The notes below the pieces were generated by a model. That model did not search any database. It was not told where the DNA came from and saw nothing but the letters and a program-made list of their open reading frames with translations. Position numbers and translations under genes: made by a program. This document shows, piece by piece, positions 1 to 64,000 of a stretch of 64,000 nt of DNA. The first letter of the stretch is position 1, and the number at the start of each line of letters is the position of its first letter. This DNA comes from Alitabrizicola rongguiensis (GTDB lineage Bacteria; Pseudomonadota; Alphaproteobacteria; Rhodobacterales; Rhodobacteraceae): the NCBI RefSeq assembly GCF_021491355.1, contig NZ_JAKENF010000002.1, positions 682,001 to 746,000 on the forward strand. The letters are read 5' to 3'.

Positions 1-755
1 GGGTAAAGCGGACGCATCCGCCGGCCGTCGAACTTTGCGGTGGCAGAAAAGGCGATGTGGTGAATGTCGAGGTTCAACCCCATGCCGATGGCGTCGGTCG
101 CGACCAGGTAATCAACGTCGCCATTCTGGTAGAGTGCGACCTGCGCGTTGCGGGTCCGGGGCGAGAGTGCCCCCATCACCACGGCGCAACCACCCTTTTG
201 CCGGCGGATCAACTCGGCGATGGCATAGACATTTTCGACCGAAAAGCCGACGATTGCACTTCTGGGGGGCATCCGGCTTATCTTCTTCGAACCCGCCCAG
301 CTAAGTTGCGACAGACGGTCCCGTTTCATGAAGGTCACATGGGGCACCAGCGCCGCAATGGCGCCGCGCATCGTCTCCGAGCCGAGGAACAGCGTCTCGT
401 GCAGCCCCCGCGCCCGCAGAAGACGGTCGGTGAAGACGTGCCCGCGCTCGGCATCGGCACAGAGCTGGATCTCGTCCACAGCCACGAAATCCGCGCCGAT
501 CTCGAGCGGCATCGCCTCGACAGTGCAGACCCAGTACTGCGTCCGCTCCGGCACGATCCGCTCTTCACCCGTCACCAGAGCCACCACCGAGGGGCCGCGC
601 TGCGCAACGATCCGATCATAAACCTCGCGCGCAAGCAGGCGCAGCGGCAGGCCGATGACGCCGGTGCGATGGGCCAGCATCCGCTCGATGGCGTAATGGG
701 TCTTTCCCGTGTTGGTCGGGCCAAGGACCGCAACGATCCTCGCATTCTCGCGCAT
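1..755 (-). CDS. SUV3-like RNA/DNA helicase, 3' end outside window (partial)
   Basis: The first 251 residues of a superfamily 2 helicase are read leftward from the ATG at 755 and run off the window edge. The N-terminus carries a Walker A loop (GPTNTGKT, about residues 12-19). A DEIQ Walker B box (AVDEIQLC) lies near residue 93. A late motif (YLVATDAIGMGLNL, about residues 219-232) matches helicase motif V. DEIQ rather than DEAD/DEAH, with this P-loop, is the mark of the mitochondrial SUV3/alphaproteobacterial relatives, which unwind RNA and act in RNA turnover. The TPR gene lies 21 bases upstream on the same strand, so the two are probably cotranscribed. The family call is firm; the exact substrate is not known from sequence. 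Confidence 0.85.
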   Translation of the reverse strand, partial: MRENARIVAVLGPTNTGKTHYAIERMLAHRTGVIGLPLRLLAREVYDRIVAQRGPSVVALVTGEERIVPERTQYWVCTVEAMPLEIGADFVAVDEIQLCADAERGHVFTDRLLRARGLHETLFLGSETMRGAIAALVPHVTFMKRDRLSQLSWAGSKKISRMPPRSAIVGFSVENVYAIAELIRRQKGGCAVVMGALSPRTRNAQVALYQNGDVDYLVATDAIGMGLNLDIHHIAFSATAKFDGRRMRPLY

Positions 756-776
756 GGGGATTCGGGCCTTCGGGGG

Positions 777-1337
777 TTAAAGTTCCTGTCCGCCGGTTTC
801 GGCTTCCAGCCGTTCAACCGACTCCTTGGCGTTCTGAAGCCAGGGGTCAACTTCGAGCGCCGCCTTGTAGGCCGCGATGGCGCGCTGCTTGTCGCCGAGC
901 TCCTCGAAGATCATCCCCAGACCGGACAGAGCGCCAAAATGTCGGGGATTGAGCGTCAGGGTCTTGGCGATCGCGTCGATCGACGGGCCGAACTCGCCCG
1001 CATCGTAATAGGCGGTGGCAAGCGCATTCCAGCCTTCGGCAAAATCCGGGGCATGGTCTACCAGTGCGGTCAGATGTTCGATGGCGGCCTGGGTGTCGCC
1101 TTCTTCCATCGCCTTGCGGCCGCGGATCAGCAAGAGGTCCATCGCGGGCGAACCGCTCTTGGACCATTCGTTCCAGATCTCCTGCTCTATGTCGGGTGCG
1201 CTGGTCGGATCGGCGTCCTGCAGCTTGTCAAAAAGCTCGTCAAGCCGCTCGGTCTGCCCCATGGCAGGCAGAGTCGCGGCGGCGAGAAGCAGAAATGCCG
1301 CAACGATACGATTGAACAGGGTCTGTCGCGCTTTCAT
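777..1337 (-). CDS. Exported TPR-repeat protein
   Basis: This is a 186-residue protein with a classic signal peptide: a basic start (MKARQTLFNR), a hydrophobic core and a cleavage site near AMG-Q at about residue 27. The mature part holds about three tetratricopeptide repeats between residues 68 and 170 (for example AIEHLTALVDHAPDFAEGWN and AIAAYKAALEVDP). TPR domains are protein-binding scaffolds. The protein should be periplasmic. It is encoded just upstream of the SUV3-like helicase. No catalytic motif is visible, so its function is not assigned beyond a periplasmic TPR scaffold. Confidence 0.8.
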   Translation of the reverse strand: MKARQTLFNRIVAAFLLLAAATLPAMGQTERLDELFDKLQDADPTSAPDIEQEIWNEWSKSGSPAMDLLLIRGRKAMEEGDTQAAIEHLTALVDHAPDFAEGWNALATAYYDAGEFGPSIDAIAKTLTLNPRHFGALSGLGMIFEELGDKQRAIAAYKAALEVDPWLQNAKESVERLEAETGGQEL

Positions 1338-1404
1338 AACATTGCAAGTGTAGCGGAGGACCGGCGGATTACCATATCTCCCCGGTCACGATTGGAGGAA
1401 ATGC

Positions 1405-1692
1405 ATGAGCGATGTGATCGAGGCGGCCGTGGCGGCCCTGTCGAAGCGGGTGTCCGGAGGGTTTGACGGCGTGGCGAAGTTCGTCCTGACCGACGAAGGC
1501 GCCATCATGATCGACGGATCGGGCGTACGCGCCGGCGATGACGAGGCCGACGTGACGCTGACGGCCACGCCCGAGGTGTTCCGGGCGATCCTGGAAGGCA
1601 AGTTGAACCCGACGATGGCCTTCATGTCCGGCAAGCTGAAGGTCGACGGCTCGATGGGCATTGCGATGAAGCTGGGCTCGGTCCTGTCCTGA
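1405..1692 (+). CDS. SCP2 sterol-binding domain protein
   Basis: This is a 95-residue single-domain protein of the SCP2 (sterol carrier protein 2) fold. The hallmark C-terminal half is present: a strand run (ADVTLTATPEVFRAILEG), then NPTMAFMSGKLKVDGSMGIAMKL. SCP2 domains bind lipids or acyl-CoA in a hydrophobic tunnel. A strong GGAGGA ribosome site lies 8 bases before the ATG. A lipase-like hydrolase starts 3 bases after its stop codon, so the pair is probably one lipid-related transcription unit. Confidence 0.88.
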   Translation: MSDVIEAAVAALSKRVSGGFDGVAKFVLTDEGAIMIDGSGVRAGDDEADVTLTATPEVFRAILEGKLNPTMAFMSGKLKVDGSMGIAMKLGSVLS

Positions 1693-1695
1693 ACG

Positions 1696-2631
1696 ATGCG
1701 TGAGCCGGCGCCATTTCACGCCGCGCTAGCGGAAGGGCCGTCCGGCGGCCACGCAACGTGGTTCCGGGCCGCCGATGGCGTGCGGCTTCGCGCGGTGATC
1801 TGGCCGGAGGGGAAGAAGGGGACGGTCCTGATTCTTCCCGGCCGGTCGGAATCGGCCGAAAAATACGGTCGCACCGCAACGGAGCTGGCCGAACTTGGCT
1901 TTGCCTCGGTCTCGCTCGACTGGCGAGGGCAGGGGCTGGCCGACCGCCTGCTGCCGGTGGCGATGCAGGGCCATGTCGGGCGGTTCCGTGACTATCAGCT
2001 TGACCTGCAGGCCCTGGTCGAACTGGTCGGGCGGCTCCACCTGCCGAAACCGCTGTTCCTGCTGGCTCATTCCATGGGCGGATGCATTGCCTTCCGCGCT
2101 CTGTCCGAAGGGCTGGAGGTCAAGGCAGCGGTTCTGACCGCGCCCATGTGGGGCATCCGTATCCAGCCCGCCATACGCCCCTTTGTCGGGGCGCTGGCGG
2201 CCAGTGCGCGCATCCCCAAGTTCGGCCAGCGCCTGGCGCCGGGCACGTCACTCGAATGCTATGCGGCAACGGTTGCCTTCGAACAGAACCACCTGACCTG
2301 CGACGCCGACATGTTCGCCTATCTTCAGCGACAGGTGCGGCACGTGCCGGAACTCGGCCTTGGCGGCCCCAGCCTTCACTGGGCGGCCGAGGCCCTGCGC
2401 GAATGCCGCGCGATCCGCGCGTTGCCCGCGCCGAAGGTGCCCGCCGTCACCTTCCTCGGCACGCGCGAGCAGATCGTCGATTCGAAGGCGATCCATACAA
2501 GGATGCGCCGTTGGCCGGGCAGCCGACTTGATCTGGTCGAGGGGGCCCAGCACGAAATCCTGATGGAGACGCGGCCCGTTCGGGAGCGACTGCTTGGCGC
2601 GCTGAACCAGCTTTTCGAAAGCACGACCTGA
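1696..2631 (+). CDS. Alpha/beta hydrolase, lysophospholipase (PldB-like)
   Basis: A 311-residue serine hydrolase of the lysophospholipase/monoacylglycerol lipase group. The nucleophile elbow AHSMGG puts the catalytic Ser at residue 126. The oxyanion region is seen in LILPGRSESAEKYG (about 45-58), and a late GAQHE supplies the probable catalytic His. No signal peptide is visible, so it is probably cytoplasmic or membrane-peripheral. It follows the SCP2 protein by 3 bases, which suggests coordinated lysolipid binding and hydrolysis. The true substrate is not shown by sequence. Confidence 0.85.
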   Translation: MREPAPFHAALAEGPSGGHATWFRAADGVRLRAVIWPEGKKGTVLILPGRSESAEKYGRTATELAELGFASVSLDWRGQGLADRLLPVAMQGHVGRFRDYQLDLQALVELVGRLHLPKPLFLLAHSMGGCIAFRALSEGLEVKAAVLTAPMWGIRIQPAIRPFVGALAASARIPKFGQRLAPGTSLECYAATVAFEQNHLTCDADMFAYLQRQVRHVPELGLGGPSLHWAAEALRECRAIRALPAPKVPAVTFLGTREQIVDSKAIHTRMRRWPGSRLDLVEGAQHEILMETRPVRERLLGALNQLFESTT

Positions 2632-2725
2632 CAAGGCCACACATCGGGTTTTCCTCGAGGGGAGTTTCCTAGAGCCTTCCGGGGACCTAGGGCCACGCAG
2701 CGTTCCCGGCTCGATCGATACCCGC

Positions 2726-3451
2726 TCAGATGCTGATCTGCGCGAAACCCTCGCGCAACGCCTTCGACCACGCCTCGCTCATCGCCTTGAACTGCGCGTC
2801 CCCGGCCTCGATCCGCCGCCGCGTTCCGACGCGGCACTGGTCCTTCTCGATCGTCATCAGGTCCAGCGGCATGCCGACCGACAGGTTCGACCGCAGCGTT
2901 GAATCCATCGACAGAAGCACCGCCTTCTGGGCATCGGTAAGGCTCGTCGAAGGTTTGACCACCCGGTCCAGGATCGGCTTGCCATACTTGTGTTCGCCAA
3001 TCTGCAGGAAGGGGGTATCCTCGGTCGCCTCGATGAAATTGCCCTCGGGATAGATCAGGAACATCCGCATGTCCCCGCCCCGGCGCTGCCCCGCGACGAT
3101 CATCGAGGCCGAGGCGCCCTGGTTCATCGCCGCCAACTTCTCGTCGATGTCGCGACGTACGGCAGCGAGCGTGTTGCCGACGATCTCTGCGACCTTAAGC
3201 ATTGTCGGCGCCTTCATGATCGAAGTCGTCTCGGTCGCGTCTACGTCCTCGATCGCCTCCTTGAGACGCGCGATCGTGGTCTGGGTCACAGACAGGCTGC
3301 CAGCTGTCAGGATGGTGATGACCCGTTCGCCCGGAACCTCGAAAACGAACATCTTGCGATAGGTCGCGATATTGTCGAGCCCGGCATTGGTGCGTGTGTC
3401 AGACAAAAGCACCATGCCCTGATTGAGCAGCAGTCCGACGCAGTAGGTCAT
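2726..3451 (-). CDS. Anbu proteasome-type peptidase
   Basis: A 241-residue member of the Anbu (ancestral beta subunit) family of self-compartmentalising proteasome-like enzymes. After removal of Met the chain begins TYCVGLLL. This gives an N-terminal Thr nucleophile with Asp17 (SDTRTN) and Lys32 (TYRKM) at the spacing expected for an Ntn-hydrolase active site. It is the last gene of a four-gene minus-strand operon (ATP-grasp, alpha-E, transglutaminase, Anbu), the association reported for this family. Anbu assembles into an open ring or helical oligomer. Its natural substrate and the purpose of the operon remain unknown. Confidence 0.93.
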   Translation of the reverse strand: MTYCVGLLLNQGMVLLSDTRTNAGLDNIATYRKMFVFEVPGERVITILTAGSLSVTQTTIARLKEAIEDVDATETTSIMKAPTMLKVAEIVGNTLAAVRRDIDEKLAAMNQGASASMIVAGQRRGGDMRMFLIYPEGNFIEATEDTPFLQIGEHKYGKPILDRVVKPSTSLTDAQKAVLLSMDSTLRSNLSVGMPLDLMTIEKDQCRVGTRRRIEAGDAQFKAMSEAWSKALREGFAQISI

Positions 3452-3493
3452 CCATCCCTCTTTCCGCCGCTCTTGCGGCGACAGGGCGAGAGC

Positions 3494-4303
3494 CTATTGC
3501 TGGACAGCCTGGACTGCAACCGTCACATCCAGGATTTCGGCCGCCGAACCGCGCGAAATTCCACGAATCGGCGCTGCATCCTGTGCATCGAGCCCCGACC
3601 CCAACCGGATATAGCGTTCATCCGGGCAGCAGCCATTGGCCGGATCGAACCCGATCCAGCCCAACCCCTCGATCCAGACCTCGGCCCAGGCGTGAGCGGC
3701 CTCGTGCGGCTCGCCGTCCCCGCTGGCGTGCAGGTAGCCCGAGACATAGCGAGCTGGCAGATCGTTGCGCCTTGCTATGGCGATCAGCGCATGGGCGTGG
3801 TCCTGGCAAACGCCTTCCCCCAGGGCCAAAGCCTCGGCCGCGGTCGTATGCGCAGCGGTGACGCCCGGCTCGTAGTTTATCGCTTCGCTGACGGCAGCAC
3901 AAAGCCGGTGTGCCGCGTCGAGCCGATCCGTTGCGCCTTCGGCAGCCGCGGCGAGTTCGGCAAGAGCCGCGTCGACTTCGGTCGGAGCCGTGGCGTTCAG
4001 ATAGGCCTCGCGGGGGATCGTCTCCTTATGGCCGCGCAGGAGGCCGGTCAGGTCTATCGTCTCGACCTTGCCGCGGACCGAGACGATCACCTCGCTGACT
4101 GGCCCGGTCACGGTCCAGGCCTGCACCCAGTCCCCGGCCCCATCGCGAAAGCCGCCGCCCTTCTGGCCGTCACTGACCTCAACCGACCAGTCCAGCACCT
4201 TCTGTCCGTCAAAGATCGACGGCGTCAGGCGATGGCTTTGCACGATCCCGCGCACCGGCAGCGTGTAGCGATAGACTGTCCTGTGATCGACGCTGAGGAT
4301 CAT
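3494..4303 (-). CDS. Transglutaminase-like cysteine peptidase of the Anbu operon
   Basis: A 269-residue protein with the bacterial transglutaminase N-terminal beta domain (residues 1-80) and a papain-like transglutaminase core. The probable triad is Cys166 (GEGVCQDHA), His204 (EAAHAWAEVW) and Asp220 (GFDPANG). Such enzymes in bacteria are mostly amidases or proteases rather than cross-linkers. Its ATG overlaps the stop of the alpha-E gene by 4 bases, so translation is probably coupled. It ends 42 bases before Anbu. No signal peptide is seen, so it should act in the cytoplasm with Anbu. Confidence 0.92.
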   Translation of the reverse strand: MILSVDHRTVYRYTLPVRGIVQSHRLTPSIFDGQKVLDWSVEVSDGQKGGGFRDGAGDWVQAWTVTGPVSEVIVSVRGKVETIDLTGLLRGHKETIPREAYLNATAPTEVDAALAELAAAAEGATDRLDAAHRLCAAVSEAINYEPGVTAAHTTAAEALALGEGVCQDHAHALIAIARRNDLPARYVSGYLHASGDGEPHEAAHAWAEVWIEGLGWIGFDPANGCCPDERYIRLGSGLDAQDAAPIRGISRGSAAEILDVTVAVQAVQQ

Positions 4304-5253
4304 CTCACGTCCCCGCTCAGATAGGCTTCATGCACCAGGTGACCAAGCCGACCGGTTTCGAGGATGAAGCGGGTCAGGAATTCGTGCATTCCTTCGTCGA
4401 ACACCGCCTCGACCGTGCCATCCTGCAGCTCGGCCAGCATGTTCCGCGCCATGCTCTGCGCCTCAGTCGATCTGCCGTATCCGCGCGCGAGCCGGTGCAG
4501 ATGCTCGTTCGTCCCGTAAGCACAGGAGATCAGCGAGCGCGGGCATTGCGGGTTCAGGATCAGGAAATGCGCGATCTTGCGCGCCGTCACCTCGCCGCCA
4601 TAGGCCCAGTGGAAGGCGCGGTGCGCCGACATCGCGCGCAGCAGCGTCGTCCATTGGTAGTTGTCGAGGCCCGAGCCAACGAACTCCACCCGCGGCAGCA
4701 GAACATAATATTTAACGTCCATCAGGCGCGCGGTGTTGTCAGCCCGTTCCAGATGATAGCCGAGGTTCAGGAAATCCCAACCGTCGTTACGCAAAAGCGT
4801 AGCGTCGATCGCGCCCCGCACCATCGCCGAATGGCGCATCGTCCATTCGGTCAGGCGGCTCAGTTCCAGCTCGCTGCGCGGTTTGCGTTCAAGCTCGCGC
4901 AGTTCCTGGTAGGCGGTATTGATCGCGTCCCACACCTGTGTCGTCAGCGCCGTGCGCACGATGCGCGCATTCTCCCGTGCCCGAAACAGGCAGGAGGCGA
5001 CGGACGAAACATTGTCGCGGTCGAAGAACATGTAGCTTTCGATGTTGCGCTGCACCGGGTCGCCATACTTGTGGGCAAAGCCCAAGGCAGTCCCCGAAGC
5101 CTGCAACAGGCTGTCCCACTCGCTGCGGTAGCCATGCCCTGACGAGGGCAGTAGCGCGATGCGCGCGCCCACTTCCAGCAGGCGCGCCGTGGTCTCGGCC
5201 CGCTCCATGTAACGGGCAATCCAGTAAAGATTGTCTGCGGTCCGGCTCAGCAT
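4300..5253 (-). CDS. Alpha-E domain protein of the Anbu operon
   Basis: A 317-residue all-helical alpha-E domain protein. The family signature is the opening MLSRTADNLYWIARYMERAE, followed by evenly spaced charged helices (for example YHLERADNTARLMDVKYYVLL near residue 190). The family has no established catalytic activity. It is found almost always beside a circularly permuted ATP-grasp enzyme and a transglutaminase, and has been proposed to take part in peptide synthesis or modification. It starts 4 bases after the ATP-grasp stop and overlaps the transglutaminase by 4 bases. Confidence 0.92.
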   Translation of the reverse strand: MLSRTADNLYWIARYMERAETTARLLEVGARIALLPSSGHGYRSEWDSLLQASGTALGFAHKYGDPVQRNIESYMFFDRDNVSSVASCLFRARENARIVRTALTTQVWDAINTAYQELRELERKPRSELELSRLTEWTMRHSAMVRGAIDATLLRNDGWDFLNLGYHLERADNTARLMDVKYYVLLPRVEFVGSGLDNYQWTTLLRAMSAHRAFHWAYGGEVTARKIAHFLILNPQCPRSLISCAYGTNEHLHRLARGYGRSTEAQSMARNMLAELQDGTVEAVFDEGMHEFLTRFILETGRLGHLVHEAYLSGDVR

Positions 5254-5257
5254 ATCG

Positions 5258-6688
5258 TCACTCCGCCAGCACCCAGGTATCCTTGACGCCCCCGCCCTGG
5301 GACGAGTTGACGACCAGCGATCCCTCCTTGAGCGCCACTCGGGTCAGCCCGCCGGGGACCAGCTCGATACGCTCGCCGACAAGGCAATAGGGGCGCAGGT
5401 CCACGTGACGCGGCGCGATGCCCTGCTCGACAAAGGTTGGCACGGTCGACAGGGCCAGCGTCGGCTGGGCGATGTAGTTTCCGGGGTCGGCCTTGATCCG
5501 GTCGGCAAAGCCCGCGATCTGCTCGGCGGTCGATTTCGGCCCGACGAGCATCCCGTATCCGCCCGAGCCGTGGACCTCCTTCACGACAAGCTCGCCCAGA
5601 TTCTCCAGCACATACTTGCAGTCATCGGCCTTGGCGCACTGCCATGTGGGCACGTTCTGCAGGATCGGTTCCTCGCCCAGATAGAAGCGGATCATCTCGG
5701 GCACGAAGGTGTACACGGCCTTGTCGTCGGCGACACCGGCCCCCGGCGCCGAGCAGATCGAGACGCCGCCCGATCGGTAGACATCCATCAGTCCCGGCAC
5801 ACCCAGCATCGAATCCGGGCGGAAGCACAGCGGGTCGATATAGGCGTCGTCGATCCGGCGATAGATCACGTCCACCTTGCGCGGGCCTTCGGTCGTGCGC
5901 ATCCAGACGAATTCGCCCTCGACGAACAGATCCTGCCCCTCGACCAGTTCGACACCCATCAAGTCGGCAAGGAAGCTGTGTTCGTAATAGGCACTGTTGA
6001 AATGGCCCGGTGTCAGGATGACGATTGTCGGCTCGCTGTTGCATTTCGGCGGCGCCACGCTGGCCAGCGTCCGGCGCAGGAGGTCGGGGTAGCGGTCCAC
6101 CGGTTCGATGCGGTTCTCGCGGAACAGTTCAGGGAACATCCGCATCATGATCTCGCGGTTTTCCAGCATGTAGCTGACGCCCGAAGGCGTGCGGCAGTTG
6201 TCCTCGAGCACGAAGAACTCGTCCGGGCCGGTCCGCACGAGGTCGATCCCGACAATATGAGAGTAGACGCCCTTGGGCGGCACGATCCCCGCCACGGCCT
6301 TTTCATAGGCGTCGTTCTGATAGACGAGCCGCGCCGGAATGCGCCCCGCGCGCACGATCTCGCCCCGGCCATAGACATCAAGAAGGAAGGCGTTCAGCGC
6401 CCGCGCCCGCTGCTTGATTCCGCGTTCCAGCCGGGTCCATTCAGCATTGGTGAAGACGCGCGGAAACATGTCGAAGGGGATCAGCCGGTCCGGGTCGCCC
6501 CCCTCGCCATAGACGGCGAAGGTAATCCCGATCCGGCGGAACAGCGATTCCGCCTCGGCCTGTTTCATCTGGCGCAATTCAGCGGGCATCGAACGGGTCC
6601 AGTCCTCGAGCCGCGCATACGGCAGTCGGACGGTGTCGCTCTGGTACATCTCGTTGAAGTAGGTGGTCAAAGCAGAGGCTTCCCCCAT
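5258..6688 (-). CDS. Circularly permuted type 2 ATP-grasp protein
   Basis: First gene of the Anbu operon, encoding 476 residues from the ATG at 6688. An in-frame TTG at 6787 would add 33 residues. The inner ATG is preferred because family proteins begin close to the conserved YFNEMY segment and an AGGGA lies just before it. The sequence has the permuted ATP-grasp features: a nucleotide-binding region with GIDLVRTGPDEFFVLEDNCRTPSG in the middle and KEVHGSGGYGMLVGP towards the end. ATP-grasp enzymes form carboxylate-amine bonds through an acyl phosphate. Here the presumed product is a peptide or peptide-like tag, which is inference from the operon. Confidence 0.9.
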   Translation of the reverse strand: MGEASALTTYFNEMYQSDTVRLPYARLEDWTRSMPAELRQMKQAEAESLFRRIGITFAVYGEGGDPDRLIPFDMFPRVFTNAEWTRLERGIKQRARALNAFLLDVYGRGEIVRAGRIPARLVYQNDAYEKAVAGIVPPKGVYSHIVGIDLVRTGPDEFFVLEDNCRTPSGVSYMLENREIMMRMFPELFRENRIEPVDRYPDLLRRTLASVAPPKCNSEPTIVILTPGHFNSAYYEHSFLADLMGVELVEGQDLFVEGEFVWMRTTEGPRKVDVIYRRIDDAYIDPLCFRPDSMLGVPGLMDVYRSGGVSICSAPGAGVADDKAVYTFVPEMIRFYLGEEPILQNVPTWQCAKADDCKYVLENLGELVVKEVHGSGGYGMLVGPKSTAEQIAGFADRIKADPGNYIAQPTLALSTVPTFVEQGIAPRHVDLRPYCLVGERIELVPGGLTRVALKEGSLVVNSSQGGGVKDTWVLAE

Positions 6689-6831
6689 CGGTCCCTGAAG
6701 CCAGTTAATCAGCCCGACATGCGCCGCGAAAGGCCCCAAACCACCAATCAAGGGTGCGACATGTGCATTCGCCACTTTTTTGGGCAATCGCAGCCGCTGG
6801 CCGTGTTCGCGCCAGACGCTATCCTTGGCTC

Positions 6832-7866
6832 ATGGCCCAGCAACCGCTCCTGACCTTCACCGACCGCGGCATCTGCTGCCCCGAGGGCGGATTCTACATC
6901 GACCCCTGGCGGCCGGTCGGTCGTGCGCTCATCACCCACGGCCATTCCGACCACGCCCGGCCCGGCCACGGCGCCTATCTTGCCACCGATGCCGCCGCCC
7001 CGGTCATTCGCCACCGGCTTGGTCCGATCCGGCTCGAGACGATCGGCTTCGGCGAGACCCGGCAGATCGGCGGCGTCACCGTCTCGTTCCATCCGGCGGG
7101 CCATGTGCCCGGCTCGGCGCAGATCCGGATCGAGCGCGGGGGCGAGGTCTGGGTGGTTTCAGGCGATTACAAAACTGAGCCTGACGGTCTGTCCGAACCC
7201 TTCGAGCCGGTCCTCTGCCATACCTTCATCAGCGAATGCACCTTCGGCCTGCCGGTCTTCCGATGGGCTCCGCAGCCAGAGGTGATGGCAAGAATCAATC
7301 GCTGGTGGGCGGCGAATGCCGCCGAAGGACGCATGTCTATCCTGGGCGCCTATGCGCTTGGGAAGGCACAGCGGCTGATGGCGGGGCTCGATCCCGGCAT
7401 CGGTCCTCTCCTGACCCATGGCGCGGTCGAGGAAACCACGGCGATCCTGCGCGCGCAGGGCTATCCCTTGCCCGCCACAACCCGCGTCACGGCAGGCATC
7501 GACGCGAAATCCCATCCCGGCGCCCTGGTCATTGCCCCGCCGGGAGCCGAAGCGACACCCTGGGCCAACCGCTTCGGTGGTTATGCCAGCGCCTTTGTAT
7601 CGGGCTGGATGCAGATACGCGGGATCCGCCGCCGTCGCGGCGCCTCGACCGGCTTCGTCCTGTCGGACCACGCCGATTGGCCAGGCTTGAATACTGCCAT
7701 CCGCGAAACCGGCGCGACGCGGGTCTATGTCACCCATGGCTATACGCAGATCTTTCGTCGCTGGCTGGCGGATCAGGGCTACGACGCCGGCATCGTCGCG
7801 ACCGAGTATGAAGGCGAAGGCATCGAAGCGCCCGCCGATCCCCTGGTGGAGGCGGCAGCAGAATGA
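6832..7866 (+). CDS. Ligase-associated DNA exonuclease (metallo-beta-lactamase fold)
   Basis: A 344-residue metallo-beta-lactamase/beta-CASP nuclease of the ligase-associated exonuclease family. The metal-binding HGHSDHARPGH (about residues 37-47) and SGDYKTEPDG (about 114-123) are visible. A late FVLSDHADWPG (about 279-289) corresponds to the beta-CASP histidine region. It should act on DNA ends that the ligase then seals. The start at 6832 is chosen because the family begins with a short FTDRGICC-like segment. A TATCCT box only 6 bases before the ATG hints at a leaderless or near-leaderless transcript. The ATP-dependent ligase follows after 76 bases. Confidence 0.9.
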   Translation: MAQQPLLTFTDRGICCPEGGFYIDPWRPVGRALITHGHSDHARPGHGAYLATDAAAPVIRHRLGPIRLETIGFGETRQIGGVTVSFHPAGHVPGSAQIRIERGGEVWVVSGDYKTEPDGLSEPFEPVLCHTFISECTFGLPVFRWAPQPEVMARINRWWAANAAEGRMSILGAYALGKAQRLMAGLDPGIGPLLTHGAVEETTAILRAQGYPLPATTRVTAGIDAKSHPGALVIAPPGAEATPWANRFGGYASAFVSGWMQIRGIRRRRGASTGFVLSDHADWPGLNTAIRETGATRVYVTHGYTQIFRRWLADQGYDAGIVATEYEGEGIEAPADPLVEAAAE

Positions 7867-7928
7867 ACTCCGTTTTCATTCTTTCGTTCGGAAGCATCCT
7901 CGCGGGGCGCGGGGGGCAGGAAGCCCCC
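7860..7928 (+). other. Two hairpins between exonuclease and ligase genes
   Basis: An 8-base perfect stem (AGAATGAA/TTCATTCT, 7860-7867 with 7875-7882) straddles the exonuclease stop codon. It is followed by a GGGGGC/GCCCCC stem (7912-7917 with 7923-7928). Neither has a clean T tract. They may protect or partly terminate the upstream message. The function is inferred only. Confidence 0.4.
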
Positions 7929-7942
7929 TGTCGCGACCAGCC

Positions 7943-9565
7943 ATGAAGCGCTTCGCCCGGCTCTTCGCGGCGCTCGACGCCACCACGCGCACCTCGGAAA
8001 AGACCGCGGCACTGGCTGCCTATTTCCGCGAGGCCCCGGAAGAGGATCGGCTCTGGACTATCGCGCTGCTCTCAGGCCGCCGCCCGAAGCGGGCCGTGAC
8101 AGCGACAGAGCTGGCGCAATGGGCGGCCGATGCTGCGGGCCTGCCCTACTGGCTGTTCGAGGAAACCTATCCGGTGGTTGGCGATCTGGCCGAGACCATC
8201 GCGCTGATCCTGCCGCCGCCCGTCCAGACGGAGACACGCAGCCTTTCCGACCACCTGACGACCCTGCTGCGTCTGACCGGGCATCCTGCCGACGAGCGAC
8301 GCGCGGCCATCGTGAGCGCATGGGCAGGGATGGAGCAGGACGAGCGGTTCCTCTTCAACAAGCTCATCACCGGCGGATTTCGCATGGGGGTCAGCCAGGG
8401 CTTGATGACCCGCGCTCTCGCCCAGGCGACCGGCCTGCCCGAAACAGAACTGGCGCATCGCCTGATGGGCGACTGGACCCCTGCACGGACCAGCTATGCG
8501 GCACTGATCCTATCGAATGAGGGAACGGGGTCAGGGGCACAGCCCTATCCCTTTGCCCTCGCCTCGCCGCTCGAGGCGGACGCGCCCACACTCGGACCGC
8601 CTGCCGACTGGTTTGCCGAATGGAAATGGGACGGCATCCGTGGCCAGCTGGTCCGCCGGCGCGGGGCCTTCGCGCTTTGGTCGCGCGGCGAGGATCTCAT
8701 CACCGACCGCTTTCCCGAATTCGCCCCGCTTGCCGACTTCCTGCCAGAAGGAACCGTGATCGACGGCGAGGTGCTGGCCTGGGGCGCGGGCAACCCCCTG
8801 CCCTTCGCCGCGCTTCAGACCCGGATCGGCCGCAAGAACGTGCCCAGGAAGGTCCTGGCAGAGGCTCCGGCCCGCCTGCTCGCCTATGACCTTCTGGAGG
8901 CCGATGGCAATGACCTGCGCGCAGCCCCCTTTGCACAACGCCGATCGCGACTCGAGGCGATCGTGGCCGCGTTGCCCCCTGACATACCCCTAGGTCTGTC
9001 TCCGGAAGTGCCCTTCACCGACTGGAGCGCTCTGGCGGAGACACGGCTCGGCGCGCGCGAGGCGGTGGCCGAAGGCCTGATGCTCAAGCGCCGGACGTCG
9101 CCCTATTTCACCGGGCGCAAGCGCGGCGACTGGTGGAAGTGGAAGCTCGATCCCTTCACCGTCGATGCCGTCATGCTCTATGCGCAGGCCGGGCACGGCC
9201 GCCGAGCCTCGCTTTTCACCGACTTCACTTTTGCGGTCCGTGACGGCGATCACCTTGTCCCCTTCGCAAAGGCTTATTCAGGCCTGACCGACGACGAGTT
9301 CGCCGAGATCACCCGTTGGGTTCGGCAGAATACTCTCGAACGATTTGGCCCGGTGCGGCGGGTCACGCCGGAACTGGTGTTCGAGCTGGCGTTCGAAGGC
9401 ATCCAGGCGTCCTCTCGCCACAAGTCGGGGATCGCCCTTCGCTTCCCGCGAATGCTGCGCTGGCGGAGGGACAAGCCGGTCGCCGAGATCGACACCCTTG
9501 ACGGGCTCAAGGCGCTGCTCGCCTCGGTGAGCGACCGCGGTCAACCTTCGAACACGGGCGCGTGA
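7943..9565 (+). CDS. ATP-dependent DNA ligase
   Basis: A 540-residue ATP-dependent DNA ligase (ligase-associated set, LigB/LigC-type). An N-terminal helical DNA-binding domain spans roughly 1-200. The adenylation motif EWKWDGIRGQ places the nucleotidyl Lys near residue 231. Motifs RGEDLI, DGEVL, EGLMLK and WWKWK follow in order and the OB-fold is C-terminal. The ATG at 7943 begins MKRFARLFAALD, the usual N-terminus. In many bacteria this enzyme is encoded with an exonuclease, a DEXH helicase (Lhr type) and a phosphoesterase; only the exonuclease is adjacent here. It is an accessory repair ligase beside the NAD-dependent replicative one. Confidence 0.92.
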   Translation: MKRFARLFAALDATTRTSEKTAALAAYFREAPEEDRLWTIALLSGRRPKRAVTATELAQWAADAAGLPYWLFEETYPVVGDLAETIALILPPPVQTETRSLSDHLTTLLRLTGHPADERRAAIVSAWAGMEQDERFLFNKLITGGFRMGVSQGLMTRALAQATGLPETELAHRLMGDWTPARTSYAALILSNEGTGSGAQPYPFALASPLEADAPTLGPPADWFAEWKWDGIRGQLVRRRGAFALWSRGEDLITDRFPEFAPLADFLPEGTVIDGEVLAWGAGNPLPFAALQTRIGRKNVPRKVLAEAPARLLAYDLLEADGNDLRAAPFAQRRSRLEAIVAALPPDIPLGLSPEVPFTDWSALAETRLGAREAVAEGLMLKRRTSPYFTGRKRGDWWKWKLDPFTVDAVMLYAQAGHGRRASLFTDFTFAVRDGDHLVPFAKAYSGLTDDEFAEITRWVRQNTLERFGPVRRVTPELVFELAFEGIQASSRHKSGIALRFPRMLRWRRDKPVAEIDTLDGLKALLASVSDRGQPSNTGA

Positions 9566-9670
9566 CGACTGTTCACGCGCCGCCTGCCGCTTGCTATCTG
9601 GTGGCGATGCGAATCGGGCACCGGGCATGGATTGGCCCGGTCCTGCCACCCTGACTGCAAGGAGTTCGTC

Positions 9671-11269
9671 GTGGACAGCTTCCGACCCGACCGTCGTGAC
9701 ATTCTGCAAGCCGCTCTGGCTGCCGGCGGCTTTTTCCTGCTGCCGCGCGCCGCGCGCGCCCAAACCGCCGGAGCCGCAAGCGAGCCGACCCCCTTCTCGT
9801 TCGACATCCTGAAGGAGATGGCCCGGACCCTGGCACAGCAGCCCTGGACCGCGCCGAAGATCCCCGACGACAAGGTGCTGGAAGAGATCGACTACGACCG
9901 CCACAACCAGATCACCTTCCGCAAGGAGCACACGCTTTGGCTGAACCAGGGCAACACCTCGCCGGTGCAGCCCTTCTTCCCGGGCCGCTATTTCAAGACC
10001 CCGGTCCGCATCCACACGGTCGAGAACGGGATGGCGACGGAATGGCCTTTCTCGCTCGACCTCTTTGACATCCCAGAAGACAATCCGGCCCGGAACCTGA
10101 CCCATACCACTGGCTTCGCGGGTTTCCACGTCATGGATGCCAAGACCGGCCTCGACTGGATGGCACTGCTCGGCGCCTCTTACTGGCGGACGTCTGGCTA
10201 CAGCGGCCAGTTCGGCATGTCGGTTCGCGGTCTTGCCATCGACAGCGGTATGTCGGACCGCCCCGAGGAATTCCCGCTTTTCACCAGGTTCTGGCTGGAA
10301 CCGTCCACCGACGGGGCGATTACCATCTGGGCGCTGATGGAAAGCCAGAGCGTGACCGGTGCCTATCAGATCATCTCGCATCGCGACCATGGCGTGATCC
10401 AGGACGTGACGGCCACGATCTATCTTCGCGCCGATGTCGCGCGGCTGGGCATCGCTCCGCTGACCTCGATGTTCTGGTATGGCAAGCACAACCGCTTCGC
10501 CGCCGCGGACTGGCGCCCCGAGATCCATGACAGCGATGGGCTCGAGATCATCACCGGCACAGGCGAGCGCATCTGGAGGCCACTGAACGACCCGCCGCGC
10601 ACGATGGTGAACAACTTTGTTTCGCCGAACGTGAAAGGCTTTGGCCTGATGCAGCGAGAGCGCGATTTCCAGCAATATCAAGATGATGGCGTCTTTTATG
10701 AAAAGCGCGCAAGCGTCTGGGTCGAACCCAAGGGAGACTGGGGCGACGGTAGTGTCACGCTCGTGGAGCTATCGACCAATGACGAGATTCACGACAACAT
10801 CGTGGCCTTCTGGCAACCCGGCCCGGCCGCGAAGGCAGGCAAAAGCTATGACCTGTCCTATCGCCTGACCTGGATGGAAAACAGCCCGGTTCCCCCGATC
10901 TCGGCCCGTTTCATTGCCGTGCGCATCGGCTCGGGCGGCATTCCCGGTCAGCCGCGCCCGCCGAAGACCGTGCGGGTGGCCTGCGATTTCGAAGGGACCG
11001 GACTCGAAGGTCTGGGCCGCGGCGACGGCGTGACCGTCAACGTCACGACATCGCGGGGGAAGGTCTCGAAAGAGGTGGCCTATCCGGTAGTCAGCACCGA
11101 TTATTGGCGCGCGATGTTCGATCTCGATTTCGCCGATGTACCAACAGGGGACGACACACCGATCGACATCCGGCTGTTTGTCAGCCACGAGGACAAGGCC
11201 AAGACCGAGACGCTTCTGCTGCAGCTTTTCCCGTCGCAGATGGACCGCATCTTGGCGATGTCGCCCTGA
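9671..11269 (+). CDS. opgG: Glucan biosynthesis protein G (periplasmic, Tat-exported)
   Basis: A 532-residue OpgG/MdoG protein that acts in the periplasm in synthesis or branching of osmoregulated periplasmic glucans. The GTG at 9671 is chosen because AAGGAG sits 6 bases upstream. It gives a short Tat leader with a twin-arginine (DRRDILQAAL), a hydrophobic stretch and a cleavage site after AARA. The OpgG domain then follows over nearly the whole length, beginning about residue 38 (TPFSFDILKEMA). The usual partner opgH, the membrane glucosyltransferase, is not next door; the downstream neighbour is an oligopeptidase. Confidence 0.92.
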   Translation: MDSFRPDRRDILQAALAAGGFFLLPRAARAQTAGAASEPTPFSFDILKEMARTLAQQPWTAPKIPDDKVLEEIDYDRHNQITFRKEHTLWLNQGNTSPVQPFFPGRYFKTPVRIHTVENGMATEWPFSLDLFDIPEDNPARNLTHTTGFAGFHVMDAKTGLDWMALLGASYWRTSGYSGQFGMSVRGLAIDSGMSDRPEEFPLFTRFWLEPSTDGAITIWALMESQSVTGAYQIISHRDHGVIQDVTATIYLRADVARLGIAPLTSMFWYGKHNRFAAADWRPEIHDSDGLEIITGTGERIWRPLNDPPRTMVNNFVSPNVKGFGLMQRERDFQQYQDDGVFYEKRASVWVEPKGDWGDGSVTLVELSTNDEIHDNIVAFWQPGPAAKAGKSYDLSYRLTWMENSPVPPISARFIAVRIGSGGIPGQPRPPKTVRVACDFEGTGLEGLGRGDGVTVNVTTSRGKVSKEVAYPVVSTDYWRAMFDLDFADVPTGDDTPIDIRLFVSHEDKAKTETLLLQLFPSQMDRILAMSP

Positions 11270-11283
11270 CGCTCGGCGGTGGA

Positions 11284-11334
11284 GTGGGGGTTTTCCACCC
11301 CCACACCCCCGGAGGATATTTGAGAACAGAAGAA
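11284..11334 (+). repeat. C-rich intergenic element with GGAGGATATTT tail, typical of Rhodobacteraceae
   Basis: Downstream of opgG a 7-base stem GTGGGGG/CCCCCAC (11284-11290 with 11298-11304) is followed by CCCCCGGAGGATATTTGAGA and an A/G-rich tail. Elements of this form, a G/C hairpin then CCCCCGGAG(G)(A)TATTT, recur between genes in many Rhodobacteraceae genomes from memory. This is the only full copy I see in the window. Its role (terminator, stabiliser or small mobile repeat) is not settled by the sequence. Confidence 0.6.
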
Positions 11335-11434
11335 GACGCGATGACGCGCTTTTGCTCTGGTCTTTGCGGCAGGGCGGGTTGTCTTTTCCCTGCCCCGCCC
11401 CCTAGATCGGGGCAGGCCACGCAATGAGGTTCCC

Positions 11435-13261
11435 ATGACGCTTCCCCTGTCCCGCCCCGTTTTTGAAGCCAATGCCGTCAGCGGCGGTCAGGGCGACCTG
11501 CCGGACTGGGACCTGACCGATCTCTATGCCGCGCCGGACGCGCCGGAGTTCGAGCGGGACATGGCGCAGGTCGAGACCGACTGTGCAAGCTTCGCCGCCG
11601 ACTACGCAGGCAAGCTTGCAACGCTCGATGCGTCGGGCCTGCTCGATTGCGTCCGTCGCTACGAGGCGATCGACGTGACCGCCGGGCGGATCATGTCCTA
11701 TGCGGGCCTGCGCTATTACCAGAACACCATGGACAGCGAGCGCGCCAAGTTCATGGCCGACGCTCAGGACAGGATCACCAACGCGACCACGCCGCTGGTG
11801 TTTTTCACGCTGGAGTTCAACCGCCTGGACGAGGCGCATCTGGCCGGGCTGCTGGCACAGAATGCCGACCTTGCCCGCTACAAGCCCGTCTTCGACCGGA
11901 TGCGGGCGATGCGCCCCTATCAGCTCTCGGACGAGCTGGAGAAGTTCCTGCACGACAACTCGGTTGTCGGAGCTTCAGCCTGGAACAAGCTCTTCGATGA
12001 AACGACCGCGGGGCTGATGTTCAAGGTCGCGGGTGAGGAGGAAGAGCTGAGCCTCGAAGCGACGCTCAACCTCTTGACCGACGCCGACCGCACGAAACGC
12101 GAAGCAGGGGCGCGGGCGCTGGCTGAAGTTTTCGACAAGAATATCAAGCTCTTCTCGCGCTTTCATAACACTTTGGCGAAGGAGAAGGAGGTCGAGGACC
12201 GCTGGCGCAAGATGCCGACGCCCCAGACCGCCCGGCACCTGTCGAACCATGTCGAACCGGAGGTGGTCGAGGCGCTGCGCAATGCGGTCGTCGCGGCCTA
12301 TCCGAAGCTCAGCCACCGTTATTACCGGCTCAAGGCCAAATGGATGGGGCTGGACAAGCTGCAGGTCTGGGATCGCAACGCCCCCCTGCCGATCGACACG
12401 CCGAAGACCGTCGGCTGGGACGAGGCGACGAAGACCGTGCTCGATGCCTATGCGGCTTTCGATCCACGCATGGCCGACCTTGCACAGCCCTTCTTCCGCA
12501 AGGGCTGGATCGATGCGGGCGTGAAGCCGGGCAAGGCGCCGGGCGCCTTCGCGCATCCGACCGTCACGACAGTGCATCCTTACGTCATGCTGAACTACCT
12601 CGGCAAACCGCGCGACGTGATGACGCTGGCCCATGAGCTTGGCCACGGCGTGCATCAGGTGCTGGCGGCAGGTCAGGGTGAGCTTCTGTCCTCCACCCCC
12701 CTCACGCTGGCCGAGACGGCAAGCGTGTTCGGCGAGATGCTGACCTTCCGCAAGCTTCTGGACGGCGCAAAGACCCCGGCCGAGCGCAAGACGCTGCTGG
12801 CCGGCAAGGTCGAGGACATGATCAACACGGTCGTGCGCCAGATCGCCTTCTACGATTTCGAATGCAAGCTGCACGCGGCACGGCGCGAGGGTGAGCTCAC
12901 GCCTGACGACATAAACGCGCTTTGGATGAGCGTGCAGGCGCAGAGCCTTGGCGATGCGTTCGAATTCATGGACGGGTACGAGACCTTCTGGGCTTATATC
13001 CCGCATTTCGTCCATTCGCCGTTCTACGTCTATGCCTATGCCTTTGGCGACGGGTTGGTGAACGCGCTTTACGCGGTCTATGCCGAGGGCAAGCCGGGAT
13101 TCCAGGACCTTTACTTCGACATGCTCAAGGCGGGCGGATCGAAGCACCACAAGGAGCTTCTGGCGCCCTTCGGCCTGGATGCGACCGATCCGAAGTTCTG
13201 GGACAAGGGCCTGTCGATGATCGCAGGCTTCATTGACGAGCTGGAACAGATCGAAGCGTGA
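11435..13261 (+). CDS. pepF: Oligoendopeptidase F (M3 family)
   Basis: A 608-residue M3 zinc metallopeptidase that cleaves short cytoplasmic peptides. The HEXXH zinc motif is HELGHGVHQ (about residue 400), with the third ligand in the following ETASVFGE helix. The N-terminal M3B domain starts about residue 24 (DLPDWDLTDLY), as usual for PepF. Its stop overlaps the start of the GNAT gene, so the two are cotranscribed. Confidence 0.92.
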   Translation: MTLPLSRPVFEANAVSGGQGDLPDWDLTDLYAAPDAPEFERDMAQVETDCASFAADYAGKLATLDASGLLDCVRRYEAIDVTAGRIMSYAGLRYYQNTMDSERAKFMADAQDRITNATTPLVFFTLEFNRLDEAHLAGLLAQNADLARYKPVFDRMRAMRPYQLSDELEKFLHDNSVVGASAWNKLFDETTAGLMFKVAGEEEELSLEATLNLLTDADRTKREAGARALAEVFDKNIKLFSRFHNTLAKEKEVEDRWRKMPTPQTARHLSNHVEPEVVEALRNAVVAAYPKLSHRYYRLKAKWMGLDKLQVWDRNAPLPIDTPKTVGWDEATKTVLDAYAAFDPRMADLAQPFFRKGWIDAGVKPGKAPGAFAHPTVTTVHPYVMLNYLGKPRDVMTLAHELGHGVHQVLAAGQGELLSSTPLTLAETASVFGEMLTFRKLLDGAKTPAERKTLLAGKVEDMINTVVRQIAFYDFECKLHAARREGELTPDDINALWMSVQAQSLGDAFEFMDGYETFWAYIPHFVHSPFYVYAYAFGDGLVNALYAVYAEGKPGFQDLYFDMLKAGGSKHHKELLAPFGLDATDPKFWDKGLSMIAGFIDELEQIEA

Positions 13262-13734
13262 GCGTCGGATTCGAACGGCTGTTTCCCGGCGACGGGGCGC
13301 GGATCGCCCATCTTGCGCTTGGTCCCGGACCGGACGCCTTCACGGCTGAGCCTGTCGCGCGGCTTGCGGCGCTTGGCCCGGGCGAAGGGGCATGGGCTGT
13401 CGTCGCGGACGGCATCGTTGTCGGCTTTTTCGTTCTCGACCGAAACCTGTCGGGCGAGCACCCCTATGCGCGCGCCGGGGATGTCGTCCTGCGCTCACTT
13501 CTGATCGACGCGAAACAGCAAGGGCGCGGGCTGGGTCGGGCGGCGATGGCGGCCCTGCCCGGGCTGGTCGCAACCGCACATCCCGGCACGGCTTCGATCG
13601 TGCTGACCGTGAATGTCCGAAACTCTGCCGCCCGAAGCGCCTATCTGCGGGCCGGTTTCCTCGACGAGGGCGAGCTTTATCTGGGCGGGCGGTCGGGGCC
13701 GCAGCATGTCATGCGGCTTGCGATCCCGGCCTGA
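13258..13734 (+). CDS. GNAT-family N-acetyltransferase
   Basis: A 158-residue acetyltransferase starting at a GTG that shares GTGA with the stop of pepF, a coupled start. The acetyl-CoA loop is SLLIDAKQQGRGLGRAAMAA (Q/RxxGxG/A, about residues 80-98), followed by the usual VNVRNSAARSAYLRAGF motif. GNAT enzymes transfer acetyl groups to amines; the acceptor cannot be told. No ribosome site of its own is visible. Confidence 0.85.
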   Translation: MSVGFERLFPGDGARIAHLALGPGPDAFTAEPVARLAALGPGEGAWAVVADGIVVGFFVLDRNLSGEHPYARAGDVVLRSLLIDAKQQGRGLGRAAMAALPGLVATAHPGTASIVLTVNVRNSAARSAYLRAGFLDEGELYLGGRSGPQHVMRLAIPA

Positions 13735-13743
13735 CCCGGTTTC

Positions 13744-14736
13744 TCAGATCGGCTTGGCGACCTCGAACACGCGGTCGATCATCTCCTGCGTCTTGCGGCT
13801 CCATTCGAGCGGGCAGGGATAGGGTTCGCCGGTCACGACCGAGCGGCTGAAGGCCTCGACCTGCAGCTTGTACTGCCGCGCATCGGGGAAGCGGTCGACG
13901 GTAACCGACAGGCCGGGGCGGTGCAGTTCCACACGCGCCTCGCCGTAGACGTTGGCGTTGTAGGGGGCGGTCAGACGGATAAGGCCCTTCGTGCCGTGAT
14001 ACGTCACCTCCTGCCGGACGAAGAGACGCATCGAAGTCATCGAACCATATGTGAAGCGGCCCTGCGGCCCTTCGAACTCGCCCTCGATCTGGGCAAAGAC
14101 ATCGACGCCGTTCTCGGTGCGGATGCGGGCGGTCAGCGTATCGAGCAGTGGTTCCGCGCCTGTCACGAAACGGGCCGAGCCAATGGTATAGACGCCGATA
14201 TCGGGCAGGCTACCGCCACCGGTTTCGGGACGGTTGCGGATGTTGCCGGGATCGGTGCGGTTGTCGTAGCTGAAGGCGCTATCGACATGCTCGACCCGGC
14301 CGATTGCGCCTTCGTCAACATATTGCTTGGCCCGCAGGAATTGCGGGTGCTGGATGATCATGAACGCCTCGGCGGCCAGCAGCCCGGTTTTGTCTCGCAG
14401 GCTGATGATCTCGTCGAATTCCGACGCCTTCATGGTCAGCGGTTTTTCGGTCAGCACATGCTTGCCCGAGAGAAGCGCCTTCTTCGTCCATTCGACATGG
14501 AGCGTATTCGGCAGCGGAATGTAGACCGCGTCGATCTCGGGATCGGAGAGCAGCGCGTCGTAGCTCGAATGCACTTTGAGATCGGGATTGAAGGCCAGGA
14601 AGGGCTTAGCCTTCGCGGGGTCCGAAGTGGCGAGCGCAAGGAAGCGGGCGCCTTCGGCGGCATGGATGGCCGGAGCCATCTGTTCCCTGGCGAAATTCGC
14701 GGCGCCGAGGACGCCCCAGTTGACGACGCGTGTCAT
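13744..14736 (-). CDS. Gfo/Idh/MocA-family NAD(P)-dependent oxidoreductase
   Basis: A 330-residue dehydrogenase with an N-terminal Rossmann fold (VNWGVLGAANFAREQ), the EKPLTMKASEF motif in which Lys is catalytic, and a C-terminal Gfo/Idh substrate domain. The ATG at 14736 is preferred over one 21 bases upstream because it has a GGGAGGG site 7-9 bases before it. Likely substrates are sugars, inositols or related cyclic polyols, but none can be assigned. A perfect 14-base hairpin lies just upstream of the gene, after rpoH. Confidence 0.85.
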   Translation of the reverse strand: MTRVVNWGVLGAANFAREQMAPAIHAAEGARFLALATSDPAKAKPFLAFNPDLKVHSSYDALLSDPEIDAVYIPLPNTLHVEWTKKALLSGKHVLTEKPLTMKASEFDEIISLRDKTGLLAAEAFMIIQHPQFLRAKQYVDEGAIGRVEHVDSAFSYDNRTDPGNIRNRPETGGGSLPDIGVYTIGSARFVTGAEPLLDTLTARIRTENGVDVFAQIEGEFEGPQGRFTYGSMTSMRLFVRQEVTYHGTKGLIRLTAPYNANVYGEARVELHRPGLSVTVDRFPDARQYKLQVEAFSRSVVTGEPYPCPLEWSRKTQEMIDRVFEVAKPI

Positions 14737-14761
14737 TTCTAATCCCTCCCTCGACATGGAA

Positions 14762-14794
14762 ACACCCGCGACGCTATCCGAGCGTCGCGGGTGT
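14762..14794. terminator. Perfect 14-base hairpin between rpoH and the oxidoreductase
   Basis: ACACCCGCGACGCT (14762-14775) pairs perfectly with 14781-14794 around a 5-base ATCCG loop. It lies about 100 bases past the rpoH stop and 25 bases before the oxidoreductase start. No U tract follows on either strand, so it is either a Rho-independent-like terminator without a T run, an RNA-stability stem or an operator. Confidence 0.5.
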
Positions 14795-14865
14795 GGGAAA
14801 CGGTAAATGGGCGCCGCTGATGCGATTTCTCTATGGAAGATATCGCTTCGCCTGGCTCATTCCTT

Positions 14866-14884
14866 GATTTTTCGTAGAAAAATC
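14866..14884. other. A/T-rich small inverted repeat just after rpoH
   Basis: GATTTTT and AAAAATC form a perfect 7-base dyad around CGTAG, 12 bases past the rpoH stop. It is unusual in such a GC-rich sequence. It is too weak thermally for a classic terminator; it could be a processing or stability element of the rpoH mRNA. Confidence 0.3.
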
Positions 14885-14895
14885 TTTGGCTTGGC

Positions 14896-15792
14896 CTAAG
14901 CGTCGATCAGCATGCCCTTGCCGCGGGCCAGTTCCTTCATCTTCGACTGGAGTTTCTCGAAAGCGCGGACCTCGATCTGGCGGATGCGCTCGCGACTGAC
15001 GCCGTAGCTTTCCGACAGTTCCTCTAGCGTCACCGGGTTGTCCGACAGTCGCCGCTGTACAAGGATGTCGCGTTCGCGCTCGTTCAGGGCGCCCATGGCC
15101 TGCACCAGCAACTCGCGGCGTGCGTCAAGCTCGTCGCGCTCGGCATAGGCGCCGGCCTGGTCAGCGTCCTCGTCCTCGAGCCAGTCCTGCCACTGCGTCG
15201 TGCCTTCCCCATCCGAGCCAACTGTCGCGTTCAGCGAGGCGTCGGAGCCCGCGAGACGGCGGTTCATGTCGATGACCTCGGTTTCGGTCACGTTCAGGTC
15301 CTTGGCGATCTGGGCCACGTTCTCGGGGCGCAGGTCACCCTCTTCCAATGCCCCGAGCTTGGCCTTGGCCTTGCGCAGGTTGAAGAACAGCTTCTTCTGT
15401 GCCGAAGTGGTGCCAAGCTTCACCAAGCTCCAGGACCGCAGGATGTATTCCTGGATCGAAGCGCGGATCCACCACATGGCATAGGTCGCCAGGCGGAAGC
15501 CCTTCTCGGGATCGAAACGCTTGACGGCTTGCATCAGGCCGACATTGGCCTCGGAAATCACCTCGGCCTGGGGCAGGCCATAGCCGCGATAACCCATGGC
15601 GATCTTGGCGGCGAGCCGCAGATGGCTTGTCACCAGCTTGTGCGCCGCGGCCGGATCCTCGTGATCGACCCACCGCTTGGCGAGCATGTATTCTTCTTCC
15701 GGTTCCAGCAGCGGAAACTTGCGGATTTCCTGCAGATACCGGTTCAGGCCCTGTTCGGGACTGGGGGCAGGCAGATTGGTGTAAGTGCTCAT
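14896..15792 (-). CDS. rpoH: RNA polymerase sigma-32 factor
   Basis: A 298-residue heat-shock sigma factor of the RpoH1 type. Region 1.2/2 starts at NRYLQEIRKFPLL. Region 2.4 contains the core binding and -10 recognition stretch (RLATYAMWWIRASIQEYILRSW, about residues 105-126). The RpoH box region follows (GTTSAQKKLFFNLRKAK). Region 4 ends with an HTH (VTLEELSESYGVSRERIRQIE) for the -35. A strong AGGAGGG site precedes the ATG. It directs chaperone and protease gene expression. It lies downstream of the RluA gene, but 148 bases away. Confidence 0.97.
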   Translation of the reverse strand: MSTYTNLPAPSPEQGLNRYLQEIRKFPLLEPEEEYMLAKRWVDHEDPAAAHKLVTSHLRLAAKIAMGYRGYGLPQAEVISEANVGLMQAVKRFDPEKGFRLATYAMWWIRASIQEYILRSWSLVKLGTTSAQKKLFFNLRKAKAKLGALEEGDLRPENVAQIAKDLNVTETEVIDMNRRLAGSDASLNATVGSDGEGTTQWQDWLEDEDADQAGAYAERDELDARRELLVQAMGALNERERDILVQRRLSDNPVTLEELSESYGVSRERIRQIEVRAFEKLQSKMKELARGKGMLIDA

Positions 15793-15940
15793 CGACCCTC
15801 CTCGTTCCGCTTCGGTTCTGACGCCGCGGAAACCGTGGACTTAGGAATGCGAACTTCCCTGATCAAGTAGGAAGTGAACCAATCGGTTTAACAAAATATG
15901 AACCGCTTTCCGTTGCAGTGAAAGACCTGACTTCGTGCGC

Positions 15941-16993
15941 TCATGCGGAAGTGACTGCGCGTAACAATCGGATCAGATCTTCCATGTCGGACGGCAAAGG
16001 CGAGGCAAACTGCAGCCATTCCCCTGTCACCGGATGCGCGAAGCCAAGCGTCGCGGCATGGAGCGCCTGACGCGGAAAGCTGTTCGCCGCCATGGCAGCG
16101 ACGTCACCCACCGCCTTCGCGGCGAGGCGACGACGGCCACCATAAGTCTGGTCGCCGATCAGGGCATGGCCGACATGGGACAAGTGCACCCGGATCTGAT
16201 GGGTCCGGCCGGTTTCCAGCCAGCATTCGACAAGCCCCGCGGCAGGCGGGGCGCCGAACTGCTCCACGACGCGGGCACGCGTTACGGCGTGGCGGCCCCC
16301 GCCTTCGGTCACCGCCTGCCGCTGTCGATCAGTGCGGTGCCGCGCAAGCTGGGTGGCGATCTTCAGGATGCCGCCGGATTCGAAGCTGACACCACGGATG
16401 CCCCGCAGGCGCGGGTCGGCGGCGTCAGGTACGCCGTGAACAAGGGCAAGGTAGTGCCGCTCGACGCTGTGCGCCTCGAACTGCGCAGCCAGCCCATGAT
16501 GGGCCCGGTCGGACTTGGCCACGACCAGAAGGCCCGACGTGTCCTTGTCGATGCGGTGGACGATACCTGGTCGCTTCTCGCCCCCTACGCCCGAGAGGCG
16601 ACCGCCGAAATGGTGAAGTAGCGCATTGACGAGCGTGCCCGAGGACGAGCCCGGTGCGGGATGGACGACCATGCCGACCGGTTTGTCGATGACGATCAGA
16701 TCATCATCCTCCCAAAGGATTGTCAGGGGGATGTCCTCGGCCTGCGTCGCGGTCTCGACGGCATCCTCGATGGCAATCTCGATCACGTCGCCTTCGGATA
16801 CGCGGGTCTTGGGATCGGCCAGCACCCGCCCTTCCCGGGTCACCGCCCCCTCGGCGATCATCCCTGCAAGACGCGAGCGCGACAGCGCCGCTTCCTCTGG
16901 CACGTCACGCGCGAGCGCCTTATCAAGGCGGTCGGGGGGTGCTGCCCCGATCACCACCGACAGGATGCGGGCCTCTGGCATGAAATCGGACAT
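15941..16993 (-). CDS. RluA-family 23S rRNA pseudouridine synthase
   Basis: About 350 residues. An N-terminal S4 RNA-binding domain starts near DRLDKALARD and is followed by the RluA/RsuA catalytic domain. HRIDKDTSGLLVVAK (mid-protein) contains the catalytic Asp, and LVECWLETGRTHQIRVHLSH is the family motif. Such enzymes isomerise uridine in 23S rRNA, usually within large-subunit positions 1911/1915/1917 or similar. The start at 16993 has GGAG 9 bases upstream; an alternative ATG is at 16981. Its 5' end overlaps the divergent DUF6476 gene by a few bases. Confidence 0.88.
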   Translation of the reverse strand: MSDFMPEARILSVVIGAAPPDRLDKALARDVPEEAALSRSRLAGMIAEGAVTREGRVLADPKTRVSEGDVIEIAIEDAVETATQAEDIPLTILWEDDDLIVIDKPVGMVVHPAPGSSSGTLVNALLHHFGGRLSGVGGEKRPGIVHRIDKDTSGLLVVAKSDRAHHGLAAQFEAHSVERHYLALVHGVPDAADPRLRGIRGVSFESGGILKIATQLARHRTDRQRQAVTEGGGRHAVTRARVVEQFGAPPAAGLVECWLETGRTHQIRVHLSHVGHALIGDQTYGGRRRLAAKAVGDVAAMAANSFPRQALHAATLGFAHPVTGEWLQFASPLPSDMEDLIRLLRAVTSA

Positions 16994-17306
16994 CGATGCT
17001 GCTCCGGCGGCGGAAGGGCTTCCGCCCAGCCTGAAATTTCTCAAGGCGCTCGTCATCCTGCTGACGATCACGATGATCGTGGGGGTCATAACCGTCGTCG
17101 GGCTGCTTGTCACCCGGATGCCGAAGGCGCCGGGGGGGCTACCGCCGCTGCCTGCCGACATTCGCCTGCCGGAAGGCGCAAGCGCCACGGCCTTCACGCA
17201 AGGCAAAGGCTGGATCGCGGTGGTGACAGCCGATGACCGGATCCTGATCTTCGACCGCCTGACCGGCGCGCTGAAACAGACGGTCCAAATCCGGACAGGC
17301 GGCTGA
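16980..17306 (+). CDS. DUF6476 membrane protein
   Basis: A 108-residue protein with one strong transmembrane helix (about 20-40, LVILLTITMIVGVITVVGLL). A periplasmic tail follows with the conserved pattern LPEGASATAFTQGKGWIAVV then DDRILIFDRLTGAL. The tail looks like a single beta-hairpin unit of a WD or NHL-type domain. It is an alphaproteobacterial family of unknown function. The ATG overlaps the divergent RluA start region, an arrangement that links their transcription starts. Confidence 0.78.
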   Translation: MKSDIDAAPAAEGLPPSLKFLKALVILLTITMIVGVITVVGLLVTRMPKAPGGLPPLPADIRLPEGASATAFTQGKGWIAVVTADDRILIFDRLTGALKQTVQIRTGG

Positions 17307-17408
17307 ACGCAAGGGGCGCTGCGCAAATGCGACGGCGGGTGGCGGAAACGGATGGGCATTGCCACCGCCCGCATGCAGCAATGCCGCAGGCACGTACAGG
17401 AGCAGCGG

Positions 17409-18860
17409 ATGGGGATGGTCGATATCGGCGGCATGGACGCAACCGCGGTGGCGGGTCTCGTGGCGCGCGGAGAGGTTTCTGCGGAGGAGCTGCTGGACCA
17501 GGCGCTGGAAGCGGTCACGCGGCTGAACCCGAAGCTGAATGCCGTGGTGCTGATCCAGGAAGACGTGGCTCGGCGCGCCATTGCGCAGGGCCTGCCCCGT
17601 GGCCCGTTCCGGGGCGTGCCTTTTTTGCTGAAGGACCTGGGCGCAGAGGCGAAGGATTTTCCATCGCATAACGGGTCACGGCTTCTGGCCAACACGGTCT
17701 ATGGCAAGGATTCGTCAATCTGGCTGCGCATGCGCGCAACTGGGGTCGCAACCTTCGGCCGGACCACCTCGCCCGAAGGCGGAATCGGCGCCGCGACCGA
17801 ATCGGCCGTCTATGGCGGACCGACCCGGAACCCCTGGAACCTTGACCATACATCTGGCGGTTCCTCGGGCGGCGCGGGAGCGGCTGTTGCGGCTGGGATC
17901 GTGCCGTTCGCGCATGGCTCGGATGGTGGCGGGTCGGTTCGGATCCCGGCCTCGTCCTGCGGGCTGTTCGGCTTCAAGCCGACGCGTGCGCGATTGCCGG
18001 ACGGACCCTATGCCGGCGAAGGCTGGGCCGGCATGGCCATCGACGGGTTCCTCACCAAGTCGGTGCGCGACACGGCAACGATGCTTGACGCCTGCGAAGG
18101 CGCAGATCTTGGCGCGCCCTACTGGGCGCCACCGCTTGGCCGGGGCTATGCCGCCGCGATCTCGCGTCCGCCGCGCCGCCTGCGAATCGCGGTCTGCGAG
18201 ACCACCTTTACCGGAACACCCATTGATCCCGCGTGCCGCAAGGCGGTGCATGAGGCGGCGGCACTTCTGTCCGGTCTCGGCCACCACGTCGAACACGGGC
18301 GGCCGACTGCGGACGTCCCGGGCATGATGAGCGCCTGGACCGACATCGTCGCGATCGGGACCGCTCTGGGTATCCGCAAGGCGTTGGGCGGCAGACCGCT
18401 GACGCCCGACCTTGTCGAGGGCGTCGGGCGGGGGGCCGTGGCACATGCCGCCTCGCTCGCCCCGGATCGCTATCTGGAGGCGGTGGGCAAGATCCATGAT
18501 TTCGGGCGGGAGATGGCGGCCTTTTTCGACCCCGAGGACGGGATCGGCCCGGATATTCTGCTGTCGGCCACGCTGGCGGAGCCACCGGCAAAGGTCGGGC
18601 GGTTCTCGCATGATACCGAGGATTATGTGGCTTACCGCACCGGCCCCCACGGCATCTTTGCCTATTCGCCCTTCTGCGCCGTCTTCAACGCCAGCGGCCA
18701 GCCTGCCGCCTCGCTTCCCCTGCACTGGACGCCCGATGGCCTTCCGGTCGGCGTGCATCTCGCCGCACGCTTTGGTGCCGACGAACAGCTCATCGCGCTT
18801 TGTGCCGAATTGGAAGCGGCCCGCCCATGGATCGGGCGCCGGGCACCGGTTCATGCTTGA
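17409..18860 (+). CDS. Amidase (amidase signature family)
   Basis: A 483-residue AS-family amidase with a Ser-Ser-Lys triad. Lys75 is in FLLKDLG, the cis-Ser in TSGGSSGG, and the nucleophile in [18 protein letters not shown] lies 6 bases before the ATG at 17409; an in-frame upstream start is less likely. The enzyme hydrolyses an amide; the substrate is unknown. It lies just before the polyamine-type ABC transporter, and a second amidase follows that transporter. Confidence 0.88.
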
Positions 18861-18934
18861 TCCTGTCGCTATGGGCTTGCCAAAGCCGAAAGCTGGCCCG
18901 TAGCATATGATCAAAAAGCCGGGGAGTTAGGCCA

Positions 18935-20005
18935 TTGACCACAGACGTCGCGGTGGAAGCCCGCAACGCCGTGAAAGCCTTCGGACAGGGCGAAACCGCG
19001 GTCCGGGCGCTTGATGATGTTTCGATCCAGATCAGGAAGGCTGAGTTCTTTACGCTGCTCGGACCGTCGGGTTGCGGCAAGACGACGCTCCTGCGCCTGA
19101 TCGCGGGCTTCGAGACGCCGACTTCGGGCCAGATCCTGCTGGACGGCAAGGACATCACCAACGACCCGCCGAACAAGCGCCCGGTCAACACGGTGTTCCA
19201 GAGCTATGCGCTGTTCCCGCATCTGAGCGTGGCCCAGAACATCGCCTTCGGGCTCGAGATGCTCGGGCGGCCCAGGGCCGAGATTACCAAGACAGTCGAG
19301 CGGATGCTGGCCTTGGTGAAGCTTGAGGCAATGGCGGGGCGCAAGACCTCGCAACTGTCCGGTGGCCAGCAGCAGCGGGTGGCGCTGGCCAGGGCGCTGG
19401 CGCCGCAGCCGAAGGTCCTGCTGCTGGACGAGCCGCTCTCGGCACTCGACTACAAGTTGCGCAAGGAGATGCAGCTGGAACTGAAGCGGCTGCAGACCGA
19501 AACGGGCATCACCTTCATCTTCGTGACTCACGATCAGGAAGAGGCGCTGACGATGTCGGACCGCATCGCGGTCATGAGCGCGGGCCACATCCAGCAGATC
19601 GGCGGGCCGCGCGAAATCTACACCCGTCCGGTGAACCGCTTTGTCGCCGACTTCATCGGCGAGACGAATTTCCTGTCGGGTGAAGCGGGAGAAGGCCGCG
19701 TGACGCTTGCCAGCGGCGACGTGGTCCAGGTCGAGGGCGCCGAAGGCCGCAAAGGCAAGGTCACGGTGGTCATCCGGCCAGAACAGGTTCGGCTGGCGGA
19801 AGCCGGTGCGGCAGAGACGATTCCGGCAACGGTGGAAAGCCTCGTCTATTTCGGCACCGATACCCATTGCCATCTGCGCCTGAAGGACGGGACCGAGATG
19901 GTCGCGCGCCTGCAAAGCCCGGCCTCGGGCGAGGCGGGGCTCCAGCAGGGCCAGTCGGTCGGCCTACGCTTTGCACCGGGCGCCGCGCGCGTCCTGGAGG
20001 ATTGA
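18935..20005 (+). CDS. potA: Polyamine-type ABC transporter ATP-binding protein
   Basis: A 356-residue ABC ATPase of the spermidine/putrescine (PotA/CysA) class. Walker [10 protein letters not shown], signature [15 protein letters not shown] and Walker [13 protein letters not shown] are intact. A C-terminal TOBE regulatory domain follows from about residue 270. The start is TTG with GGGGAG about 8 bases upstream. It opens a tightly packed potABCD-like operon. It should energise import of a polyamine or similar cation. A TGATCA dyad sits 27 bases before the start. Confidence 0.9.
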
Positions 20006-20006
20006 G

Positions 20007-20915
20007 ATGAGCGCCAACGAGGAGGCCGCGCGTCACCGGGAGGTCCGCAACGCCTGGGCCCTGTCGGCACCGGCGCTGATCCTGCTGCTCGTCGCAGCCA
20101 TCGGGCCGCTGTTCATCATGCTGGTCTATTCCTTCCTGACGCCCGGCCAATACGGCAACGTGGAATGGAAGTTTTCCTGGGATGCCTGGATCGGCACGCT
20201 CTATTCCCGCGACATCTTCGACGGCACGCTGAAGCTTGCCGATGCGCATCTGACGATCTTCTGGCGATCGGTGAAGCTGTCGCTCCTTACCACGATCATC
20301 ACCTTCATCGTCGGCTTTCCCACCGCCTGGTTCATCGCCACGCGGTCGCCCCGCTCGCGCGCGCTCTGGCTGTTCCTCATCACCATCCCGTTCTGGACGA
20401 ACCTGCTGATCCGAACCTTCGCGATCAACGAGATCATCCGCAATGAGGGGCTGATAAACTCGGTCCTGATGTGGATGGGGGTGATCGACCAGCCGATCAA
20501 CATGATCTACACCGACACCGCCGTTTTCGTGGGCATGACCTATGTCTACCTGCCGCTGATGGTGCTGCCGCTCTTCGCCTCGATCGACCGGTTCGACATG
20601 CGGCTGCTCGAGGCGGGCTATGATCTCTACGCGTCGCGCTGGCAGGTCCTGCGGCGGGTGATCGTGCCGATCGTGCGGCCGGGGATCGTGGCAGGCTCGA
20701 TCCTGGTCTTCATCCCTGCCCTCGGGGCCTATGTCACGCCGCGCATCCTTGGCGGCGGAAAGAACATGATGATCGGCAACTTCATCGAGTTGCAGTTCGG
20801 ACAGGGCCGGAACTGGCCGCTTGGCGCCGCGCTGTCGGTCCTGCTGCTGATCGTCGTGACGATTGCGCTCATGTTCTATGTCCGTGCCTCGACCAAGGGG
20901 ACGAACAATGGCTGA
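20007..20915 (+). CDS. potB: Polyamine-type ABC transporter permease
   Basis: A 302-residue permease of the PotB type with about six transmembrane helices and the EAA-type loop (LEAGYDLYASRWQVLRRVIVP, about residues 210-230). It starts 1 base after the potA stop, with GGAGG placed within the end of potA. It overlaps potC by 8 bases. It forms the channel with PotC. An unusually long periplasmic loop after TM1 is present (about residues 45-85). Confidence 0.9.
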   Translation: MSANEEAARHREVRNAWALSAPALILLLVAAIGPLFIMLVYSFLTPGQYGNVEWKFSWDAWIGTLYSRDIFDGTLKLADAHLTIFWRSVKLSLLTTIITFIVGFPTAWFIATRSPRSRALWLFLITIPFWTNLLIRTFAINEIIRNEGLINSVLMWMGVIDQPINMIYTDTAVFVGMTYVYLPLMVLPLFASIDRFDMRLLEAGYDLYASRWQVLRRVIVPIVRPGIVAGSILVFIPALGAYVTPRILGGGKNMMIGNFIELQFGQGRNWPLGAALSVLLLIVVTIALMFYVRASTKGTNNG

Positions 20916-21711
20916 CCGCAGCTTCTCCGCCTCTCGCCTGCCGGGCTTCACTGCAACGGCGATCTTCGTCTTCATCGCGCTCTACCTGCCGATCCTGATG
21001 CTGGTGATCGGATCGTTCAACGGCGGTGAGTCCATCGGCGCCTGGCAGGGATTCACTCTAAGCTGGTTTGCCAAGGCCTGGGCCAACGACCATGTGAAGG
21101 ACGCCACGATCCGCTCACTGGTGATTGCGTCGCTAGCTGCGGTGATCTCGACCACGGTTGCAACAATGGCCGCGATCGCCACGACGCGGCGGCGGCCATT
21201 CCGCGGCCAGACCTTCATCTACCTGATGATCAACCAGCCCCTTATGGTGCCCGAGATCGTGACAGCCGTGGCGTTGCTGATCTTCTTCGCCTCGATCAAG
21301 GTTGCGACCGGCTATCAGGGCCTTGGCTATCTGATCGCGGCGCACTCGGCGTTCTGCGTGCCCTTTGCCTATCTGCCGATCCGCGCCCGGCTCGAAGGCA
21401 TGGACCTGACGCTGGAAACGGCGGCGGCTGACCTTTATGCGTCGCCCTGGCTGACCTTCCGACGGGTGACGCTGCCGCTTCTGTTGCCGGGGATCATCGC
21501 CGGCATGATGCTGGCCTTTGTCACCTCGCTGGACGACGTGGTCATTACACTTTTCGTTAAATCGGCGGGACAGGATACCCTGCCGACCTACATGCTTGCC
21601 CAGGTGCGTCGCCAGATCTCGCCCGAGATCTATGCGATCTCGACCGTGCTCCTCGCCCTTACGATCGTGCTGTTGACCCTGTTCTTCATTCTGACGCGCA
21701 AAAAAGACTGA
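20908..21711 (+). CDS. potC: Polyamine-type ABC transporter permease
   Basis: A 267-residue second permease of the PotC type. It has about six helices and the EAA loop LETAAADLYASPWLTFRRVTLP. The ATG at 20908 overlaps the end of potB by 8 bases in another frame. Function: channel partner of PotB. It is followed after 33 bases by the binding-protein gene. Confidence 0.9.
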   Translation: MADRSFSASRLPGFTATAIFVFIALYLPILMLVIGSFNGGESIGAWQGFTLSWFAKAWANDHVKDATIRSLVIASLAAVISTTVATMAAIATTRRRPFRGQTFIYLMINQPLMVPEIVTAVALLIFFASIKVATGYQGLGYLIAAHSAFCVPFAYLPIRARLEGMDLTLETAAADLYASPWLTFRRVTLPLLLPGIIAGMMLAFVTSLDDVVITLFVKSAGQDTLPTYMLAQVRRQISPEIYAISTVLLALTIVLLTLFFILTRKKD

Positions 21712-21744
21712 CTTAGAAGACAACCAACCGGGAGAAACCAGGAA

Positions 21745-22770
21745 ATGAAAAGACTTCTGACGGTCACGGCCATCCTCATGGCCAGCACCGGCATCGCTTG
21801 TGCCGAGGGCGAGCTCCAGCTCTACAACTGGGGCGACTACACCAGCCCCGAACTGCTTGCGAAATTCGAGAAGGAGACCGGCATCAAGGTCACCGTGACC
21901 GACTACGACAGCAACGACACCGCGCTGGCCAAGATCGAGGCTGGCGGCCACGGCTTTGACCTCGTCGTGCCCTCGGCCAACTATGTGCAGATCTATGCCG
22001 AGAAGGGCCTGATCCAGGAACTGGACCTGTCGAAGCTGCCCCATCACGGCAACATCGCGCCGGAATGGAAGGACGTGCCCTATGACCCGGGCCGCAAGTT
22101 CACCGTTCCGTGGCAGTGGGGCACGACCGGCATGGCCGTGAACCAGAAGGCCTATTCGGGCGACATCAATACCTCGGCGATCTTCCTTGACCCGCCGCCG
22201 GAGCTGGTCGGCAAGGTCAACGTCACGCCGGAAATGAACGACGTGATCTCGCTCGCCACCTGGTATGTCGGCGGCGAGGCCTGCACCGAGGATACCGAGG
22301 TGCTGAAGAAGGTCCGCGACAAGCTTCTGGAAGCCAAGCCGAAATGGCTGTCGATGGATTATGGCATGACCGAGAAGATGTCGAACAACGATGTCATGGC
22401 CTCGCTCTACTGGAACGGAGCCATCTTCCGTGCCCGTCTCGCCAACCCGGATGTGAAGTACGGCTATCCGAAGGAAGGCTTCCCGCTGTGGATGGACCAG
22501 GTGGCCCTGCTGTCGGACGCAAAGAACGTCGAGGAAGCCTACAAGTTCCTCGACTTCATCATGTTGCCGGAGAACGCCGCGCTGATCTCGAGCTTCGCCC
22601 GCTACGCAAACGGAATTGCGGGGTCCGAGGAGTTCATGCCCGCCGACATGAAGGACGCACCGGAAATCGTCATCCCGGAAGAGTTCAAGGCAAAAGGCCA
22701 CTTCCTGCTGCCGTGCAGCCCGAAGGCGCAGGAATACAACACGGCCATCTGGACCGAACTGCAGAAATGA
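21745..22770 (+). CDS. potD: Polyamine-type ABC transporter binding protein
   Basis: A 341-residue periplasmic substrate-binding protein. The signal peptide is MKRLLTVTAILMASTGIACA, and the mature part opens GELQLYNWGDYTSPELL, the PotD/PotF hallmark. The conserved pocket-type segments include FTVPWQWGTTG and WLSMDYGM. A ribosome-like GGGAGAA is upstream. Putrescine or spermidine is the likely ligand by family, but ligand choice cannot be decided here. Confidence 0.9.
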   Translation: MKRLLTVTAILMASTGIACAEGELQLYNWGDYTSPELLAKFEKETGIKVTVTDYDSNDTALAKIEAGGHGFDLVVPSANYVQIYAEKGLIQELDLSKLPHHGNIAPEWKDVPYDPGRKFTVPWQWGTTGMAVNQKAYSGDINTSAIFLDPPPELVGKVNVTPEMNDVISLATWYVGGEACTEDTEVLKKVRDKLLEAKPKWLSMDYGMTEKMSNNDVMASLYWNGAIFRARLANPDVKYGYPKEGFPLWMDQVALLSDAKNVEEAYKFLDFIMLPENAALISSFARYANGIAGSEEFMPADMKDAPEIVIPEEFKAKGHFLLPCSPKAQEYNTAIWTELQK

Positions 22771-22778
22771 CCATGAAA

Positions 22779-22835
22779 CGGATGCCGACCCTATGGGTCG
22801 GCATCCGGCAAGGCGGGGGGCTGAGAGCCCCCCGC
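22779..22835 (+). terminator. Two perfect tandem hairpins after potD
   Basis: CGGATGCCGACCC/GGGTCGGCATCCG (22779-22791 with 22795-22807, 3-base loop) is followed at once by GCGGGGGGCT/AGCCCCCCGC (22813-22822 with 22826-22835). Both are perfect. They lie between potD and the second amidase. No long T run follows, so they may cap the pot mRNA or lower expression of the amidase rather than end transcription fully. Confidence 0.55.
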
Positions 22836-22873
22836 ACCGTTTGAAGTGTTCTTCCAATAAGAAGCAGGCCGTC

Positions 22874-24283
22874 ATGGATCTGACAGGACTTTCCGCGAGC
22901 GCGCTGTCGCGGCTGATCCATGCGCGCAAAGTTGCACCTTCGGATGTGATGTCGGCGGTTCTTGCCCGGATCGCGCGCGTCAATCCGGCGGTCAACGCCA
23001 TCGTCGCGTTGCGTGATCCCGGACTCCTCATGGCCGAAGCGCAGGCGCTTGACGATCTGGAGCCGAGCGGCTGGCTGCATGGCATTCCTTTTGCCATCAA
23101 GGACCTGCAGCGCGTTTCTGGCATCCTGTCCAGTTCCGGGCACCCCGGACTGGCCGATTTCATTCCGAAAGCCGACGACATGCTGCCCCGCCGGGTTCGA
23201 GCTGCGGGCGGGATCATCATCGGCAAGACCAACGTGCCCGAATTCGGCCTTGGGTCGCATTCCTACAACCCGGTGCACGGGGTGACTGGCAACCCCTATG
23301 ACCCGTCGCGAAGCGCGGGCGGTTCGTCTGGCGGGGCTGCCGCCGCACTCGCCGCGCGGCTCGTCGCTGTTGCCGACGGTTCGGACATGATGGGGTCCCT
23401 GCGCAATCCGGCGGCGTTCTGCAACGTCTATGGCTTCAGACCGACCTTCGGACTGGTGCCGGCCGACCCGGAAGGTGATGGCTTCCTGCATCAGCTCGCG
23501 ACCGATGGTCCCATGGCGCGCACCATCGAGGATCTGGCCCGTTTCCTGGAGATCCTTGCCGTTCCCGAGCCCACCGATCCGCATTCGCGCGCGTGGGAGC
23601 CATTCAGCGCGGGCCTCGATGTCGAGGTGAAGGGCACCCGGATCGGCTGGCTGGGGGATTGGGGCGGAGCGTTCCCGACCGAGCCCGGCATCCTTGACAC
23701 CTGTGCGGCGGCGCTCGTCGCGCTGACCGATCTTGGTTGCTCTGTCGAAGCGGTCCCGCCGCCCTTCCCTGCCGACCGTCTCTGGGAAAGCTGGACCATG
23801 TTGCGCAGCTGGTCGGTGGCTGCTGGTCTCGGTGTCCTCTATGCCGAGCCGAAATCGCGGGCCCATCTCAAGCCCGAGGCGATCTGGGAGATCGAGCGAG
23901 GCCTGTCCTACAGCGCGGCAGAGATCCACCGGGCCAGCGTGATCCGCTCGCAATGGTATGCCACGCTCGCCGGGCTGTTCGAACGCTACGACGCATTGGT
24001 CTTGCCGTCGGCGCAGGTCTGGCCTTTCCCCAAGGAACAAACCTGGCCGCGCCGGATCGCCGGGCAGGAGATGGACACCTATCACCGCTGGATGCAGGTG
24101 GTGATCCCGGTGAGCTTGGTCGGCCTTCCCGCCCTGGCCGTTCCGGCCGGCTTTGGTGAGCAGGGCCTGCCGATGGGGGTTCAGATATTTGGCCCGAAGG
24201 GCACCGATCGGCGGCTGCTTCGGCTCGGACAGGCCTATCACCGGGCCACGGACTGGCCATCGCAGCGTCCGGCGGAAGCCTGA
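22874..24283 (+). CDS. Second amidase (amidase signature family)
   Basis: A 469-residue AS-family amidase starting at 22874 (MDLTGLSASALSRL). Lys is in FAIKDLQRV, and the cis-Ser is in SAGGSSGGAAAALA. The nucleophile segment is GSDMMGSLRNPAA, where MMGS replaces the more common GGGS but keeps the Ser. It shares only the family core with the amidase at 17409. It follows the pot operon after two hairpins, so it may serve the imported compound, which is inference. Confidence 0.87.
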   Translation: MDLTGLSASALSRLIHARKVAPSDVMSAVLARIARVNPAVNAIVALRDPGLLMAEAQALDDLEPSGWLHGIPFAIKDLQRVSGILSSSGHPGLADFIPKADDMLPRRVRAAGGIIIGKTNVPEFGLGSHSYNPVHGVTGNPYDPSRSAGGSSGGAAAALAARLVAVADGSDMMGSLRNPAAFCNVYGFRPTFGLVPADPEGDGFLHQLATDGPMARTIEDLARFLEILAVPEPTDPHSRAWEPFSAGLDVEVKGTRIGWLGDWGGAFPTEPGILDTCAAALVALTDLGCSVEAVPPPFPADRLWESWTMLRSWSVAAGLGVLYAEPKSRAHLKPEAIWEIERGLSYSAAEIHRASVIRSQWYATLAGLFERYDALVLPSAQVWPFPKEQTWPRRIAGQEMDTYHRWMQVVIPVSLVGLPALAVPAGFGEQGLPMGVQIFGPKGTDRRLLRLGQAYHRATDWPSQRPAEA

Positions 24284-24292
24284 GCACCTGGC

Positions 24293-24835
24293 TCAACCAA
24301 GAGGATAGCGTGCGAGCGCCTCGTAGCGCGAGCCCGCTGCGGTGCGGATGCTTTCGAACAGGACGAACTCATTCACCTCCATAGGCCCCGCGCGAAAATC
24401 GCTCCCGCTGGCGACCGCCCGTTCGATCCGCATACGCTCCTCGATCCCGGGAGGGCGGAAGCGGCCGAGCGTGACATGCGGAACGAAACGGCGGTGCTCG
24501 GTCTCGACGCCAGCGCGGCGGACGGCGGTCTCGAGCTTTTCCTGAAGGCGCATGAGTTGGGGGGTCGGGGCGACGCCCGACCAGACAGCGCGAACTTTCT
24601 CGCCGCCGAATAGCCCGAGCCCTGCCATTTCCAGAGACAGCGCAGGCAATCTGAGCGCGCCGATTGCCTCGTGGACCTCTTCCAGCTTCCGCTCCGGCTG
24701 TTCGCCCAGGAAAACGAGTGTCAGATGCAGGTTCTCGAGCGGCTCCTTGCGCGGCAGCGGTAACAGGAACTGCTGCACGGCCAGGGCCGAACGCAATGCC
24801 TCGTTCAACTCGATGGCAAGGAAGGCGCGGATCAT
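24293..24835 (-). CDS. thpR: RNA 2',3'-cyclic phosphodiesterase
   Basis: A 180-residue member of the 2H phosphoesterase family (ThpR/LigT). Two HxTx motifs are visible: HLTL (37-40) and HVTL (120-123), with the family's usual spacing. It opens 2',3'-cyclic phosphates of RNA or ligates tRNA halves in vitro. The ATG overlaps the HDAC stop by 4 bases; it is the third gene of the GPx-HDAC-ThpR run. Confidence 0.9.
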   Translation of the reverse strand: MIRAFLAIELNEALRSALAVQQFLLPLPRKEPLENLHLTLVFLGEQPERKLEEVHEAIGALRLPALSLEMAGLGLFGGEKVRAVWSGVAPTPQLMRLQEKLETAVRRAGVETEHRRFVPHVTLGRFRPPGIEERMRIERAVASGSDFRAGPMEVNEFVLFESIRTAAGSRYEALARYPLG

Positions 24836-26001
24836 CGACGGGCCAGATGAGAAAGACGCGCCCGGATTTCTGGCCGTACCGGACCCTCGCGCGGCGCATC
24901 GCGCAGCGTTGTGAGCATATGCTCCTGCGGTTCGGGTCGGCCGCGGAACCGGGGCAGCGTCGCAAGGACAGCCTGCGCCTCGCGGGGCAGGAGGTCAGGG
25001 ATCTCATCTCCGGTCAACGTCGCCCAGACGCCGGTCCAGCACCGGCCGACAGACCATGGGTCGTAACCTCCGCCGCCCAGAACGAGATAGCGCGGGGCGA
25101 CGGGCCGCAGCGCCGCCACCACCGACCAATGGGCATTGTTCGACAAGGCAAGGCGCGACAACGGGTCTTCCAGAAGGGCATCCGCACCACATTGCAGGAC
25201 GATCGCGTCGGGGCGGAATCCGGTGACGCGCGGAAGGATCAGGCCTTCAAGCGCCGCGCGCATCTCGCTGTCGTTGAAGCCGCGCGGAACCGGCAGGTTG
25301 AAACAGTTGCCGACACCTTCATCCTCCAGATGCCCCGTGAATGGCCAGCGTCCTTCCTCGTGGATCGAGATCAGCAGGGTTTCGGGATCGCCCGCAAAGG
25401 CCTCTTCCACGCCGTCGCAATGATGGGCGTCGATATCGACATAGGCGATGCGGCGAGCTCCGACCCGTCGCAGGACCAGCATCGCCAGAACCGGATCATT
25501 TGTGTAGCAGAAGCCGTTTGCCCGGGCGGGAAGGCCGTGATGGGTGCCACCTGCCGGAACGTAGATCACCCCGGCGTCGCGCAGGAGTTCCGCCGCCAGC
25601 ATTGCCCCGCCTGCCGAGGTGGCCGGGCGGCGGAAAACCTCGGGGAAGACCGGATTTGCCACGGTCCCGAGGCCGAAGCGGCTGTCATCCGGCAGGGCAT
25701 GGCCCCGCGCCTCGGCGGCCTGAAGCGCGGCGATGTAGGCGGGGTCATGGAACAGGCTCAGCGCTGCCGGCTTGGCACGCGGACTTTGGCGGAAGCGCGC
25801 GGGCGGCAGCCAGCCCAGTGCCCGCGTCAGGTCCATCACGGTCGAGACCCGGGGTATCCGCAGCGGGTGCTGGCCACCGTAGCTCGAGCGGCGATAGATC
25901 TCGGACCCGATCAGCAGCGGTCCGGTGGGCGCGCTCAGTTCAGAAGCGGCTCGATCTTCGACAGGATCGAAGGCGAGGTCGGTTTCGTCGTGGACCCCCA
26001 T
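24832..26001 (-). CDS. Histone deacetylase-family (AcuC/HDAC-like) hydrolase
   Basis: A zinc-dependent deacetylase-fold protein. The long ATG at 26001 gives 389 residues, but family similarity begins only near residue 29 (LLIGSEIYRR), and the first 67 bases overlap the GPx gene. The true start may be the CTG at 25938, next to the GPx stop. Metal and catalytic motifs are GTHHG, DIDAHHCDG, and LVLGGGGYDP. Possible roles are acetoin-type lysine deacetylation or acetylpolyamine hydrolysis; I cannot choose. Its stop overlaps thpR by 4 bases. Confidence 0.82.
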   Translation of the reverse strand: MGVHDETDLAFDPVEDRAASELSAPTGPLLIGSEIYRRSSYGGQHPLRIPRVSTVMDLTRALGWLPPARFRQSPRAKPAALSLFHDPAYIAALQAAEARGHALPDDSRFGLGTVANPVFPEVFRRPATSAGGAMLAAELLRDAGVIYVPAGGTHHGLPARANGFCYTNDPVLAMLVLRRVGARRIAYVDIDAHHCDGVEEAFAGDPETLLISIHEEGRWPFTGHLEDEGVGNCFNLPVPRGFNDSEMRAALEGLILPRVTGFRPDAIVLQCGADALLEDPLSRLALSNNAHWSVVAALRPVAPRYLVLGGGGYDPWSVGRCWTGVWATLTGDEIPDLLPREAQAVLATLPRFRGRPEPQEHMLTTLRDAPREGPVRPEIRARLSHLARR

Positions 26002-26459
26002 GTCGCCTGCACTTCTCCGTTCGGGCCAATCAACACTTTGTTGAAATTCCAGCGCGGCGTGAAGCCGGTTTCATCGCGCAGCCAGAGATAGAAGGGATGC
26101 GCTTCCGGACCGGTGACATGGGTGATGTCGGTCATCGGCAGGGTCACGTCAAACTGTATCGCGCAGTACTCCTTCACTTCCTGCGCTGACCCCAGTTCCT
26201 GGCGGAAGTCGTCCGAAGGCACGGCCAGAACGACCAGACCGCGCGACCCATAGCGATCCTGAAGCTCCTGCAGTTCGGTGAACTGGGGGGCGAACCCACA
26301 GAGTGAAGCCGTGTTCACGACCAGAACCGGCTGTCCGCGGAAGCTGTCGAGGTCGATTCTGCCCCCGTCGATCGAGGAAAAGGTGAAACCGGCCTGCGCC
26401 GCTGCCGTCGTCAGCAGGAAACCGATTGCACCTATTGCGCCCGAGACCCATCTCGTCAT
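25935..26459 (-). CDS. Exported glutathione peroxidase-like protein
   Basis: A 174-residue GPx/BtuE-fold protein with a signal peptide (hydrophobic residues 8-22, cleavage after AQA), so periplasmic. The redox Cys is Cys54 (NTASLCGF); Trp and Asn are kept in RWNFNK. In place of the usual NQFGGQEP, which supplies a catalytic Gln, it has SDDFRQELG, so this position is altered. It probably reduces hydroperoxides using a thioredoxin-like donor. First gene of the run with HDAC and thpR. Confidence 0.85.
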   Translation of the reverse strand: MTRWVSGAIGAIGFLLTTAAAQAGFTFSSIDGGRIDLDSFRGQPVLVVNTASLCGFAPQFTELQELQDRYGSRGLVVLAVPSDDFRQELGSAQEVKEYCAIQFDVTLPMTDITHVTGPEAHPFYLWLRDETGFTPRWNFNKVLIGPNGEVQATWGSTTKPTSPSILSKIEPLLN

Positions 26460-26620
26460 CGCCTTTCCTCCCAGCCCCGTTTCCAGCTTCTTTCTTTGGC
26501 GGGAACTAGTCCCGCCAGCGCAAGCGTCAACTCACCGCAGTAAAACGCACGGTCTGGACAAGAGGCTCGGATCGTCTGAAACTGACGCAAACGAGAGGCA
26601 AACTCCGAGCAGGCGGTTCA

Positions 26621-27157
26621 GTGAATAGGACAAAGATCATTACGCTGTTGAGCGATACGACCACCAGAACCCAGTACGGGGCGATCTGTTGGCGGATGCA
26701 CAAGGCCGGCATTCAGGTGCTGCTTGTGACCTCGCGCGATACGGGGCGGTGGATCATTCCGAAAGGTTGGCCGGTCGAAGGGGCCACCGATGCCGGATCG
26801 GCCGAGCGCGAGGCCTGGGAAGAAGCCGGAGTACTGGGCAAGATGTTGCCGTTGTGTCTGGGGGTTTATGCCTATGACAAGGTCGTCATTCCAGGCCGCA
26901 GCATTCCCTGTGTAGTCGCCGTCTATCCCCTGCGCGTGACCGAACTGAAGAAGCGTTTCCCCGAACGCAAGCAGCGGCGGCGGAAATGGTTCTCAATCGA
27001 GGATGCGATCCGAAAAGTCGCTGAACCGGAGTTGCGCCAGATCCTGTCCGAATTCCGCCCCCCGAGCGAGGCCGCGATTGCGGCCGCCGGCCTCGCAGCC
27101 GCGCCTGGGCAGGTCAGTGGGAACCCGCCGGTCGAGCCCCCGCGCGACAGCGATTGA
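26621..27157 (+). CDS. NUDIX hydrolase
   Basis: A 178-residue NUDIX-fold hydrolase starting at a GTG. The Nudix box GATDAGSAEREAWEEAGV (about residues 51-68) has the required G, REXXEE and G spacing. The rest of the fold surrounds it (WIIPKGWPVEG; a late YPLRVTELKKRFPERKQRRRKWF). Substrates are probably diphosphoinositol polyphosphates or dinucleoside polyphosphates given the KGW-type context; this is inference. Divergent from the GPx run across a 161-base gap. Confidence 0.86.
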   Translation: MNRTKIITLLSDTTTRTQYGAICWRMHKAGIQVLLVTSRDTGRWIIPKGWPVEGATDAGSAEREAWEEAGVLGKMLPLCLGVYAYDKVVIPGRSIPCVVAVYPLRVTELKKRFPERKQRRRKWFSIEDAIRKVAEPELRQILSEFRPPSEAAIAAAGLAAAPGQVSGNPPVEPPRDSD

Positions 27158-27207
27158 ATTCCTGACGCGATCGATTATCTCGGTCCTCAGAAGCTCTGTG
27201 TGACAGA

Positions 27208-27624
27208 ATGATCCACTACAACCTGACCTGCGCGTCTGGCCATGAGTTCGACAGCTGGTTCAAATCCTCGGACGCGTTCGATAGCCTCGCCTCGGCGGCG
27301 CGGCTAAGCTGCCCTGTTTGCGGAAATACCGAGGTTTCCAAAGCACTTATGTCACCCTCTGTCGCCATGGCAGGCGAGGCGCGAGACCTTGGCGCCCCCA
27401 CGACCGAAATCGAGCAGGCGCTCGCGGCACTGCGCCGACAGGTCGAGGAGAATTCGGAGTATGTCGGGCTGAATTTCGCGTCGGAAGCCCGCAAGATGCA
27501 CGAGGGCGAACTGCCGTCCCGGTCGATCTATGGCGAAGCGAAGCCCGAAGACGCGAAGCAACTGATCGAGGATGGCGTGCCCGTTGCGCCGCTGCCCTTC
27601 ATGCCGCGGCGCAAGACAAACTGA
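27208..27624 (+). CDS. DUF1178 zinc-ribbon-like protein
   Basis: A 138-residue DUF1178 protein with cysteines CASGHEFD near the N-terminus and SCPVCG about residue 35, fitting a zinc ribbon. A conserved helix (EENSEYVGLNFASEARKMH) follows. Function is unknown. It is located 50 bases after the NUDIX gene, so cotranscription is possible. Convergent with the ferredoxin gene. Confidence 0.85.
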   Translation: MIHYNLTCASGHEFDSWFKSSDAFDSLASAARLSCPVCGNTEVSKALMSPSVAMAGEARDLGAPTTEIEQALAALRRQVEENSEYVGLNFASEARKMHEGELPSRSIYGEAKPEDAKQLIEDGVPVAPLPFMPRRKTN

Positions 27625-27630
27625 CCCGCG

Positions 27631-27987
<357 letters not shown>

Positions 27988-28088
27988 CTAGCCTAGCCGC
28001 ACGGCGGCTTCCATACCCCTGTTGCGCGACATTTCCTGTCGGCTTAGCGTCAGTCGAAGACCAGAGGCGATGCAGCCGGAGGCTTGCC

Positions 28089-28709
28089 ATGCCGCTTGAC
28101 GTCATCGGGACCGGATTTGGACGAACTGGCACGGACTCGATGCGAGAGGCCTTGGGCATTCTTGGCTTCGGCCCCTGCCATCACATGTTCGAGGTGAACT
28201 CGAATCCCGAGCAAAGGCGGCTGTGGCGCGCGCTCGCCGCAGGAGCGGCTCCGGATTGGGAAGCCCTTTTCGCGGGCTACCGGTCGTGCATGGACTGGCC
28301 CTCGGTGCATTACTGGCGGGATCTGATCGCGACCTATCCAAAGGCGAAAGTGATCCTGACCTGGCGGAGTCCTGAAAGCTGGTGGGAGAGCTATGAGCGC
28401 ACCCTGCTGCCCGCGCTCAAGGGCAGCACCGATCCGGCCTCGCTTGGCGTTGCCCTGGTCGCCAAGCAGGCTCTTGGTGGGCGACCCGAGGATCGTGCCC
28501 ATGTCATGGGTCTATACGAGGCGCATGTCTCGACAGTGAAGGCCACCGTGCCGGCCGACCGGCTGTTGATCCATAGCCTTGGCGATGGGTGGGGGCCGCT
28601 TTGCGCCCACCTCGGCGTGCAGGTTCCCGATGTTCCCTATCCACACCAGAACAGCCGGACTGAATTCACAACGCGCTTCGGCACAGGGGGCGATGCGCCA
28701 ACGACCTGA
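28089..28709 (+). CDS. Sulfotransferase-family protein 1
   Basis: A 206-residue protein related to bacterial cytosolic sulfotransferases. The 5'-phosphosulfate loop is GTGFGRTGTDSM (residues 7-18). The 3'-phosphate site is in AKVILTWRSPESWWESY (about 90-106). It should transfer sulfate from PAPS. The acceptor is unknown. Divergent from the ferredoxin gene. Two other unrelated sulfotransferase-fold genes occur in the window. Confidence 0.8.
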   Translation: MPLDVIGTGFGRTGTDSMREALGILGFGPCHHMFEVNSNPEQRRLWRALAAGAAPDWEALFAGYRSCMDWPSVHYWRDLIATYPKAKVILTWRSPESWWESYERTLLPALKGSTDPASLGVALVAKQALGGRPEDRAHVMGLYEAHVSTVKATVPADRLLIHSLGDGWGPLCAHLGVQVPDVPYPHQNSRTEFTTRFGTGGDAPTT

Positions 28710-28824
28710 TCGTGCCGCAACGGTTCATCCGCGGGCGTGAGCGACTGCTTCCTAGGCAGAGGCTTTGGCGCTATCGTGTTCCGCAATCCGGGCAGACCGG
28801 CACGAATTACAACCGACAGGCCGC

Positions 28825-29364
28825 ATGATCCGCTTCCTTGCTTCCGGTGCCCTGTTGCTGGCCTTGACGGCCTGCGACAGCATCCCGACGTCTGGCGCAG
28901 CCTCCGACGCCGACCTGCGCGCGGAACTCGTTCCCGCAGAGGAGGACATGCCCCCTACTGCGCCTGCAGGTGCGTGCTGGGCCAAGGAGGTGACGCCCGC
29001 CGTGATCGAGACGGTCAGCGAACAGGAGATGATCCGACCGGCGCAGCTTGCCGAGGACGGAACACAGATCTCGCCGGCGGTCTTTCGCAGCGTCACCCGC
29101 CAGAAGATCGTTCAGGATCGCCAGACGGTCTTCTTTCGGAAGCCCTGCGGGGCTGACGGCAACATCACCTTTACCGCATCGCTGCAGCGCGCGCTCAAGG
29201 CCCGCGGTCTTTATTCCGAGCCGGTTACAGGGGAAATGAACGAGGCCACGCGCCTTGCCATCCGCCGCTATCAAGAGCCACGCGGCCTTGACAGCAAGAT
29301 CCTGTCGCTCGCGGCGGCGCGGGATCTGGGTCTTGTCGCCGTGGACCGCGACAGCCTGAGCTAA
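28825..29364 (+). CDS. Lipoprotein with peptidoglycan-binding domain
   Basis: A 179-residue predicted lipoprotein. The lipobox LTAC puts the lipidated Cys at residue 18. A C-terminal PG_binding_1-type helical domain (about 115-170; ASLQRALKARGLY and NEATRLAIRRYQ) is present. It should be anchored in the outer or inner membrane and touch the wall. The ATG at 28825 is chosen because it begins the signal peptide; in-frame codons upstream are unlikely. Convergent with degP. Confidence 0.78.
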   Translation: MIRFLASGALLLALTACDSIPTSGAASDADLRAELVPAEEDMPPTAPAGACWAKEVTPAVIETVSEQEMIRPAQLAEDGTQISPAVFRSVTRQKIVQDRQTVFFRKPCGADGNITFTASLQRALKARGLYSEPVTGEMNEATRLAIRRYQEPRGLDSKILSLAAARDLGLVAVDRDSLS

Positions 29365-29369
29365 GTAGA

Positions 29370-29392
29370 GGGGGCGCCCAAGGCGCACCCCC
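29370..29392. terminator. Convergent-gene hairpin with bulge
   Basis: GGGGGCGCC and GGCGCACCCCC fold as GCGCC/GGCGC with a bulged A and GGGG/CCCC. It lies between the stop of the lipoprotein and the stop of degP, and could serve both. No clear T tract. Confidence 0.45.
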
Positions 29393-29416
29393 ATTGATCG
29401 CCAGTCCAGGACAGGA

Positions 29417-30892
<1,476 letters not shown>

Positions 30893-30920
30893 TCGAAACT
30901 CCTTTTGGCTGCATGAGACT

Positions 30921-30938
30921 GCCGGTCACGCGACCGGC
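30921..30938 (-). other. 7-base inverted repeat in the degP leader
   Basis: GCCGGTC and GACCGGC form a perfect 7-base dyad around ACGC, 29 bases before the degP start. It may be a small leader structure or a regulator site; the sequence does not decide. Confidence 0.35.
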
Positions 30939-31033
30939 CTGATCCGCAGATACACCGCGGAGGGGGGCCAACTGCAATGCAATCCCGTTCGCATAGGCTC
31001 AATTCGATGTGAAAGATCCGTTAGCGGAATCTG

Positions 31034-31228
31034 TCACGCCCCGAGGTGACGGGCAAGCCAGACGAGCACCACGCCCAGGGCCAAGGCCCCCAATCCCAGA
31101 GCGCGGCGCTGGTCCCGGGGCATGGCAGAAAATCGTGCCAGCAGATCCTCCATACGCGAAGGGGCCAGCGCAAGCGCCAGCCCCTCAACCGAAAGCACCA
31201 GACCGATCGCAAGGAGCAAAAGGCTCAT
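31034..31228 (-). CDS. DUF2065 small membrane protein
   Basis: A 64-residue protein with two transmembrane segments (about residues 3-20 and 46-60) of DUF2065. Its ATG overlaps the hflC stop by 4 bases. The family is found mainly next to hflC. The role is unknown; an accessory to HflKC is plausible. Confidence 0.85.
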   Translation of the reverse strand: MSLLLLAIGLVLSVEGLALALAPSRMEDLLARFSAMPRDQRRALGLGALALGVVLVWLARHLGA

Positions 31229-32148
31229 GGCGCAGTCTGTCCCTCGGCTGCGGAATCCAAGGGGGTAGCCGAGGACACAGCCGGGGTGTCAAAGCCATTG
31301 AGATACTCGAAGAAAACCGAATTCGGTTCGAGCACGATCGAAGAATTCGTTCCTTTCAGGGACGTCTCGTAGGCCTGCAACGACCGGGTAAAGGCAAAGA
31401 ACTCCGGATTCTTGCCATAGGCCGCCGCATAGATCGCGTTGCGCTTGGCGTCGGCCTCGCCGCGCACGACATCTGCCTGACGCCGCGCGTCCGAGGTAAG
31501 TTCAACCACGGTCCGGTCTGCGGTTGCGCGAACCCGCGCCGCGGCTTCGCCACCGCGGGCGATCTCGTCCGCTGCCTCACGCTCGCGCTCGGCACGCATC
31601 CTGGCATAGGTCGCCGCCAGGTTTTGCTCGGGCAGATCCGTACGGGTTAGGCGAACGTCGATCACGTCGATTCCAAGGGCGGCCGCCTCGCGCCGCGCAA
31701 GATCGCGGATGCGGTTCATCAGACCTGTGCGGTCCTCGGACAACACGGCACTCGAAGGCACCGAACCCAGAACCTCGCGGATGGCCGCGTTGATGATCCG
31801 TTCGAGCCGAACCTGCGCCGCCCGCACGCCCTCGGCACCCACAGATTCGCGGAACTCGATAAGGTTCACGATCTGCCAGCGCGCAAAGGCATCGACGACA
31901 AGACGGCGATCATCGAGCGGAGTCACTTCAAGCGGCTGCGTCGGCAGGCCTAGGATTCGTCCGTCATACCTTACGACTTCCTGGATAAGCGGGATCTTGA
32001 AACCAAGGCCCGGATCTTCCTTCACCGCCTTGACCTGGCCGAACTGCAGGACAAGTGCTTTCTCGCGTTCGTCGACGATGAAGACCGACGACAGGCCAAG
32101 CACGATCGCGACGATCAGCGCGGGCAGGATGATGGATGCGCGGTTCAT
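31225..32148 (-). CDS. hflC: HflC, membrane regulator of FtsH
   Basis: A 307-residue SPFH/band-7 protein. A single N-terminal membrane anchor (IILPALIVAIVLGLSSVFIV) is followed by the SPFH domain and coiled-coil region. HflK and HflC form the cage around FtsH and modulate its membrane proteolysis. It overlaps hflK by 1 base and DUF2065 by 4, so the three are translationally coupled. Confidence 0.94.
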   Translation of the reverse strand: MNRASIILPALIVAIVLGLSSVFIVDEREKALVLQFGQVKAVKEDPGLGFKIPLIQEVVRYDGRILGLPTQPLEVTPLDDRRLVVDAFARWQIVNLIEFRESVGAEGVRAAQVRLERIINAAIREVLGSVPSSAVLSEDRTGLMNRIRDLARREAAALGIDVIDVRLTRTDLPEQNLAATYARMRAEREREAADEIARGGEAAARVRATADRTVVELTSDARRQADVVRGEADAKRNAIYAAAYGKNPEFFAFTRSLQAYETSLKGTNSSIVLEPNSVFFEYLNGFDTPAVSSATPLDSAAEGQTAP

Positions 32149-33344
32149 CAGTTGCTCCCCCCAGACTGGGTCGCGGCGGCTCCGGCGCCTCCGGGCGCAG
32201 TCAACCGGCCAAGTTCATTCAGCGGCAGGAAGGGCACGACCCCCTGCCCCGCAGCCTCGCCCCCGGCGACGCCGTCAAGGATGACCTTGTTCATGTCGCC
32301 GTACACTTTCTCCATCGTCTCGAGATAGAGACGGCGACGGGTGATCTCCGGCGCCTTCTCGTACTCTGTCAGAAGCGACAGGAAGCGGCTGGTCTCACCT
32401 TCGGCCGCATTCACGACGCGCGAGCGGTAGGCCTCGGATTCCTCCAGCAGACGTGCCGCATCACCACGGGCGCCAGCGGTGACCCGGTTGGCATAGGCAT
32501 CAGCCTCTTTCTCCAGCCGGTCCCGCTCCTGCTGGGCCGCCTGAACTTCGCGGAAGCTGTCGATGACCTCGCGCGGCGGGTCGGCACGGTCGAAGTTCAC
32601 CCGCACCACGTTGATGCCCGCATTGTAGCTGTCGAGCGTCGCCTGCACCGCCTGGCGCAGATCGGCGGCGATGGCGCCCCGGTCGCGGTTCAGGATCGGC
32701 GCCAATTCAGACCGCGCGATGATGTCGCGCATCGCACTTTCGGAGACCGCGCGGATCGTGTCGGTCGGATCGGCAAGGTTGAACAGGTATTTCGCCGGAT
32801 CTGTGATGTTCCAGACAACCTGGAACTCGATGTCGACGATGTTCTGGTCGCGGGTCAGCATCAGGCCGGTGTCATTGTCACCATCCTTGCCCGTGCCGAT
32901 ATCCGTCTGCCGTTCGCCGGTCACCTGAACGATCTCGGCAGTGACGAAAGGCCAGGGCGCAAAGTTGAGGCCCGGATTGCCGATGCCGGAATACTTGCCA
33001 AGGAACAATTCGACCGAGCGTTCTTCAGGCTTGACCGTGTAGAAGGACATGAAAGCCCACAGACCAAGTGCCGCGAGTGCGCCAAGCGCCAGACCCTGGC
33101 GCGTGAATATGGGGCCGAGACCCCCACCACCGGACCCGCCGCCATTGCCGCCGCCGCCCTGGCGACCACGGCCGCCCATCAGGACGCGGAGCTGTTCCTG
33201 CCCCTTCTTCATCAGTTCGTCGATCTCGGGGAGCTGCGGGCCTTCGCCCGGCCGCTTTCCCCCGCGATTGTTGTCACCGCGGTTATCGCCGCGATTGTCG
33301 CCGCCCGAACCTCCGCCGCCCCATGGGCCGCCGCTGCCTGCCAT
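32148..33344 (-). CDS. hflK: HflK, membrane regulator of FtsH
   Basis: A 398-residue partner of HflC. The N-terminus is Gly/Asn/Asp/Arg-rich and disordered (residues 1-35), followed by a transmembrane helix (about 80-100, LALGALAALGLWAFMSFY) and the SPFH domain. It starts 55 bases after the gor stop on the same strand. The long run of genes implies coordinated envelope quality control. Confidence 0.94.
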   Translation of the reverse strand: MAGSGGPWGGGGSGGDNRGDNRGDNNRGGKRPGEGPQLPEIDELMKKGQEQLRVLMGGRGRQGGGGNGGGSGGGGLGPIFTRQGLALGALAALGLWAFMSFYTVKPEERSVELFLGKYSGIGNPGLNFAPWPFVTAEIVQVTGERQTDIGTGKDGDNDTGLMLTRDQNIVDIEFQVVWNITDPAKYLFNLADPTDTIRAVSESAMRDIIARSELAPILNRDRGAIAADLRQAVQATLDSYNAGINVVRVNFDRADPPREVIDSFREVQAAQQERDRLEKEADAYANRVTAGARGDAARLLEESEAYRSRVVNAAEGETSRFLSLLTEYEKAPEITRRRLYLETMEKVYGDMNKVILDGVAGGEAAGQGVVPFLPLNELGRLTAPGGAGAAATQSGGSN

Positions 33345-33399
33345 GCGTTCCTTCCTTCACGTCGTGCTGCAACGCGACTTGGTCATCGCGCGGCGAATT

Positions 33400-34767
33400 T
33401 CAAGCTTTTCGCACCGGAGTGCGCAGAGTCACCAGTTCTTCGGCCATCGTTGGATGGACTGCAACCGTGCGATCGAAGTCCTCTTTCGTTGCCCCCATGC
33501 GGATCGCAATCGCCGCAAGCTGGATCATTTCGCCCGCTCCGGGTGCGACGATGTGACAGCCGAGAACCCGGCGGGTCGCCCGGCTGACGATCAGCTTCAT
33601 CAGTACGCGATCCTCGTCACCGGCAAAAGCCGACTGCATTGGACGGAAGGCGGTCGCATAGACCTCGATCGGCTCGATCTCGCGTGCGGCCTCTTCCGTG
33701 AGGCCGACGCTGCCAAGTTCCGGCTGGGTGAAGACCGCCGAGGCAACGAGGTCATGTTCGGCCTGCCGCGGAACGCCGCGAAAGACGGTATCGGCAAAAG
33801 CGTGGCCTTCGCGGATTGCGACCGGCGTCAGGTTGATACGGTCAGTCACATCTCCCACGGCGAAGATCGAGGGAACAGCTGTCTGGCTCCAGCCGTCAAC
33901 TTCGATCTGGCCGCGCCGGCCGATGCCGACGCCCAATGCCTCAAGTCCCAACCCTTCGGTGTTCGGCACGCGTCCGGTCGCATACATCACGGCATCGAAT
34001 TCGCAGTCGTGGCCGTCGGTCGTGGTCGCGCGGATTGTCCCCTCCGGCGTTCGCTGAAGCCGGATGATCGAGGTGCCGGTGCGCAGATCGATTCCCTTCA
34101 TCCGCATCGCGTTCGCGACATGGCCGCGTGCCTCGTCATCGAAGCCGCGCAGGATTTGCGCCCCACGGTAGAACTGGCTGACCCTCACGCCCAGACCATT
34201 CATGATGCAGGCGAATTCCGATGCGATGTAGCCGCCGCCGACGATCAGGAGCCGCTTCGGCAATTCCGGCAGATGGAACATGTCGTTCGAGGTCATGACC
34301 AGATCAGATCCAGGGAACTCAGGGACGAAGGGGCGCCCGCCTGTGGCGATCAGGATCGTGCGGGCAGTCACCACCTGCCCGGTGGTCAGGCGCACCGTAT
34401 GGGGATCGTCCAGCGTCGCGCGGACGTTGAACACCTCAACCCCGGCTTTGGCGAGAGTGTTGCGATAGGCCCCCTCAAGCCGGTCAAGCTCGGCCTCGAG
34501 TTTCGAGCGAAACGCAGGCCAGTCAAACCCGCCCGCGCTGACCTGCCAGCCATAGGTGACGGCCTCTCGCAGCATGGCGGGATAGGACGAGGCGAAGACC
34601 ATGAGTTTCTTTGGGACGCAGCCCCTGATAACGCAGGTGCCACCCATACGGTCTTCTTCTGCCAGGGCGACACGGGCGCCACCCTCGGCCGCGGCAATGC
34701 GCGCGGCGCGCACGCCGCCGGACCCGCCGCCGATCACGAAAAGATCGTAGTCAAAAGGCTGACTCAT
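33400..34767 (-). CDS. gor: Glutathione-disulfide reductase
   Basis: A 455-residue class I pyridine nucleotide-disulfide oxidoreductase. FAD motif GGGSGG (13-18), redox pair Cys45 and Cys50 (GGTCVIRGCVPKKL), NADPH motif VGGGYIASEF, and a C-terminal His (HPTMAEEL) are all intact. It regenerates reduced glutathione. Its start overlaps the rpiA stop by 4 bases. GST and GPx genes elsewhere in the window use the same thiol pool. Confidence 0.95.
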   Translation of the reverse strand: MSQPFDYDLFVIGGGSGGVRAARIAAAEGGARVALAEEDRMGGTCVIRGCVPKKLMVFASSYPAMLREAVTYGWQVSAGGFDWPAFRSKLEAELDRLEGAYRNTLAKAGVEVFNVRATLDDPHTVRLTTGQVVTARTILIATGGRPFVPEFPGSDLVMTSNDMFHLPELPKRLLIVGGGYIASEFACIMNGLGVRVSQFYRGAQILRGFDDEARGHVANAMRMKGIDLRTGTSIIRLQRTPEGTIRATTTDGHDCEFDAVMYATGRVPNTEGLGLEALGVGIGRRGQIEVDGWSQTAVPSIFAVGDVTDRINLTPVAIREGHAFADTVFRGVPRQAEHDLVASAVFTQPELGSVGLTEEAAREIEPIEVYATAFRPMQSAFAGDEDRVLMKLIVSRATRRVLGCHIVAPGAGEMIQLAAIAIRMGATKEDFDRTVAVHPTMAEELVTLRTPVRKA

Positions 34768-35552
34768 TCGTCGGCCTCGAGGAAAATGTTGTCGGGTGCG
34801 GTGAAGAACAGGCGGTCCTGTTCGACCGTACCGGCATTGATGTCGCGCACCTCGACACGACCGTCGCCGTGTCCGATCACCACGACATCACAGATATCGA
34901 TGAACAGCCCATTCTCGACCACGCCGGGGATCTGGTTGAGGACCAGCGCCAGTTGCCGAGGGTTCCCGATGCGCTTCAGATGCAGGTCAACGATATAGTT
35001 TGCCTCGTCGGTCAGAAGCGGTCGGTCGCCGTTCATCCGCAACGTCACGTCGCGGCCCAGAACATCCATCCCGGTCAGCAGCTCTTCGATCAACGATTTC
35101 GTCGTCTGCCATCCGAAGGGGATCACCTCGACCGGCAGCGGAAAGGCACCAAGCTGGGTCACGTCCTTGGCCGCGTCGGCGATCACTACCATCCGGTCAG
35201 ATGCGGTCGCGACGATCTTTTCCTGCAGAAGCGCGGCACCGCCGCCCTTAATGAGATTGAGGTCACGATCGACCTCGTCGGCGCCGTCGATCGTCAGGTC
35301 CAGCCATTTCGCCTCGTCGAGGCTGACCACGGTAAGTCCGAGGTCATGCGCCAGTTCCGCAGTGCGGGTCGAAGTCGGCACCCCTTGTACGCGAAGTCCC
35401 TCGTTACGGACCCGTTCCGCCAGGCACCGCACCATCCAGGCCGCGGTCGATCCGGTGCCAAGGCCCAGCTTCATCCCGTCTTGCACGAAGTCGACAGCGC
35501 GCTTGGCGGCCACGAACTTGGCCCTTTCGATGGGGGAGAGATCGCTGGTCAT
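34764..35552 (-). CDS. rpiA: Ribose-5-phosphate isomerase A
   Basis: A 262-residue RpiA. Motifs GLGTGSTAAWMVRCL and DGADEVDRDLNLIKGGG, containing the catalytic Glu/Asp/Lys region, are clear. The ATG at 35552 has GGAG 7 bases upstream; a 17-residue longer reading is less likely. It supplies ribose phosphate in the pentose pathway and is first of the run rpiA-gor-hflKC. Divergent from mntH. Confidence 0.95.
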   Translation of the reverse strand: MTSDLSPIERAKFVAAKRAVDFVQDGMKLGLGTGSTAAWMVRCLAERVRNEGLRVQGVPTSTRTAELAHDLGLTVVSLDEAKWLDLTIDGADEVDRDLNLIKGGGAALLQEKIVATASDRMVVIADAAKDVTQLGAFPLPVEVIPFGWQTTKSLIEELLTGMDVLGRDVTLRMNGDRPLLTDEANYIVDLHLKRIGNPRQLALVLNQIPGVVENGLFIDICDVVVIGHGDGRVEVRDINAGTVEQDRLFFTAPDNIFLEADE

Positions 35553-35658
35553 GAATGGCTCCAGAGCTGGGACTGCGTCGTTATAGGAAACATCCCCGCC
35601 CACTGCGAGACCGAAAACCCCTGCTGCCCTTGACTTTCAGGCTCGGCACGCCATTCTT

Positions 35659-35677
35659 GCGAATTATTCTCATTATC
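35659..35677 (-). promoter_or_regulatory. Fur/Mur-type box at mntH
   Basis: Read on the minus strand, GATAATGAGAATAATTCGC matches the 19-base Fur consensus at 15 positions. It lies just upstream of the mntH GTG, over the likely start of transcription. A possible TTGACT/CATTCT promoter (35630-35657, 16-base spacer) precedes it. In alphaproteobacteria the Fur homologue Mur represses mntH with manganese; Mur control is an inference. Confidence 0.65.
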
Positions 35678-35685
35678 AGGAACGC

Positions 35686-37038
35686 GTGGTGCAGGACAAC
35701 TTTTCGCTCAACGGGCTAGCGGCAGCAGATGCCGGCAATTGGCGCCGTGATCGCGGGGACGCGGCCCTTGCCGATGTCCACCGCTCGGTCCGCGTGCCGA
35801 CAACAGGCTGGCGAAAATTCGTGGCCTTTCTCGGCCCAGGCTACATGGTGGCCGTGGGCTACATGGACCCGGGCAACTGGGCGACCTCGCTCGCGGGCGG
35901 GTCGAAGTTCGGCTACACGCTGCTTTTCGTCGCGCTGATCTCGAATATCATGGCGATTGTCCTGCAATCGCTCTGTGCCAGATTGGCAATCGCCTCTGGG
36001 CGCGACCTAGCCCAGGCCTGCCGCGACGCCTTTCCCCGCTGGATCAACATACCTCTGTGGTTCCTGGCGGAATGCGCGATCATAGCTACGGACATTGCCG
36101 AGGTGATCGGCACCGCCATCGGCCTGAACCTGCTGTTCGGAATCCCGCTGGAGCTAGGGGTGCTTATCACCGCTCTCGATGTGTTCCTGATCCTGTGGCT
36201 GCAGACCAAGGGCTTCCGTTGGCTCGAAGCCTTCATCATTACTCTGCTCGGGGTCATCGCGCTCTGCTTCGGCATCCAGATCGTGCTTGCCGACCCGGAC
36301 TGGGGCGGCGTGATCCGCGGGTTCGCCCCGACGACCGAAATCCTTCACAATCCCGAGATGCTTTATCTTGCGCTCGGCATCCTTGGCGCGACAGTCATGC
36401 CGCACAATCTCTATCTTCATTCGGCCATCGTGCAAACCCGGGACTTCGGTCATACCCTGCCAGAGAAGCGTCAGGCGCTGACCTATGCGACGCTCGACAG
36501 CACCATCGCATTGATGTTCGCGCTGCTCATCAACGCCTCAATCCTCATCCTCGCGGCCGCGAGCTTCCATGCCACGGGCCAGACAGACGTGGCCGAGCTC
36601 GGTGATGCGCATCTGTTGCTCGGGCCGCTGTTGGGCTCGGCAATTGCGCCGACACTCTTCGCCATCTCGCTCTTGGCCTGCGGCCTGAACTCGACAGTGA
36701 CGGCAACGCTCGCCGGCCAGGCGGTGATGGAAGGTTTCCTGCAGATGCGGTTGAAGCCGTGGGTGCGGCGGCTGATCACCCGGGCGATTGCAATCATCCC
36801 GGCGGCGGGGGTGACCATTTTCTATGGCGCCCAGGAAACCGGGCGGCTGCTGATCCTTACGCAGGTGGTGCTGTCGCTGCAGTTGAGCTTTGCCGTGGTG
36901 CCGCTGGTGATGTTCACCACCGACCGGCGCAAGATGGGCGCCCTTGTGGCGCCAGGCTGGCTGGCGGTCGCAGCCGCGGTGATTGCCGTGGTCATCGTGG
37001 CGCTTAACCTCAAGCTCCTGTGGGATTTCCTCGGCTGA
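35686..37038 (+). CDS. mntH: Nramp-family manganese/iron transporter
   Basis: A 450-residue Nramp symporter with about 11 transmembrane helices. The metal-binding unwound TM1 is MDPGNWATS (DPGN) and the TM6 partner is MPHNLYLHS (MPH), as required for Mn2+/Fe2+. The start is GTG with AGGA upstream. The Fur/Mur-type box overlaps its leader. Convergent with the EF-hand gene. Confidence 0.95.
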
Positions 37039-37044
37039 CCCTGT

Positions 37045-37644
37045 TCAGCCCCCCGTCTTTTCCTGCTCAGGCGCAGGCAGATCGGCGACAGCAGCCATAA
37101 CTGCGCGGTATTCGGCCAGGGTGACCCTCTCGTCACCGTCGGTATCAAAGCGCATTACCCCGCGCATCGCGGCGATCTCACGGTCCGGCACGTCCTGTTC
37201 CGCCTCTGCGGCTGCGAACTGGCGCAGTTCCCCGGGATCCAGCGCGCCGTCGCGGTTTCGATCCGCCCGCGATGCCGCAACAGCCAGCCAGCCGCGATTG
37301 CGCGCGCCGGAGGAGGAGGCGAGCGCTGCCAGCTCGTCGGCACCAAGCGTGCCATCGTTGTCGAGGTCCGCAGCAAGCAGCCGCGCCAGAACCGAGGCGC
37401 GGGCATCCGCCAGTCGCAAGGATACCGCAGTATCGATCTGGTCAGCACTGATGCTGCCGCCCGAACCGGACCCTGCGATCAGCATCACCACGGCCTCTTC
37501 CGCCCGGTCTGGCGAGACTTGCATCCGTTTGACCACCGCCGCGGGCAGGCCCGCCGCAATTGCCTCCGCAGAACCATTCCCGTCCTGCGCCTGCACCAAC
37601 ACAGGCAGCAGAATAAACACAACTGCCATCCTGAAGATCGCCAT
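37045..37644 (-). CDS. Exported EF-hand protein
   Basis: A 199-residue protein with signal peptide MAIFRMAVVFILLPVLVQAQ. Three or more EF-hand calcium loops are visible: DLDNDGTLGADEL, DRNRDGALDPGEL and DTDGDERVTLAEY. Periplasmic or secreted calcium sensing or buffering is likely. The ATG at 37644 has AGGA 8 bases upstream. The gene is convergent with mntH, with only 6 bases between stops. Confidence 0.82.
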   Translation of the reverse strand: MAIFRMAVVFILLPVLVQAQDGNGSAEAIAAGLPAAVVKRMQVSPDRAEEAVVMLIAGSGSGGSISADQIDTAVSLRLADARASVLARLLAADLDNDGTLGADELAALASSSGARNRGWLAVAASRADRNRDGALDPGELRQFAAAEAEQDVPDREIAAMRGVMRFDTDGDERVTLAEYRAVMAAVADLPAPEQEKTGG

Positions 37645-37805
37645 TGCCCGTCCTTTCCGGTTGCTCACCGGAAGACTGGGTGCCCTTGGTTAACCGCAGG
37701 TGAACGCCAGACAGAAAGCTGCGCGGAATCTGTCGGGAAACGGTCGCTTTCCGCTTGGCCTGCAGCCACCTCTACCCTGATAGTCCCATTAGTTAGGGAG
37801 CCTCC

Positions 37806-38471
37806 ATGTACGTCCTTCATGCTATGCCCGATACAGCGGGCCTTGTCGTCGATTGTGTCTTGCGCGAAATGGGCGTGCCCTTTCGCCTGCATCTGATTGA
37901 TCGCGCTTCGTCGGAGCGGGAAGCGCCGCCCTACCGGTCGCTTCATCCCGAAGGCAAGGTCCCGGTGCTTGAAACGCCAGACGGACCGATCTTCGAGACT
38001 GGCGCCATCCTGTTGTGGCTGGGTGAACGCCATCCCGGCTTCTGCCCACCGCCGGGCAGTCACGAGCGGGCCGCATTCCTGAAATGGTTCGTCTATACCA
38101 ACAACGCGCTGCATACGACACTGATGGAACTGTTCAATCCCGAACGTCACGCCGGTTCGCAGGAAGCCGTGCCGGCCTTTCTTGCGACTGCGGCCGGTCG
38201 CATGTCGGGACAGATTGCGCTTCTTGAAGCGATGGCCGCGAGCCGCCCGGACTGGTGCGCCCCTGGACGGCCCACGATCCTTGGTTACTATCTGTCCATG
38301 TTCCTGCGCTGGATCCTCTCCTTCGAGGCAAGCCACCCTGCCAACCGCCGCGGTGAAGATTTCCCGGCGCTCCTTGCCCTCGCCCGCTCGTTGGAGACGC
38401 GGCCCGCCGCCCTTGCCGCAGCCGAGGCGGAAGTGCTTGGGCCGACGATATTCTCAGCGCCAAGCTACTGA
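37806..38471 (+). CDS. Glutathione S-transferase-like protein
   Basis: A 221-residue GST fold. The N-terminal thioredoxin domain is MYVLHAMPDTAGLVV, with GKVPVLETPDG and ETGAILLWLGERHP. An all-helical C-terminal domain follows. The catalytic residue (Ser or Tyr at about position 10) is not obvious in this subfamily. It probably conjugates glutathione to electrophiles. It is 7 bases upstream of the serine ammonia-lyase. Confidence 0.88.
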   Translation: MYVLHAMPDTAGLVVDCVLREMGVPFRLHLIDRASSEREAPPYRSLHPEGKVPVLETPDGPIFETGAILLWLGERHPGFCPPPGSHERAAFLKWFVYTNNALHTTLMELFNPERHAGSQEAVPAFLATAAGRMSGQIALLEAMAASRPDWCAPGRPTILGYYLSMFLRWILSFEASHPANRRGEDFPALLALARSLETRPAALAAAEAEVLGPTIFSAPSY

Positions 38472-38478
38472 GGTCGCG

Positions 38479-39858
38479 ATGTTTTTATCCGTCTTCGACA
38501 TGTTCAAGGTAGGCGTGGGCCCGTCATCGTCGCACACGATGGGCCCGATGGTGGCCGGTGCGCGCTTTCTGGATACGCTTCGGAACAGCCCCTTCCATCC
38601 GAAAGGCCTGCGCGCCTCGCTGCACGGGTCGCTCGCCTTCACCGGTGTCGGCCATGCAACCGACCGGGCCACGATACTCGGGCTCGCGGGGTTCGAGCCT
38701 GCGACCTACGATGCCGAAAAGGCCGAAGCCACGCTGGCCCGCATCCGCGAAACGAAACTGATCGAGCCTCCGGGCCTGCCGGCAATGCAGTTCGACCCGG
38801 CGACGGACCTTCTCTTCGACTACGGCCCCTCGCTGCCCGGCCACGCCAACGGCATGATCCTGAAGGCGACGGATGCGCAGGGCGACGTGATCCTCGAGGA
38901 GACCTATTACTCCATCGGCGGTGGCTTCGTGGTGACCGAGGCCGAACAATCCGAAGCTGGCGGACAAAAAGCCAAGGCCCGCGCGGACGTGCCCTACCCC
39001 TTTGAGACCGCCGACGAGATGCTGGAGATGGCCAAGGCATCGGGCCTGTCAATCGCGCAAATGAAGCGGGCGAACGAGCTGAAGTTCCGCAGCGCCGCCG
39101 AGATTGATCGCGGCATCGCCCGAATCTGGGAGGTGATGAACAGTTGCATCGAGCGCGGCATGAAGGGCGAAGGCATTCTGCCAGGAGGGTTGAAGGTGCG
39201 CCGCCGGGCCAAGGGCATCCATGACGCGCTGATGGCCGAACGCGGTCTGAACATGACCGCCCCGCATACGATCAACGATTGGATGAGCCTCTATGCCATG
39301 GCGGTGAACGAGGAAAACGCCGCCGGCGGACAGGTCGTGACCGCGCCCACCAATGGCGCGGCGGGCGTTCTGCCCGCCACGATCCGCTACTGGCTGGATC
39401 ACGTCCCCGGCGCCTCGGTGACGCGGATCGGCGATTTCCTTCTGACTGCGGCCGCCATCGGCGGGCTCTGCAAACACAATGCCTCGATCTCAGGGGCCGA
39501 ATGCGGCTGTCAGGCCGAAGTCGGCAGCGCCGCCGCCATGTCGGCCGCAGGCCTGGCGGCCGTGCTTGGCGGGACGCCCGAGCAGATCGAGAACGCCGCA
39601 GAGATCGCTCTGGAACATCATCTGGGCATGACCTGCGACCCGGTGAAGGGGCTGGTGCAGGTGCCCTGCATCGAACGCAACGGCCTCGGCGCGATCAAGG
39701 CGGTCTCGGCCGCAAGTCTTGCCATGCGGGGGGACGGGCAACATCTCGTCAGCCTTGACGTCTGTATCGAGACGATGCGGCAGACAGGCAAGGACATGCA
39801 TGAGAAGTACAAGGAAACCTCACTCGGCGGCCTGGCCGTGAACGTACCGAATTGCTGA
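38479..39858 (+). CDS. sdaA: L-serine ammonia-lyase, iron-sulfur type
   Basis: A 459-residue single-chain L-serine dehydratase that converts L-serine to pyruvate and ammonia. It has the N-terminal beta domain ([14 protein letters not shown], residues 15-28) and the C-terminal 4Fe-4S catalytic domain with its cysteines in [20 protein letters not shown] and MTCDPVKG. The start at 38479 gives the standard N-terminus [14 protein letters not shown]. It feeds pyruvate. Confidence 0.94.
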
Positions 39859-39862
39859 AAGG

Positions 39863-40489
39863 TCAATTCGCGCGGCGAAGGCATCCCGCCGCGCGAACCG
39901 TATCGTAAAGGGCGAAATCCTCTGCCCAGTGCTGCCGCAATGCTTCGGACAGCGCGGCAGGGACTTCAGGCAGCGGCTCGGCAGGGGACGCGTTGCGGCG
40001 CGGCAGGTGCAGGCCAGTATGCGCGCGCCTGGACAGAAACATCTTGAGACCTTTGAGATTTGCGAAGTCGAAAAGGTAGTCGACCTCGGCGCGTCCGTCT
40101 GCAAAGCCTACGAACCGCGCCTGGCTGCCTGTTCGAGCATGGGCCGGCACCGGGCGTATCAGACAACCCGCAAGAAACTGCTCGAAGGTCATGCCCGAGG
40201 TATCGACCGGCAGGCCGCGAACCTTTTCGCGATGGCGGTACCGATACCAGCTCCAGGCTCGGTCGATCGGATCGCGGACCACAGCGAATGTCTCGATTGG
40301 ACCGCCCAACGCCAGCGAAAGCGGCTCCTCGATCTTCCGGCGAAATCCAACGATACCGATATGCCGGTCAGCTTTGTCGCGAACGATCACCTCATCGGCG
40401 AAGCCGCGCTTCATCATGCGGGCAATCGAGGTGCTGGCCGCCTTCGGCATTTCCAGGAACACCAGACGCTGCCTGCCAAGAATGATCAT
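39863..40489 (-). CDS. Sulfotransferase-family protein 2
   Basis: A 208-residue sulfotransferase_2-like protein. The 5'-PSB motif is EMPKAASTSIARM (about 14-26) and the 3'-PB motif is VVRDPIDRAWSWYRYRH. The start at 40489 has GAGG close by. Probably acts on a carbohydrate acceptor; the acceptor is unknown. Divergent from the DMT transporter. Confidence 0.8.
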   Translation of the reverse strand: MIILGRQRLVFLEMPKAASTSIARMMKRGFADEVIVRDKADRHIGIVGFRRKIEEPLSLALGGPIETFAVVRDPIDRAWSWYRYRHREKVRGLPVDTSGMTFEQFLAGCLIRPVPAHARTGSQARFVGFADGRAEVDYLFDFANLKGLKMFLSRRAHTGLHLPRRNASPAEPLPEVPAALSEALRQHWAEDFALYDTVRAAGCLRRAN

Positions 40490-40603
40490 CCGCCTCTGAC
40501 GCCTCCCATCGAAACCGAGCAGAGCGCAAATTCCCGGCGCCAACAAGCCTGTGGTGTCGCGGCTGGGCTGGACGTTCCCCTGCCGCACGACTACGCAGCA
40601 CGG

Positions 40604-41533
40604 ATGTCCAATGATCGCATCCTGCCCGGCGTGGCCCTCATGCTCGCGTTCTGCGCCATCGCGCCGCTGCTCGATGTTGCGTCAAAGCTTGCCGCGCAGT
40701 CGATTCCGGTTGGCCAGATCACGGGAGCGCGCTTCGTCATCCAGGGCGTACTGATGTTGCCGGCCGTGCTGCTGATGCGGCTGCCATTCCGGATGTCGCG
40801 TCGTGCCCTCTGGCTGACCTTCATCCGGACGGTCTTTCTCATCCTGTCAACTTACAGCTTCGTCGCGGCCTTGCAGTTCATGCCGATCGCCGACGCATTG
40901 GCCATCGTCTTCATCGAGCCGTTCATCATCCTGATCCTCGGCCATTTCCTGTTCGGAGACGAGGTTGGCCCGCGGCGCATCTGGGCATCTGTCGTGGGTT
41001 TCGGTGGTTCGCTCCTGGTGATCCAGCCATCGCTGATTGCTTTCGGACTGGTGGCACTGTTCCCACTCGGCACGGCGCTGTTCTTCGCACTTTACATGCT
41101 GGTCACGCGGCAGCTGTCGGATGAGATGCATCCGGTTGCCATGCAGTTCCAGACCTCTCTTGTCGGGAGCATCATCTGCGTTCCGCTTCTGTGGCTGTTC
41201 AACGGAAGCGGCATCGCCGATCTGGACCCGGTGATGCCGCAGGGCTGGGCATGGCTCTGGCTGTTCGGCGTGGGGTTCTGGGCAGCGGTCAGCCACATGT
41301 GCATGACCTATGCGCTCAAGTTCGCGCCTTCCGCGACGCTGGCGCCGTTGCACTATCTTGAGCTCGTTTCGGCCGTGACCTTGGGCTATCTGGTCTTCAG
41401 GGACTTCCCCAACATGCTGACATGGACCGGCATCGCCGTGATCGTCGGGTCCGGCCTATACATCATCCACCGCGAGAGGCTCAGCGCCCGCCATCGGCGC
41501 GCGGCAGCCGCCACTGCGGAAGCAGCGCACTAA
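40604..41533 (+). CDS. DMT-superfamily (EamA) exporter
   Basis: A 309-residue membrane protein with 10 predicted helices and two EamA repeats. It opens MSNDRILPGVALMLAFCAIA. Members move amino acids, metabolites or drugs out of the cell. The C-terminus overlaps the thiamine diphosphokinase gene on the opposite strand by 53 bases (41481-41533). Confidence 0.86.
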   Translation: MSNDRILPGVALMLAFCAIAPLLDVASKLAAQSIPVGQITGARFVIQGVLMLPAVLLMRLPFRMSRRALWLTFIRTVFLILSTYSFVAALQFMPIADALAIVFIEPFIILILGHFLFGDEVGPRRIWASVVGFGGSLLVIQPSLIAFGLVALFPLGTALFFALYMLVTRQLSDEMHPVAMQFQTSLVGSIICVPLLWLFNGSGIADLDPVMPQGWAWLWLFGVGFWAAVSHMCMTYALKFAPSATLAPLHYLELVSAVTLGYLVFRDFPNMLTWTGIAVIVGSGLYIIHRERLSARHRRAAAATAEAAH

Positions 41534-42176
41534 GTACCCTGTCCAGCCGACGGCGCGGCAGAATCGCCAGCATCCGGGGAGCATCGAGTTCCAGCGTCAC
41601 GTCTGGCGCGCTGACCTCGTTCGACGTGCCGATGATCCCGTGCGGTGCGAAAGCCAGGCCGTCGATCGGCCAGCGCAATCCGGTGCTCTGCCCTGAGACC
41701 TCGCCAAGCGGAAAAAGCGAGAACCGATCCCCGGGCTCGAGTCGCAGGCGAATGCCCCGCGGGCAGAGGAACACGACATCCTGCCCTCCAATCACCAGGC
41801 AGGTCCGGTCGGGATGGCGCGCGAGCGTCGAGAAAACCGCCAGTCCGTGATCGACCCGCGCCCCGACGAAGCCCAGCGCAAGCACGAAGGGCGACCGGGT
41901 CGACCGCAACGCCTTGTCGAAATCGGTGGTTTCCTGTTCCGCAATCGGGAACTGCCGTTCGGCGGGAATCGCTTGCCGAGCGGTATCGGATATCGAATCG
42001 AAATCCCCTACCACTGCCTGCGGCATCCGGCCGGCTGACAGGGCACGATCCGCCCCTCCATCGGCCGCCACCAGAACCGGCGCCCGCTTGAGCGCCATTT
42101 CCAGCGTCCGGGCAGCGAATGGCGCCCCTCCAACCAAGGTTATACCATCCGTTGTATCGACAATCAGTGCAGTCAT
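41481..42176 (-). CDS. thiN: Thiamine diphosphokinase
   Basis: A 231-residue ThiN-type enzyme that transfers pyrophosphate from ATP to thiamine, giving thiamine diphosphate. The motifs ADGGADRAL and VGDFDSI are those of thiamine pyrophosphokinases, and the C-terminal beta-domain follows. The start at 42176 opens MTALIVDTTDGITLVGG. Its 3' end is antisense to the DMT gene. Confidence 0.88.
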   Translation of the reverse strand: MTALIVDTTDGITLVGGAPFAARTLEMALKRAPVLVAADGGADRALSAGRMPQAVVGDFDSISDTARQAIPAERQFPIAEQETTDFDKALRSTRSPFVLALGFVGARVDHGLAVFSTLARHPDRTCLVIGGQDVVFLCPRGIRLRLEPGDRFSLFPLGEVSGQSTGLRWPIDGLAFAPHGIIGTSNEVSAPDVTLELDAPRMLAILPRRRLDRVLSALLPQWRLPRADGGR

Positions 42177-42317
42177 GGGGATACTGTTCTCAATTATGGC
42201 AAGACTCCCGGCTCGGGGCCATAATCAGTCCTTCAAATTACCCCCTTCTGTCCATTGAATTGAACAGCGCGGGGTCAATACCAGACCCTGAGGACAAGAG
42301 CAGAAAGCGAGCATCCC

Positions 42318-44351
42318 ATGGTCGGTGCCAGTAAGATCCTGACGGTCTCCTATGGAACCTTCTCCTGCACGCTCGAGGGGTTCGACGACCCGTTCAACAC
42401 AATGAAGGCAATCGCGGAGTATTTCCGCGACCTCGCCGCAGACGACCGCTATTTTGGGGCCGAGCCTCCCACACCCGATGCCGCGATGCTGCACCGCATC
42501 GCCGAGCGCGAGATCCAGCGCCGTGTCGAAGCCAAGGTGGACGACCACGGCGTTGTCCTGCGCGCGTCCGATCTTGCGCCGCAGCCCGTGGCCCAGCCTG
42601 CGGCCGCTCCCGCGCCTCAACCGGCCCCATCTGTTGCCTCCCCGGGGCTCCTGTCCGAGGAAAGCGTTGCGGCCAAGCTGCAGCGCATCCGGTCCGCCGT
42701 GGCCCGCGCCGCCGCCGCCCCGGCACCGGTGGTTGAAGATGCCGTCTATGCTGAAGACCTGATCGAGGCTCCCGCCCCTGTGCCAGCCGCCGCGGCGCCA
42801 GAGGCAGCGGCAATCGCCGTCGAGGTCGTCGAAGAGGTTGCAGTCGTCTCCGTCGAACCGGATGACGAGCCCGAAGCCGTGGCAGAGCTGTCCGCCGAGG
42901 AAGATCTGCCGGAACTCGCCCCGGCACCCGAAGTAACCGCTGAGCCGGAAGCTGATGACATCGAGGCCTTCAGCGAACCTGACCCGGTCGAAGAGGAAGC
43001 GCTGATTGCCGCCCTCTCGGGATCGAACGCAGATGCGGTCGAAGAAGAAGTGTTTGCGGAAGAGACGCCGGTCGAACCGCTGGTTCAGGCAGACGAACAG
43101 AACGAACTGGATCAGGACGACCTGACGCTGGACACCCTTTCGGGAATTCTTGCCGATTTGTCTTCGGACGTCGCTCCGGGACCGACCATCGAAGCCAAGG
43201 CGATGGAATTCGACGAGGTCGAAGACGCCGCCGCCGCAGAAACTGACGAGTTCGCAGAAGAAGACGAGCAGGAATCGCGCTGGCTGGACGCCGTCGAGAT
43301 GGATGCCGAGGACGCGGAACCCAGCTTCGACTCCGAGGACGTGGCGGAGTCGGAGTTCGCCGACACGGCTATCGAGGCAGAGGCCGAAGAGTCATCGGCC
43401 GAGGAGTTCCCGGAAGACCTCGACGAGGACGTCGAAGCCGTCGCCGTTGCCAAGGCTGCCCCGTCCGAGGAAGTCGAGGAACCCTCGATCGAGGACAAGC
43501 TTCGCCGCGCTCGGGCCCGGGTCATTCGTGTGCGCCGCCCCGACACCGAAGCTTCCGCGGTGGTCGAAGAGCCGGCAGCGCGTGGCGAAGGCCGCACCAT
43601 CCTGGAAACCCACACCAAGGGTGACGAGGATGTGACCAGGCTGCTGCGCCAGACCAATACCGAGATGGACGTTCCGGAGAACCGCCGTCGGATGCTGACG
43701 CTCTCGCATCTGAAGGCCGCGGTGGCTGCAACGGTTGCCGATCTGCGTTCCGCGGGCAAATCGAAGGGCGACAAGCCGGCCGAAGGCAGCGCTGACAAGG
43801 GGCTCGACAGCTACCGGGCCGATCTTGCCAGCGTCGTGCGTCCGCGCCGTCCGACCGCGGATCGCGCACCGACCGACAAACCCGCGCCGCTGGTTCTTGT
43901 CTCGGAACAGCGCATCGATGCGCCGCGCCCCGTTGATGCAGTTGGCAACCGCGTCGTGCCGCGTCGCGTCACCGCCGGCAACCTTGCGGTCAGTGACGAG
44001 GACGAAGACGAAGACGAGGAAATCGCGCTGCCTGACGCCGAGAACATCTTCGCTCAATCCTCGAGCTTTGCGGAGTTCGCCGAGCGTCTTGGCGCGACCG
44101 AGATCCCGGATCTTCTGGAAGCTGCTGCGGCCTATACCGCCTGCTTCGAAGGCCGCCCGCATTTCTCGCGGCCGCATCTGCTGCGGTACGTCGCGACGCT
44201 GCCGGATGGCACCGAGATCAACCGCGAGACCGGGCTGCGCAGCTTCGGCACGCTTCTGCGCCAGGGCAAGATCGAGAAGGTGAAGCGCGGGCAGTTCGCG
44301 ATCACCGACAACTCCTACTACCTCGCCGAAGCCCGCCGCATGGTGCGCTGA
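42318..44351 (+). CDS. Large acidic protein with conserved N-terminal and C-terminal domains, function unknown
   Basis: A 677-residue protein. The first 90 residues form a conserved domain (SYGTFSCTLEGFDDPFNTMK, then helix AIAEYFRDLAADDRYFG). Residues about 110-400 are low-complexity and very acidic (E/D/A/P-rich). The C-terminal 110 residues are a compact helical, winged-helix-like domain (SSSFAEFAERLGATEIPDLL, RSFGTLLRQGKIEKVKRGQF). It is seen in Rhodobacterales; relatives are, from memory, sometimes labelled chemotaxis CheA, which this layout does not support. The shape suggests a scaffold or hub. No enzymatic motif is visible. Confidence 0.75.
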   Translation: MVGASKILTVSYGTFSCTLEGFDDPFNTMKAIAEYFRDLAADDRYFGAEPPTPDAAMLHRIAEREIQRRVEAKVDDHGVVLRASDLAPQPVAQPAAAPAPQPAPSVASPGLLSEESVAAKLQRIRSAVARAAAAPAPVVEDAVYAEDLIEAPAPVPAAAAPEAAAIAVEVVEEVAVVSVEPDDEPEAVAELSAEEDLPELAPAPEVTAEPEADDIEAFSEPDPVEEEALIAALSGSNADAVEEEVFAEETPVEPLVQADEQNELDQDDLTLDTLSGILADLSSDVAPGPTIEAKAMEFDEVEDAAAAETDEFAEEDEQESRWLDAVEMDAEDAEPSFDSEDVAESEFADTAIEAEAEESSAEEFPEDLDEDVEAVAVAKAAPSEEVEEPSIEDKLRRARARVIRVRRPDTEASAVVEEPAARGEGRTILETHTKGDEDVTRLLRQTNTEMDVPENRRRMLTLSHLKAAVAATVADLRSAGKSKGDKPAEGSADKGLDSYRADLASVVRPRRPTADRAPTDKPAPLVLVSEQRIDAPRPVDAVGNRVVPRRVTAGNLAVSDEDEDEDEEIALPDAENIFAQSSSFAEFAERLGATEIPDLLEAAAAYTACFEGRPHFSRPHLLRYVATLPDGTEINRETGLRSFGTLLRQGKIEKVKRGQFAITDNSYYLAEARRMVR

Positions 44352-44371
44352 GCCGTCCTGGAAGAAGGAAC

Positions 44372-44403
44372 AAAGGGGTCAGACCGAAGGGTCTGGCCCC
44401 TTT
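44372..44403. terminator. Strong bidirectional hairpin between the acidic protein and DUF2842
   Basis: AAAGGGGTCAGACC (44372-44385) pairs with 44390-44403, with one T-G wobble and a GAAG loop. AAA at one end and TTT at the other make it usable in both directions. It overlaps the end of the DUF2842 coding region, which stops at 44379. Confidence 0.7.
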
Positions 44404-44633
44404 CCCTTATCATTGGATTGCGCATCTGGGTCCGGCTGACCAACACCCCGGAACACAGCTCGGAACGGCAGGGCCCAGAGGAACCCGAGCCCGACATAGA
44501 TCGCCAGTTCCACAAGGAAGGGCGGGCGGTCGAGCATGTTGACCAGCGTTACCGCGACGACGATGTAAAGCGGCATCCCGACCAGCAGGATCAGGAGTGA
44601 AAGCCGCCGCCGCGTCTTGTAGCCGAGCGCCAC
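44379..44633 (-). CDS. DUF2842 small membrane protein
   Basis: An 84-residue DUF2842 protein, opening VALGYKTRRRLSLLILLVGM, with two hydrophobic segments (about 12-35 and 42-65). The start is the GTG at 44633, chosen because GAGGA is 7 bases upstream and this is the family N-terminus. It follows purA by 10 bases, so it is in the same operon. Function is unknown. Confidence 0.85.
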   Translation of the reverse strand: MALGYKTRRRLSLLILLVGMPLYIVVAVTLVNMLDRPPFLVELAIYVGLGFLWALPFRAVFRGVGQPDPDAQSNDKGKGPDPSV

Positions 44634-44643
44634 GCCTTGGTCC

Positions 44644-45942
44644 TCAATCCACGAAAGGATCGGTGACAAGGATCGTGTCGTCGCGCTCGGGGCTGGTGGA
44701 GAGCATAGCCACCGGGCACTGGATCAGTTCCTCGATCCGGCGAACATACTTTACGGCCGCCCCGGGCAGATCATTCCACGACCGCGCACCCTGGGTCGAA
44801 TCCGTCCAGCCTTCCATCACTTCATAGATTGGCTTTGCACGCGCCTGCAGGGCAGCCTGCGTCGGGAGATAGTCGTAATGCACACCATCCACGTCATAGC
44901 CGGTGCAGATCCGGATCGTTTCGAATCCGTCGAGCACGTCGAGCTTGGTCAGCGCGATGCCCTTCATGCCAGACAGCGCGCAGGTCTGGCGCACAAGCAC
45001 CGCGTCGAACCACCCGCAGCGACGTTTGCGGCCCGTCACAGTCCCGAATTCACGGCCGCGTTCGCCCAGCCGGTCGCCATCGGCGTCGAAGAGTTCGGTT
45101 GGGAACGGGCCTGCGCCGACACGAGTGGTGTAGGCCTTTACGATGCCAAGCGAATAGTCGACGGCATTCGGGCCAAGGCCCGTCCCGGTTGCGGCCTGCC
45201 CCGCGATGACATTCGATGAAGTGACAAAGGGGTACGTGCCGAAGTCGATATCGAGCAGCGAACCCTGCGCGCCTTCGAACAGGATGCGTTTTCCGGCGCG
45301 GCGCAGATCGTTCAGCACTTTCCAGACCGGCTTGGCGTAGGGCAGAAGCTGCGGCGCCAGAGCACGCAGTTCCGTCACAAGGGCCTCGCGGTCGATGGGC
45401 TCCAGACCAAGGCCCGAGCGCAGCGCGTTGTGGTGGACCAGCGCCCGGTCGACCCGCTGCTGCAGCGTCTCGTCATCGGCAAGATCGGCCACGCGGATCA
45501 CCCGACGACCGACCTTGTCTTCGTAGGTCGGGCCGATGCCGCGTCCGGTCGTGCCGATCTTGGCATTCGAGCCCGAGGCCTGTGCCTCGCGCGCCCGGTC
45601 AAGTTCACCGTGGAACGGCATGATGAGCGGGGTATTCTCGGCGACAATCAGGTTGTCGGGGTTGATCTCGACCCCTTGCTCGCGGATCGCCGCAATTTCC
45701 TTCAATAGGTGCCAGGGATCCAGCACCACGCCATTGCCGATGACCGAGAGCTTGCCGCCCCGAACAACGCCCGAAGGGAGCGCGTTCAGCTTGTAGACCT
45801 TGCCGCCGATTACGAGAGTATGGCCGGCATTGTGGCCACCCTGAAAGCGAACGATGACATCGGCCCGCTCGCTCAGCCAGTCGACGATCTTACCCTTCCC
45901 CTCGTCGCCCCACTGGGCGCCCACGACGACGACATTGGCCAT
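44644..45942 (-). CDS. purA: Adenylosuccinate synthase
   Basis: A 432-residue PurA, the GTP-dependent enzyme joining IMP and aspartate on the way to AMP. The P-loop [11 protein letters not shown] (about 7-17) is intact. Further motifs [23 protein letters not shown] and [13 protein letters not shown] are present. GT61 lies upstream on the same strand. Confidence 0.97.
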
Positions 45943-46010
45943 TCTGCATTCCGGTGCTGGTAGATTCCGGCTTTCCTATAGCCGCGAGCTTGCAGGGTGG
46001 AAACAGCAAA

Positions 46011-46961
46011 TCAATCCATGGCCCGGCGCGCGACCGCCCGCTGGCTTCGGAGGGCGGCAACGACGGGCCGCAAATCGGTCACCGGGACGGGAGCGTGATT
46101 GTCCGCTTGCCAGACCGGATAATACGAAAGCCCGAGGCAGTGAGACAGCTGCCCGAAATAGTCGATCAGGGCCGGGTCGGTACGGCGCTCTTCTGCCAGT
46201 ATCTCGACGACAGATGTTCCGGGTTCACACCAGATCAGATTGGCCAGGGCCGCCCCGTGCTGTGCGATCACGACCTCGGCCGCCTGGAACAGGGCGAATT
46301 GAAACGCGAGGTTGCTGCGCTCAAGCGTGACGAGGTGGGCTGCACCGAGGTCCAGCCTGATGGCTTCTGCAAGCTCTGCCATGTTGGGCACCGATCGGCG
46401 CAGGGTTCCGCTGCCCTTTCCTTCACTGCGCGCGGATAGAAAATAGGCCTCTGCCGGCAGACGGTCGATCACCACGACCCTTGGACCATCTCCGAACAGC
46501 GCCTCGACGTCCCGCCTTGCGATCTCGACTTGCCGTGCCAAGTGCACCGGCAACCGGGCACGCGCCACAGCGAAAGCCTCGGCATCGTAGTACGTCGGAA
46601 GATCGTAGCCCGACTGTCGGATACGGCTCAAGTTCCTGGCGAACACGCCAGGAATTCCATCGGTCTTTCCTAGTATCCTGTGGAGATCGCGATCCAGCAC
46701 CTTAAGCAGTGGCAGGTCAAGAGCAGCGAGGTGCCTGTCCATCAGGGCGCAACTCCTGATCAGCACAGGCGTATCATCGGCACCGACGTCGGGCCACACC
46801 TTCAGCAGGGGCACAAGGAAGCCGAGCAAGAAATGGAAATAGTGCTCTACCGAACCAAGACGGTTGTCGAAAGACAGGTGGACCCCACGATAGCCGGTCA
46901 GAGGGCGGTTCCGCATCAATTGGCCGAACCGGGCCGCACGCGTTACAAACTTCGACGACAT
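46011..46961 (-). CDS. GT61-family glycosyltransferase
   Basis: A 316-residue GT61 (DUF563-like) enzyme. Its C-terminal half has the family motif QHGAALANLIWCEPGTSVVEI. An earlier segment RPLTGYRGVHLSFDNRLGSV and VEHYFHFLLGFLVP show a membrane-associated or soluble GT. The start at 46961 has CGGAG 6 bases before it. It probably adds a sugar in capsule or lipopolysaccharide synthesis. Divergent from secG. Confidence 0.8.
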   Translation of the reverse strand: MSSKFVTRAARFGQLMRNRPLTGYRGVHLSFDNRLGSVEHYFHFLLGFLVPLLKVWPDVGADDTPVLIRSCALMDRHLAALDLPLLKVLDRDLHRILGKTDGIPGVFARNLSRIRQSGYDLPTYYDAEAFAVARARLPVHLARQVEIARRDVEALFGDGPRVVVIDRLPAEAYFLSARSEGKGSGTLRRSVPNMAELAEAIRLDLGAAHLVTLERSNLAFQFALFQAAEVVIAQHGAALANLIWCEPGTSVVEILAEERRTDPALIDYFGQLSHCLGLSYYPVWQADNHAPVPVTDLRPVVAALRSQRAVARRAMD

Positions 46962-47070
46962 ACAAGCTCCGTTCGGAGATGATGGCCCAACTCCATGCAT
47001 CGCCACCGATCATTAGTCCTGTTCGACGTTGCGTCCAGCCAAAGCTTCGACAAGGGGCGGGCATTTTGGC

Positions 47071-47099
47071 TTGCGGCCTGCTCCGCATCGCCCTAGATA
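47071..47099 (+). promoter_or_regulatory. Candidate sigma-70-type promoter of secG
   Basis: TTGCGG and TAGATA are spaced 17 bases apart, 45 bases before the secG ATG. The -10 keeps TA...A but not the final T, so it is only moderate. Confidence 0.4.
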
Positions 47100-47143
47100 G
47101 GCGCGTCAACGCCGACAGAGACAGCCTCGCCGGAAACCGCCCC

Positions 47144-47515
47144 ATGGAAAACGTCGTTCTCTCGATCCACCTGATCCTCGCGCTCTGCCTCATTGGGGTC
47201 GTGCTGCTGCAGCGGTCCGAAGGCGGCGGCTTGGGCATGGGATCGACCGGCGGCGTCATGACCGGCCGCGGCGCGGCCACTGCGCTTGCAAAGGTCACCT
47301 GGGCCCTGGCAGCTGCCTTCATCGCGACCTCGATCGCGCTGACGGTCTTTGCCGCTCGCGATGCCTCGCAGCGTTCGGTGATCGACCAGATCGGCGGAAC
47401 GCTCCCGGATGCGGCCGCTCCCGCTGCGCCGGCCGGCCTTCCGCAGGATGGCAAGAGCCTCCTGCCGCCCGCGACCGGAACCGCGCCCGCCGGCACGACG
47501 GCGCCGAACGACTGA
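47144..47515 (+). CDS. secG: Protein-export membrane protein SecG
   Basis: A 123-residue SecG with two transmembrane helices (about 3-22 and 50-70). The conserved loop QRSEGGGLGMGS and a Pro/Ala-rich C-tail (to residue 123) are clear. SecG assists SecYE during protein export. The start at 47144 opens MENVVLSIHLILAL. pyrG follows on the same strand. Confidence 0.93.
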   Translation: MENVVLSIHLILALCLIGVVLLQRSEGGGLGMGSTGGVMTGRGAATALAKVTWALAAAFIATSIALTVFAARDASQRSVIDQIGGTLPDAAAPAAPAGLPQDGKSLLPPATGTAPAGTTAPND

Positions 47516-47546
47516 TACCAGCCTTAGGCATTACAGCAACATTACC

Positions 47547-47570
47547 CAACAGCATCTAGAGGTGCTGTTG
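47547..47570 (+). other. 8-base hairpin between secG and pyrG
   Basis: CAACAGCA and TGCTGTTG pair perfectly around an 8-base loop, some 100 bases before pyrG. It could be a weak terminator of secG or a leader element of pyrG. No T tract. Confidence 0.35.
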
Positions 47571-47663
47571 CGGACGGCCGGGATTTGCGCTAAGCGTCAA
47601 ACCCCGTGATCCTGCGATTCCATGCATCGGAAGCGCCCCATCTTTTCAGGCACGGGAGCCCCC

Positions 47664-49307
<1,644 letters not shown>

Positions 49308-49449
49308 CACCCGTTTGACCGGCAATTTCCTGCCACTCCAACGGGCGCGGCCTCCCGATGCCCGCGGGGCAGTTGCACTCGCTTGTCAAGTATCGGGGCC
49401 AGTGCTACCGCTGATCTGGCATTTAGGCCCCTTCGAGGAGAAATCGAGC

Positions 49450-49686
49450 ATGAAATCCGGAAAGATCGCCGTCGCCGCCGCGCTGGCCGCTACGCTGTTC
49501 ACCACCGCTTGCACCAATGATCCCACGATCAACGCCATGTCGGGCGCACTGGTCGGCGCCGCCGCCGGCAGCGCAGTTGGCAACGGCACCGGCAAGACCG
49601 CCGCGATGCTGGTCGGCGCTGGCCTAGGCGCTGCTGCTGGCGCGAACTCGACCTGCAAGACCGGCCTCAGCGCCGCTCAGTGCTGA
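49450..49686 (+). CDS. Small glycine-zipper lipoprotein
   Basis: A 78-residue lipoprotein with signal peptide ending ATLFTTAC, so the lipidated Cys is residue 21. The rest is Gly/Ala-rich (SGALVGAAAGSAVGNGTGKT, then AMLVGAGLGAAAGANS), a glycine-zipper pattern able to span or dimerise in membranes. AGGAG lies 8-9 bases upstream. A Rho-independent terminator follows. Function is unknown; similar to YMGG-like proteins. Confidence 0.82.
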   Translation: MKSGKIAVAAALAATLFTTACTNDPTINAMSGALVGAAAGSAVGNGTGKTAAMLVGAGLGAAAGANSTCKTGLSAAQC

Positions 49687-49705
49687 GACGAAAGCGGCCG
49701 ACAGA

Positions 49706-49726
49706 CCACTGCGACATCAGCAGTGG
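49706..49726 (+). ncRNA. 3'-end hairpin, possible part of 3'UTR RNA
   Basis: CCACTGC/GCAGTGG pair perfectly around a 7-base loop, 20 bases after the lipoprotein stop. A GGAA/TTCC fold and the terminator follow. This is the form of a 3'-UTR-derived small RNA, but expression is not shown. Confidence 0.3.
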
Positions 49727-49741
49727 AAGGTCCAATTCCAG

Positions 49742-49770
49742 AAACGCCCCGGCAACGGGGCGTTTTCATT
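49742..49770 (+). terminator. Rho-independent terminator
   Basis: AAACGCCCCG (49742-49751) pairs with CGGGGCGTTT (49756-49765), loop GCAA, followed by TTTCATTTT. It ends the pyrG-lipoprotein region and is the clearest terminator in the window. Confidence 0.85.
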
Positions 49771-49873
49771 TTGCAGACTGGAAAAACATCGTTTCCGCTT
49801 CGCCTCTTGCAGGCAGGACCAACTCACCGGATTCTTACATCCAGATTTGTTGGTACAGGCTGCAGGCCGTTTC

Positions 49874-50926
49874 ATGGTGTCCGTCATCCTTCACATTGGT
49901 CAGCCGAAGACCGGCACGACCGCCATCCAGAATGCGCTCGTGGCGCAGAGAGATCTGCTCATCAAGCACGGCACGCTTTACCCATCTCCCAAGCACATCC
50001 CTTATGTGCACCATTTCCTGCCAGTCCTGATCGAAGACCCGGACAAGATCGCGCAGCATACATTGAACCGGATGGGCTTCAGCCCGACGGTCTGCAAGGG
50101 CATGGCGAGGGAAGAACTTGCTCTGGTTCGCCAGCAAGTCGACGCCGTGCAGCCGAAGCAGATCATCCTGTCGAGCGAGTCGATGTTCCGTAGTTTCTCG
50201 ACCGCGAAATTTGATCACCTGAAGCAGCTTCTGGCGGATCTGGGCGACGAGGTCCGGGTCGTGGCCTATCTGCGCAACCCGGCCGATCACTACATGTCAC
50301 GCGCACAGCAACAGCTGCGCAACCGGGCCGAGATTGTTAGCCCAGATCCGAACCGGACCATCGGGCCTCTGACCGCCTATCGAGCGGCCTTTGGCGATGC
50401 ATTCGAATGCCGCGTCTATGACCGCAAGGTCCTGCGTGATGGCGACGTAATCCGGGACTTCTGGGATTATGCCGGACTTGATCCCAACCTCATGCCCTCC
50501 AACGCAGATAGCGACAATTCCAGCATTTCTGCCGAGGCGATGTCGGTTTTCCTGCGGATCAATCCGCCGACCGATGCCAAGACCCCTGATGAAGCCAAGG
50601 AACACTCCCGCCGCCGCCGGGCAGTGCTCCAGGCCGATGCCGATCTGCCCGGTGCAACCAAGCCCCGCCTGCGTCCCGAAATCCGCGATTACATCATTCG
50701 TTCCAATACCGAGCTTCTGCAGCAGCGCGATGAGTTCGGATTGGTTTTTCCCGGTCTGGACTATTCGATTGTCGGGCAGAATGTGCCGACGCAGACGCCG
50801 ACTTTTTCGCGTATTGAAGAGCTTTGTGAACTTGATCCGGCCCGCCGCGACGCGCTCGAGGCAAGAGTCCGCGCTGAACTGGCGCCAAGCTGGCGGCACC
50901 GCTTGCGCCAGCTTGTGGCCCACTGA
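49874..50926 (+). CDS. Sulfotransferase-like protein 3
   Basis: A 350-residue protein with an N-terminal P-loop-like motif HIGQPKTGTTAIQNAL (6-21) and a later RVVAYLRNPADHYMSR, the two sites of PAPS-dependent sulfotransferases. It lacks clear similarity to the other two in the window. It may sulfate a capsular or exported polymer. The start at 49874 is preferred over 49847, since it begins the conserved P-loop region. Confidence 0.72.
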   Translation: MVSVILHIGQPKTGTTAIQNALVAQRDLLIKHGTLYPSPKHIPYVHHFLPVLIEDPDKIAQHTLNRMGFSPTVCKGMAREELALVRQQVDAVQPKQIILSSESMFRSFSTAKFDHLKQLLADLGDEVRVVAYLRNPADHYMSRAQQQLRNRAEIVSPDPNRTIGPLTAYRAAFGDAFECRVYDRKVLRDGDVIRDFWDYAGLDPNLMPSNADSDNSSISAEAMSVFLRINPPTDAKTPDEAKEHSRRRRAVLQADADLPGATKPRLRPEIRDYIIRSNTELLQQRDEFGLVFPGLDYSIVGQNVPTQTPTFSRIEELCELDPARRDALEARVRAELAPSWRHRLRQLVAH

Positions 50927-50959
50927 TCTGCCAAGTTCGGCCGATCGGGCAATGGCCCG

Positions 50960-51418
50960 TCAGATCCCCTCTGTCCGCTGCAGATCCGTAACGATCTCAT
51001 CCGGGCTGGCCGCTTCGTATTTTGGAAGGTCATCTGCGACCTGCTCCCATTCGCATTTCGAGCGCAGGTAGATGTGGCTTTCCGATCCCGGTGGATGGCC
51101 GGGATGCCGGCCGCCGTCGATCGTGGCCGGGGCGAAGTACATGAGGTCCGCTTCACTGTCCTCGTAGGCGAAGAGATAGCAGGAACAGGTCCGGCAAAAT
51201 TGCCGCTCGAAACTGGGCGAGGTCCGATAGCGGCCGAGATTTTCCGCCCCCTCGATCACGAGAAACCGCCGCGGAATGATCGCCCCGGTCGAGGTGAACT
51301 CGCCGGAAATCTTGCGGCATTGCTCGCAGTGGCAATGCTGGATCGAAACCGGCGGGCCAAGCAGGGTAAACCTCACCGCGCCACAGGCGCATCCTCCCTG
51401 CATCGGGTAGTCCGACAT
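50960..51418 (-). CDS. GFA/CENP-V family zinc protein
   Basis: A 152-residue GFA-domain protein. Zinc ligands Cys10 and Cys12 (GGCACGAV), Cys29, Cys31 and Cys34 (HCHCEQC) and FCRTCSC later match the family. Members include S-(hydroxymethyl)glutathione synthase and many of unknown function. Convergent with the sulfotransferase. Confidence 0.88.
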   Translation of the reverse strand: MSDYPMQGGCACGAVRFTLLGPPVSIQHCHCEQCRKISGEFTSTGAIIPRRFLVIEGAENLGRYRTSPSFERQFCRTCSCYLFAYEDSEADLMYFAPATIDGGRHPGHPPGSESHIYLRSKCEWEQVADDLPKYEAASPDEIVTDLQRTEGI

Positions 51419-51449
51419 CGATCTTTCTCCCCTGCCGTAGGATCGACCT

Positions 51450-51752
51450 TCAGCGGCCCATCTCCACCACGACCTCGCCCGCCCACGGTTCGGTCAGGCC
51501 CCGGCCGCCGCCCAGGTCCTCAAGGATCGGGCGCAACTTGTCGAGGTTTTCGATCATCGTCGGACGCGCGGCGGCCAGGGCATCCATGCTGTCCCATTCG
51601 CCCACGATCACATATGACCGCTCGCCTGACTTCATGACCCAAAAGTTCCGCCCGCCAGGCATCTTTCCCGCTTCAAACTTCTTGTGGATGGCGACGAACT
51701 CGTCTTCCTTGCCGGGCTTCACGCGCATGTGCACGACATTCATAGCCGTCAT
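51450..51752 (-). CDS. ABM-domain protein
   Basis: A 100-residue antibiotic-biosynthesis-monooxygenase (ABM) domain protein. The dimeric ferredoxin-like fold is shown by NVVHMRVKPGKEDEFV and VGEWDSMDALAAAR. Heme or substrate oxidation is known in the family, but many members only bind. The start at 51752 has GGAGGG 6 bases before. Divergent from the TatA gene. Confidence 0.8.
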   Translation of the reverse strand: MTAMNVVHMRVKPGKEDEFVAIHKKFEAGKMPGGRNFWVMKSGERSYVIVGEWDSMDALAAARPTMIENLDKLRPILEDLGGGRGLTEPWAGEVVVEMGR

Positions 51753-51901
51753 GGCACCCTCCATTGCCAGGAAGCCATCATGATAGCGCGGATTCAGCTA
51801 TCTCCCGACGATTCCTTTCGGGAAAGGCATGCGGTCGGGGCCCATCGCGCGAACGTGTCTTTTCCCTTTATCGGGGCAAGGATAGGGTCCTCCAAATCGG
51901 C

Positions 51902-52162
51902 ATGGCCGACATTTCTGCGGAGGCAATCTTGGGCGAGTTCAGCCTTTCACATATCCTTGTCGTCGCTGTCGTCGTCATCCTGCTGTTCGGGCGCGGCAAG
52001 GTCGGCGCATTGATGGGCGAAGTGGGCAAAGGCATCAGCGCCTTCAAGAATGGCGTCCGCGAGGGCGCGGAAGACCCCGCGTCATCCGTGGCCCAGACCG
52101 TGGCCGACGCAGAGCCGCAAAAGGCCCTGCCCCACCCTGCCGTCGAGACCAGCAAAGCCTAA
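51902..52162 (+). CDS. tatA: Lone TatA/TatE-type translocase subunit
   Basis: An 86-residue TatA. An N-terminal hydrophobic helix (about 17-32, SLSHILVVAVVVILLF) is followed by the FGRGKVGALMGEVGKG hinge and amphipathic helix, then a polar tail. It should form the Tat pore assembly. No tatB or tatC is nearby, so it is either a second TatA (TatE-like) or a displaced copy. The opgG and other Tat leaders in the window would use it. Confidence 0.88.
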   Translation: MADISAEAILGEFSLSHILVVAVVVILLFGRGKVGALMGEVGKGISAFKNGVREGAEDPASSVAQTVADAEPQKALPHPAVETSKA

Positions 52163-52288
52163 GAAACTGCAAGCTGGCACCTCCCGGGCAACCGGATTGG
52201 CTCCGTCTGCCCGGTGCAGCGCCTGGGCTTTGCAGGACTGTCACAATCTGCTGGTCTAAGCGTGCCGTTATCCGCTCGGGGGCCCCCA

Positions 52289-53200
52289 ATGACCGATTTT
52301 CACAGCTCGCATGACTGGCTCGAGCAGGAACTGGCTGACACGCTGGATGAGGATTTCGAGCTGGATCTCGAAGATGCGGTCCTGTCGCAGGAGATCGCCC
52401 GCATCTACAAGGACAGACATGCCGACACGATCGACCGTCAGGTCTATTTCCGCGAACTCCTCCGGCTCCAGGCAGAGTTGATCCGGCTGCAATCCTGGGT
52501 GCAGCACCACAAGGAAAAGGTCGTAGTCCTGTTCGAAGGTCGCGACAGCGCCGGAAAGGGCGGAGTGATCAAGCGGATCACCCAGAGGTTGAACCCCCGA
52601 GTTGCGCGCACCGTGGCCCTTCCTGCCCCATCGGACCGCGAGCGCACCCAATGGTACTTCCAGCGCTACGTGCCGCACCTGCCTGCCGGGGGCGAGATCG
52701 TGCTGTTTGACCGAAGCTGGTACAACCGCGCCGGAGTCGAGCGGGTCATGGGCTTTGCCAGCGAAGATCAGGTCGAACAGTTTTTCCGTGACGTGCCCGA
52801 ATTCGAACGGATGCTGGTCCGCTCTGGCATCCGGCTTGTGAAGTACTGGTTCTCGATCACCGACGAAGAACAGCAGATGCGCTTCCTCATGCGGATTCAC
52901 GATCCCATGAAACAGTGGAAACTCTCGCCGATGGACCTGCAATCACGGGTGCGTTGGGAGCAGTACACCAAGGCAAAGGAAGAGATGTTTGCCCGCACCA
53001 ATATTCCCGAAGCGCCCTGGTACATCGTCGAGGGCAACGACAAGAAGCGGGCGCGGCTCAACTGTATCGACCATCTTTTGGGTCTGATCCCCTATGCGGA
53101 TGTCCCGCACGAGGAAATCACGTTGCCGGACCGGGTCTTCAACCCCGATTACGAGCGCGCGGTCCTTCCCGAAGAGCTGTACGTGCCCCAGAAATACTGA
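52289..53200 (+). CDS. ppk2: Polyphosphate kinase 2
   Basis: A 303-residue PPK2 class I enzyme that uses polyphosphate to phosphorylate nucleotides. Walker A FEGRDSAGKGG (82-92) and Walker B LFDRSWYNRAG (about 148-158) are intact, with the lid segment near TQWYFQRYVPHLP. The start at 52289 has no clear ribosome site. Confidence 0.9.
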   Translation: MTDFHSSHDWLEQELADTLDEDFELDLEDAVLSQEIARIYKDRHADTIDRQVYFRELLRLQAELIRLQSWVQHHKEKVVVLFEGRDSAGKGGVIKRITQRLNPRVARTVALPAPSDRERTQWYFQRYVPHLPAGGEIVLFDRSWYNRAGVERVMGFASEDQVEQFFRDVPEFERMLVRSGIRLVKYWFSITDEEQQMRFLMRIHDPMKQWKLSPMDLQSRVRWEQYTKAKEEMFARTNIPEAPWYIVEGNDKKRARLNCIDHLLGLIPYADVPHEEITLPDRVFNPDYERAVLPEELYVPQKY

Positions 53201-53279
53201 GAGCCTTGCGCAGGGTCTTTCTCACGCCCCCGATCAACCGATACGGTAGGCCTAGTCACTAACGACAAGACGGCCTCCC

Positions 53280-54683
53280 GTGATTCCTTCTCCCCCCTCC
53301 TCTGCCCGCGTCTTTGATCGCCCGATCTTCTGGATCTTGCTGTTTGCGGTTTACGCCTTCGTGCAAGGCGCGATCCGGCACCACTACAAGACAACTCTGT
53401 TCGGGGATGACTCCGAGCTGTTCCTGTGGGCGCGAACGCTGGACTGGGGCTATGGCGTCCAGCCGCCGCTTTACGCCTGGGGCCAATGGCTTGTGAACAG
53501 AGTCTTCGGCGAAAGCATCCTGTCGATCACGGTGATGCGCTCGGTCTGCCTGTTTGGCCTTTATGCCGCGGGCTATCTGATGGCGCGCCGCTATGCCTCG
53601 CCCCGGCTGGCGGGTTTCGCCGCACTCGGCCTGTTCCTGATACCAGAGATTGCCCAAACCTTCCTGCGCACGCGGACGCACAACCTCCTAGTGACTGCCA
53701 TGGTGCCGCTTGCGACACTTGCATTCCTCGATCTCTGCCAGAGGCAACGTCTGGGAGATTACCTGCGCTTCGGCGTGCTGACGGCGCTGGCGATTCTTGC
53801 CAAGGCCACCGGGGCTATTTTCCTGGTTGCGCTTATTCTTGCAGGACTGATGCGCCCCGAGTCGCGACAGGCAGTGCTTACCAAGCGCATGGGGCTTGCG
53901 CTCTTGCTGCTGATCGTCCTCTGCGCCGGTACGGTGATCTGGTCCTTGAGCAATGCCGCCATCGCCACTGCTTCGCTCTCGAAGTTCCAGCCGGGCGGCG
54001 GTTGGACAACGGGTCTCCTGTCGCTCGGCCGGGCGACCGTGGACAGCGGCGGTTTCGTTGCAGCCGCGGTCGGGCTGACCGTCCTGCTGACCCGGCGGGG
54101 TGAATCACTTCCCCCCGAGACGGCGATTCTCTGGCGGGCGGGCGTCCTCTCGGTGCTGCTCATCGCACTTGGGGTAATCTTCGCTGATGCCGCCGAGATC
54201 AAGGAGCGCTGGATGGTTCCCGTAGTAGCGCCTCTTACGCCAGTCGCCCTGGTGTGGTGCTTTCAACGTCTCGGACGGTTTCGCTTTCTGCCCGCTGTGC
54301 TGGGCGGCCTCTCGGCGATCCTGCAACTTGCGCTCCTGCCCGGATACTATGAGCGGAAAGAACCCGTGCCGCGAGCGGATTACGCCGCGCTGGCTGCCGA
54401 ACTGAGGGCAACGGGCGCGACGCAGATGTGGCTGCCCGACGACATGGCGGCGGGATTGGCGATCGCCTCGCCCGGCATTCCGGTAGGCCAGCGCGTGGAC
54501 AGAGGACTGCTGCCCTGCGAAGGAACGGTCCTACTGGCGGTCTGGCCCGACTTTGATCCTGCGCTGGAGGCTTTCCGCCAACGTCTGCCAGGATGCGTCG
54601 TCACCGAGGCCGCCTCCGGCACGGCCAGCTCGGGCGGACCACCGGTGCAATACTGGGTGTTCACTCTGACACCGGCAGGATAA
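53280..54683 (+). CDS. ArnT/PMT-like GT39-family glycosyltransferase
   Basis: A 467-residue membrane protein starting at GTG, with about 10 transmembrane helices. The first periplasmic loop carries FGDDSELFLWARTLDWGYG, the DE-type motif of GT39/GT83 enzymes. It transfers a sugar from a polyprenyl phosphate donor to lipid or protein. The usual C-terminal soluble domain is short. rlmJ follows after 29 bases. Confidence 0.82.
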   Translation: MIPSPPSSARVFDRPIFWILLFAVYAFVQGAIRHHYKTTLFGDDSELFLWARTLDWGYGVQPPLYAWGQWLVNRVFGESILSITVMRSVCLFGLYAAGYLMARRYASPRLAGFAALGLFLIPEIAQTFLRTRTHNLLVTAMVPLATLAFLDLCQRQRLGDYLRFGVLTALAILAKATGAIFLVALILAGLMRPESRQAVLTKRMGLALLLLIVLCAGTVIWSLSNAAIATASLSKFQPGGGWTTGLLSLGRATVDSGGFVAAAVGLTVLLTRRGESLPPETAILWRAGVLSVLLIALGVIFADAAEIKERWMVPVVAPLTPVALVWCFQRLGRFRFLPAVLGGLSAILQLALLPGYYERKEPVPRADYAALAAELRATGATQMWLPDDMAAGLAIASPGIPVGQRVDRGLLPCEGTVLLAVWPDFDPALEAFRQRLPGCVVTEAASGTASSGGPPVQYWVFTLTPAG

Positions 54684-54712
54684 CAGGGCGGCGAACCAGT
54701 CAGGGGTTGGCG

Positions 54713-55492
54713 ATGCTTTCCTACCAGCACGCGTATCACGCCGGAAACCTTGCCGACGTGCAGAAGCACGCGCTGCTCTGCTCGATGCTCGACTACATGA
54801 CCCGCAAGGACAAACCGCTGACCTATATCGAGACCCATGCCGGGCGCGGGCTTTACCGTCTCGACAGCGAAGCCGCGGCCAAGACCGGCGAGGCGGCGCA
54901 GGGGATCGGGCGGCTTCAGGATCTCTTTCCGACCGACCATCCCTATCGCCGGAGTCTATCCGAAATCCGCGCACGCTATGGCGAGATGGCCTATCCCGGC
55001 TCGCCCCTCTTGGCGGCGATGGCGCTTCGGGACGGAGACCAGATGCACCTGGCCGAGCTGCATCCGCAGGAAGTTGCGACCCTTCGCGAGGTGATGGCGC
55101 CTTGGGGCGCACATGTCCGGCAAGAGGATGGGCTGGCGATGGCACTGGCCGTCACCCCACCCACTCCGCGGCGCGGCCTGATGCTTGTCGATCCGTCCTA
55201 CGAGGTGAAGGAAGACTATGCAGCGGTGCCAAAGGCGCTAGCGGCGGTCCATCGCAAGTGGAACGTGGGGGTGCTGGCGCTTTGGTATCCGATCCTTGTG
55301 GGGGATCAGCATCTGCCGATGCTGCGCCAGCTCGAGACGTCATTTCCCGACGCGCTGCGGCACGAGTTGCGGTTTCCTCCGGCCAGGGAGGGCCATCGCA
55401 TGGTCGGAAGCGGCATGTTCGTGGTCAATGCGCCTTGGGGAACCGTCGAGGAAATGGAACGGCTGACCTCGATCTTCGCACCCCTGCGCTGA
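54713..55492 (+). CDS. rlmJ: 23S rRNA (adenine-N6)-methyltransferase
   Basis: A 259-residue RlmJ that methylates A2030 of 23S rRNA. The opening MLSYQHAYHAGNLADVQKHA and YIETHAGRGLYRLDS are the family's SAM motif. Catalytic DPSYEVK (DPPY-type) is seen near residue 162. The start at 54713 is in a 29-base gap after the GT39 stop. Confidence 0.94.
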   Translation: MLSYQHAYHAGNLADVQKHALLCSMLDYMTRKDKPLTYIETHAGRGLYRLDSEAAAKTGEAAQGIGRLQDLFPTDHPYRRSLSEIRARYGEMAYPGSPLLAAMALRDGDQMHLAELHPQEVATLREVMAPWGAHVRQEDGLAMALAVTPPTPRRGLMLVDPSYEVKEDYAAVPKALAAVHRKWNVGVLALWYPILVGDQHLPMLRQLETSFPDALRHELRFPPAREGHRMVGSGMFVVNAPWGTVEEMERLTSIFAPLR

Positions 55493-55530
55493 AAGCCGGA
55501 TCACAACCGCTTGCACCGTGGGGCTACTGG

Positions 55531-55559
55531 TTGGCAGCTCCAACCCGACCCCCTATAAC
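55531..55559 (+). promoter_or_regulatory. Strong sigma-70 promoter giving a predicted leaderless terB message
   Basis: TTGGCA (55531-55536) and TATAAC (55554-55559) have the ideal 17-base spacer. The ATG at 55566 begins 7 bases after the -10, so transcription should start at or beside the A of ATG. No ribosome site is present. The -35 sits in a GGTTGG/CCAACC inverted repeat. Confidence 0.65.
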
Positions 55560-55565
55560 GACCCC

Positions 55566-56000
55566 ATGTTTGATGCATTCCTCCGCCTTCTGATGGCTCC
55601 CGCCCCAGCTCGCCACGACCCCGAGGCGAAGCTCGCCCTTGCAGCGCTGATGGTCCGAGTGGCCAAGGCCGATGGCACTTACGACCAGGAGGAGCGCGAC
55701 CAAATCGACCGGGTGCTTGCGGCACAGTTCGGACTGGTTCCAGCAGCGGCAGCGATGCTGCGAAGCGATGCCGAAGCGCTGGAGGCAGAAGCGCCTGACA
55801 CCGTGCGCTTTACCCGCGTGCTTAAGGAGTCCTTTCCGCTTGAGGCACGGGCCAAGCTGATGGAGGCGCTCTGGGAAATCGTTCTGTCGGACGGAGCGCG
55901 TGATGATGACGAAGAATCCCTGATGCGGCTTGTGGCCAGCCTGCTTGGCCTGACAGATGTCGATTCAGCCCTTGCCCGCCAGCGTGCCGAAAAGGAATGA
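55566..56000 (+). CDS. TerB-domain protein
   Basis: A 144-residue TerB/DjlA-like helical protein. The acidic segment KADGTYDQEERDQIDRVL (about 36-53) and SDGARDDDEESLMRLV (about 110-125) are the family hallmarks. TerB domains occur in stress and tellurite systems and in chaperone partners. The ATG has no ribosome site; a strong promoter lies 6 bases upstream. Its stop overlaps the next start by 4 bases. Confidence 0.85.
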   Translation: MFDAFLRLLMAPAPARHDPEAKLALAALMVRVAKADGTYDQEERDQIDRVLAAQFGLVPAAAAMLRSDAEALEAEAPDTVRFTRVLKESFPLEARAKLMEALWEIVLSDGARDDDEESLMRLVASLLGLTDVDSALARQRAEKE

Positions 56001-56752
56001 TCGCATCGCTGCCCATGTATGACCGGGCCGAGACGGCCGGGGCAAATGACCGGCTCTGGTCCGCAATCCGCGACCGGCTACGTGCCGGGGGAATCGAGGC
56101 GCCCGATGCGCTGATCCACGGCGCTCCGGATCTCTGGCCGCACTGGACCGCGCCCGATCTCGTGCTGTCGCAAACCTGCGGGTTTCCTTATCGGTCGCGG
56201 CTACATGGCAGAGTCACGCTTGTCGGCACGCCCGACTATGGCCTGGAGAGCTGCGAACCGGGGCACTACCGGAGCGTCTTCGTGGTGCGCGCCGACGACC
56301 CGCGCCCATCGCTGGCAGCGTTCGAAGGCGCGCGACTGGCCTGGAACGACGATCTTTCGCAATCCGGCTGGGCGGGACCGCAGACCCACCTGGCCCGTCT
56401 CGGCATCCGCGTGACACCTGTCCTGCGAACCGGCGGCCACAAGCTTTCGGCGATTGCGGTCAGCGAAGGACGCGCGGACATCGCCGCGCTGGATGCTGTG
56501 ACTTGGCGGTTGATCCAGGCCTACGACGACTTTGCCGCTCGGCTCCGCGTGGTCGGTCGCACCGATCCCTCGCCCGGGCTTCCTCTCATTTCGCGTGCGG
56601 GCATGGAACCAGATGTGATCTTCGATGCGGTTGAGGCCGCGATCGTGGCGATGCCCGCCGAGGACAGGCAGATCACGGGGCTCAAGGGTCTGGTTCGCAT
56701 CCCGGCCGAGAGCTATCTCGCGGTTCCGACGCCGCCGCCCCCGACCCTGTAA
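55997..56752 (+). CDS. PhnD-like periplasmic-type binding protein without a clear signal peptide
   Basis: A 251-residue phosphate/phosphonate binding-protein fold (PhnD/SsuA group). It opens MIASLPMYDRAETAGANDRL and has the SQTCGFPY strand, the FVVRADDPRPSL strand and a GRADIAALDAVT segment. No transmembrane or typical signal sequence is visible, so it may be cytosolic. There are no permease or ATPase genes. Coupled to terB by ATGA. Confidence 0.78.
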   Translation: MIASLPMYDRAETAGANDRLWSAIRDRLRAGGIEAPDALIHGAPDLWPHWTAPDLVLSQTCGFPYRSRLHGRVTLVGTPDYGLESCEPGHYRSVFVVRADDPRPSLAAFEGARLAWNDDLSQSGWAGPQTHLARLGIRVTPVLRTGGHKLSAIAVSEGRADIAALDAVTWRLIQAYDDFAARLRVVGRTDPSPGLPLISRAGMEPDVIFDAVEAAIVAMPAEDRQITGLKGLVRIPAESYLAVPTPPPPTL

Positions 56753-56825
56753 AAAAGGGCGCCGGTTGCCAAGACCTTCCGAGCACCGCTACCCTTGCCG
56801 AACCTGATCCTCCTGTCGGCCCCCC

Positions 56826-57569
56826 ATGAAAGCGCAGCTTGCCCTACTCGCCATCCTCGCCTTGCCTCTTCCGGCCGGGGCCGAAACCGTGCGTCTTGCA
56901 ACGGAAGGAGCATTTCCGCCCTTCAACTTTGTTGATGACAATGGCGAGGTCGCGGGCCTTGAACGGGAGTTGGGCGATCTTCTGTGCCAGCGTGCCCAAC
57001 TGACCTGCGGCTGGTCGGTGACCGACTGGGCATCGCTGTTGTCCGGATTGCAGGGCGGTCAGTCAGACGCCGTTCTGGCCGCAGTCACGATCACGCCAAA
57101 GCGTCAGGCGGAGTTCGACTTTACCCAGCCCTACCTCCCTCCTCCGGCATCAGTCTTTGTCGCGCCAACGGGCAAGACCGATATCTCGTCCGGCCTCGTT
57201 GCCGTTCTGACAGGCACGGTTCAGGCGGACTACTTGGCCAGTGAGGGGAGGCAGACCCTCGCGACCGCGACTGCCGACCAAGCCATTGCGGCGGTGGCTG
57301 GCGGCAAGGCGGTTGCGGCCCTGACTGACCGCATCTTCGCGCTTGGCGCAATTGAACGGGCCGAGGGGAACCTGGCGCTCGCCGGCACCCCGCTTTCGCT
57401 TGGACCAGGGATCGGCATCGCCCTGAGGCGGGATGAGCCGGAATTGAAAGCCAGCCTCGACCAGGCGATCGGCACGATGAAGTGCGACGGAAGCCTTGAT
57501 GCGCTGATCCTGAAATGGCTTGGCCCCGACGCGGATGTCTTTGGCGAGGCGGGCAAAACGCAGTGCTGA
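56826..57569 (+). CDS. Amino-acid-type ABC transporter binding protein
   Basis: A 247-residue periplasmic binding protein with signal peptide MKAQLALLAILALPLPAGAE. Family motifs RLATEGAFPPFNFVDDNGEV and GLERELGDLL follow. A CQRAQLTCGW pair may form a disulfide. Probably a polar amino acid binder; no permease is next to it. Upstream of the putrescine-like cluster, but separated from it by 275 bases. Confidence 0.85.
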   Translation: MKAQLALLAILALPLPAGAETVRLATEGAFPPFNFVDDNGEVAGLERELGDLLCQRAQLTCGWSVTDWASLLSGLQGGQSDAVLAAVTITPKRQAEFDFTQPYLPPPASVFVAPTGKTDISSGLVAVLTGTVQADYLASEGRQTLATATADQAIAAVAGGKAVAALTDRIFALGAIERAEGNLALAGTPLSLGPGIGIALRRDEPELKASLDQAIGTMKCDGSLDALILKWLGPDADVFGEAGKTQC

Positions 57570-57599
57570 CCCCTGCCAGGACGGAGCTGGTCCTCGCCT

Positions 57600-57689
57600 G
57601 AACACGTCATAGCGAGCGGACAGCTGCGCGAATCCCGCAAGGTCAGGCGAGAAAAGGCTTGCGCCAAGGGCCGCTCCGGTAGTATCCAT
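57600..57689 (-). pseudogene. Probable 5' relic of a HAD-type hydrolase gene
   Basis: Reading leftward from the ATG at 57689 gives about 30 residues (LFSPDLAGFAQLSARYDVF) that resemble the N-terminus of HAD-like hydrolases (RYDVFLLDQFGVL in the family). The frame then meets unrelated sequence and runs antisense into the binding-protein gene. The match is recognised by eye only. It may be a coincidence, but the position divergent to the GS gene fits a lost gene. Confidence 0.35.
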
Positions 57690-57705
57690 ATTTTGATCAA
57701 ATTAT
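57688..57705. promoter_or_regulatory. 18-base palindromic operator candidate
   Basis: ATATTTTGATCAAATTAT is a dyad with one mismatched pair; the core TTTGATCAAA is perfect. In a GC-rich genome this AT-rich palindrome is notable. It lies about 140 bases before the GS1 start and covers the start of the probable relic. The regulator is not known (GntR- or Lrp-like are plausible). Confidence 0.5.
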
Positions 57706-57844
57706 TCGGACACCCGTCCGGACCCGTGACGAAGCATGCCGTGCAACAGGTGTGCCGCGGGAGGGGATCGAAACTGGGGATAGGACCAAGGGCATGGTCC
57801 GCGCCGCTTCTTCTCGCGGTCAGCCGTGCTCCGACCTGACTGAC

Positions 57845-59188
57845 ATGACAGAGATGAAAAGCTGGCTTAGAAAGCACCCCGAGGTGCGTACCATCCGCGT
57901 GGCGGCGGCCGACCTGAACGGTCAGGCGCGCGGCAAGCGCATCCCGGCACGTTTTGCCGACAAGGTGGTAGAGGACGGGACAAGGTTCCCCTTCTCGGTG
58001 CTGAACCTCGACATCTGGGGCGAAGACATTGACGACAGCCCGCTCGTGTTCGAGCAGGGCGATGCCGACGGTGTCCTGAAACCGACCGAGCGCGGCTTCA
58101 TGCCGATGCCCTGGCTGGAAGCGCCGACCGCGCTTCTGCCTATCTGGATGTTCCGCGAGAACGGGATGCCATACGAGGGAGACCCGCGCCACGCACTGCG
58201 CGCCGTGCTCGAGCGGTTCAAGTCGATCGGGCTTACGCCGGTCGTGGCGGTGGAGCTTGAGTTCTTCCTGATCGACGACTCTGGCAAGACGCTGCAGGTG
58301 CCGCCTTCGCCCCGCTCGGGCAAGCGCCGGAAAGCGGCCGAGACGCTGTCGATCCGGGCGCTCGACGCCTTCGACACCTTCTTCACAGACCTCTATGACG
58401 CCTGCGAGGCGATGGACATTCCGGCCGACACCTCGACCTCGGAAACCGGTCTGGGCCAGTTCGAAGTGAACATGATGCATTCGGACGACGCGCTACGCGC
58501 CGCCGATGATGCCTGGCTGTTCAAGATGCTGGTGAAGGGCCTCGCCCGGCGCCATGGCTTCGCCGCCAGTTTCATGGCCAAGCCCTATCTGGAATACTCA
58601 GGCTCGGGCCTGCACACCCACTTCTCGCTGGTCGACGGCGAGGGGCGGAACGTGTTCAACGACGGGTCGGCGCAAGGGTCGCATTTCCTGCGTCACGCGG
58701 TCGCCGGCTGCCTTGATGCGATGCATGACTCGGCACTGATCTTCGCGCCTCATGCCAACAGCTACGACCGGCTGGTGCCCGACGCCCATGCGCCCACGGC
58801 GGTTGCCTGGGGCTACGAGAACCGCACGACCGCGATCCGCATCCCCGCCGGCAAGCCTGCGGCCCGGCGGATCGAGCATCGAGTGGCGGGTGGTGACGTG
58901 AACCCGTACCTGATGCTGACCGCGATCCTGGGCGCTGCCCTGTCGGGCATCGAAGACCGGATCGAACCGCCGGCACCGGTGACCGGCAACGCCTATGCGC
59001 TGGATCTGCAGCAAATCCCCACGACCTGGGAAGAGGCGATCGGCGCCTTCGAAAACAGCCGCATCATCGAACGGTTCCTGCCTCGCGAACTGATCCGCAA
59101 CTATGTCCTGACCAAGCGTCAGGAGCTTCACTACATGACGGAACTGAACCGCGAGGAGCAGGTCGAGTTGTACCTCGACACGGTCTGA
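57845..59188 (+). CDS. Glutamine synthetase-family protein 1 (PuuA-like)
   Basis: A 447-residue GS-fold ligase of the type that joins glutamate to amines. The beta-grasp N-domain begins SWLRKHPEVRTIRVAAAD, then VVAVELEFFLI with metal-binding Glu, TSTSETGLGQFEVNM and SGSGLHTHFSL. A gamma-glutamylpolyamine synthetase is the best match by family. The start at 57845 is chosen over 57752 and 57794 by the position of the conserved N-terminus. Confidence 0.85.
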   Translation: MTEMKSWLRKHPEVRTIRVAAADLNGQARGKRIPARFADKVVEDGTRFPFSVLNLDIWGEDIDDSPLVFEQGDADGVLKPTERGFMPMPWLEAPTALLPIWMFRENGMPYEGDPRHALRAVLERFKSIGLTPVVAVELEFFLIDDSGKTLQVPPSPRSGKRRKAAETLSIRALDAFDTFFTDLYDACEAMDIPADTSTSETGLGQFEVNMMHSDDALRAADDAWLFKMLVKGLARRHGFAASFMAKPYLEYSGSGLHTHFSLVDGEGRNVFNDGSAQGSHFLRHAVAGCLDAMHDSALIFAPHANSYDRLVPDAHAPTAVAWGYENRTTAIRIPAGKPAARRIEHRVAGGDVNPYLMLTAILGAALSGIEDRIEPPAPVTGNAYALDLQQIPTTWEEAIGAFENSRIIERFLPRELIRNYVLTKRQELHYMTELNREEQVELYLDTV

Positions 59189-59194
59189 TCCCTT

Positions 59195-59224
59195 TCCGGC
59201 AGCGGGGCTTGCCTCGCTGCCGGA
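59195..59224. other. 10-base hairpin after the first GS gene
   Basis: TCCGGCAGCG and CGCTGCCGGA pair perfectly around a GGGCTTGCCT loop, 6 bases after the GS1 stop. It may reduce readthrough into the amidotransferase, or stabilise the message. No T tract. Confidence 0.4.
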
Positions 59225-59263
59225 GCGCGCCTAGCTTGTTCTCGTAGATAATTCGGACATTCC

Positions 59264-59971
59264 ATGCTGATTGGCATCCTCCAGACCGGCGAATCCCCCG
59301 ACGCACTTCGCGGCGACATGGGCGATTATCCCGATTTCTTCGAGACCTTGCTCGCAGGCCGCGGCCTGACCTTCCGCAGGTGGGCGGTCCTTCGGAACGA
59401 CCTCCCGAAGGACGTGCATGAATGCGAGGGTTGGCTGATAACCGGCTCGCGCTTCGGCGCCTACGAGCCGCATCCCTGGATCCCGCCACTGGAAGACTTC
59501 ATCCGCAAGTCTTATGCCGAACATGTCCCGGTTGTGGGCGTGTGCTTCGGCCATCAGATCATCGCTCAGGCGATGGGCGGCAAGGTCGAGAAGTACAAGG
59601 GCGGCTGGTCCGTCGGCCCGACTGAATACGATTTCGGCGACCGCACCTATACGTTGAACGCCTGGCACCAGGACCAGGTTACCGAAAAACCGGACAGCGC
59701 CGAGGTACTCGCCTCGACCGATTTCTGCGCCAATGCGGCGCTCCTCTATGACGACCGCATGTTTACCGTCCAGCCTCACCCCGAATTCCGCAAGGAGTTC
59801 ATGGAGGGGCTGATAAAGTACCGGGGGCCGGGTCTTGTCCCCGACGCAATCCTTGCCGATGCGGAGAACCGCATCGACACGCCGCTCGACAGCCCGTCGA
59901 TGGCGGACCGGATCGCGCAATTCTTCCTGACCCACAAAGCGAAACTCGGGGCCGAGAAGCTCCGCGCCTGA
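59264..59971 (+). CDS. Class I glutamine amidotransferase-like protein
   Basis: A 235-residue GATase1 with Cys94 (GVCFGHQI), His172 and Glu174 (QPHPEF). It is of the GMP-synthase-like, YfeJ-type branch, not the PuuD branch that hydrolyses gamma-glutamyl-GABA. It lies between two GS genes. Ammonia delivery or gamma-glutamyl hydrolysis are both possible. Confidence 0.85.
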   Translation: MLIGILQTGESPDALRGDMGDYPDFFETLLAGRGLTFRRWAVLRNDLPKDVHECEGWLITGSRFGAYEPHPWIPPLEDFIRKSYAEHVPVVGVCFGHQIIAQAMGGKVEKYKGGWSVGPTEYDFGDRTYTLNAWHQDQVTEKPDSAEVLASTDFCANAALLYDDRMFTVQPHPEFRKEFMEGLIKYRGPGLVPDAILADAENRIDTPLDSPSMADRIAQFFLTHKAKLGAEKLRA

Positions 59972-59982
59972 TTTTCGGCCGC

Positions 59983-59995
59983 GGGGGCCACCCCC
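59983..59995. other. G/C hairpin between amidotransferase and second GS
   Basis: GGGGG and CCCCC pair around CCA, in a run that lacks the GGAGGATATTT tail seen at 11306-11316. Possible weak attenuator. The loop is minimal. Confidence 0.25.
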
Positions 59996-60012
59996 CCAAG
60001 AACGTGTGACTT

Positions 60013-61368
60013 ATGTCCAAATGGACTGAACAGCTGCCTGAGGCAGCGCGAGACTACATTGGCAACCGCCGTGTCGACGAAGTGGAATGCGTGATCGGCG
60101 ACATTGCCGGCGTGGCGCGCGGGAAGGCCATGCCCGCCGCTAAATTCGCCAAGCAGACGAATTATTTCCTGCCGAACTCGATCTTCCTTCAGACCATCAC
60201 GGGCGAATGGGCGGACAACCCCTTCGACGCGTTTACCGAACCCGACATGATCCTCGAGCCCGACTGGACCACCGCCACAGCGGCGCCATGGACGGCCGAC
60301 ATAACGCTGCAGGTCATCCACGATGCCAAGGACCAGGAGGGGAACTATGTCCCCTTTGCACCGCGCAACGTGCTGCGCCGGATCGTGAAACTCTACGAGG
60401 ACCAGGGATGGCGTCCGGTCGTTGCGCCCGAGATGGAGTTCTTCCTGACCGCCCGCAACATTGACCCGAACCAGCCGGTGATCCCGCCGATGGGCCGTTC
60501 GGGCCGCCGTGCGGCGGGCAAGCAAGCCTATTCGCTGTCGGCCATCGACGAATACGGCAAGGTGATCGACGACATCTACGATTTCGCCGAGGCGCAGGGG
60601 CTGGAGATCGACGGAATCCTGCAGGAAGGTGGCGCCGGGCAGATCGAGCTGAACCTCGCCCATGGCGACCCGGTCCGGCTGGCAGACGATGTGTTCTTCT
60701 TCAAGCGTTTGATCCGCGAGGCGGCGCTGCGCCATGATTGCTTTGCCACCTTCATGGCCAAGCCGATCGCGGGCGAGCCTGGCAGCGCGATGCACATCCA
60801 CACCTCGGTTGTTGACATCAAGACGGGCAAGAACATCTTCGCCGGCCCGAAGGGGGTCGAGACAGATGCCTTCGGCCACTTCATCGGCGGATTGCAAAAG
60901 CATCTCGGTGCAGGCGTCGCCCTGTTTGCGCCTTACGTGAACAGCTACCGCCGCTACGTTCCGGACTTTGCCGCGCCGATCAACCTGGAATGGGGACGTG
61001 ACAACCGCACCACGGGCCTCCGCGTTCCGATTTCCGGATCTGCGGCGCGCCGGGTCGAAAACCGTCTGCCGGGGATGGACTGCAACCCCTATCTCGGGAT
61101 CGCGGCCACGCTTGCCTGCGGTTATCTGGGCCTTGTCAACCAGACTGAATCCCGCCCCGAGTTCAAGGGCAACGCCTATATCGACAATGACGAGATCCCG
61201 ACAACACTTGGCGATGCGCTCGATCTTCTGGAAGAGGATGAAGCGCTGAAAGACGTGATGGGACGCGAGTTCGTGGCGGTCTATGACTCGGTCAAGCGGA
61301 ACGAGTACAAGGAGTTCCTGCAAGTCATCAGCCCCTGGGAGCGTGAACACCTTCTGACGAACGTGTGA
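60013..61368 (+). CDS. puuA: Glutamine synthetase-family protein 2 (PuuA-like)
   Basis: A 451-residue GS-fold ligase of the PuuA type. Motifs VECVIGDIAGVARGK, VVAPEMEFFLT, GGAGQIELNLAHGDP and GSAMHIHTSVVD carry the metal and glutamate residues. It makes gamma-glutamylputrescine from glutamate, ATP and putrescine. It differs strongly from GS1, so the two are not recent copies. The oxidase starts 4 bases after its stop. Confidence 0.88.
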   Translation: MSKWTEQLPEAARDYIGNRRVDEVECVIGDIAGVARGKAMPAAKFAKQTNYFLPNSIFLQTITGEWADNPFDAFTEPDMILEPDWTTATAAPWTADITLQVIHDAKDQEGNYVPFAPRNVLRRIVKLYEDQGWRPVVAPEMEFFLTARNIDPNQPVIPPMGRSGRRAAGKQAYSLSAIDEYGKVIDDIYDFAEAQGLEIDGILQEGGAGQIELNLAHGDPVRLADDVFFFKRLIREAALRHDCFATFMAKPIAGEPGSAMHIHTSVVDIKTGKNIFAGPKGVETDAFGHFIGGLQKHLGAGVALFAPYVNSYRRYVPDFAAPINLEWGRDNRTTGLRVPISGSAARRVENRLPGMDCNPYLGIAATLACGYLGLVNQTESRPEFKGNAYIDNDEIPTTLGDALDLLEEDEALKDVMGREFVAVYDSVKRNEYKEFLQVISPWEREHLLTNV

Positions 61369-61372
61369 CGCC

Positions 61373-62674
61373 ATGAACCTGCTTTTTGCGAACGACAGGG
61401 CGGGGGAGTATCCCCCGTCCTACTACGCCGCCACAGCAGCTCCGCTTGGCCCCTTCCCCGAACTCAAAGGCGAGGTAAAGGCCGACGTCTGCATTGTCGG
61501 CGCCGGCTATACTGGCCTTTCGGCAGCCCTGCATCTCGCCCAACGCGGCCGCAAGGTGGTGTTGGTAGAAGCGCATCGCGTCGGCTTCGGCGCCTCGGGG
61601 CGCAATGGCGGGCAGGTCGGCTCGGGCCAACGGCTTGAACAGGACGAACTCGAGAAGATGGTCGGCCGAGAACAGGCGCGGCGGCTTTGGGACTTCGCTG
61701 AAGAGGCGAAGGATCTTGTCCGCTCGCTCATCCTCGACCACGCGATGCCGGTGACCTTCTACCCTGGCGTTGCACATGCCTGCTGGACCGAAGGCGAGGT
61801 CAGACATTCGCGCGAGACCGCCGAGAAACTCGTTCGCGACTATGGCTATTCCCAGATCGAGACTCTGGACCAGGCCGGCATCCGCCGCCTGATCGGATCA
61901 ACGGCCTATAAGGGTGGGGACATTGACCGCGGCGCGGGCCATGTACATCCGCTGAACTACGCGATTGGTCTTGCGATGGCGGCGGCCAAGGCGGGCGTCA
62001 TCATCCAAGAAAAGACGCTGGTTCATGCCGTGGAAGGTGGGGCGAAGCCGGTCGTACGCACCCAGCACGGCCGGGTGTTGGCCGATCAGGTGATCCTCGC
62101 CGCCAACGGCTATCTTGGCGGGCTTGAGCCGAAGGTCGCCGCGCGGGTCATGCCGATCAACAACTTCATTGTCGCGACCGAACCTCTGGGCAATCGTGCG
62201 AAAGAGATCCTTTCCGAGCCCGTCGCCGTTGCCGACACAAAGTTTGTGGTCAACTACTGGCGGCTGAGCGAAGACAACCGCCTGCTGTTCGGCGGCGGCG
62301 AAAGCTATGGCTACCGTTTCCCCGATCTGGTGAAGACGGTGAAGAAGCCGATGCTCGAGGTCTATCCGCAACTGGCCGATGCGCGGATCGATTACGCCTG
62401 GGGTGGGACGTTGGCCATCACCATGAACCGGATGCCCTGCTTCATCAGGCCTAAACAGAATGTGCTGTCGGCCTCGGGCTATTCCGGCCATGGCGTGGCG
62501 ATGGCGACGCTCGCGGGCAAGATGCTTGCCGAAGCCTCCTGCGGAGAGACGGAACGCTTCGACGTGATGGCGGGCCTGCCCCAGCCCCGCTTCCCCGGCG
62601 GCGCGGCGCTGCGCTGGCCGATGCTGGTCGCCGCCATGACCTGGTACTCGATGCGAGATCGGCTCGGCCTCTGA
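61373..62674 (+). CDS. puuB: FAD-dependent gamma-glutamylputrescine oxidase-like enzyme
   Basis: A 433-residue DAO-family oxidase of the PuuB type. The Rossmann FAD motif is VCIVGAGYTGLSAAL (39-53), then GFGASGRNGGQVGSG. The C-terminal substrate part has WGGTLAITMNRMPC and SGYSGHGVAMAT. It oxidises gamma-glutamylputrescine to an aldehyde. The aldehyde dehydrogenase (puuC) is not next to it. Confidence 0.9.
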   Translation: MNLLFANDRAGEYPPSYYAATAAPLGPFPELKGEVKADVCIVGAGYTGLSAALHLAQRGRKVVLVEAHRVGFGASGRNGGQVGSGQRLEQDELEKMVGREQARRLWDFAEEAKDLVRSLILDHAMPVTFYPGVAHACWTEGEVRHSRETAEKLVRDYGYSQIETLDQAGIRRLIGSTAYKGGDIDRGAGHVHPLNYAIGLAMAAAKAGVIIQEKTLVHAVEGGAKPVVRTQHGRVLADQVILAANGYLGGLEPKVAARVMPINNFIVATEPLGNRAKEILSEPVAVADTKFVVNYWRLSEDNRLLFGGGESYGYRFPDLVKTVKKPMLEVYPQLADARIDYAWGGTLAITMNRMPCFIRPKQNVLSASGYSGHGVAMATLAGKMLAEASCGETERFDVMAGLPQPRFPGGAALRWPMLVAAMTWYSMRDRLGL

Positions 62675-62692
62675 CTCGGCGAAATCTGCGCT

Positions 62693-62707
62693 TTGACGCG
62701 GCGTCAA
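62693..62707. promoter_or_regulatory. 15-base perfect dyad before the aminotransferase
   Basis: TTGACGC-G-GCGTCAA is symmetrical around the central G, 99 bases before the DegT start. It includes a TTGACG that could serve as a -35. An operator is the natural reading, but no protein is known. Confidence 0.4.
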
Positions 62708-62806
62708 GGCGCGGGTTTTGGCGCATGGCGCAAGTTGCCTCTCGCCAAATGCGGCGCCGCTGTTTACAGAATTCCTAAAGAAGACCTTCAGGAAAGTTGT
62801 CGAAGC

Positions 62807-63997
62807 ATGGCCGCAGACGGACCGATCAGCCCGCCCAACGTCTATGACGCCGAACCGATCCCTGAAGCCGCGCGGGACGAGATCGACAGGCTGCTCACCT
62901 CGGGTGACCTGTTCCGCTACACCGCACCGGAAGGCGCGCCGGTGGCCCTCCTCGAGGCCGAGTTTGCCGACCTTCTCGGCAGCAGATATGCACTTGCCGT
63001 GGCCTCCTGTTCCGCCGCGTTGTTCCTGTCGCTGAAGGCGCTGGACCTGCCGCGCGGCGCCCGGGTGGCGATCCCGGCCTTCACCTTTGCCGCCGTGCCC
63101 TCGGCGATCGTCCATGCCGACTGCGTGCCGGTGCTGATCGAGGTCGGATCGAATTACCGGGTCGACATCGCCGATCTCAAGGCGAAGATCGCGGAAGGGC
63201 TCGACGCCATGCTCATCAGCCACATGCGCGGCCATACCTCGGACATGGATGCGATCATGGAACTGGCGGAAGCTGCTGCGATCCCTGTGATCGAGGATGC
63301 GGCCCATTCGCTTGGCACAACGTGGGCGGGGCGGAACATCGGCACCATCGGTAAGGTCGGATGCTTCAGTTTCCAGTCCTACAAGCTCATCAACGCTGGC
63401 GAAGGCGGGATCCTCGTTACCGACGATCCTGAAGTCGCGGCACGGGCGATCATCATGTCGGGCGCATACGAGCAGAACTGGAAGAAGCATCCCGGCCTGC
63501 AGAACAGCTTCGGCCACTGGCAGAACAAGCTGCCGCTCTACAACACGCGAATGCAGAACCTCTCGGCCGCGGTCATACGGCCGCAGATACCGGAGCTGGC
63601 GCGGCGCGTTGCAGACGGGCGGGCGAACCATGACTACGTTGCCGGCCTTCTCAATGCCTCGCCCTGGCTCGATGTCCCGCCGCCACTGCCGCAGGAAGTG
63701 CGCGCGCCGGACTCCATCCAGTTCAATCTTGTCGGCTTCGATACCGATGCCGAGGCGCTGGCGTTTCAGGATGCTTGCAAACGGCGGGGTGTTGGTGTTC
63801 AGGTCTTCGGCTTGAGCGAGGGCAATGCCCGCGCCTACTGGAACTGGCAGTTCCTCGGCGATCTGCCTGACCTGCCGCAGACCCGCGCGATGCTCATGCG
63901 GGCCTGTGACATGCGCCTGCCCGCGCGGCTGACGAAGCCCGATCTGGACTTCATCGCCCAGGCGATCTTTGCCGCAGCGGCAGAGACGAAGGGCTAG
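62807..63997 (+). CDS. DegT/DnrJ/EryC1-family aminotransferase
   Basis: A 396-residue PLP aminotransferase. Catalytic Lys193 lies in FSFQSYKLINAGEGG, and PLP motifs GSRYALAVASCSAAL, IPAFTFAAVPSAI and VIEDAAHSLGTTW are conserved. Members aminate keto sugars for surface polysaccharides or antibiotics. It follows puuB on the same strand after a 132-base gap with its own dyad, so it may be a separate unit. Confidence 0.88.
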   Translation: MAADGPISPPNVYDAEPIPEAARDEIDRLLTSGDLFRYTAPEGAPVALLEAEFADLLGSRYALAVASCSAALFLSLKALDLPRGARVAIPAFTFAAVPSAIVHADCVPVLIEVGSNYRVDIADLKAKIAEGLDAMLISHMRGHTSDMDAIMELAEAAAIPVIEDAAHSLGTTWAGRNIGTIGKVGCFSFQSYKLINAGEGGILVTDDPEVAARAIIMSGAYEQNWKKHPGLQNSFGHWQNKLPLYNTRMQNLSAAVIRPQIPELARRVADGRANHDYVAGLLNASPWLDVPPPLPQEVRAPDSIQFNLVGFDTDAEALAFQDACKRRGVGVQVFGLSEGNARAYWNWQFLGDLPDLPQTRAMLMRACDMRLPARLTKPDLDFIAQAIFAAAAETKG

Positions 63998-64000
63998 AGC

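Follow-up and report, generated by a model that had tools for sequence, protein, structure and literature searches.

The window, a 64,000-nucleotide stretch of DNA from Alitabrizicola rongguiensis, carries on its minus strand, between positions 2726 and 6688, an operon coding in this order for an ATP-grasp ligase, an alpha-E protein, a transglutaminase-like protein (TGase) and the proteasome-like subunit Anbu (Table 1). This four-gene set had been proposed in an initial annotation made from the sequence, and it is borne out by ORF and domain searches, which found all four ORFs on the minus strand and a profile match for each product. The genes had also been described as tightly packed, with 4-base overlaps or gaps; judging from the coordinates, this holds for two of the three junctions, i.e., the 4-nt gap between ATP-grasp and alpha-E and the 4-nt overlap between alpha-E and TGase, but not for TGase and Anbu, which are 42 nt apart. 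The operon is a member of an already published type, not a new kind.

Table 1. Genes of the operon and predicted regulatory site in the window.
Feature	Position	Strand	Basis
ATP-grasp gene (circularly permuted type 2; 476 aa; opens the operon)	5258..6688	-	PF14403, PF04174, PDB 3n6x
alpha-E gene (317 aa; two related halves with an E-R motif each)	4300..5253	-	PF04168
TGase gene (269 aa; Cys166-His204-Asp220 intact)	3494..4303	-	PF01841, PF08379, PDB 3isr
Anbu gene (proteasome-like subunit; 241 aa; Thr1-Asp17-Lys32 intact)	2726..3451	-	PDB matches, conservation
Predicted NtrC-type box TGCCCAAAAAAGTGGCG (on the side of the divergent exonuclease gene, 81 bp ahead of the ATP-grasp start)	6770..6786	-	Position conserved in orthologues; motif at nitrogen genes

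The ATP-grasp protein covers the whole PF14403 profile (CP_ATPgrasp_2; 551 bits, positions 1-374 of 374), scores 493 bits against PF04174 and matches PDB entry 3n6x (E = 5e-197), whose label, “Putative glutathionylspermidine synthase,” is the depositor's name and does not come from an assayed activity. The reading frame is open as far as 6787, and the start was nevertheless placed at the ATG at 6688 because residue 4 of 3n6x pairs with residue 5 of the query and because annotated relatives start a few codons or less from that position. In Y. bercovieri, release of Pi from ATP has reportedly been demonstrated. Alpha-E matches PF04168 with 306 bits (cut-off 20.8), and its E17-R18 pair is unchanged across 132 sequences. 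Judged by its sequence, this protein is an internal duplication: its N- and C-terminal halves align over 127 columns (hhalign probability 98.7, E = 2.3e-16). The search of the PDB for a solved alpha-E homologue gave matches at chance level only, none of them convincing.

The TGase combines Transglut_core (PF01841; 86 bits) and Bact_transglu_N (PF08379; 58 bits) domains, matches PDB entry 3isr (E = 5e-10) and, by alignment columns, keeps its complete triad. The catalytic cysteine is missing from 6 of 152 operon TGase sequences, through about four separate losses; set against the Thr1 column of Anbu, occupied by threonine in 173 and serine in 1 of 174 distinct sequences, these natural losses suggest that the TGase chemistry can be lost. 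A second ligase locus, on contig 9 of the same genome, codes for a large TGase, an ATP-grasp/alpha-E fusion and a small TGase. It shares with the window operon paralogous ligase, alpha-E and TGase domains as well as the upstream palindrome described below, but has no Anbu, and its TGase is about 1100 aa long. Because ATP-grasp and alpha-E are fused at this paralogous locus, unlike in the window operon, the two probably act together.

Anbu scores only 25.8 bits against the Pfam Proteasome profile and E-values of 5e-78 to 1e-57 against five distinct Anbu-type PDB sequences (5loy, 5nyj, 5nyf, 5nyw and 5lox), the alignment with a solved chain reaching query residue 239 in the C-terminal region. 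Entries 5nyw and 5lox carry the name “Peptidase” only, the latter being identified as Anbu in print (PMC8665760). The catalytic residues of the mature protein, which had been claimed to be intact, were indeed found as T2, D18 and K33 of the ORF, the threonine directly following Met1. Across the 174 sequences these residues appear almost invariant, with aspartate and lysine each present in all 174. A search of viral contigs for Anbu produced 8 pattern matches and 0 true relatives. HslV occurs in 216 of 239 genomes, and 4 of the 20 listed genomes devoid of HslV carry Anbu; a role of Anbu as a replacement for HslV was rejected, since the window's genome carries both. Membership of a pupylation system was rejected as well, since the profile of the Pup ligase PafA/Dop family (PF03136) gave 0 matches in the genome while matching the Corynebacterium control.

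The association of the four genes extends to related genomes, a co-occurrence on which the initial annotation had made its proposal depend. In the family sample, 55 of 57 Anbu genes have an alpha-E gene, and 51 of 57 a TGase N-domain, within 4 kb on the same strand, so that the arrangement is not due to chance. Alpha-E is present in all 57 Anbu genomes of that sample and in 82 of the 83 of the phylum sample, i.e., in 139 of 140 Anbu-positive entries from two samples that overlap; in 11 of the 83, it is encoded in the genome though no listed standalone alpha-E lies within 10 kb. The one exception carries Anbu with alpha-E and ATP-grasp both unmatched (genome G172), and the ligase module often occurs without Anbu. 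Anbu is thus found, linked or not, almost only where the ligase module is present, a nesting in gene content that argues for a functional link between Anbu and ligation. Of the peptide ligation coupled to degradation suggested by the initial annotation, the link to ligation is thus retained, whereas degradation found no computed support; the coupling had itself been put forward in the literature as a hypothesis (Iyer et al., 2009, according to the accessible parts of PMC5666114 and PMC6376114). In the close clade, synteny extends to a SUV3-like helicase, an oligopeptidase, a ligase/exonuclease and a ferredoxin (named by eye), all missing from distant loci. The named relatives are the top 80 among at least 597 confirmed ones and are therefore biased towards close ones.

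Upstream of the operon lies a palindrome of the type GCC-N9-GGC, which occurs at similar positions in many relatives. Scored by leave-one-out with a matrix hand-seeded from an alignment of upstream regions, 28 of 44 non-redundant close orthologues lie above the 99th percentile for random windows. Among distant upstream regions outside the training set, 29 of 87 score above the 99th percentile of 3480 control windows, where 0.9 would be expected, and in ten plasmid-borne operons the palindrome reaches at least 12 bits in 6, vs. 3.7% of 600 control windows. As upstream regions of orthologues are not independent of one another, p-values are overstated. The window copy is among the weaker ones: the symmetric core matrix gives it 12.2 bits, between the 95th (9.1) and the 99th (14.2) percentile of control windows. 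In Rhodobacter capsulatus, NtrC works with sigma-70, and its consensus is CGCC-N9-GGC; no published source for this consensus was found in the open-access literature. The palindrome most likely represents a binding site of NtrC, the nitrogen-starvation regulator, a predicted identity that we take from the neighbouring genes and from the Rhodobacter consensus. The initial annotation did not mention a nitrogen-regulation signal upstream of the operon.

A scan of the genome with at most one mismatch returned 37 hits in 34 places, vs. 4 hits with the reversed pattern. Five of the ten best-scoring places lie upstream of glnB, preT (preTA), nifR3-ntrBC, ureD (urease operon) and the second TGase/ligase locus; the other five, at pyc, near an MdoG-like gene, at a DUF3307-like gene, near uvrC/SDR and in an acyltransferase/AMP-ligase region (assigned by eye), show no evident nitrogen genes. 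According to crude ORF calls, 21 of the 34 places fall inside an ORF, two of which, the window and nifR3 sites, were judged intergenic. In the amtB stretch, no site scores above 13.1 bits, and the one with this score lies some 650 bp ahead of the amtB match. Among 21 upstream regions of the second locus, which include the genome's own copy scanned over a longer stretch, 10 reach the 95th percentile and 4 the 99th. Sigma-54-like sites, scored with a weighted consensus, occur upstream of 13 of the 88 distant orthologues (control windows: 47 of 4400), of 0 of 47 close orthologues and of 5 of 10 plasmid-borne operons (158 of 2000 control windows). Some other lineages have the palindrome placed upstream of such sites; before the window operon, the best sigma-54 candidate, with 7.1 bits, equals background.

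Links between such genes and nitrogen have been published. In P. putida, PP_2685-2688 appear in a list of genes controlled by NtrB/NtrC, and nitrogen limitation strongly raises three of them; in the accessible part of that source, the first value given for the Anbu gene is just 1.12, and its three partners are high in all three listed columns, though an rpoN mutant was part of the study (PMC7801951). From gene order, we infer that PP_2687 and PP_2688 encode alpha-E and ATP-grasp. According to partial texts of further sources, a separate study measured 11.1- and 4.0-fold increases for the P. putida Anbu gene PP2685 (PMC3325844), the DUF404/407-DUF403-TGase cluster of B. cenocepacia is NtrC-dependent (PMC5491218), the COG of Anbu falls within a predicted sigma-54 regulon (PMC12316311), and networks built from marine metagenomes link these domains with urea metabolism (PMC3597751). 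Neither alpha-E nor ATP-grasp is mentioned by name in the main text of an NtrC ChIP-seq study of Caulobacter (PMC10274813); a control search found alpha-E in Caulobacter. The open-access literature yielded no print account of NtrC control of Anbu operons beyond Pseudomonas, nor of the related cluster beyond Burkholderia.

Taken together, we give a probability of roughly one half to the reading that the operon is a standard Anbu operon that serves the cell in nitrogen starvation by both forming and cleaving an amide-linked conjugate. In A. rongguiensis, a shortage of nitrogen would lead phosphorylated NtrC to bind the palindrome at 6770-6786 and so activate the operon, as the sequence evidence for the palindrome and the induction published for P. 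putida both suggest. ATP-grasp would then join, with alpha-E, a carboxylate and an amine into an amide-linked conjugate, as their families imply, and Anbu, as a Thr1 hydrolase, would cleave this conjugate or a later form of it, returning amine or amino acids for reuse. The TGase-like subunit could play an accessory part as a hydrolase or transferase, and its chemistry may be lost, perhaps as the second locus supplies the same. Nitrogen control is the best supported step of this mechanism, while we infer the chemistry and the substrate.

Other readings have to be weighed against this one. Anbu could be a general protease ensuring bulk protein turnover during nitrogen starvation, the other three genes merely modulating it; we regard this as unlikely. 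Such a protease would suit the proteasome fold described for Anbu, its ability to bind proteasome inhibitors and the arrangement of its sites in a ring-like array (PMC5666114), as well as the induction in nitrogen limitation (PMC7801951, PMC3325844), but in the sections accessible, standard peptide substrates were not seen to be cleaved (PMC6376114) and no AAA+ partner is known (PMC5666114). It would not need alpha-E and ATP-grasp either, yet Anbu almost never occurs without them, and the distribution of HslV given above, including its presence beside Anbu in the window's genome, also speaks against it. Protein tagging, in which ATP-grasp and alpha-E add a small tag and Anbu degrades the tagged proteins or strips the tag, like pupylation or deubiquitination, has already been proposed in print (cited in PMC6376114); nitrogen-starvation control would suit protein recycling, and Anbu accompanies the ligase module also where the genes lie apart. 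We hold this doubtful, since a search of linked genes, covering the best 40 ORF clusters of 83 loci (some from the same genome), recovered, besides the operon families, generic ABC-transporter ATPases at 13 loci (3 of them distant) and a few further groups of 2 to 5 loci, with no specific recurrent fifth gene of at least 80 aa in distant loci. Nor was a family common to distant loci found among 955 linked ORFs of 30-79 aa outside large ORFs (6 clusters), though a tag encoded elsewhere in the genome would escape such a search; moreover, the genome has no Pup ligase, and the accessible portion of the pull-down study reports no specific interaction of Anbu (PMC6376114).

We consider it highly unlikely that some regulator different from NtrC recognises the palindrome, or that the window's weak copy is unused and its nitrogen link accidental. 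The identification leans on neighbouring genes and the Rhodobacter consensus, and half of the ten best genome sites lie away from evident nitrogen genes; against this, sites at glnB, nifR3-ntrBC, ureD and preT in one genome form the pattern expected for NtrC, as does the position of the palindrome upstream of sigma-54-like sites in some other lineages.

Anbu is a candidate proteasome ancestor, a primitive relative whose activity and substrate have, in the published work accessible, been sought without success. If the operon is a nitrogen-starvation module acting on an amide-linked conjugate, the failure to detect activity so far could simply reflect the absence of that conjugate, and the likely upstream switch hints at when, and possibly why, the cell uses the operon. 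With the box, with Anbu so strictly tied to genomes that have the ligase module and with a TGase nucleophile lost several times over, a question that was vague becomes testable. A wider extension, distinctly unlikely as a whole, would be an NtrC-controlled nitrogen-starvation pathway across Pseudomonadota with two promoter types, in which ATP-grasp/alpha-E builds an amide-linked protein or peptide conjugate and Anbu is its specific hydrolase, as a counterpart of pupylation with unrelated enzymes and with a TGase that is dispensable and sometimes dead.

Valas & Bourne in 2008 and Iyer in 2009 are said to have written earlier papers on Anbu operons. Those of Pseudomonas, Yersinia and others have the same four genes, order and Thr1-Asp17-Lys32 site as the window operon, according to the available parts of Fuchs 2017 (PMC5666114) and Piasecka (PMC6376114). 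The solved Anbu structures are close in sequence to the window Anbu. The window copy differs in being of a Rhodobacterales type, with an NtrC-type palindrome and a sigma-54 signal upstream only at background. An operon on the large plasmid pFER4 of Paracoccus ferrooxidans (E3U26_19090-19075), annotated as ATP-grasp, alpha-E, transglutaminase family and peptidase, is 81% (ATP-grasp) and 75% (Anbu) identical to the window's, in unlike surroundings. Glutathionylspermidine synthetase/amidase pairs a ligase with an amide hydrolase; the operon would follow the same logic, and the 3n6x label fits, but the hydrolases are unlike. In the accessible text of PMC12239564, the proteases of RimK/RimB and RloABC are aspartic peptidases and the TGase domain of Rlo is inactive and membrane-bound, unlike those of the operon; as in the operon, both systems pair an ATP-grasp protein with a protease, and RloABC includes a TGase-like protein too.

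The Anbu operon of the window is complete. As the initial annotation had it, the genes for an ATP-grasp protein, alpha-E, a transglutaminase-like protein (TGase) and Anbu follow one another in this order on the minus strand, and the catalytic site of Anbu is intact, with Thr1, Asp17 and Lys32 (mature numbering) all present. The tight 4-base spacing it described applies to the first two junctions (a 4-nt gap between ATP-grasp and alpha-E, a 4-nt overlap between alpha-E and TGase) and fails at the third, where TGase and Anbu are 42 nt apart. The low Pfam score of Anbu reflects the Pfam model, since five distinct Anbu-type sequences in the PDB were matched strongly (E 5e-78 to 1e-57). The ATP-grasp protein matched 3n6x, labeled as a putative glutathionylspermidine synthase (E 5e-197), and the TGase matched 3isr (E 5e-10), while a search for a solved relative of alpha-E returned none that was convincing. 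Because its halves (residues 1-144 and 145-317) align to each other (hhalign probability 98.7, E 2.3e-16, 127 columns), alpha-E most likely arose by tandem duplication. The same operon occurs in named relatives; its four genes in Paracoccus ferrooxidans and Limimaricola carry the annotations ATP-grasp, alpha-E, transglutaminase family protein and peptidase. The palindrome upstream is also faced by the divergent exonuclease gene, and an alpha/beta hydrolase resembling the one convergent with Anbu in the window adjoins a relocated Anbu gene in another genome (G066).

Features of the window, and related palindromes elsewhere in the genome
Feature	Position	Strand	Distance to gene	Evidence
SCP2 domain protein and alpha/beta hydrolase	1405-2631	plus		convergent with Anbu gene
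Anbu (gene 4 of 4)	2726-3451	minus		Pfam 25.8 bits
Transglutaminase-like protein (gene 3 of 4)	3494-4303	minus		Pfam 86 bits, N-terminal domain 58
Alpha-E (gene 2 of 4)	4300-5253	minus		Pfam 306 bits
Circularly permuted type 2 ATP-grasp protein (gene 1 of 4)	5258-6688	minus		Pfam 551 bits
Ligase-associated DNA exonuclease and ATP-dependent DNA ligase	6754-9565	plus		TIGR04122, 459 bits; TIGR04120, 653 bits
Window palindrome TGCCCAAAAAAGTGGCG	6770-6786		81 bp from ATP-grasp start	
glnB palindrome			112 bp	112-aa PII protein
nifR3-ntrB-ntrC palindrome			105 bp	NCBIfam DusB/NifR3 above cut-off; NR(II) and NR(I) best matches, below their cut-offs
Urease operon palindrome			122 bp, from ureD	ureA and ureC above cut-off; ureD by eye, without NCBIfam match
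preT-preA palindrome (pyrimidine breakdown)			68 bp	PreA above cut-off; PreT by eye and position

This operon has already been published, as have the order of its genes and Thr1, Asp17 and Lys32(33) as candidate residues (PMC5666114, PMC6376114). In the assays described in PMC6376114, Anbu displayed neither peptidase nor amidase activity, specific interaction between Anbu and its operon partners was undetected, and the ATP-grasp protein freed phosphate from ATP. The roles proposed are peptide synthesis, tagging and protein turnover under nitrogen starvation, none of which had, to the knowledge of the authors of PMC6376114, been confirmed by experiment.

Anbu is almost always accompanied by the ligase module formed by ATP-grasp and alpha-E. 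A sample of 80 genomes from the window's own family contained 57 with Anbu, 61 with alpha-E and 60 with the TGase N-domain; alpha-E was present in all 57 Anbu genomes (Fisher p 8e-15) and TGase in 56, the exception (G021) having its operon cut by contig ends. In a phylum-wide sample of 239 genomes (83 with Anbu, 129 with alpha-E and 133 with CP-ATP-grasp, 130 of the last above cut-off), 82 of the 83 Anbu genomes carried alpha-E and 47 alpha-E genomes were devoid of Anbu, which makes the association one-sided. The combined 139 of 140 counts entries, as three Anbu-positive genomes (G000, G023, G055) belong to both samples. The single exception, G172, encodes an orphan Anbu whose catalytic residues are intact, and it gave no match to alpha-E or CP-ATP-grasp. 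As a control, HslV was found in 216 of the 239 genomes, and 4 of the 20 HslV-less genomes listed carried Anbu. Counting standalone alpha-E among the places listed, Anbu and alpha-E were adjacent on the same strand in 50 of the 83 genomes, within 10 kb in 20, on one contig at a distance above 10 kb in 5 and on other contigs in 6, with 2 lacking a listed place; in 7 of the 11 unlinked cases (L125-L131), Anbu was alone of the four genes in a 14-kb neighborhood. Since alpha-E is present even in unlinked cases, the association outlives linkage. Variants include four family genomes in which Anbu lies beside alpha-E and a divergent large TGase replaces the small one, G066 with Anbu on a different contig from the other three genes, G048 with the three genes and no Anbu match, and three loci (L035, L138, L140) where Anbu adjoins the second ligase system (described below), L138 and L140 being superclusters with Anbu amid both systems. 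One unlinked locus (L131, in G095) encodes at 6335-6934, far from the ligase genes, an Anbu-like protein that is divergent (35% identical) and may belong to the Anbu-2 subtype described in the literature. No specific fifth gene, either of at least 80 aa (83 loci) or of 30-79 aa, recurred in distant loci.

The catalytic residues of Anbu are nearly invariant: among 174 distinct sequences, Asp17 and Lys32 are conserved in all 174 and Thr1 in 173, the remaining one (L119) having Ser. The TGase Cys is present in 146 of 152 sequences (the best match per locus, a few being large TGases) and missing from two Methylobacterium, a Methylobacteriaceae MAG, Chthonobacter, a Siculibacillus MAG and Falsiroseomonas, which amounts to four changes on a tree of ATP-grasp and Anbu (123 loci, some nodes weakly supported). 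Given these repeated losses, TGase chemistry looks dispensable within the Anbu unit and that of Anbu does not. All six Cys-less genomes, and likewise both other genomes examined (L206, L184), also encode a TGase in an open frame of at least 980 codons, so rescue in trans is possible but may be unspecific.

A paralogous locus on contig 9 of the same genome (L033, 106000-124000) encodes a large TGase (1103 aa), an ATP-grasp/alpha-E fusion (802 aa) and a small TGase (295 aa). Anbu is absent from this locus, and the genome yielded only one Anbu match. Joint action of the ATP-grasp and alpha-E proteins finds its best evidence in this fusion.

When the sequences preceding the ATP-grasp gene of close orthologues were aligned, a palindrome emerged, TGCCnAAAAnTTnGGCA, whose distance from the start is mostly 58-105 bp. 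A scoring matrix was seeded manually from this alignment. By leave-one-out, 28 of 44 non-redundant close regions scored above the 99th percentile of random windows, and of 87 distant regions outside training, 58 passed the 95th percentile of 3480 control windows and 29 also the 99th. On the symmetric core, the window copy reaches 12.2 bits, more than the 95th percentile of controls (9.1) and less than the 99th (14.2), and its support therefore comes from position and conservation instead of strength. The second locus bears the same palindrome 122 bp before its large TGase. In 21 second-locus regions, comprising the genome's own copy, scanned over a longer stretch, and 20 of the 24 large-TGase frames above 1000 aa listed in other genomes (four hybrid or unusual frames, G015, G017, G039 and G078, were left out), 10 reached the 95th percentile and 4 the 99th.

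Searching the genome for the pattern with at most one mismatch produced 37 hits, compared with 4 when the pattern was reversed. These represent 34 places, three being read on both strands, and neighbors were inspected at each; 21 fell within an ORF of a crude caller, including the window and nifR3 sites, which we nonetheless judged intergenic. Five of the ten best-scoring places precede glnB, nifR3-ntrB-ntrC, the urease operon, preT-preA and the second ligase locus; the other five, assigned by eye, lie at pyc, near an MdoG-like gene, at a DUF3307-like gene, near uvrC/SDR and in an acyltransferase/AMP-ligase region. The high-scoring palindromes near pyruvate carboxylase (L258), the MdoG-like gene (L266) and uvrC/SDR (L260) possibly mark additional members of the nitrogen regulon. 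In the amtB stretch, the top site scored 13.1 bits. On the simplest reading, the palindrome is a predicted NtrC box, and it agrees with the consensus CGCC-N9-GGC of NtrC in Rhodobacter capsulatus, where NtrC would act together with sigma-70; a literature search for this consensus gave no confirmation.

Other lineages also bear on nitrogen regulation. Sigma-54-like sites were found upstream of 13 of 88 distant and 0 of 47 close orthologues (controls, 47 of 4400 windows), with the palindrome upstream of the site at L047, L133, L191 and L218. Of 60 listed hits, ten plasmid-borne operons were examined, all outside the training set, and gave a looser sigma-54 pattern in five (Shinella, Caballeronia, R. 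leguminosarum, Aeromonas, Halomonas; controls 158 of 2000) and a palindrome of at least 12 bits in six (two near-identical Paracoccus, S. meliloti, Shinella, Caballeronia, R. leguminosarum; controls 3.7% of 600); those of Burkholderia stagnalis and Limimaricola had neither by these criteria. No Anbu was found in the stretches examined from S. meliloti, Shinella, R. leguminosarum, B. stagnalis and Halomonas. In S. meliloti pSymB, Shinella and R. leguminosarum (L301, L303, L305), a three-gene unit without Anbu in the stretch follows a palindrome of at least 14 bits, which suggests that this family lost Anbu and kept the regulation.

Published expression data agree in the main with nitrogen control: P. 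putida PP_2685-2688 are induced by nitrogen limitation (PMC7801951, PMC3325844), data on the B. cenocepacia DUF404/407-DUF403-TGase cluster (PMC5491218) and a predicted sigma-54 regulon (PMC12316311) are in line with it, and metagenome networks link these genes with urea metabolism (PMC3597751). On the other hand, the first value listed for PP_2685 is just 1.12, and the other three P. putida genes are high in all three columns, with an rpoN mutant among the strains (columns not matched to conditions; PMC7801951); alpha-E and ATP-grasp are unnamed in the main text of a Caulobacter NtrC paper (PMC10274813).

Gene content, conservation, nesting and the shared box are all read from sequence here; the nitrogen-limitation induction in P. 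putida, the phosphate release by the ATP-grasp protein and the Anbu fold have been established by others. We infer that NtrC probably controls the window's operon (probability about 0.8). ATP-grasp with alpha-E would probably ligate an amide-linked conjugate, for which a glutathionylspermidine-type peptide-amine and a protein tag both fit, and Anbu might, at roughly even odds, cleave that product. Anbu as a general protease fits less well, this being harder to square with its nesting in the ligase module. The window operon is a real, intact example of a known, still unexplained type. Its nitrogen box, the one-sided dependence of Anbu on the ligase module and the losses in TGase are useful as leads and do not amount to a new kind of system.
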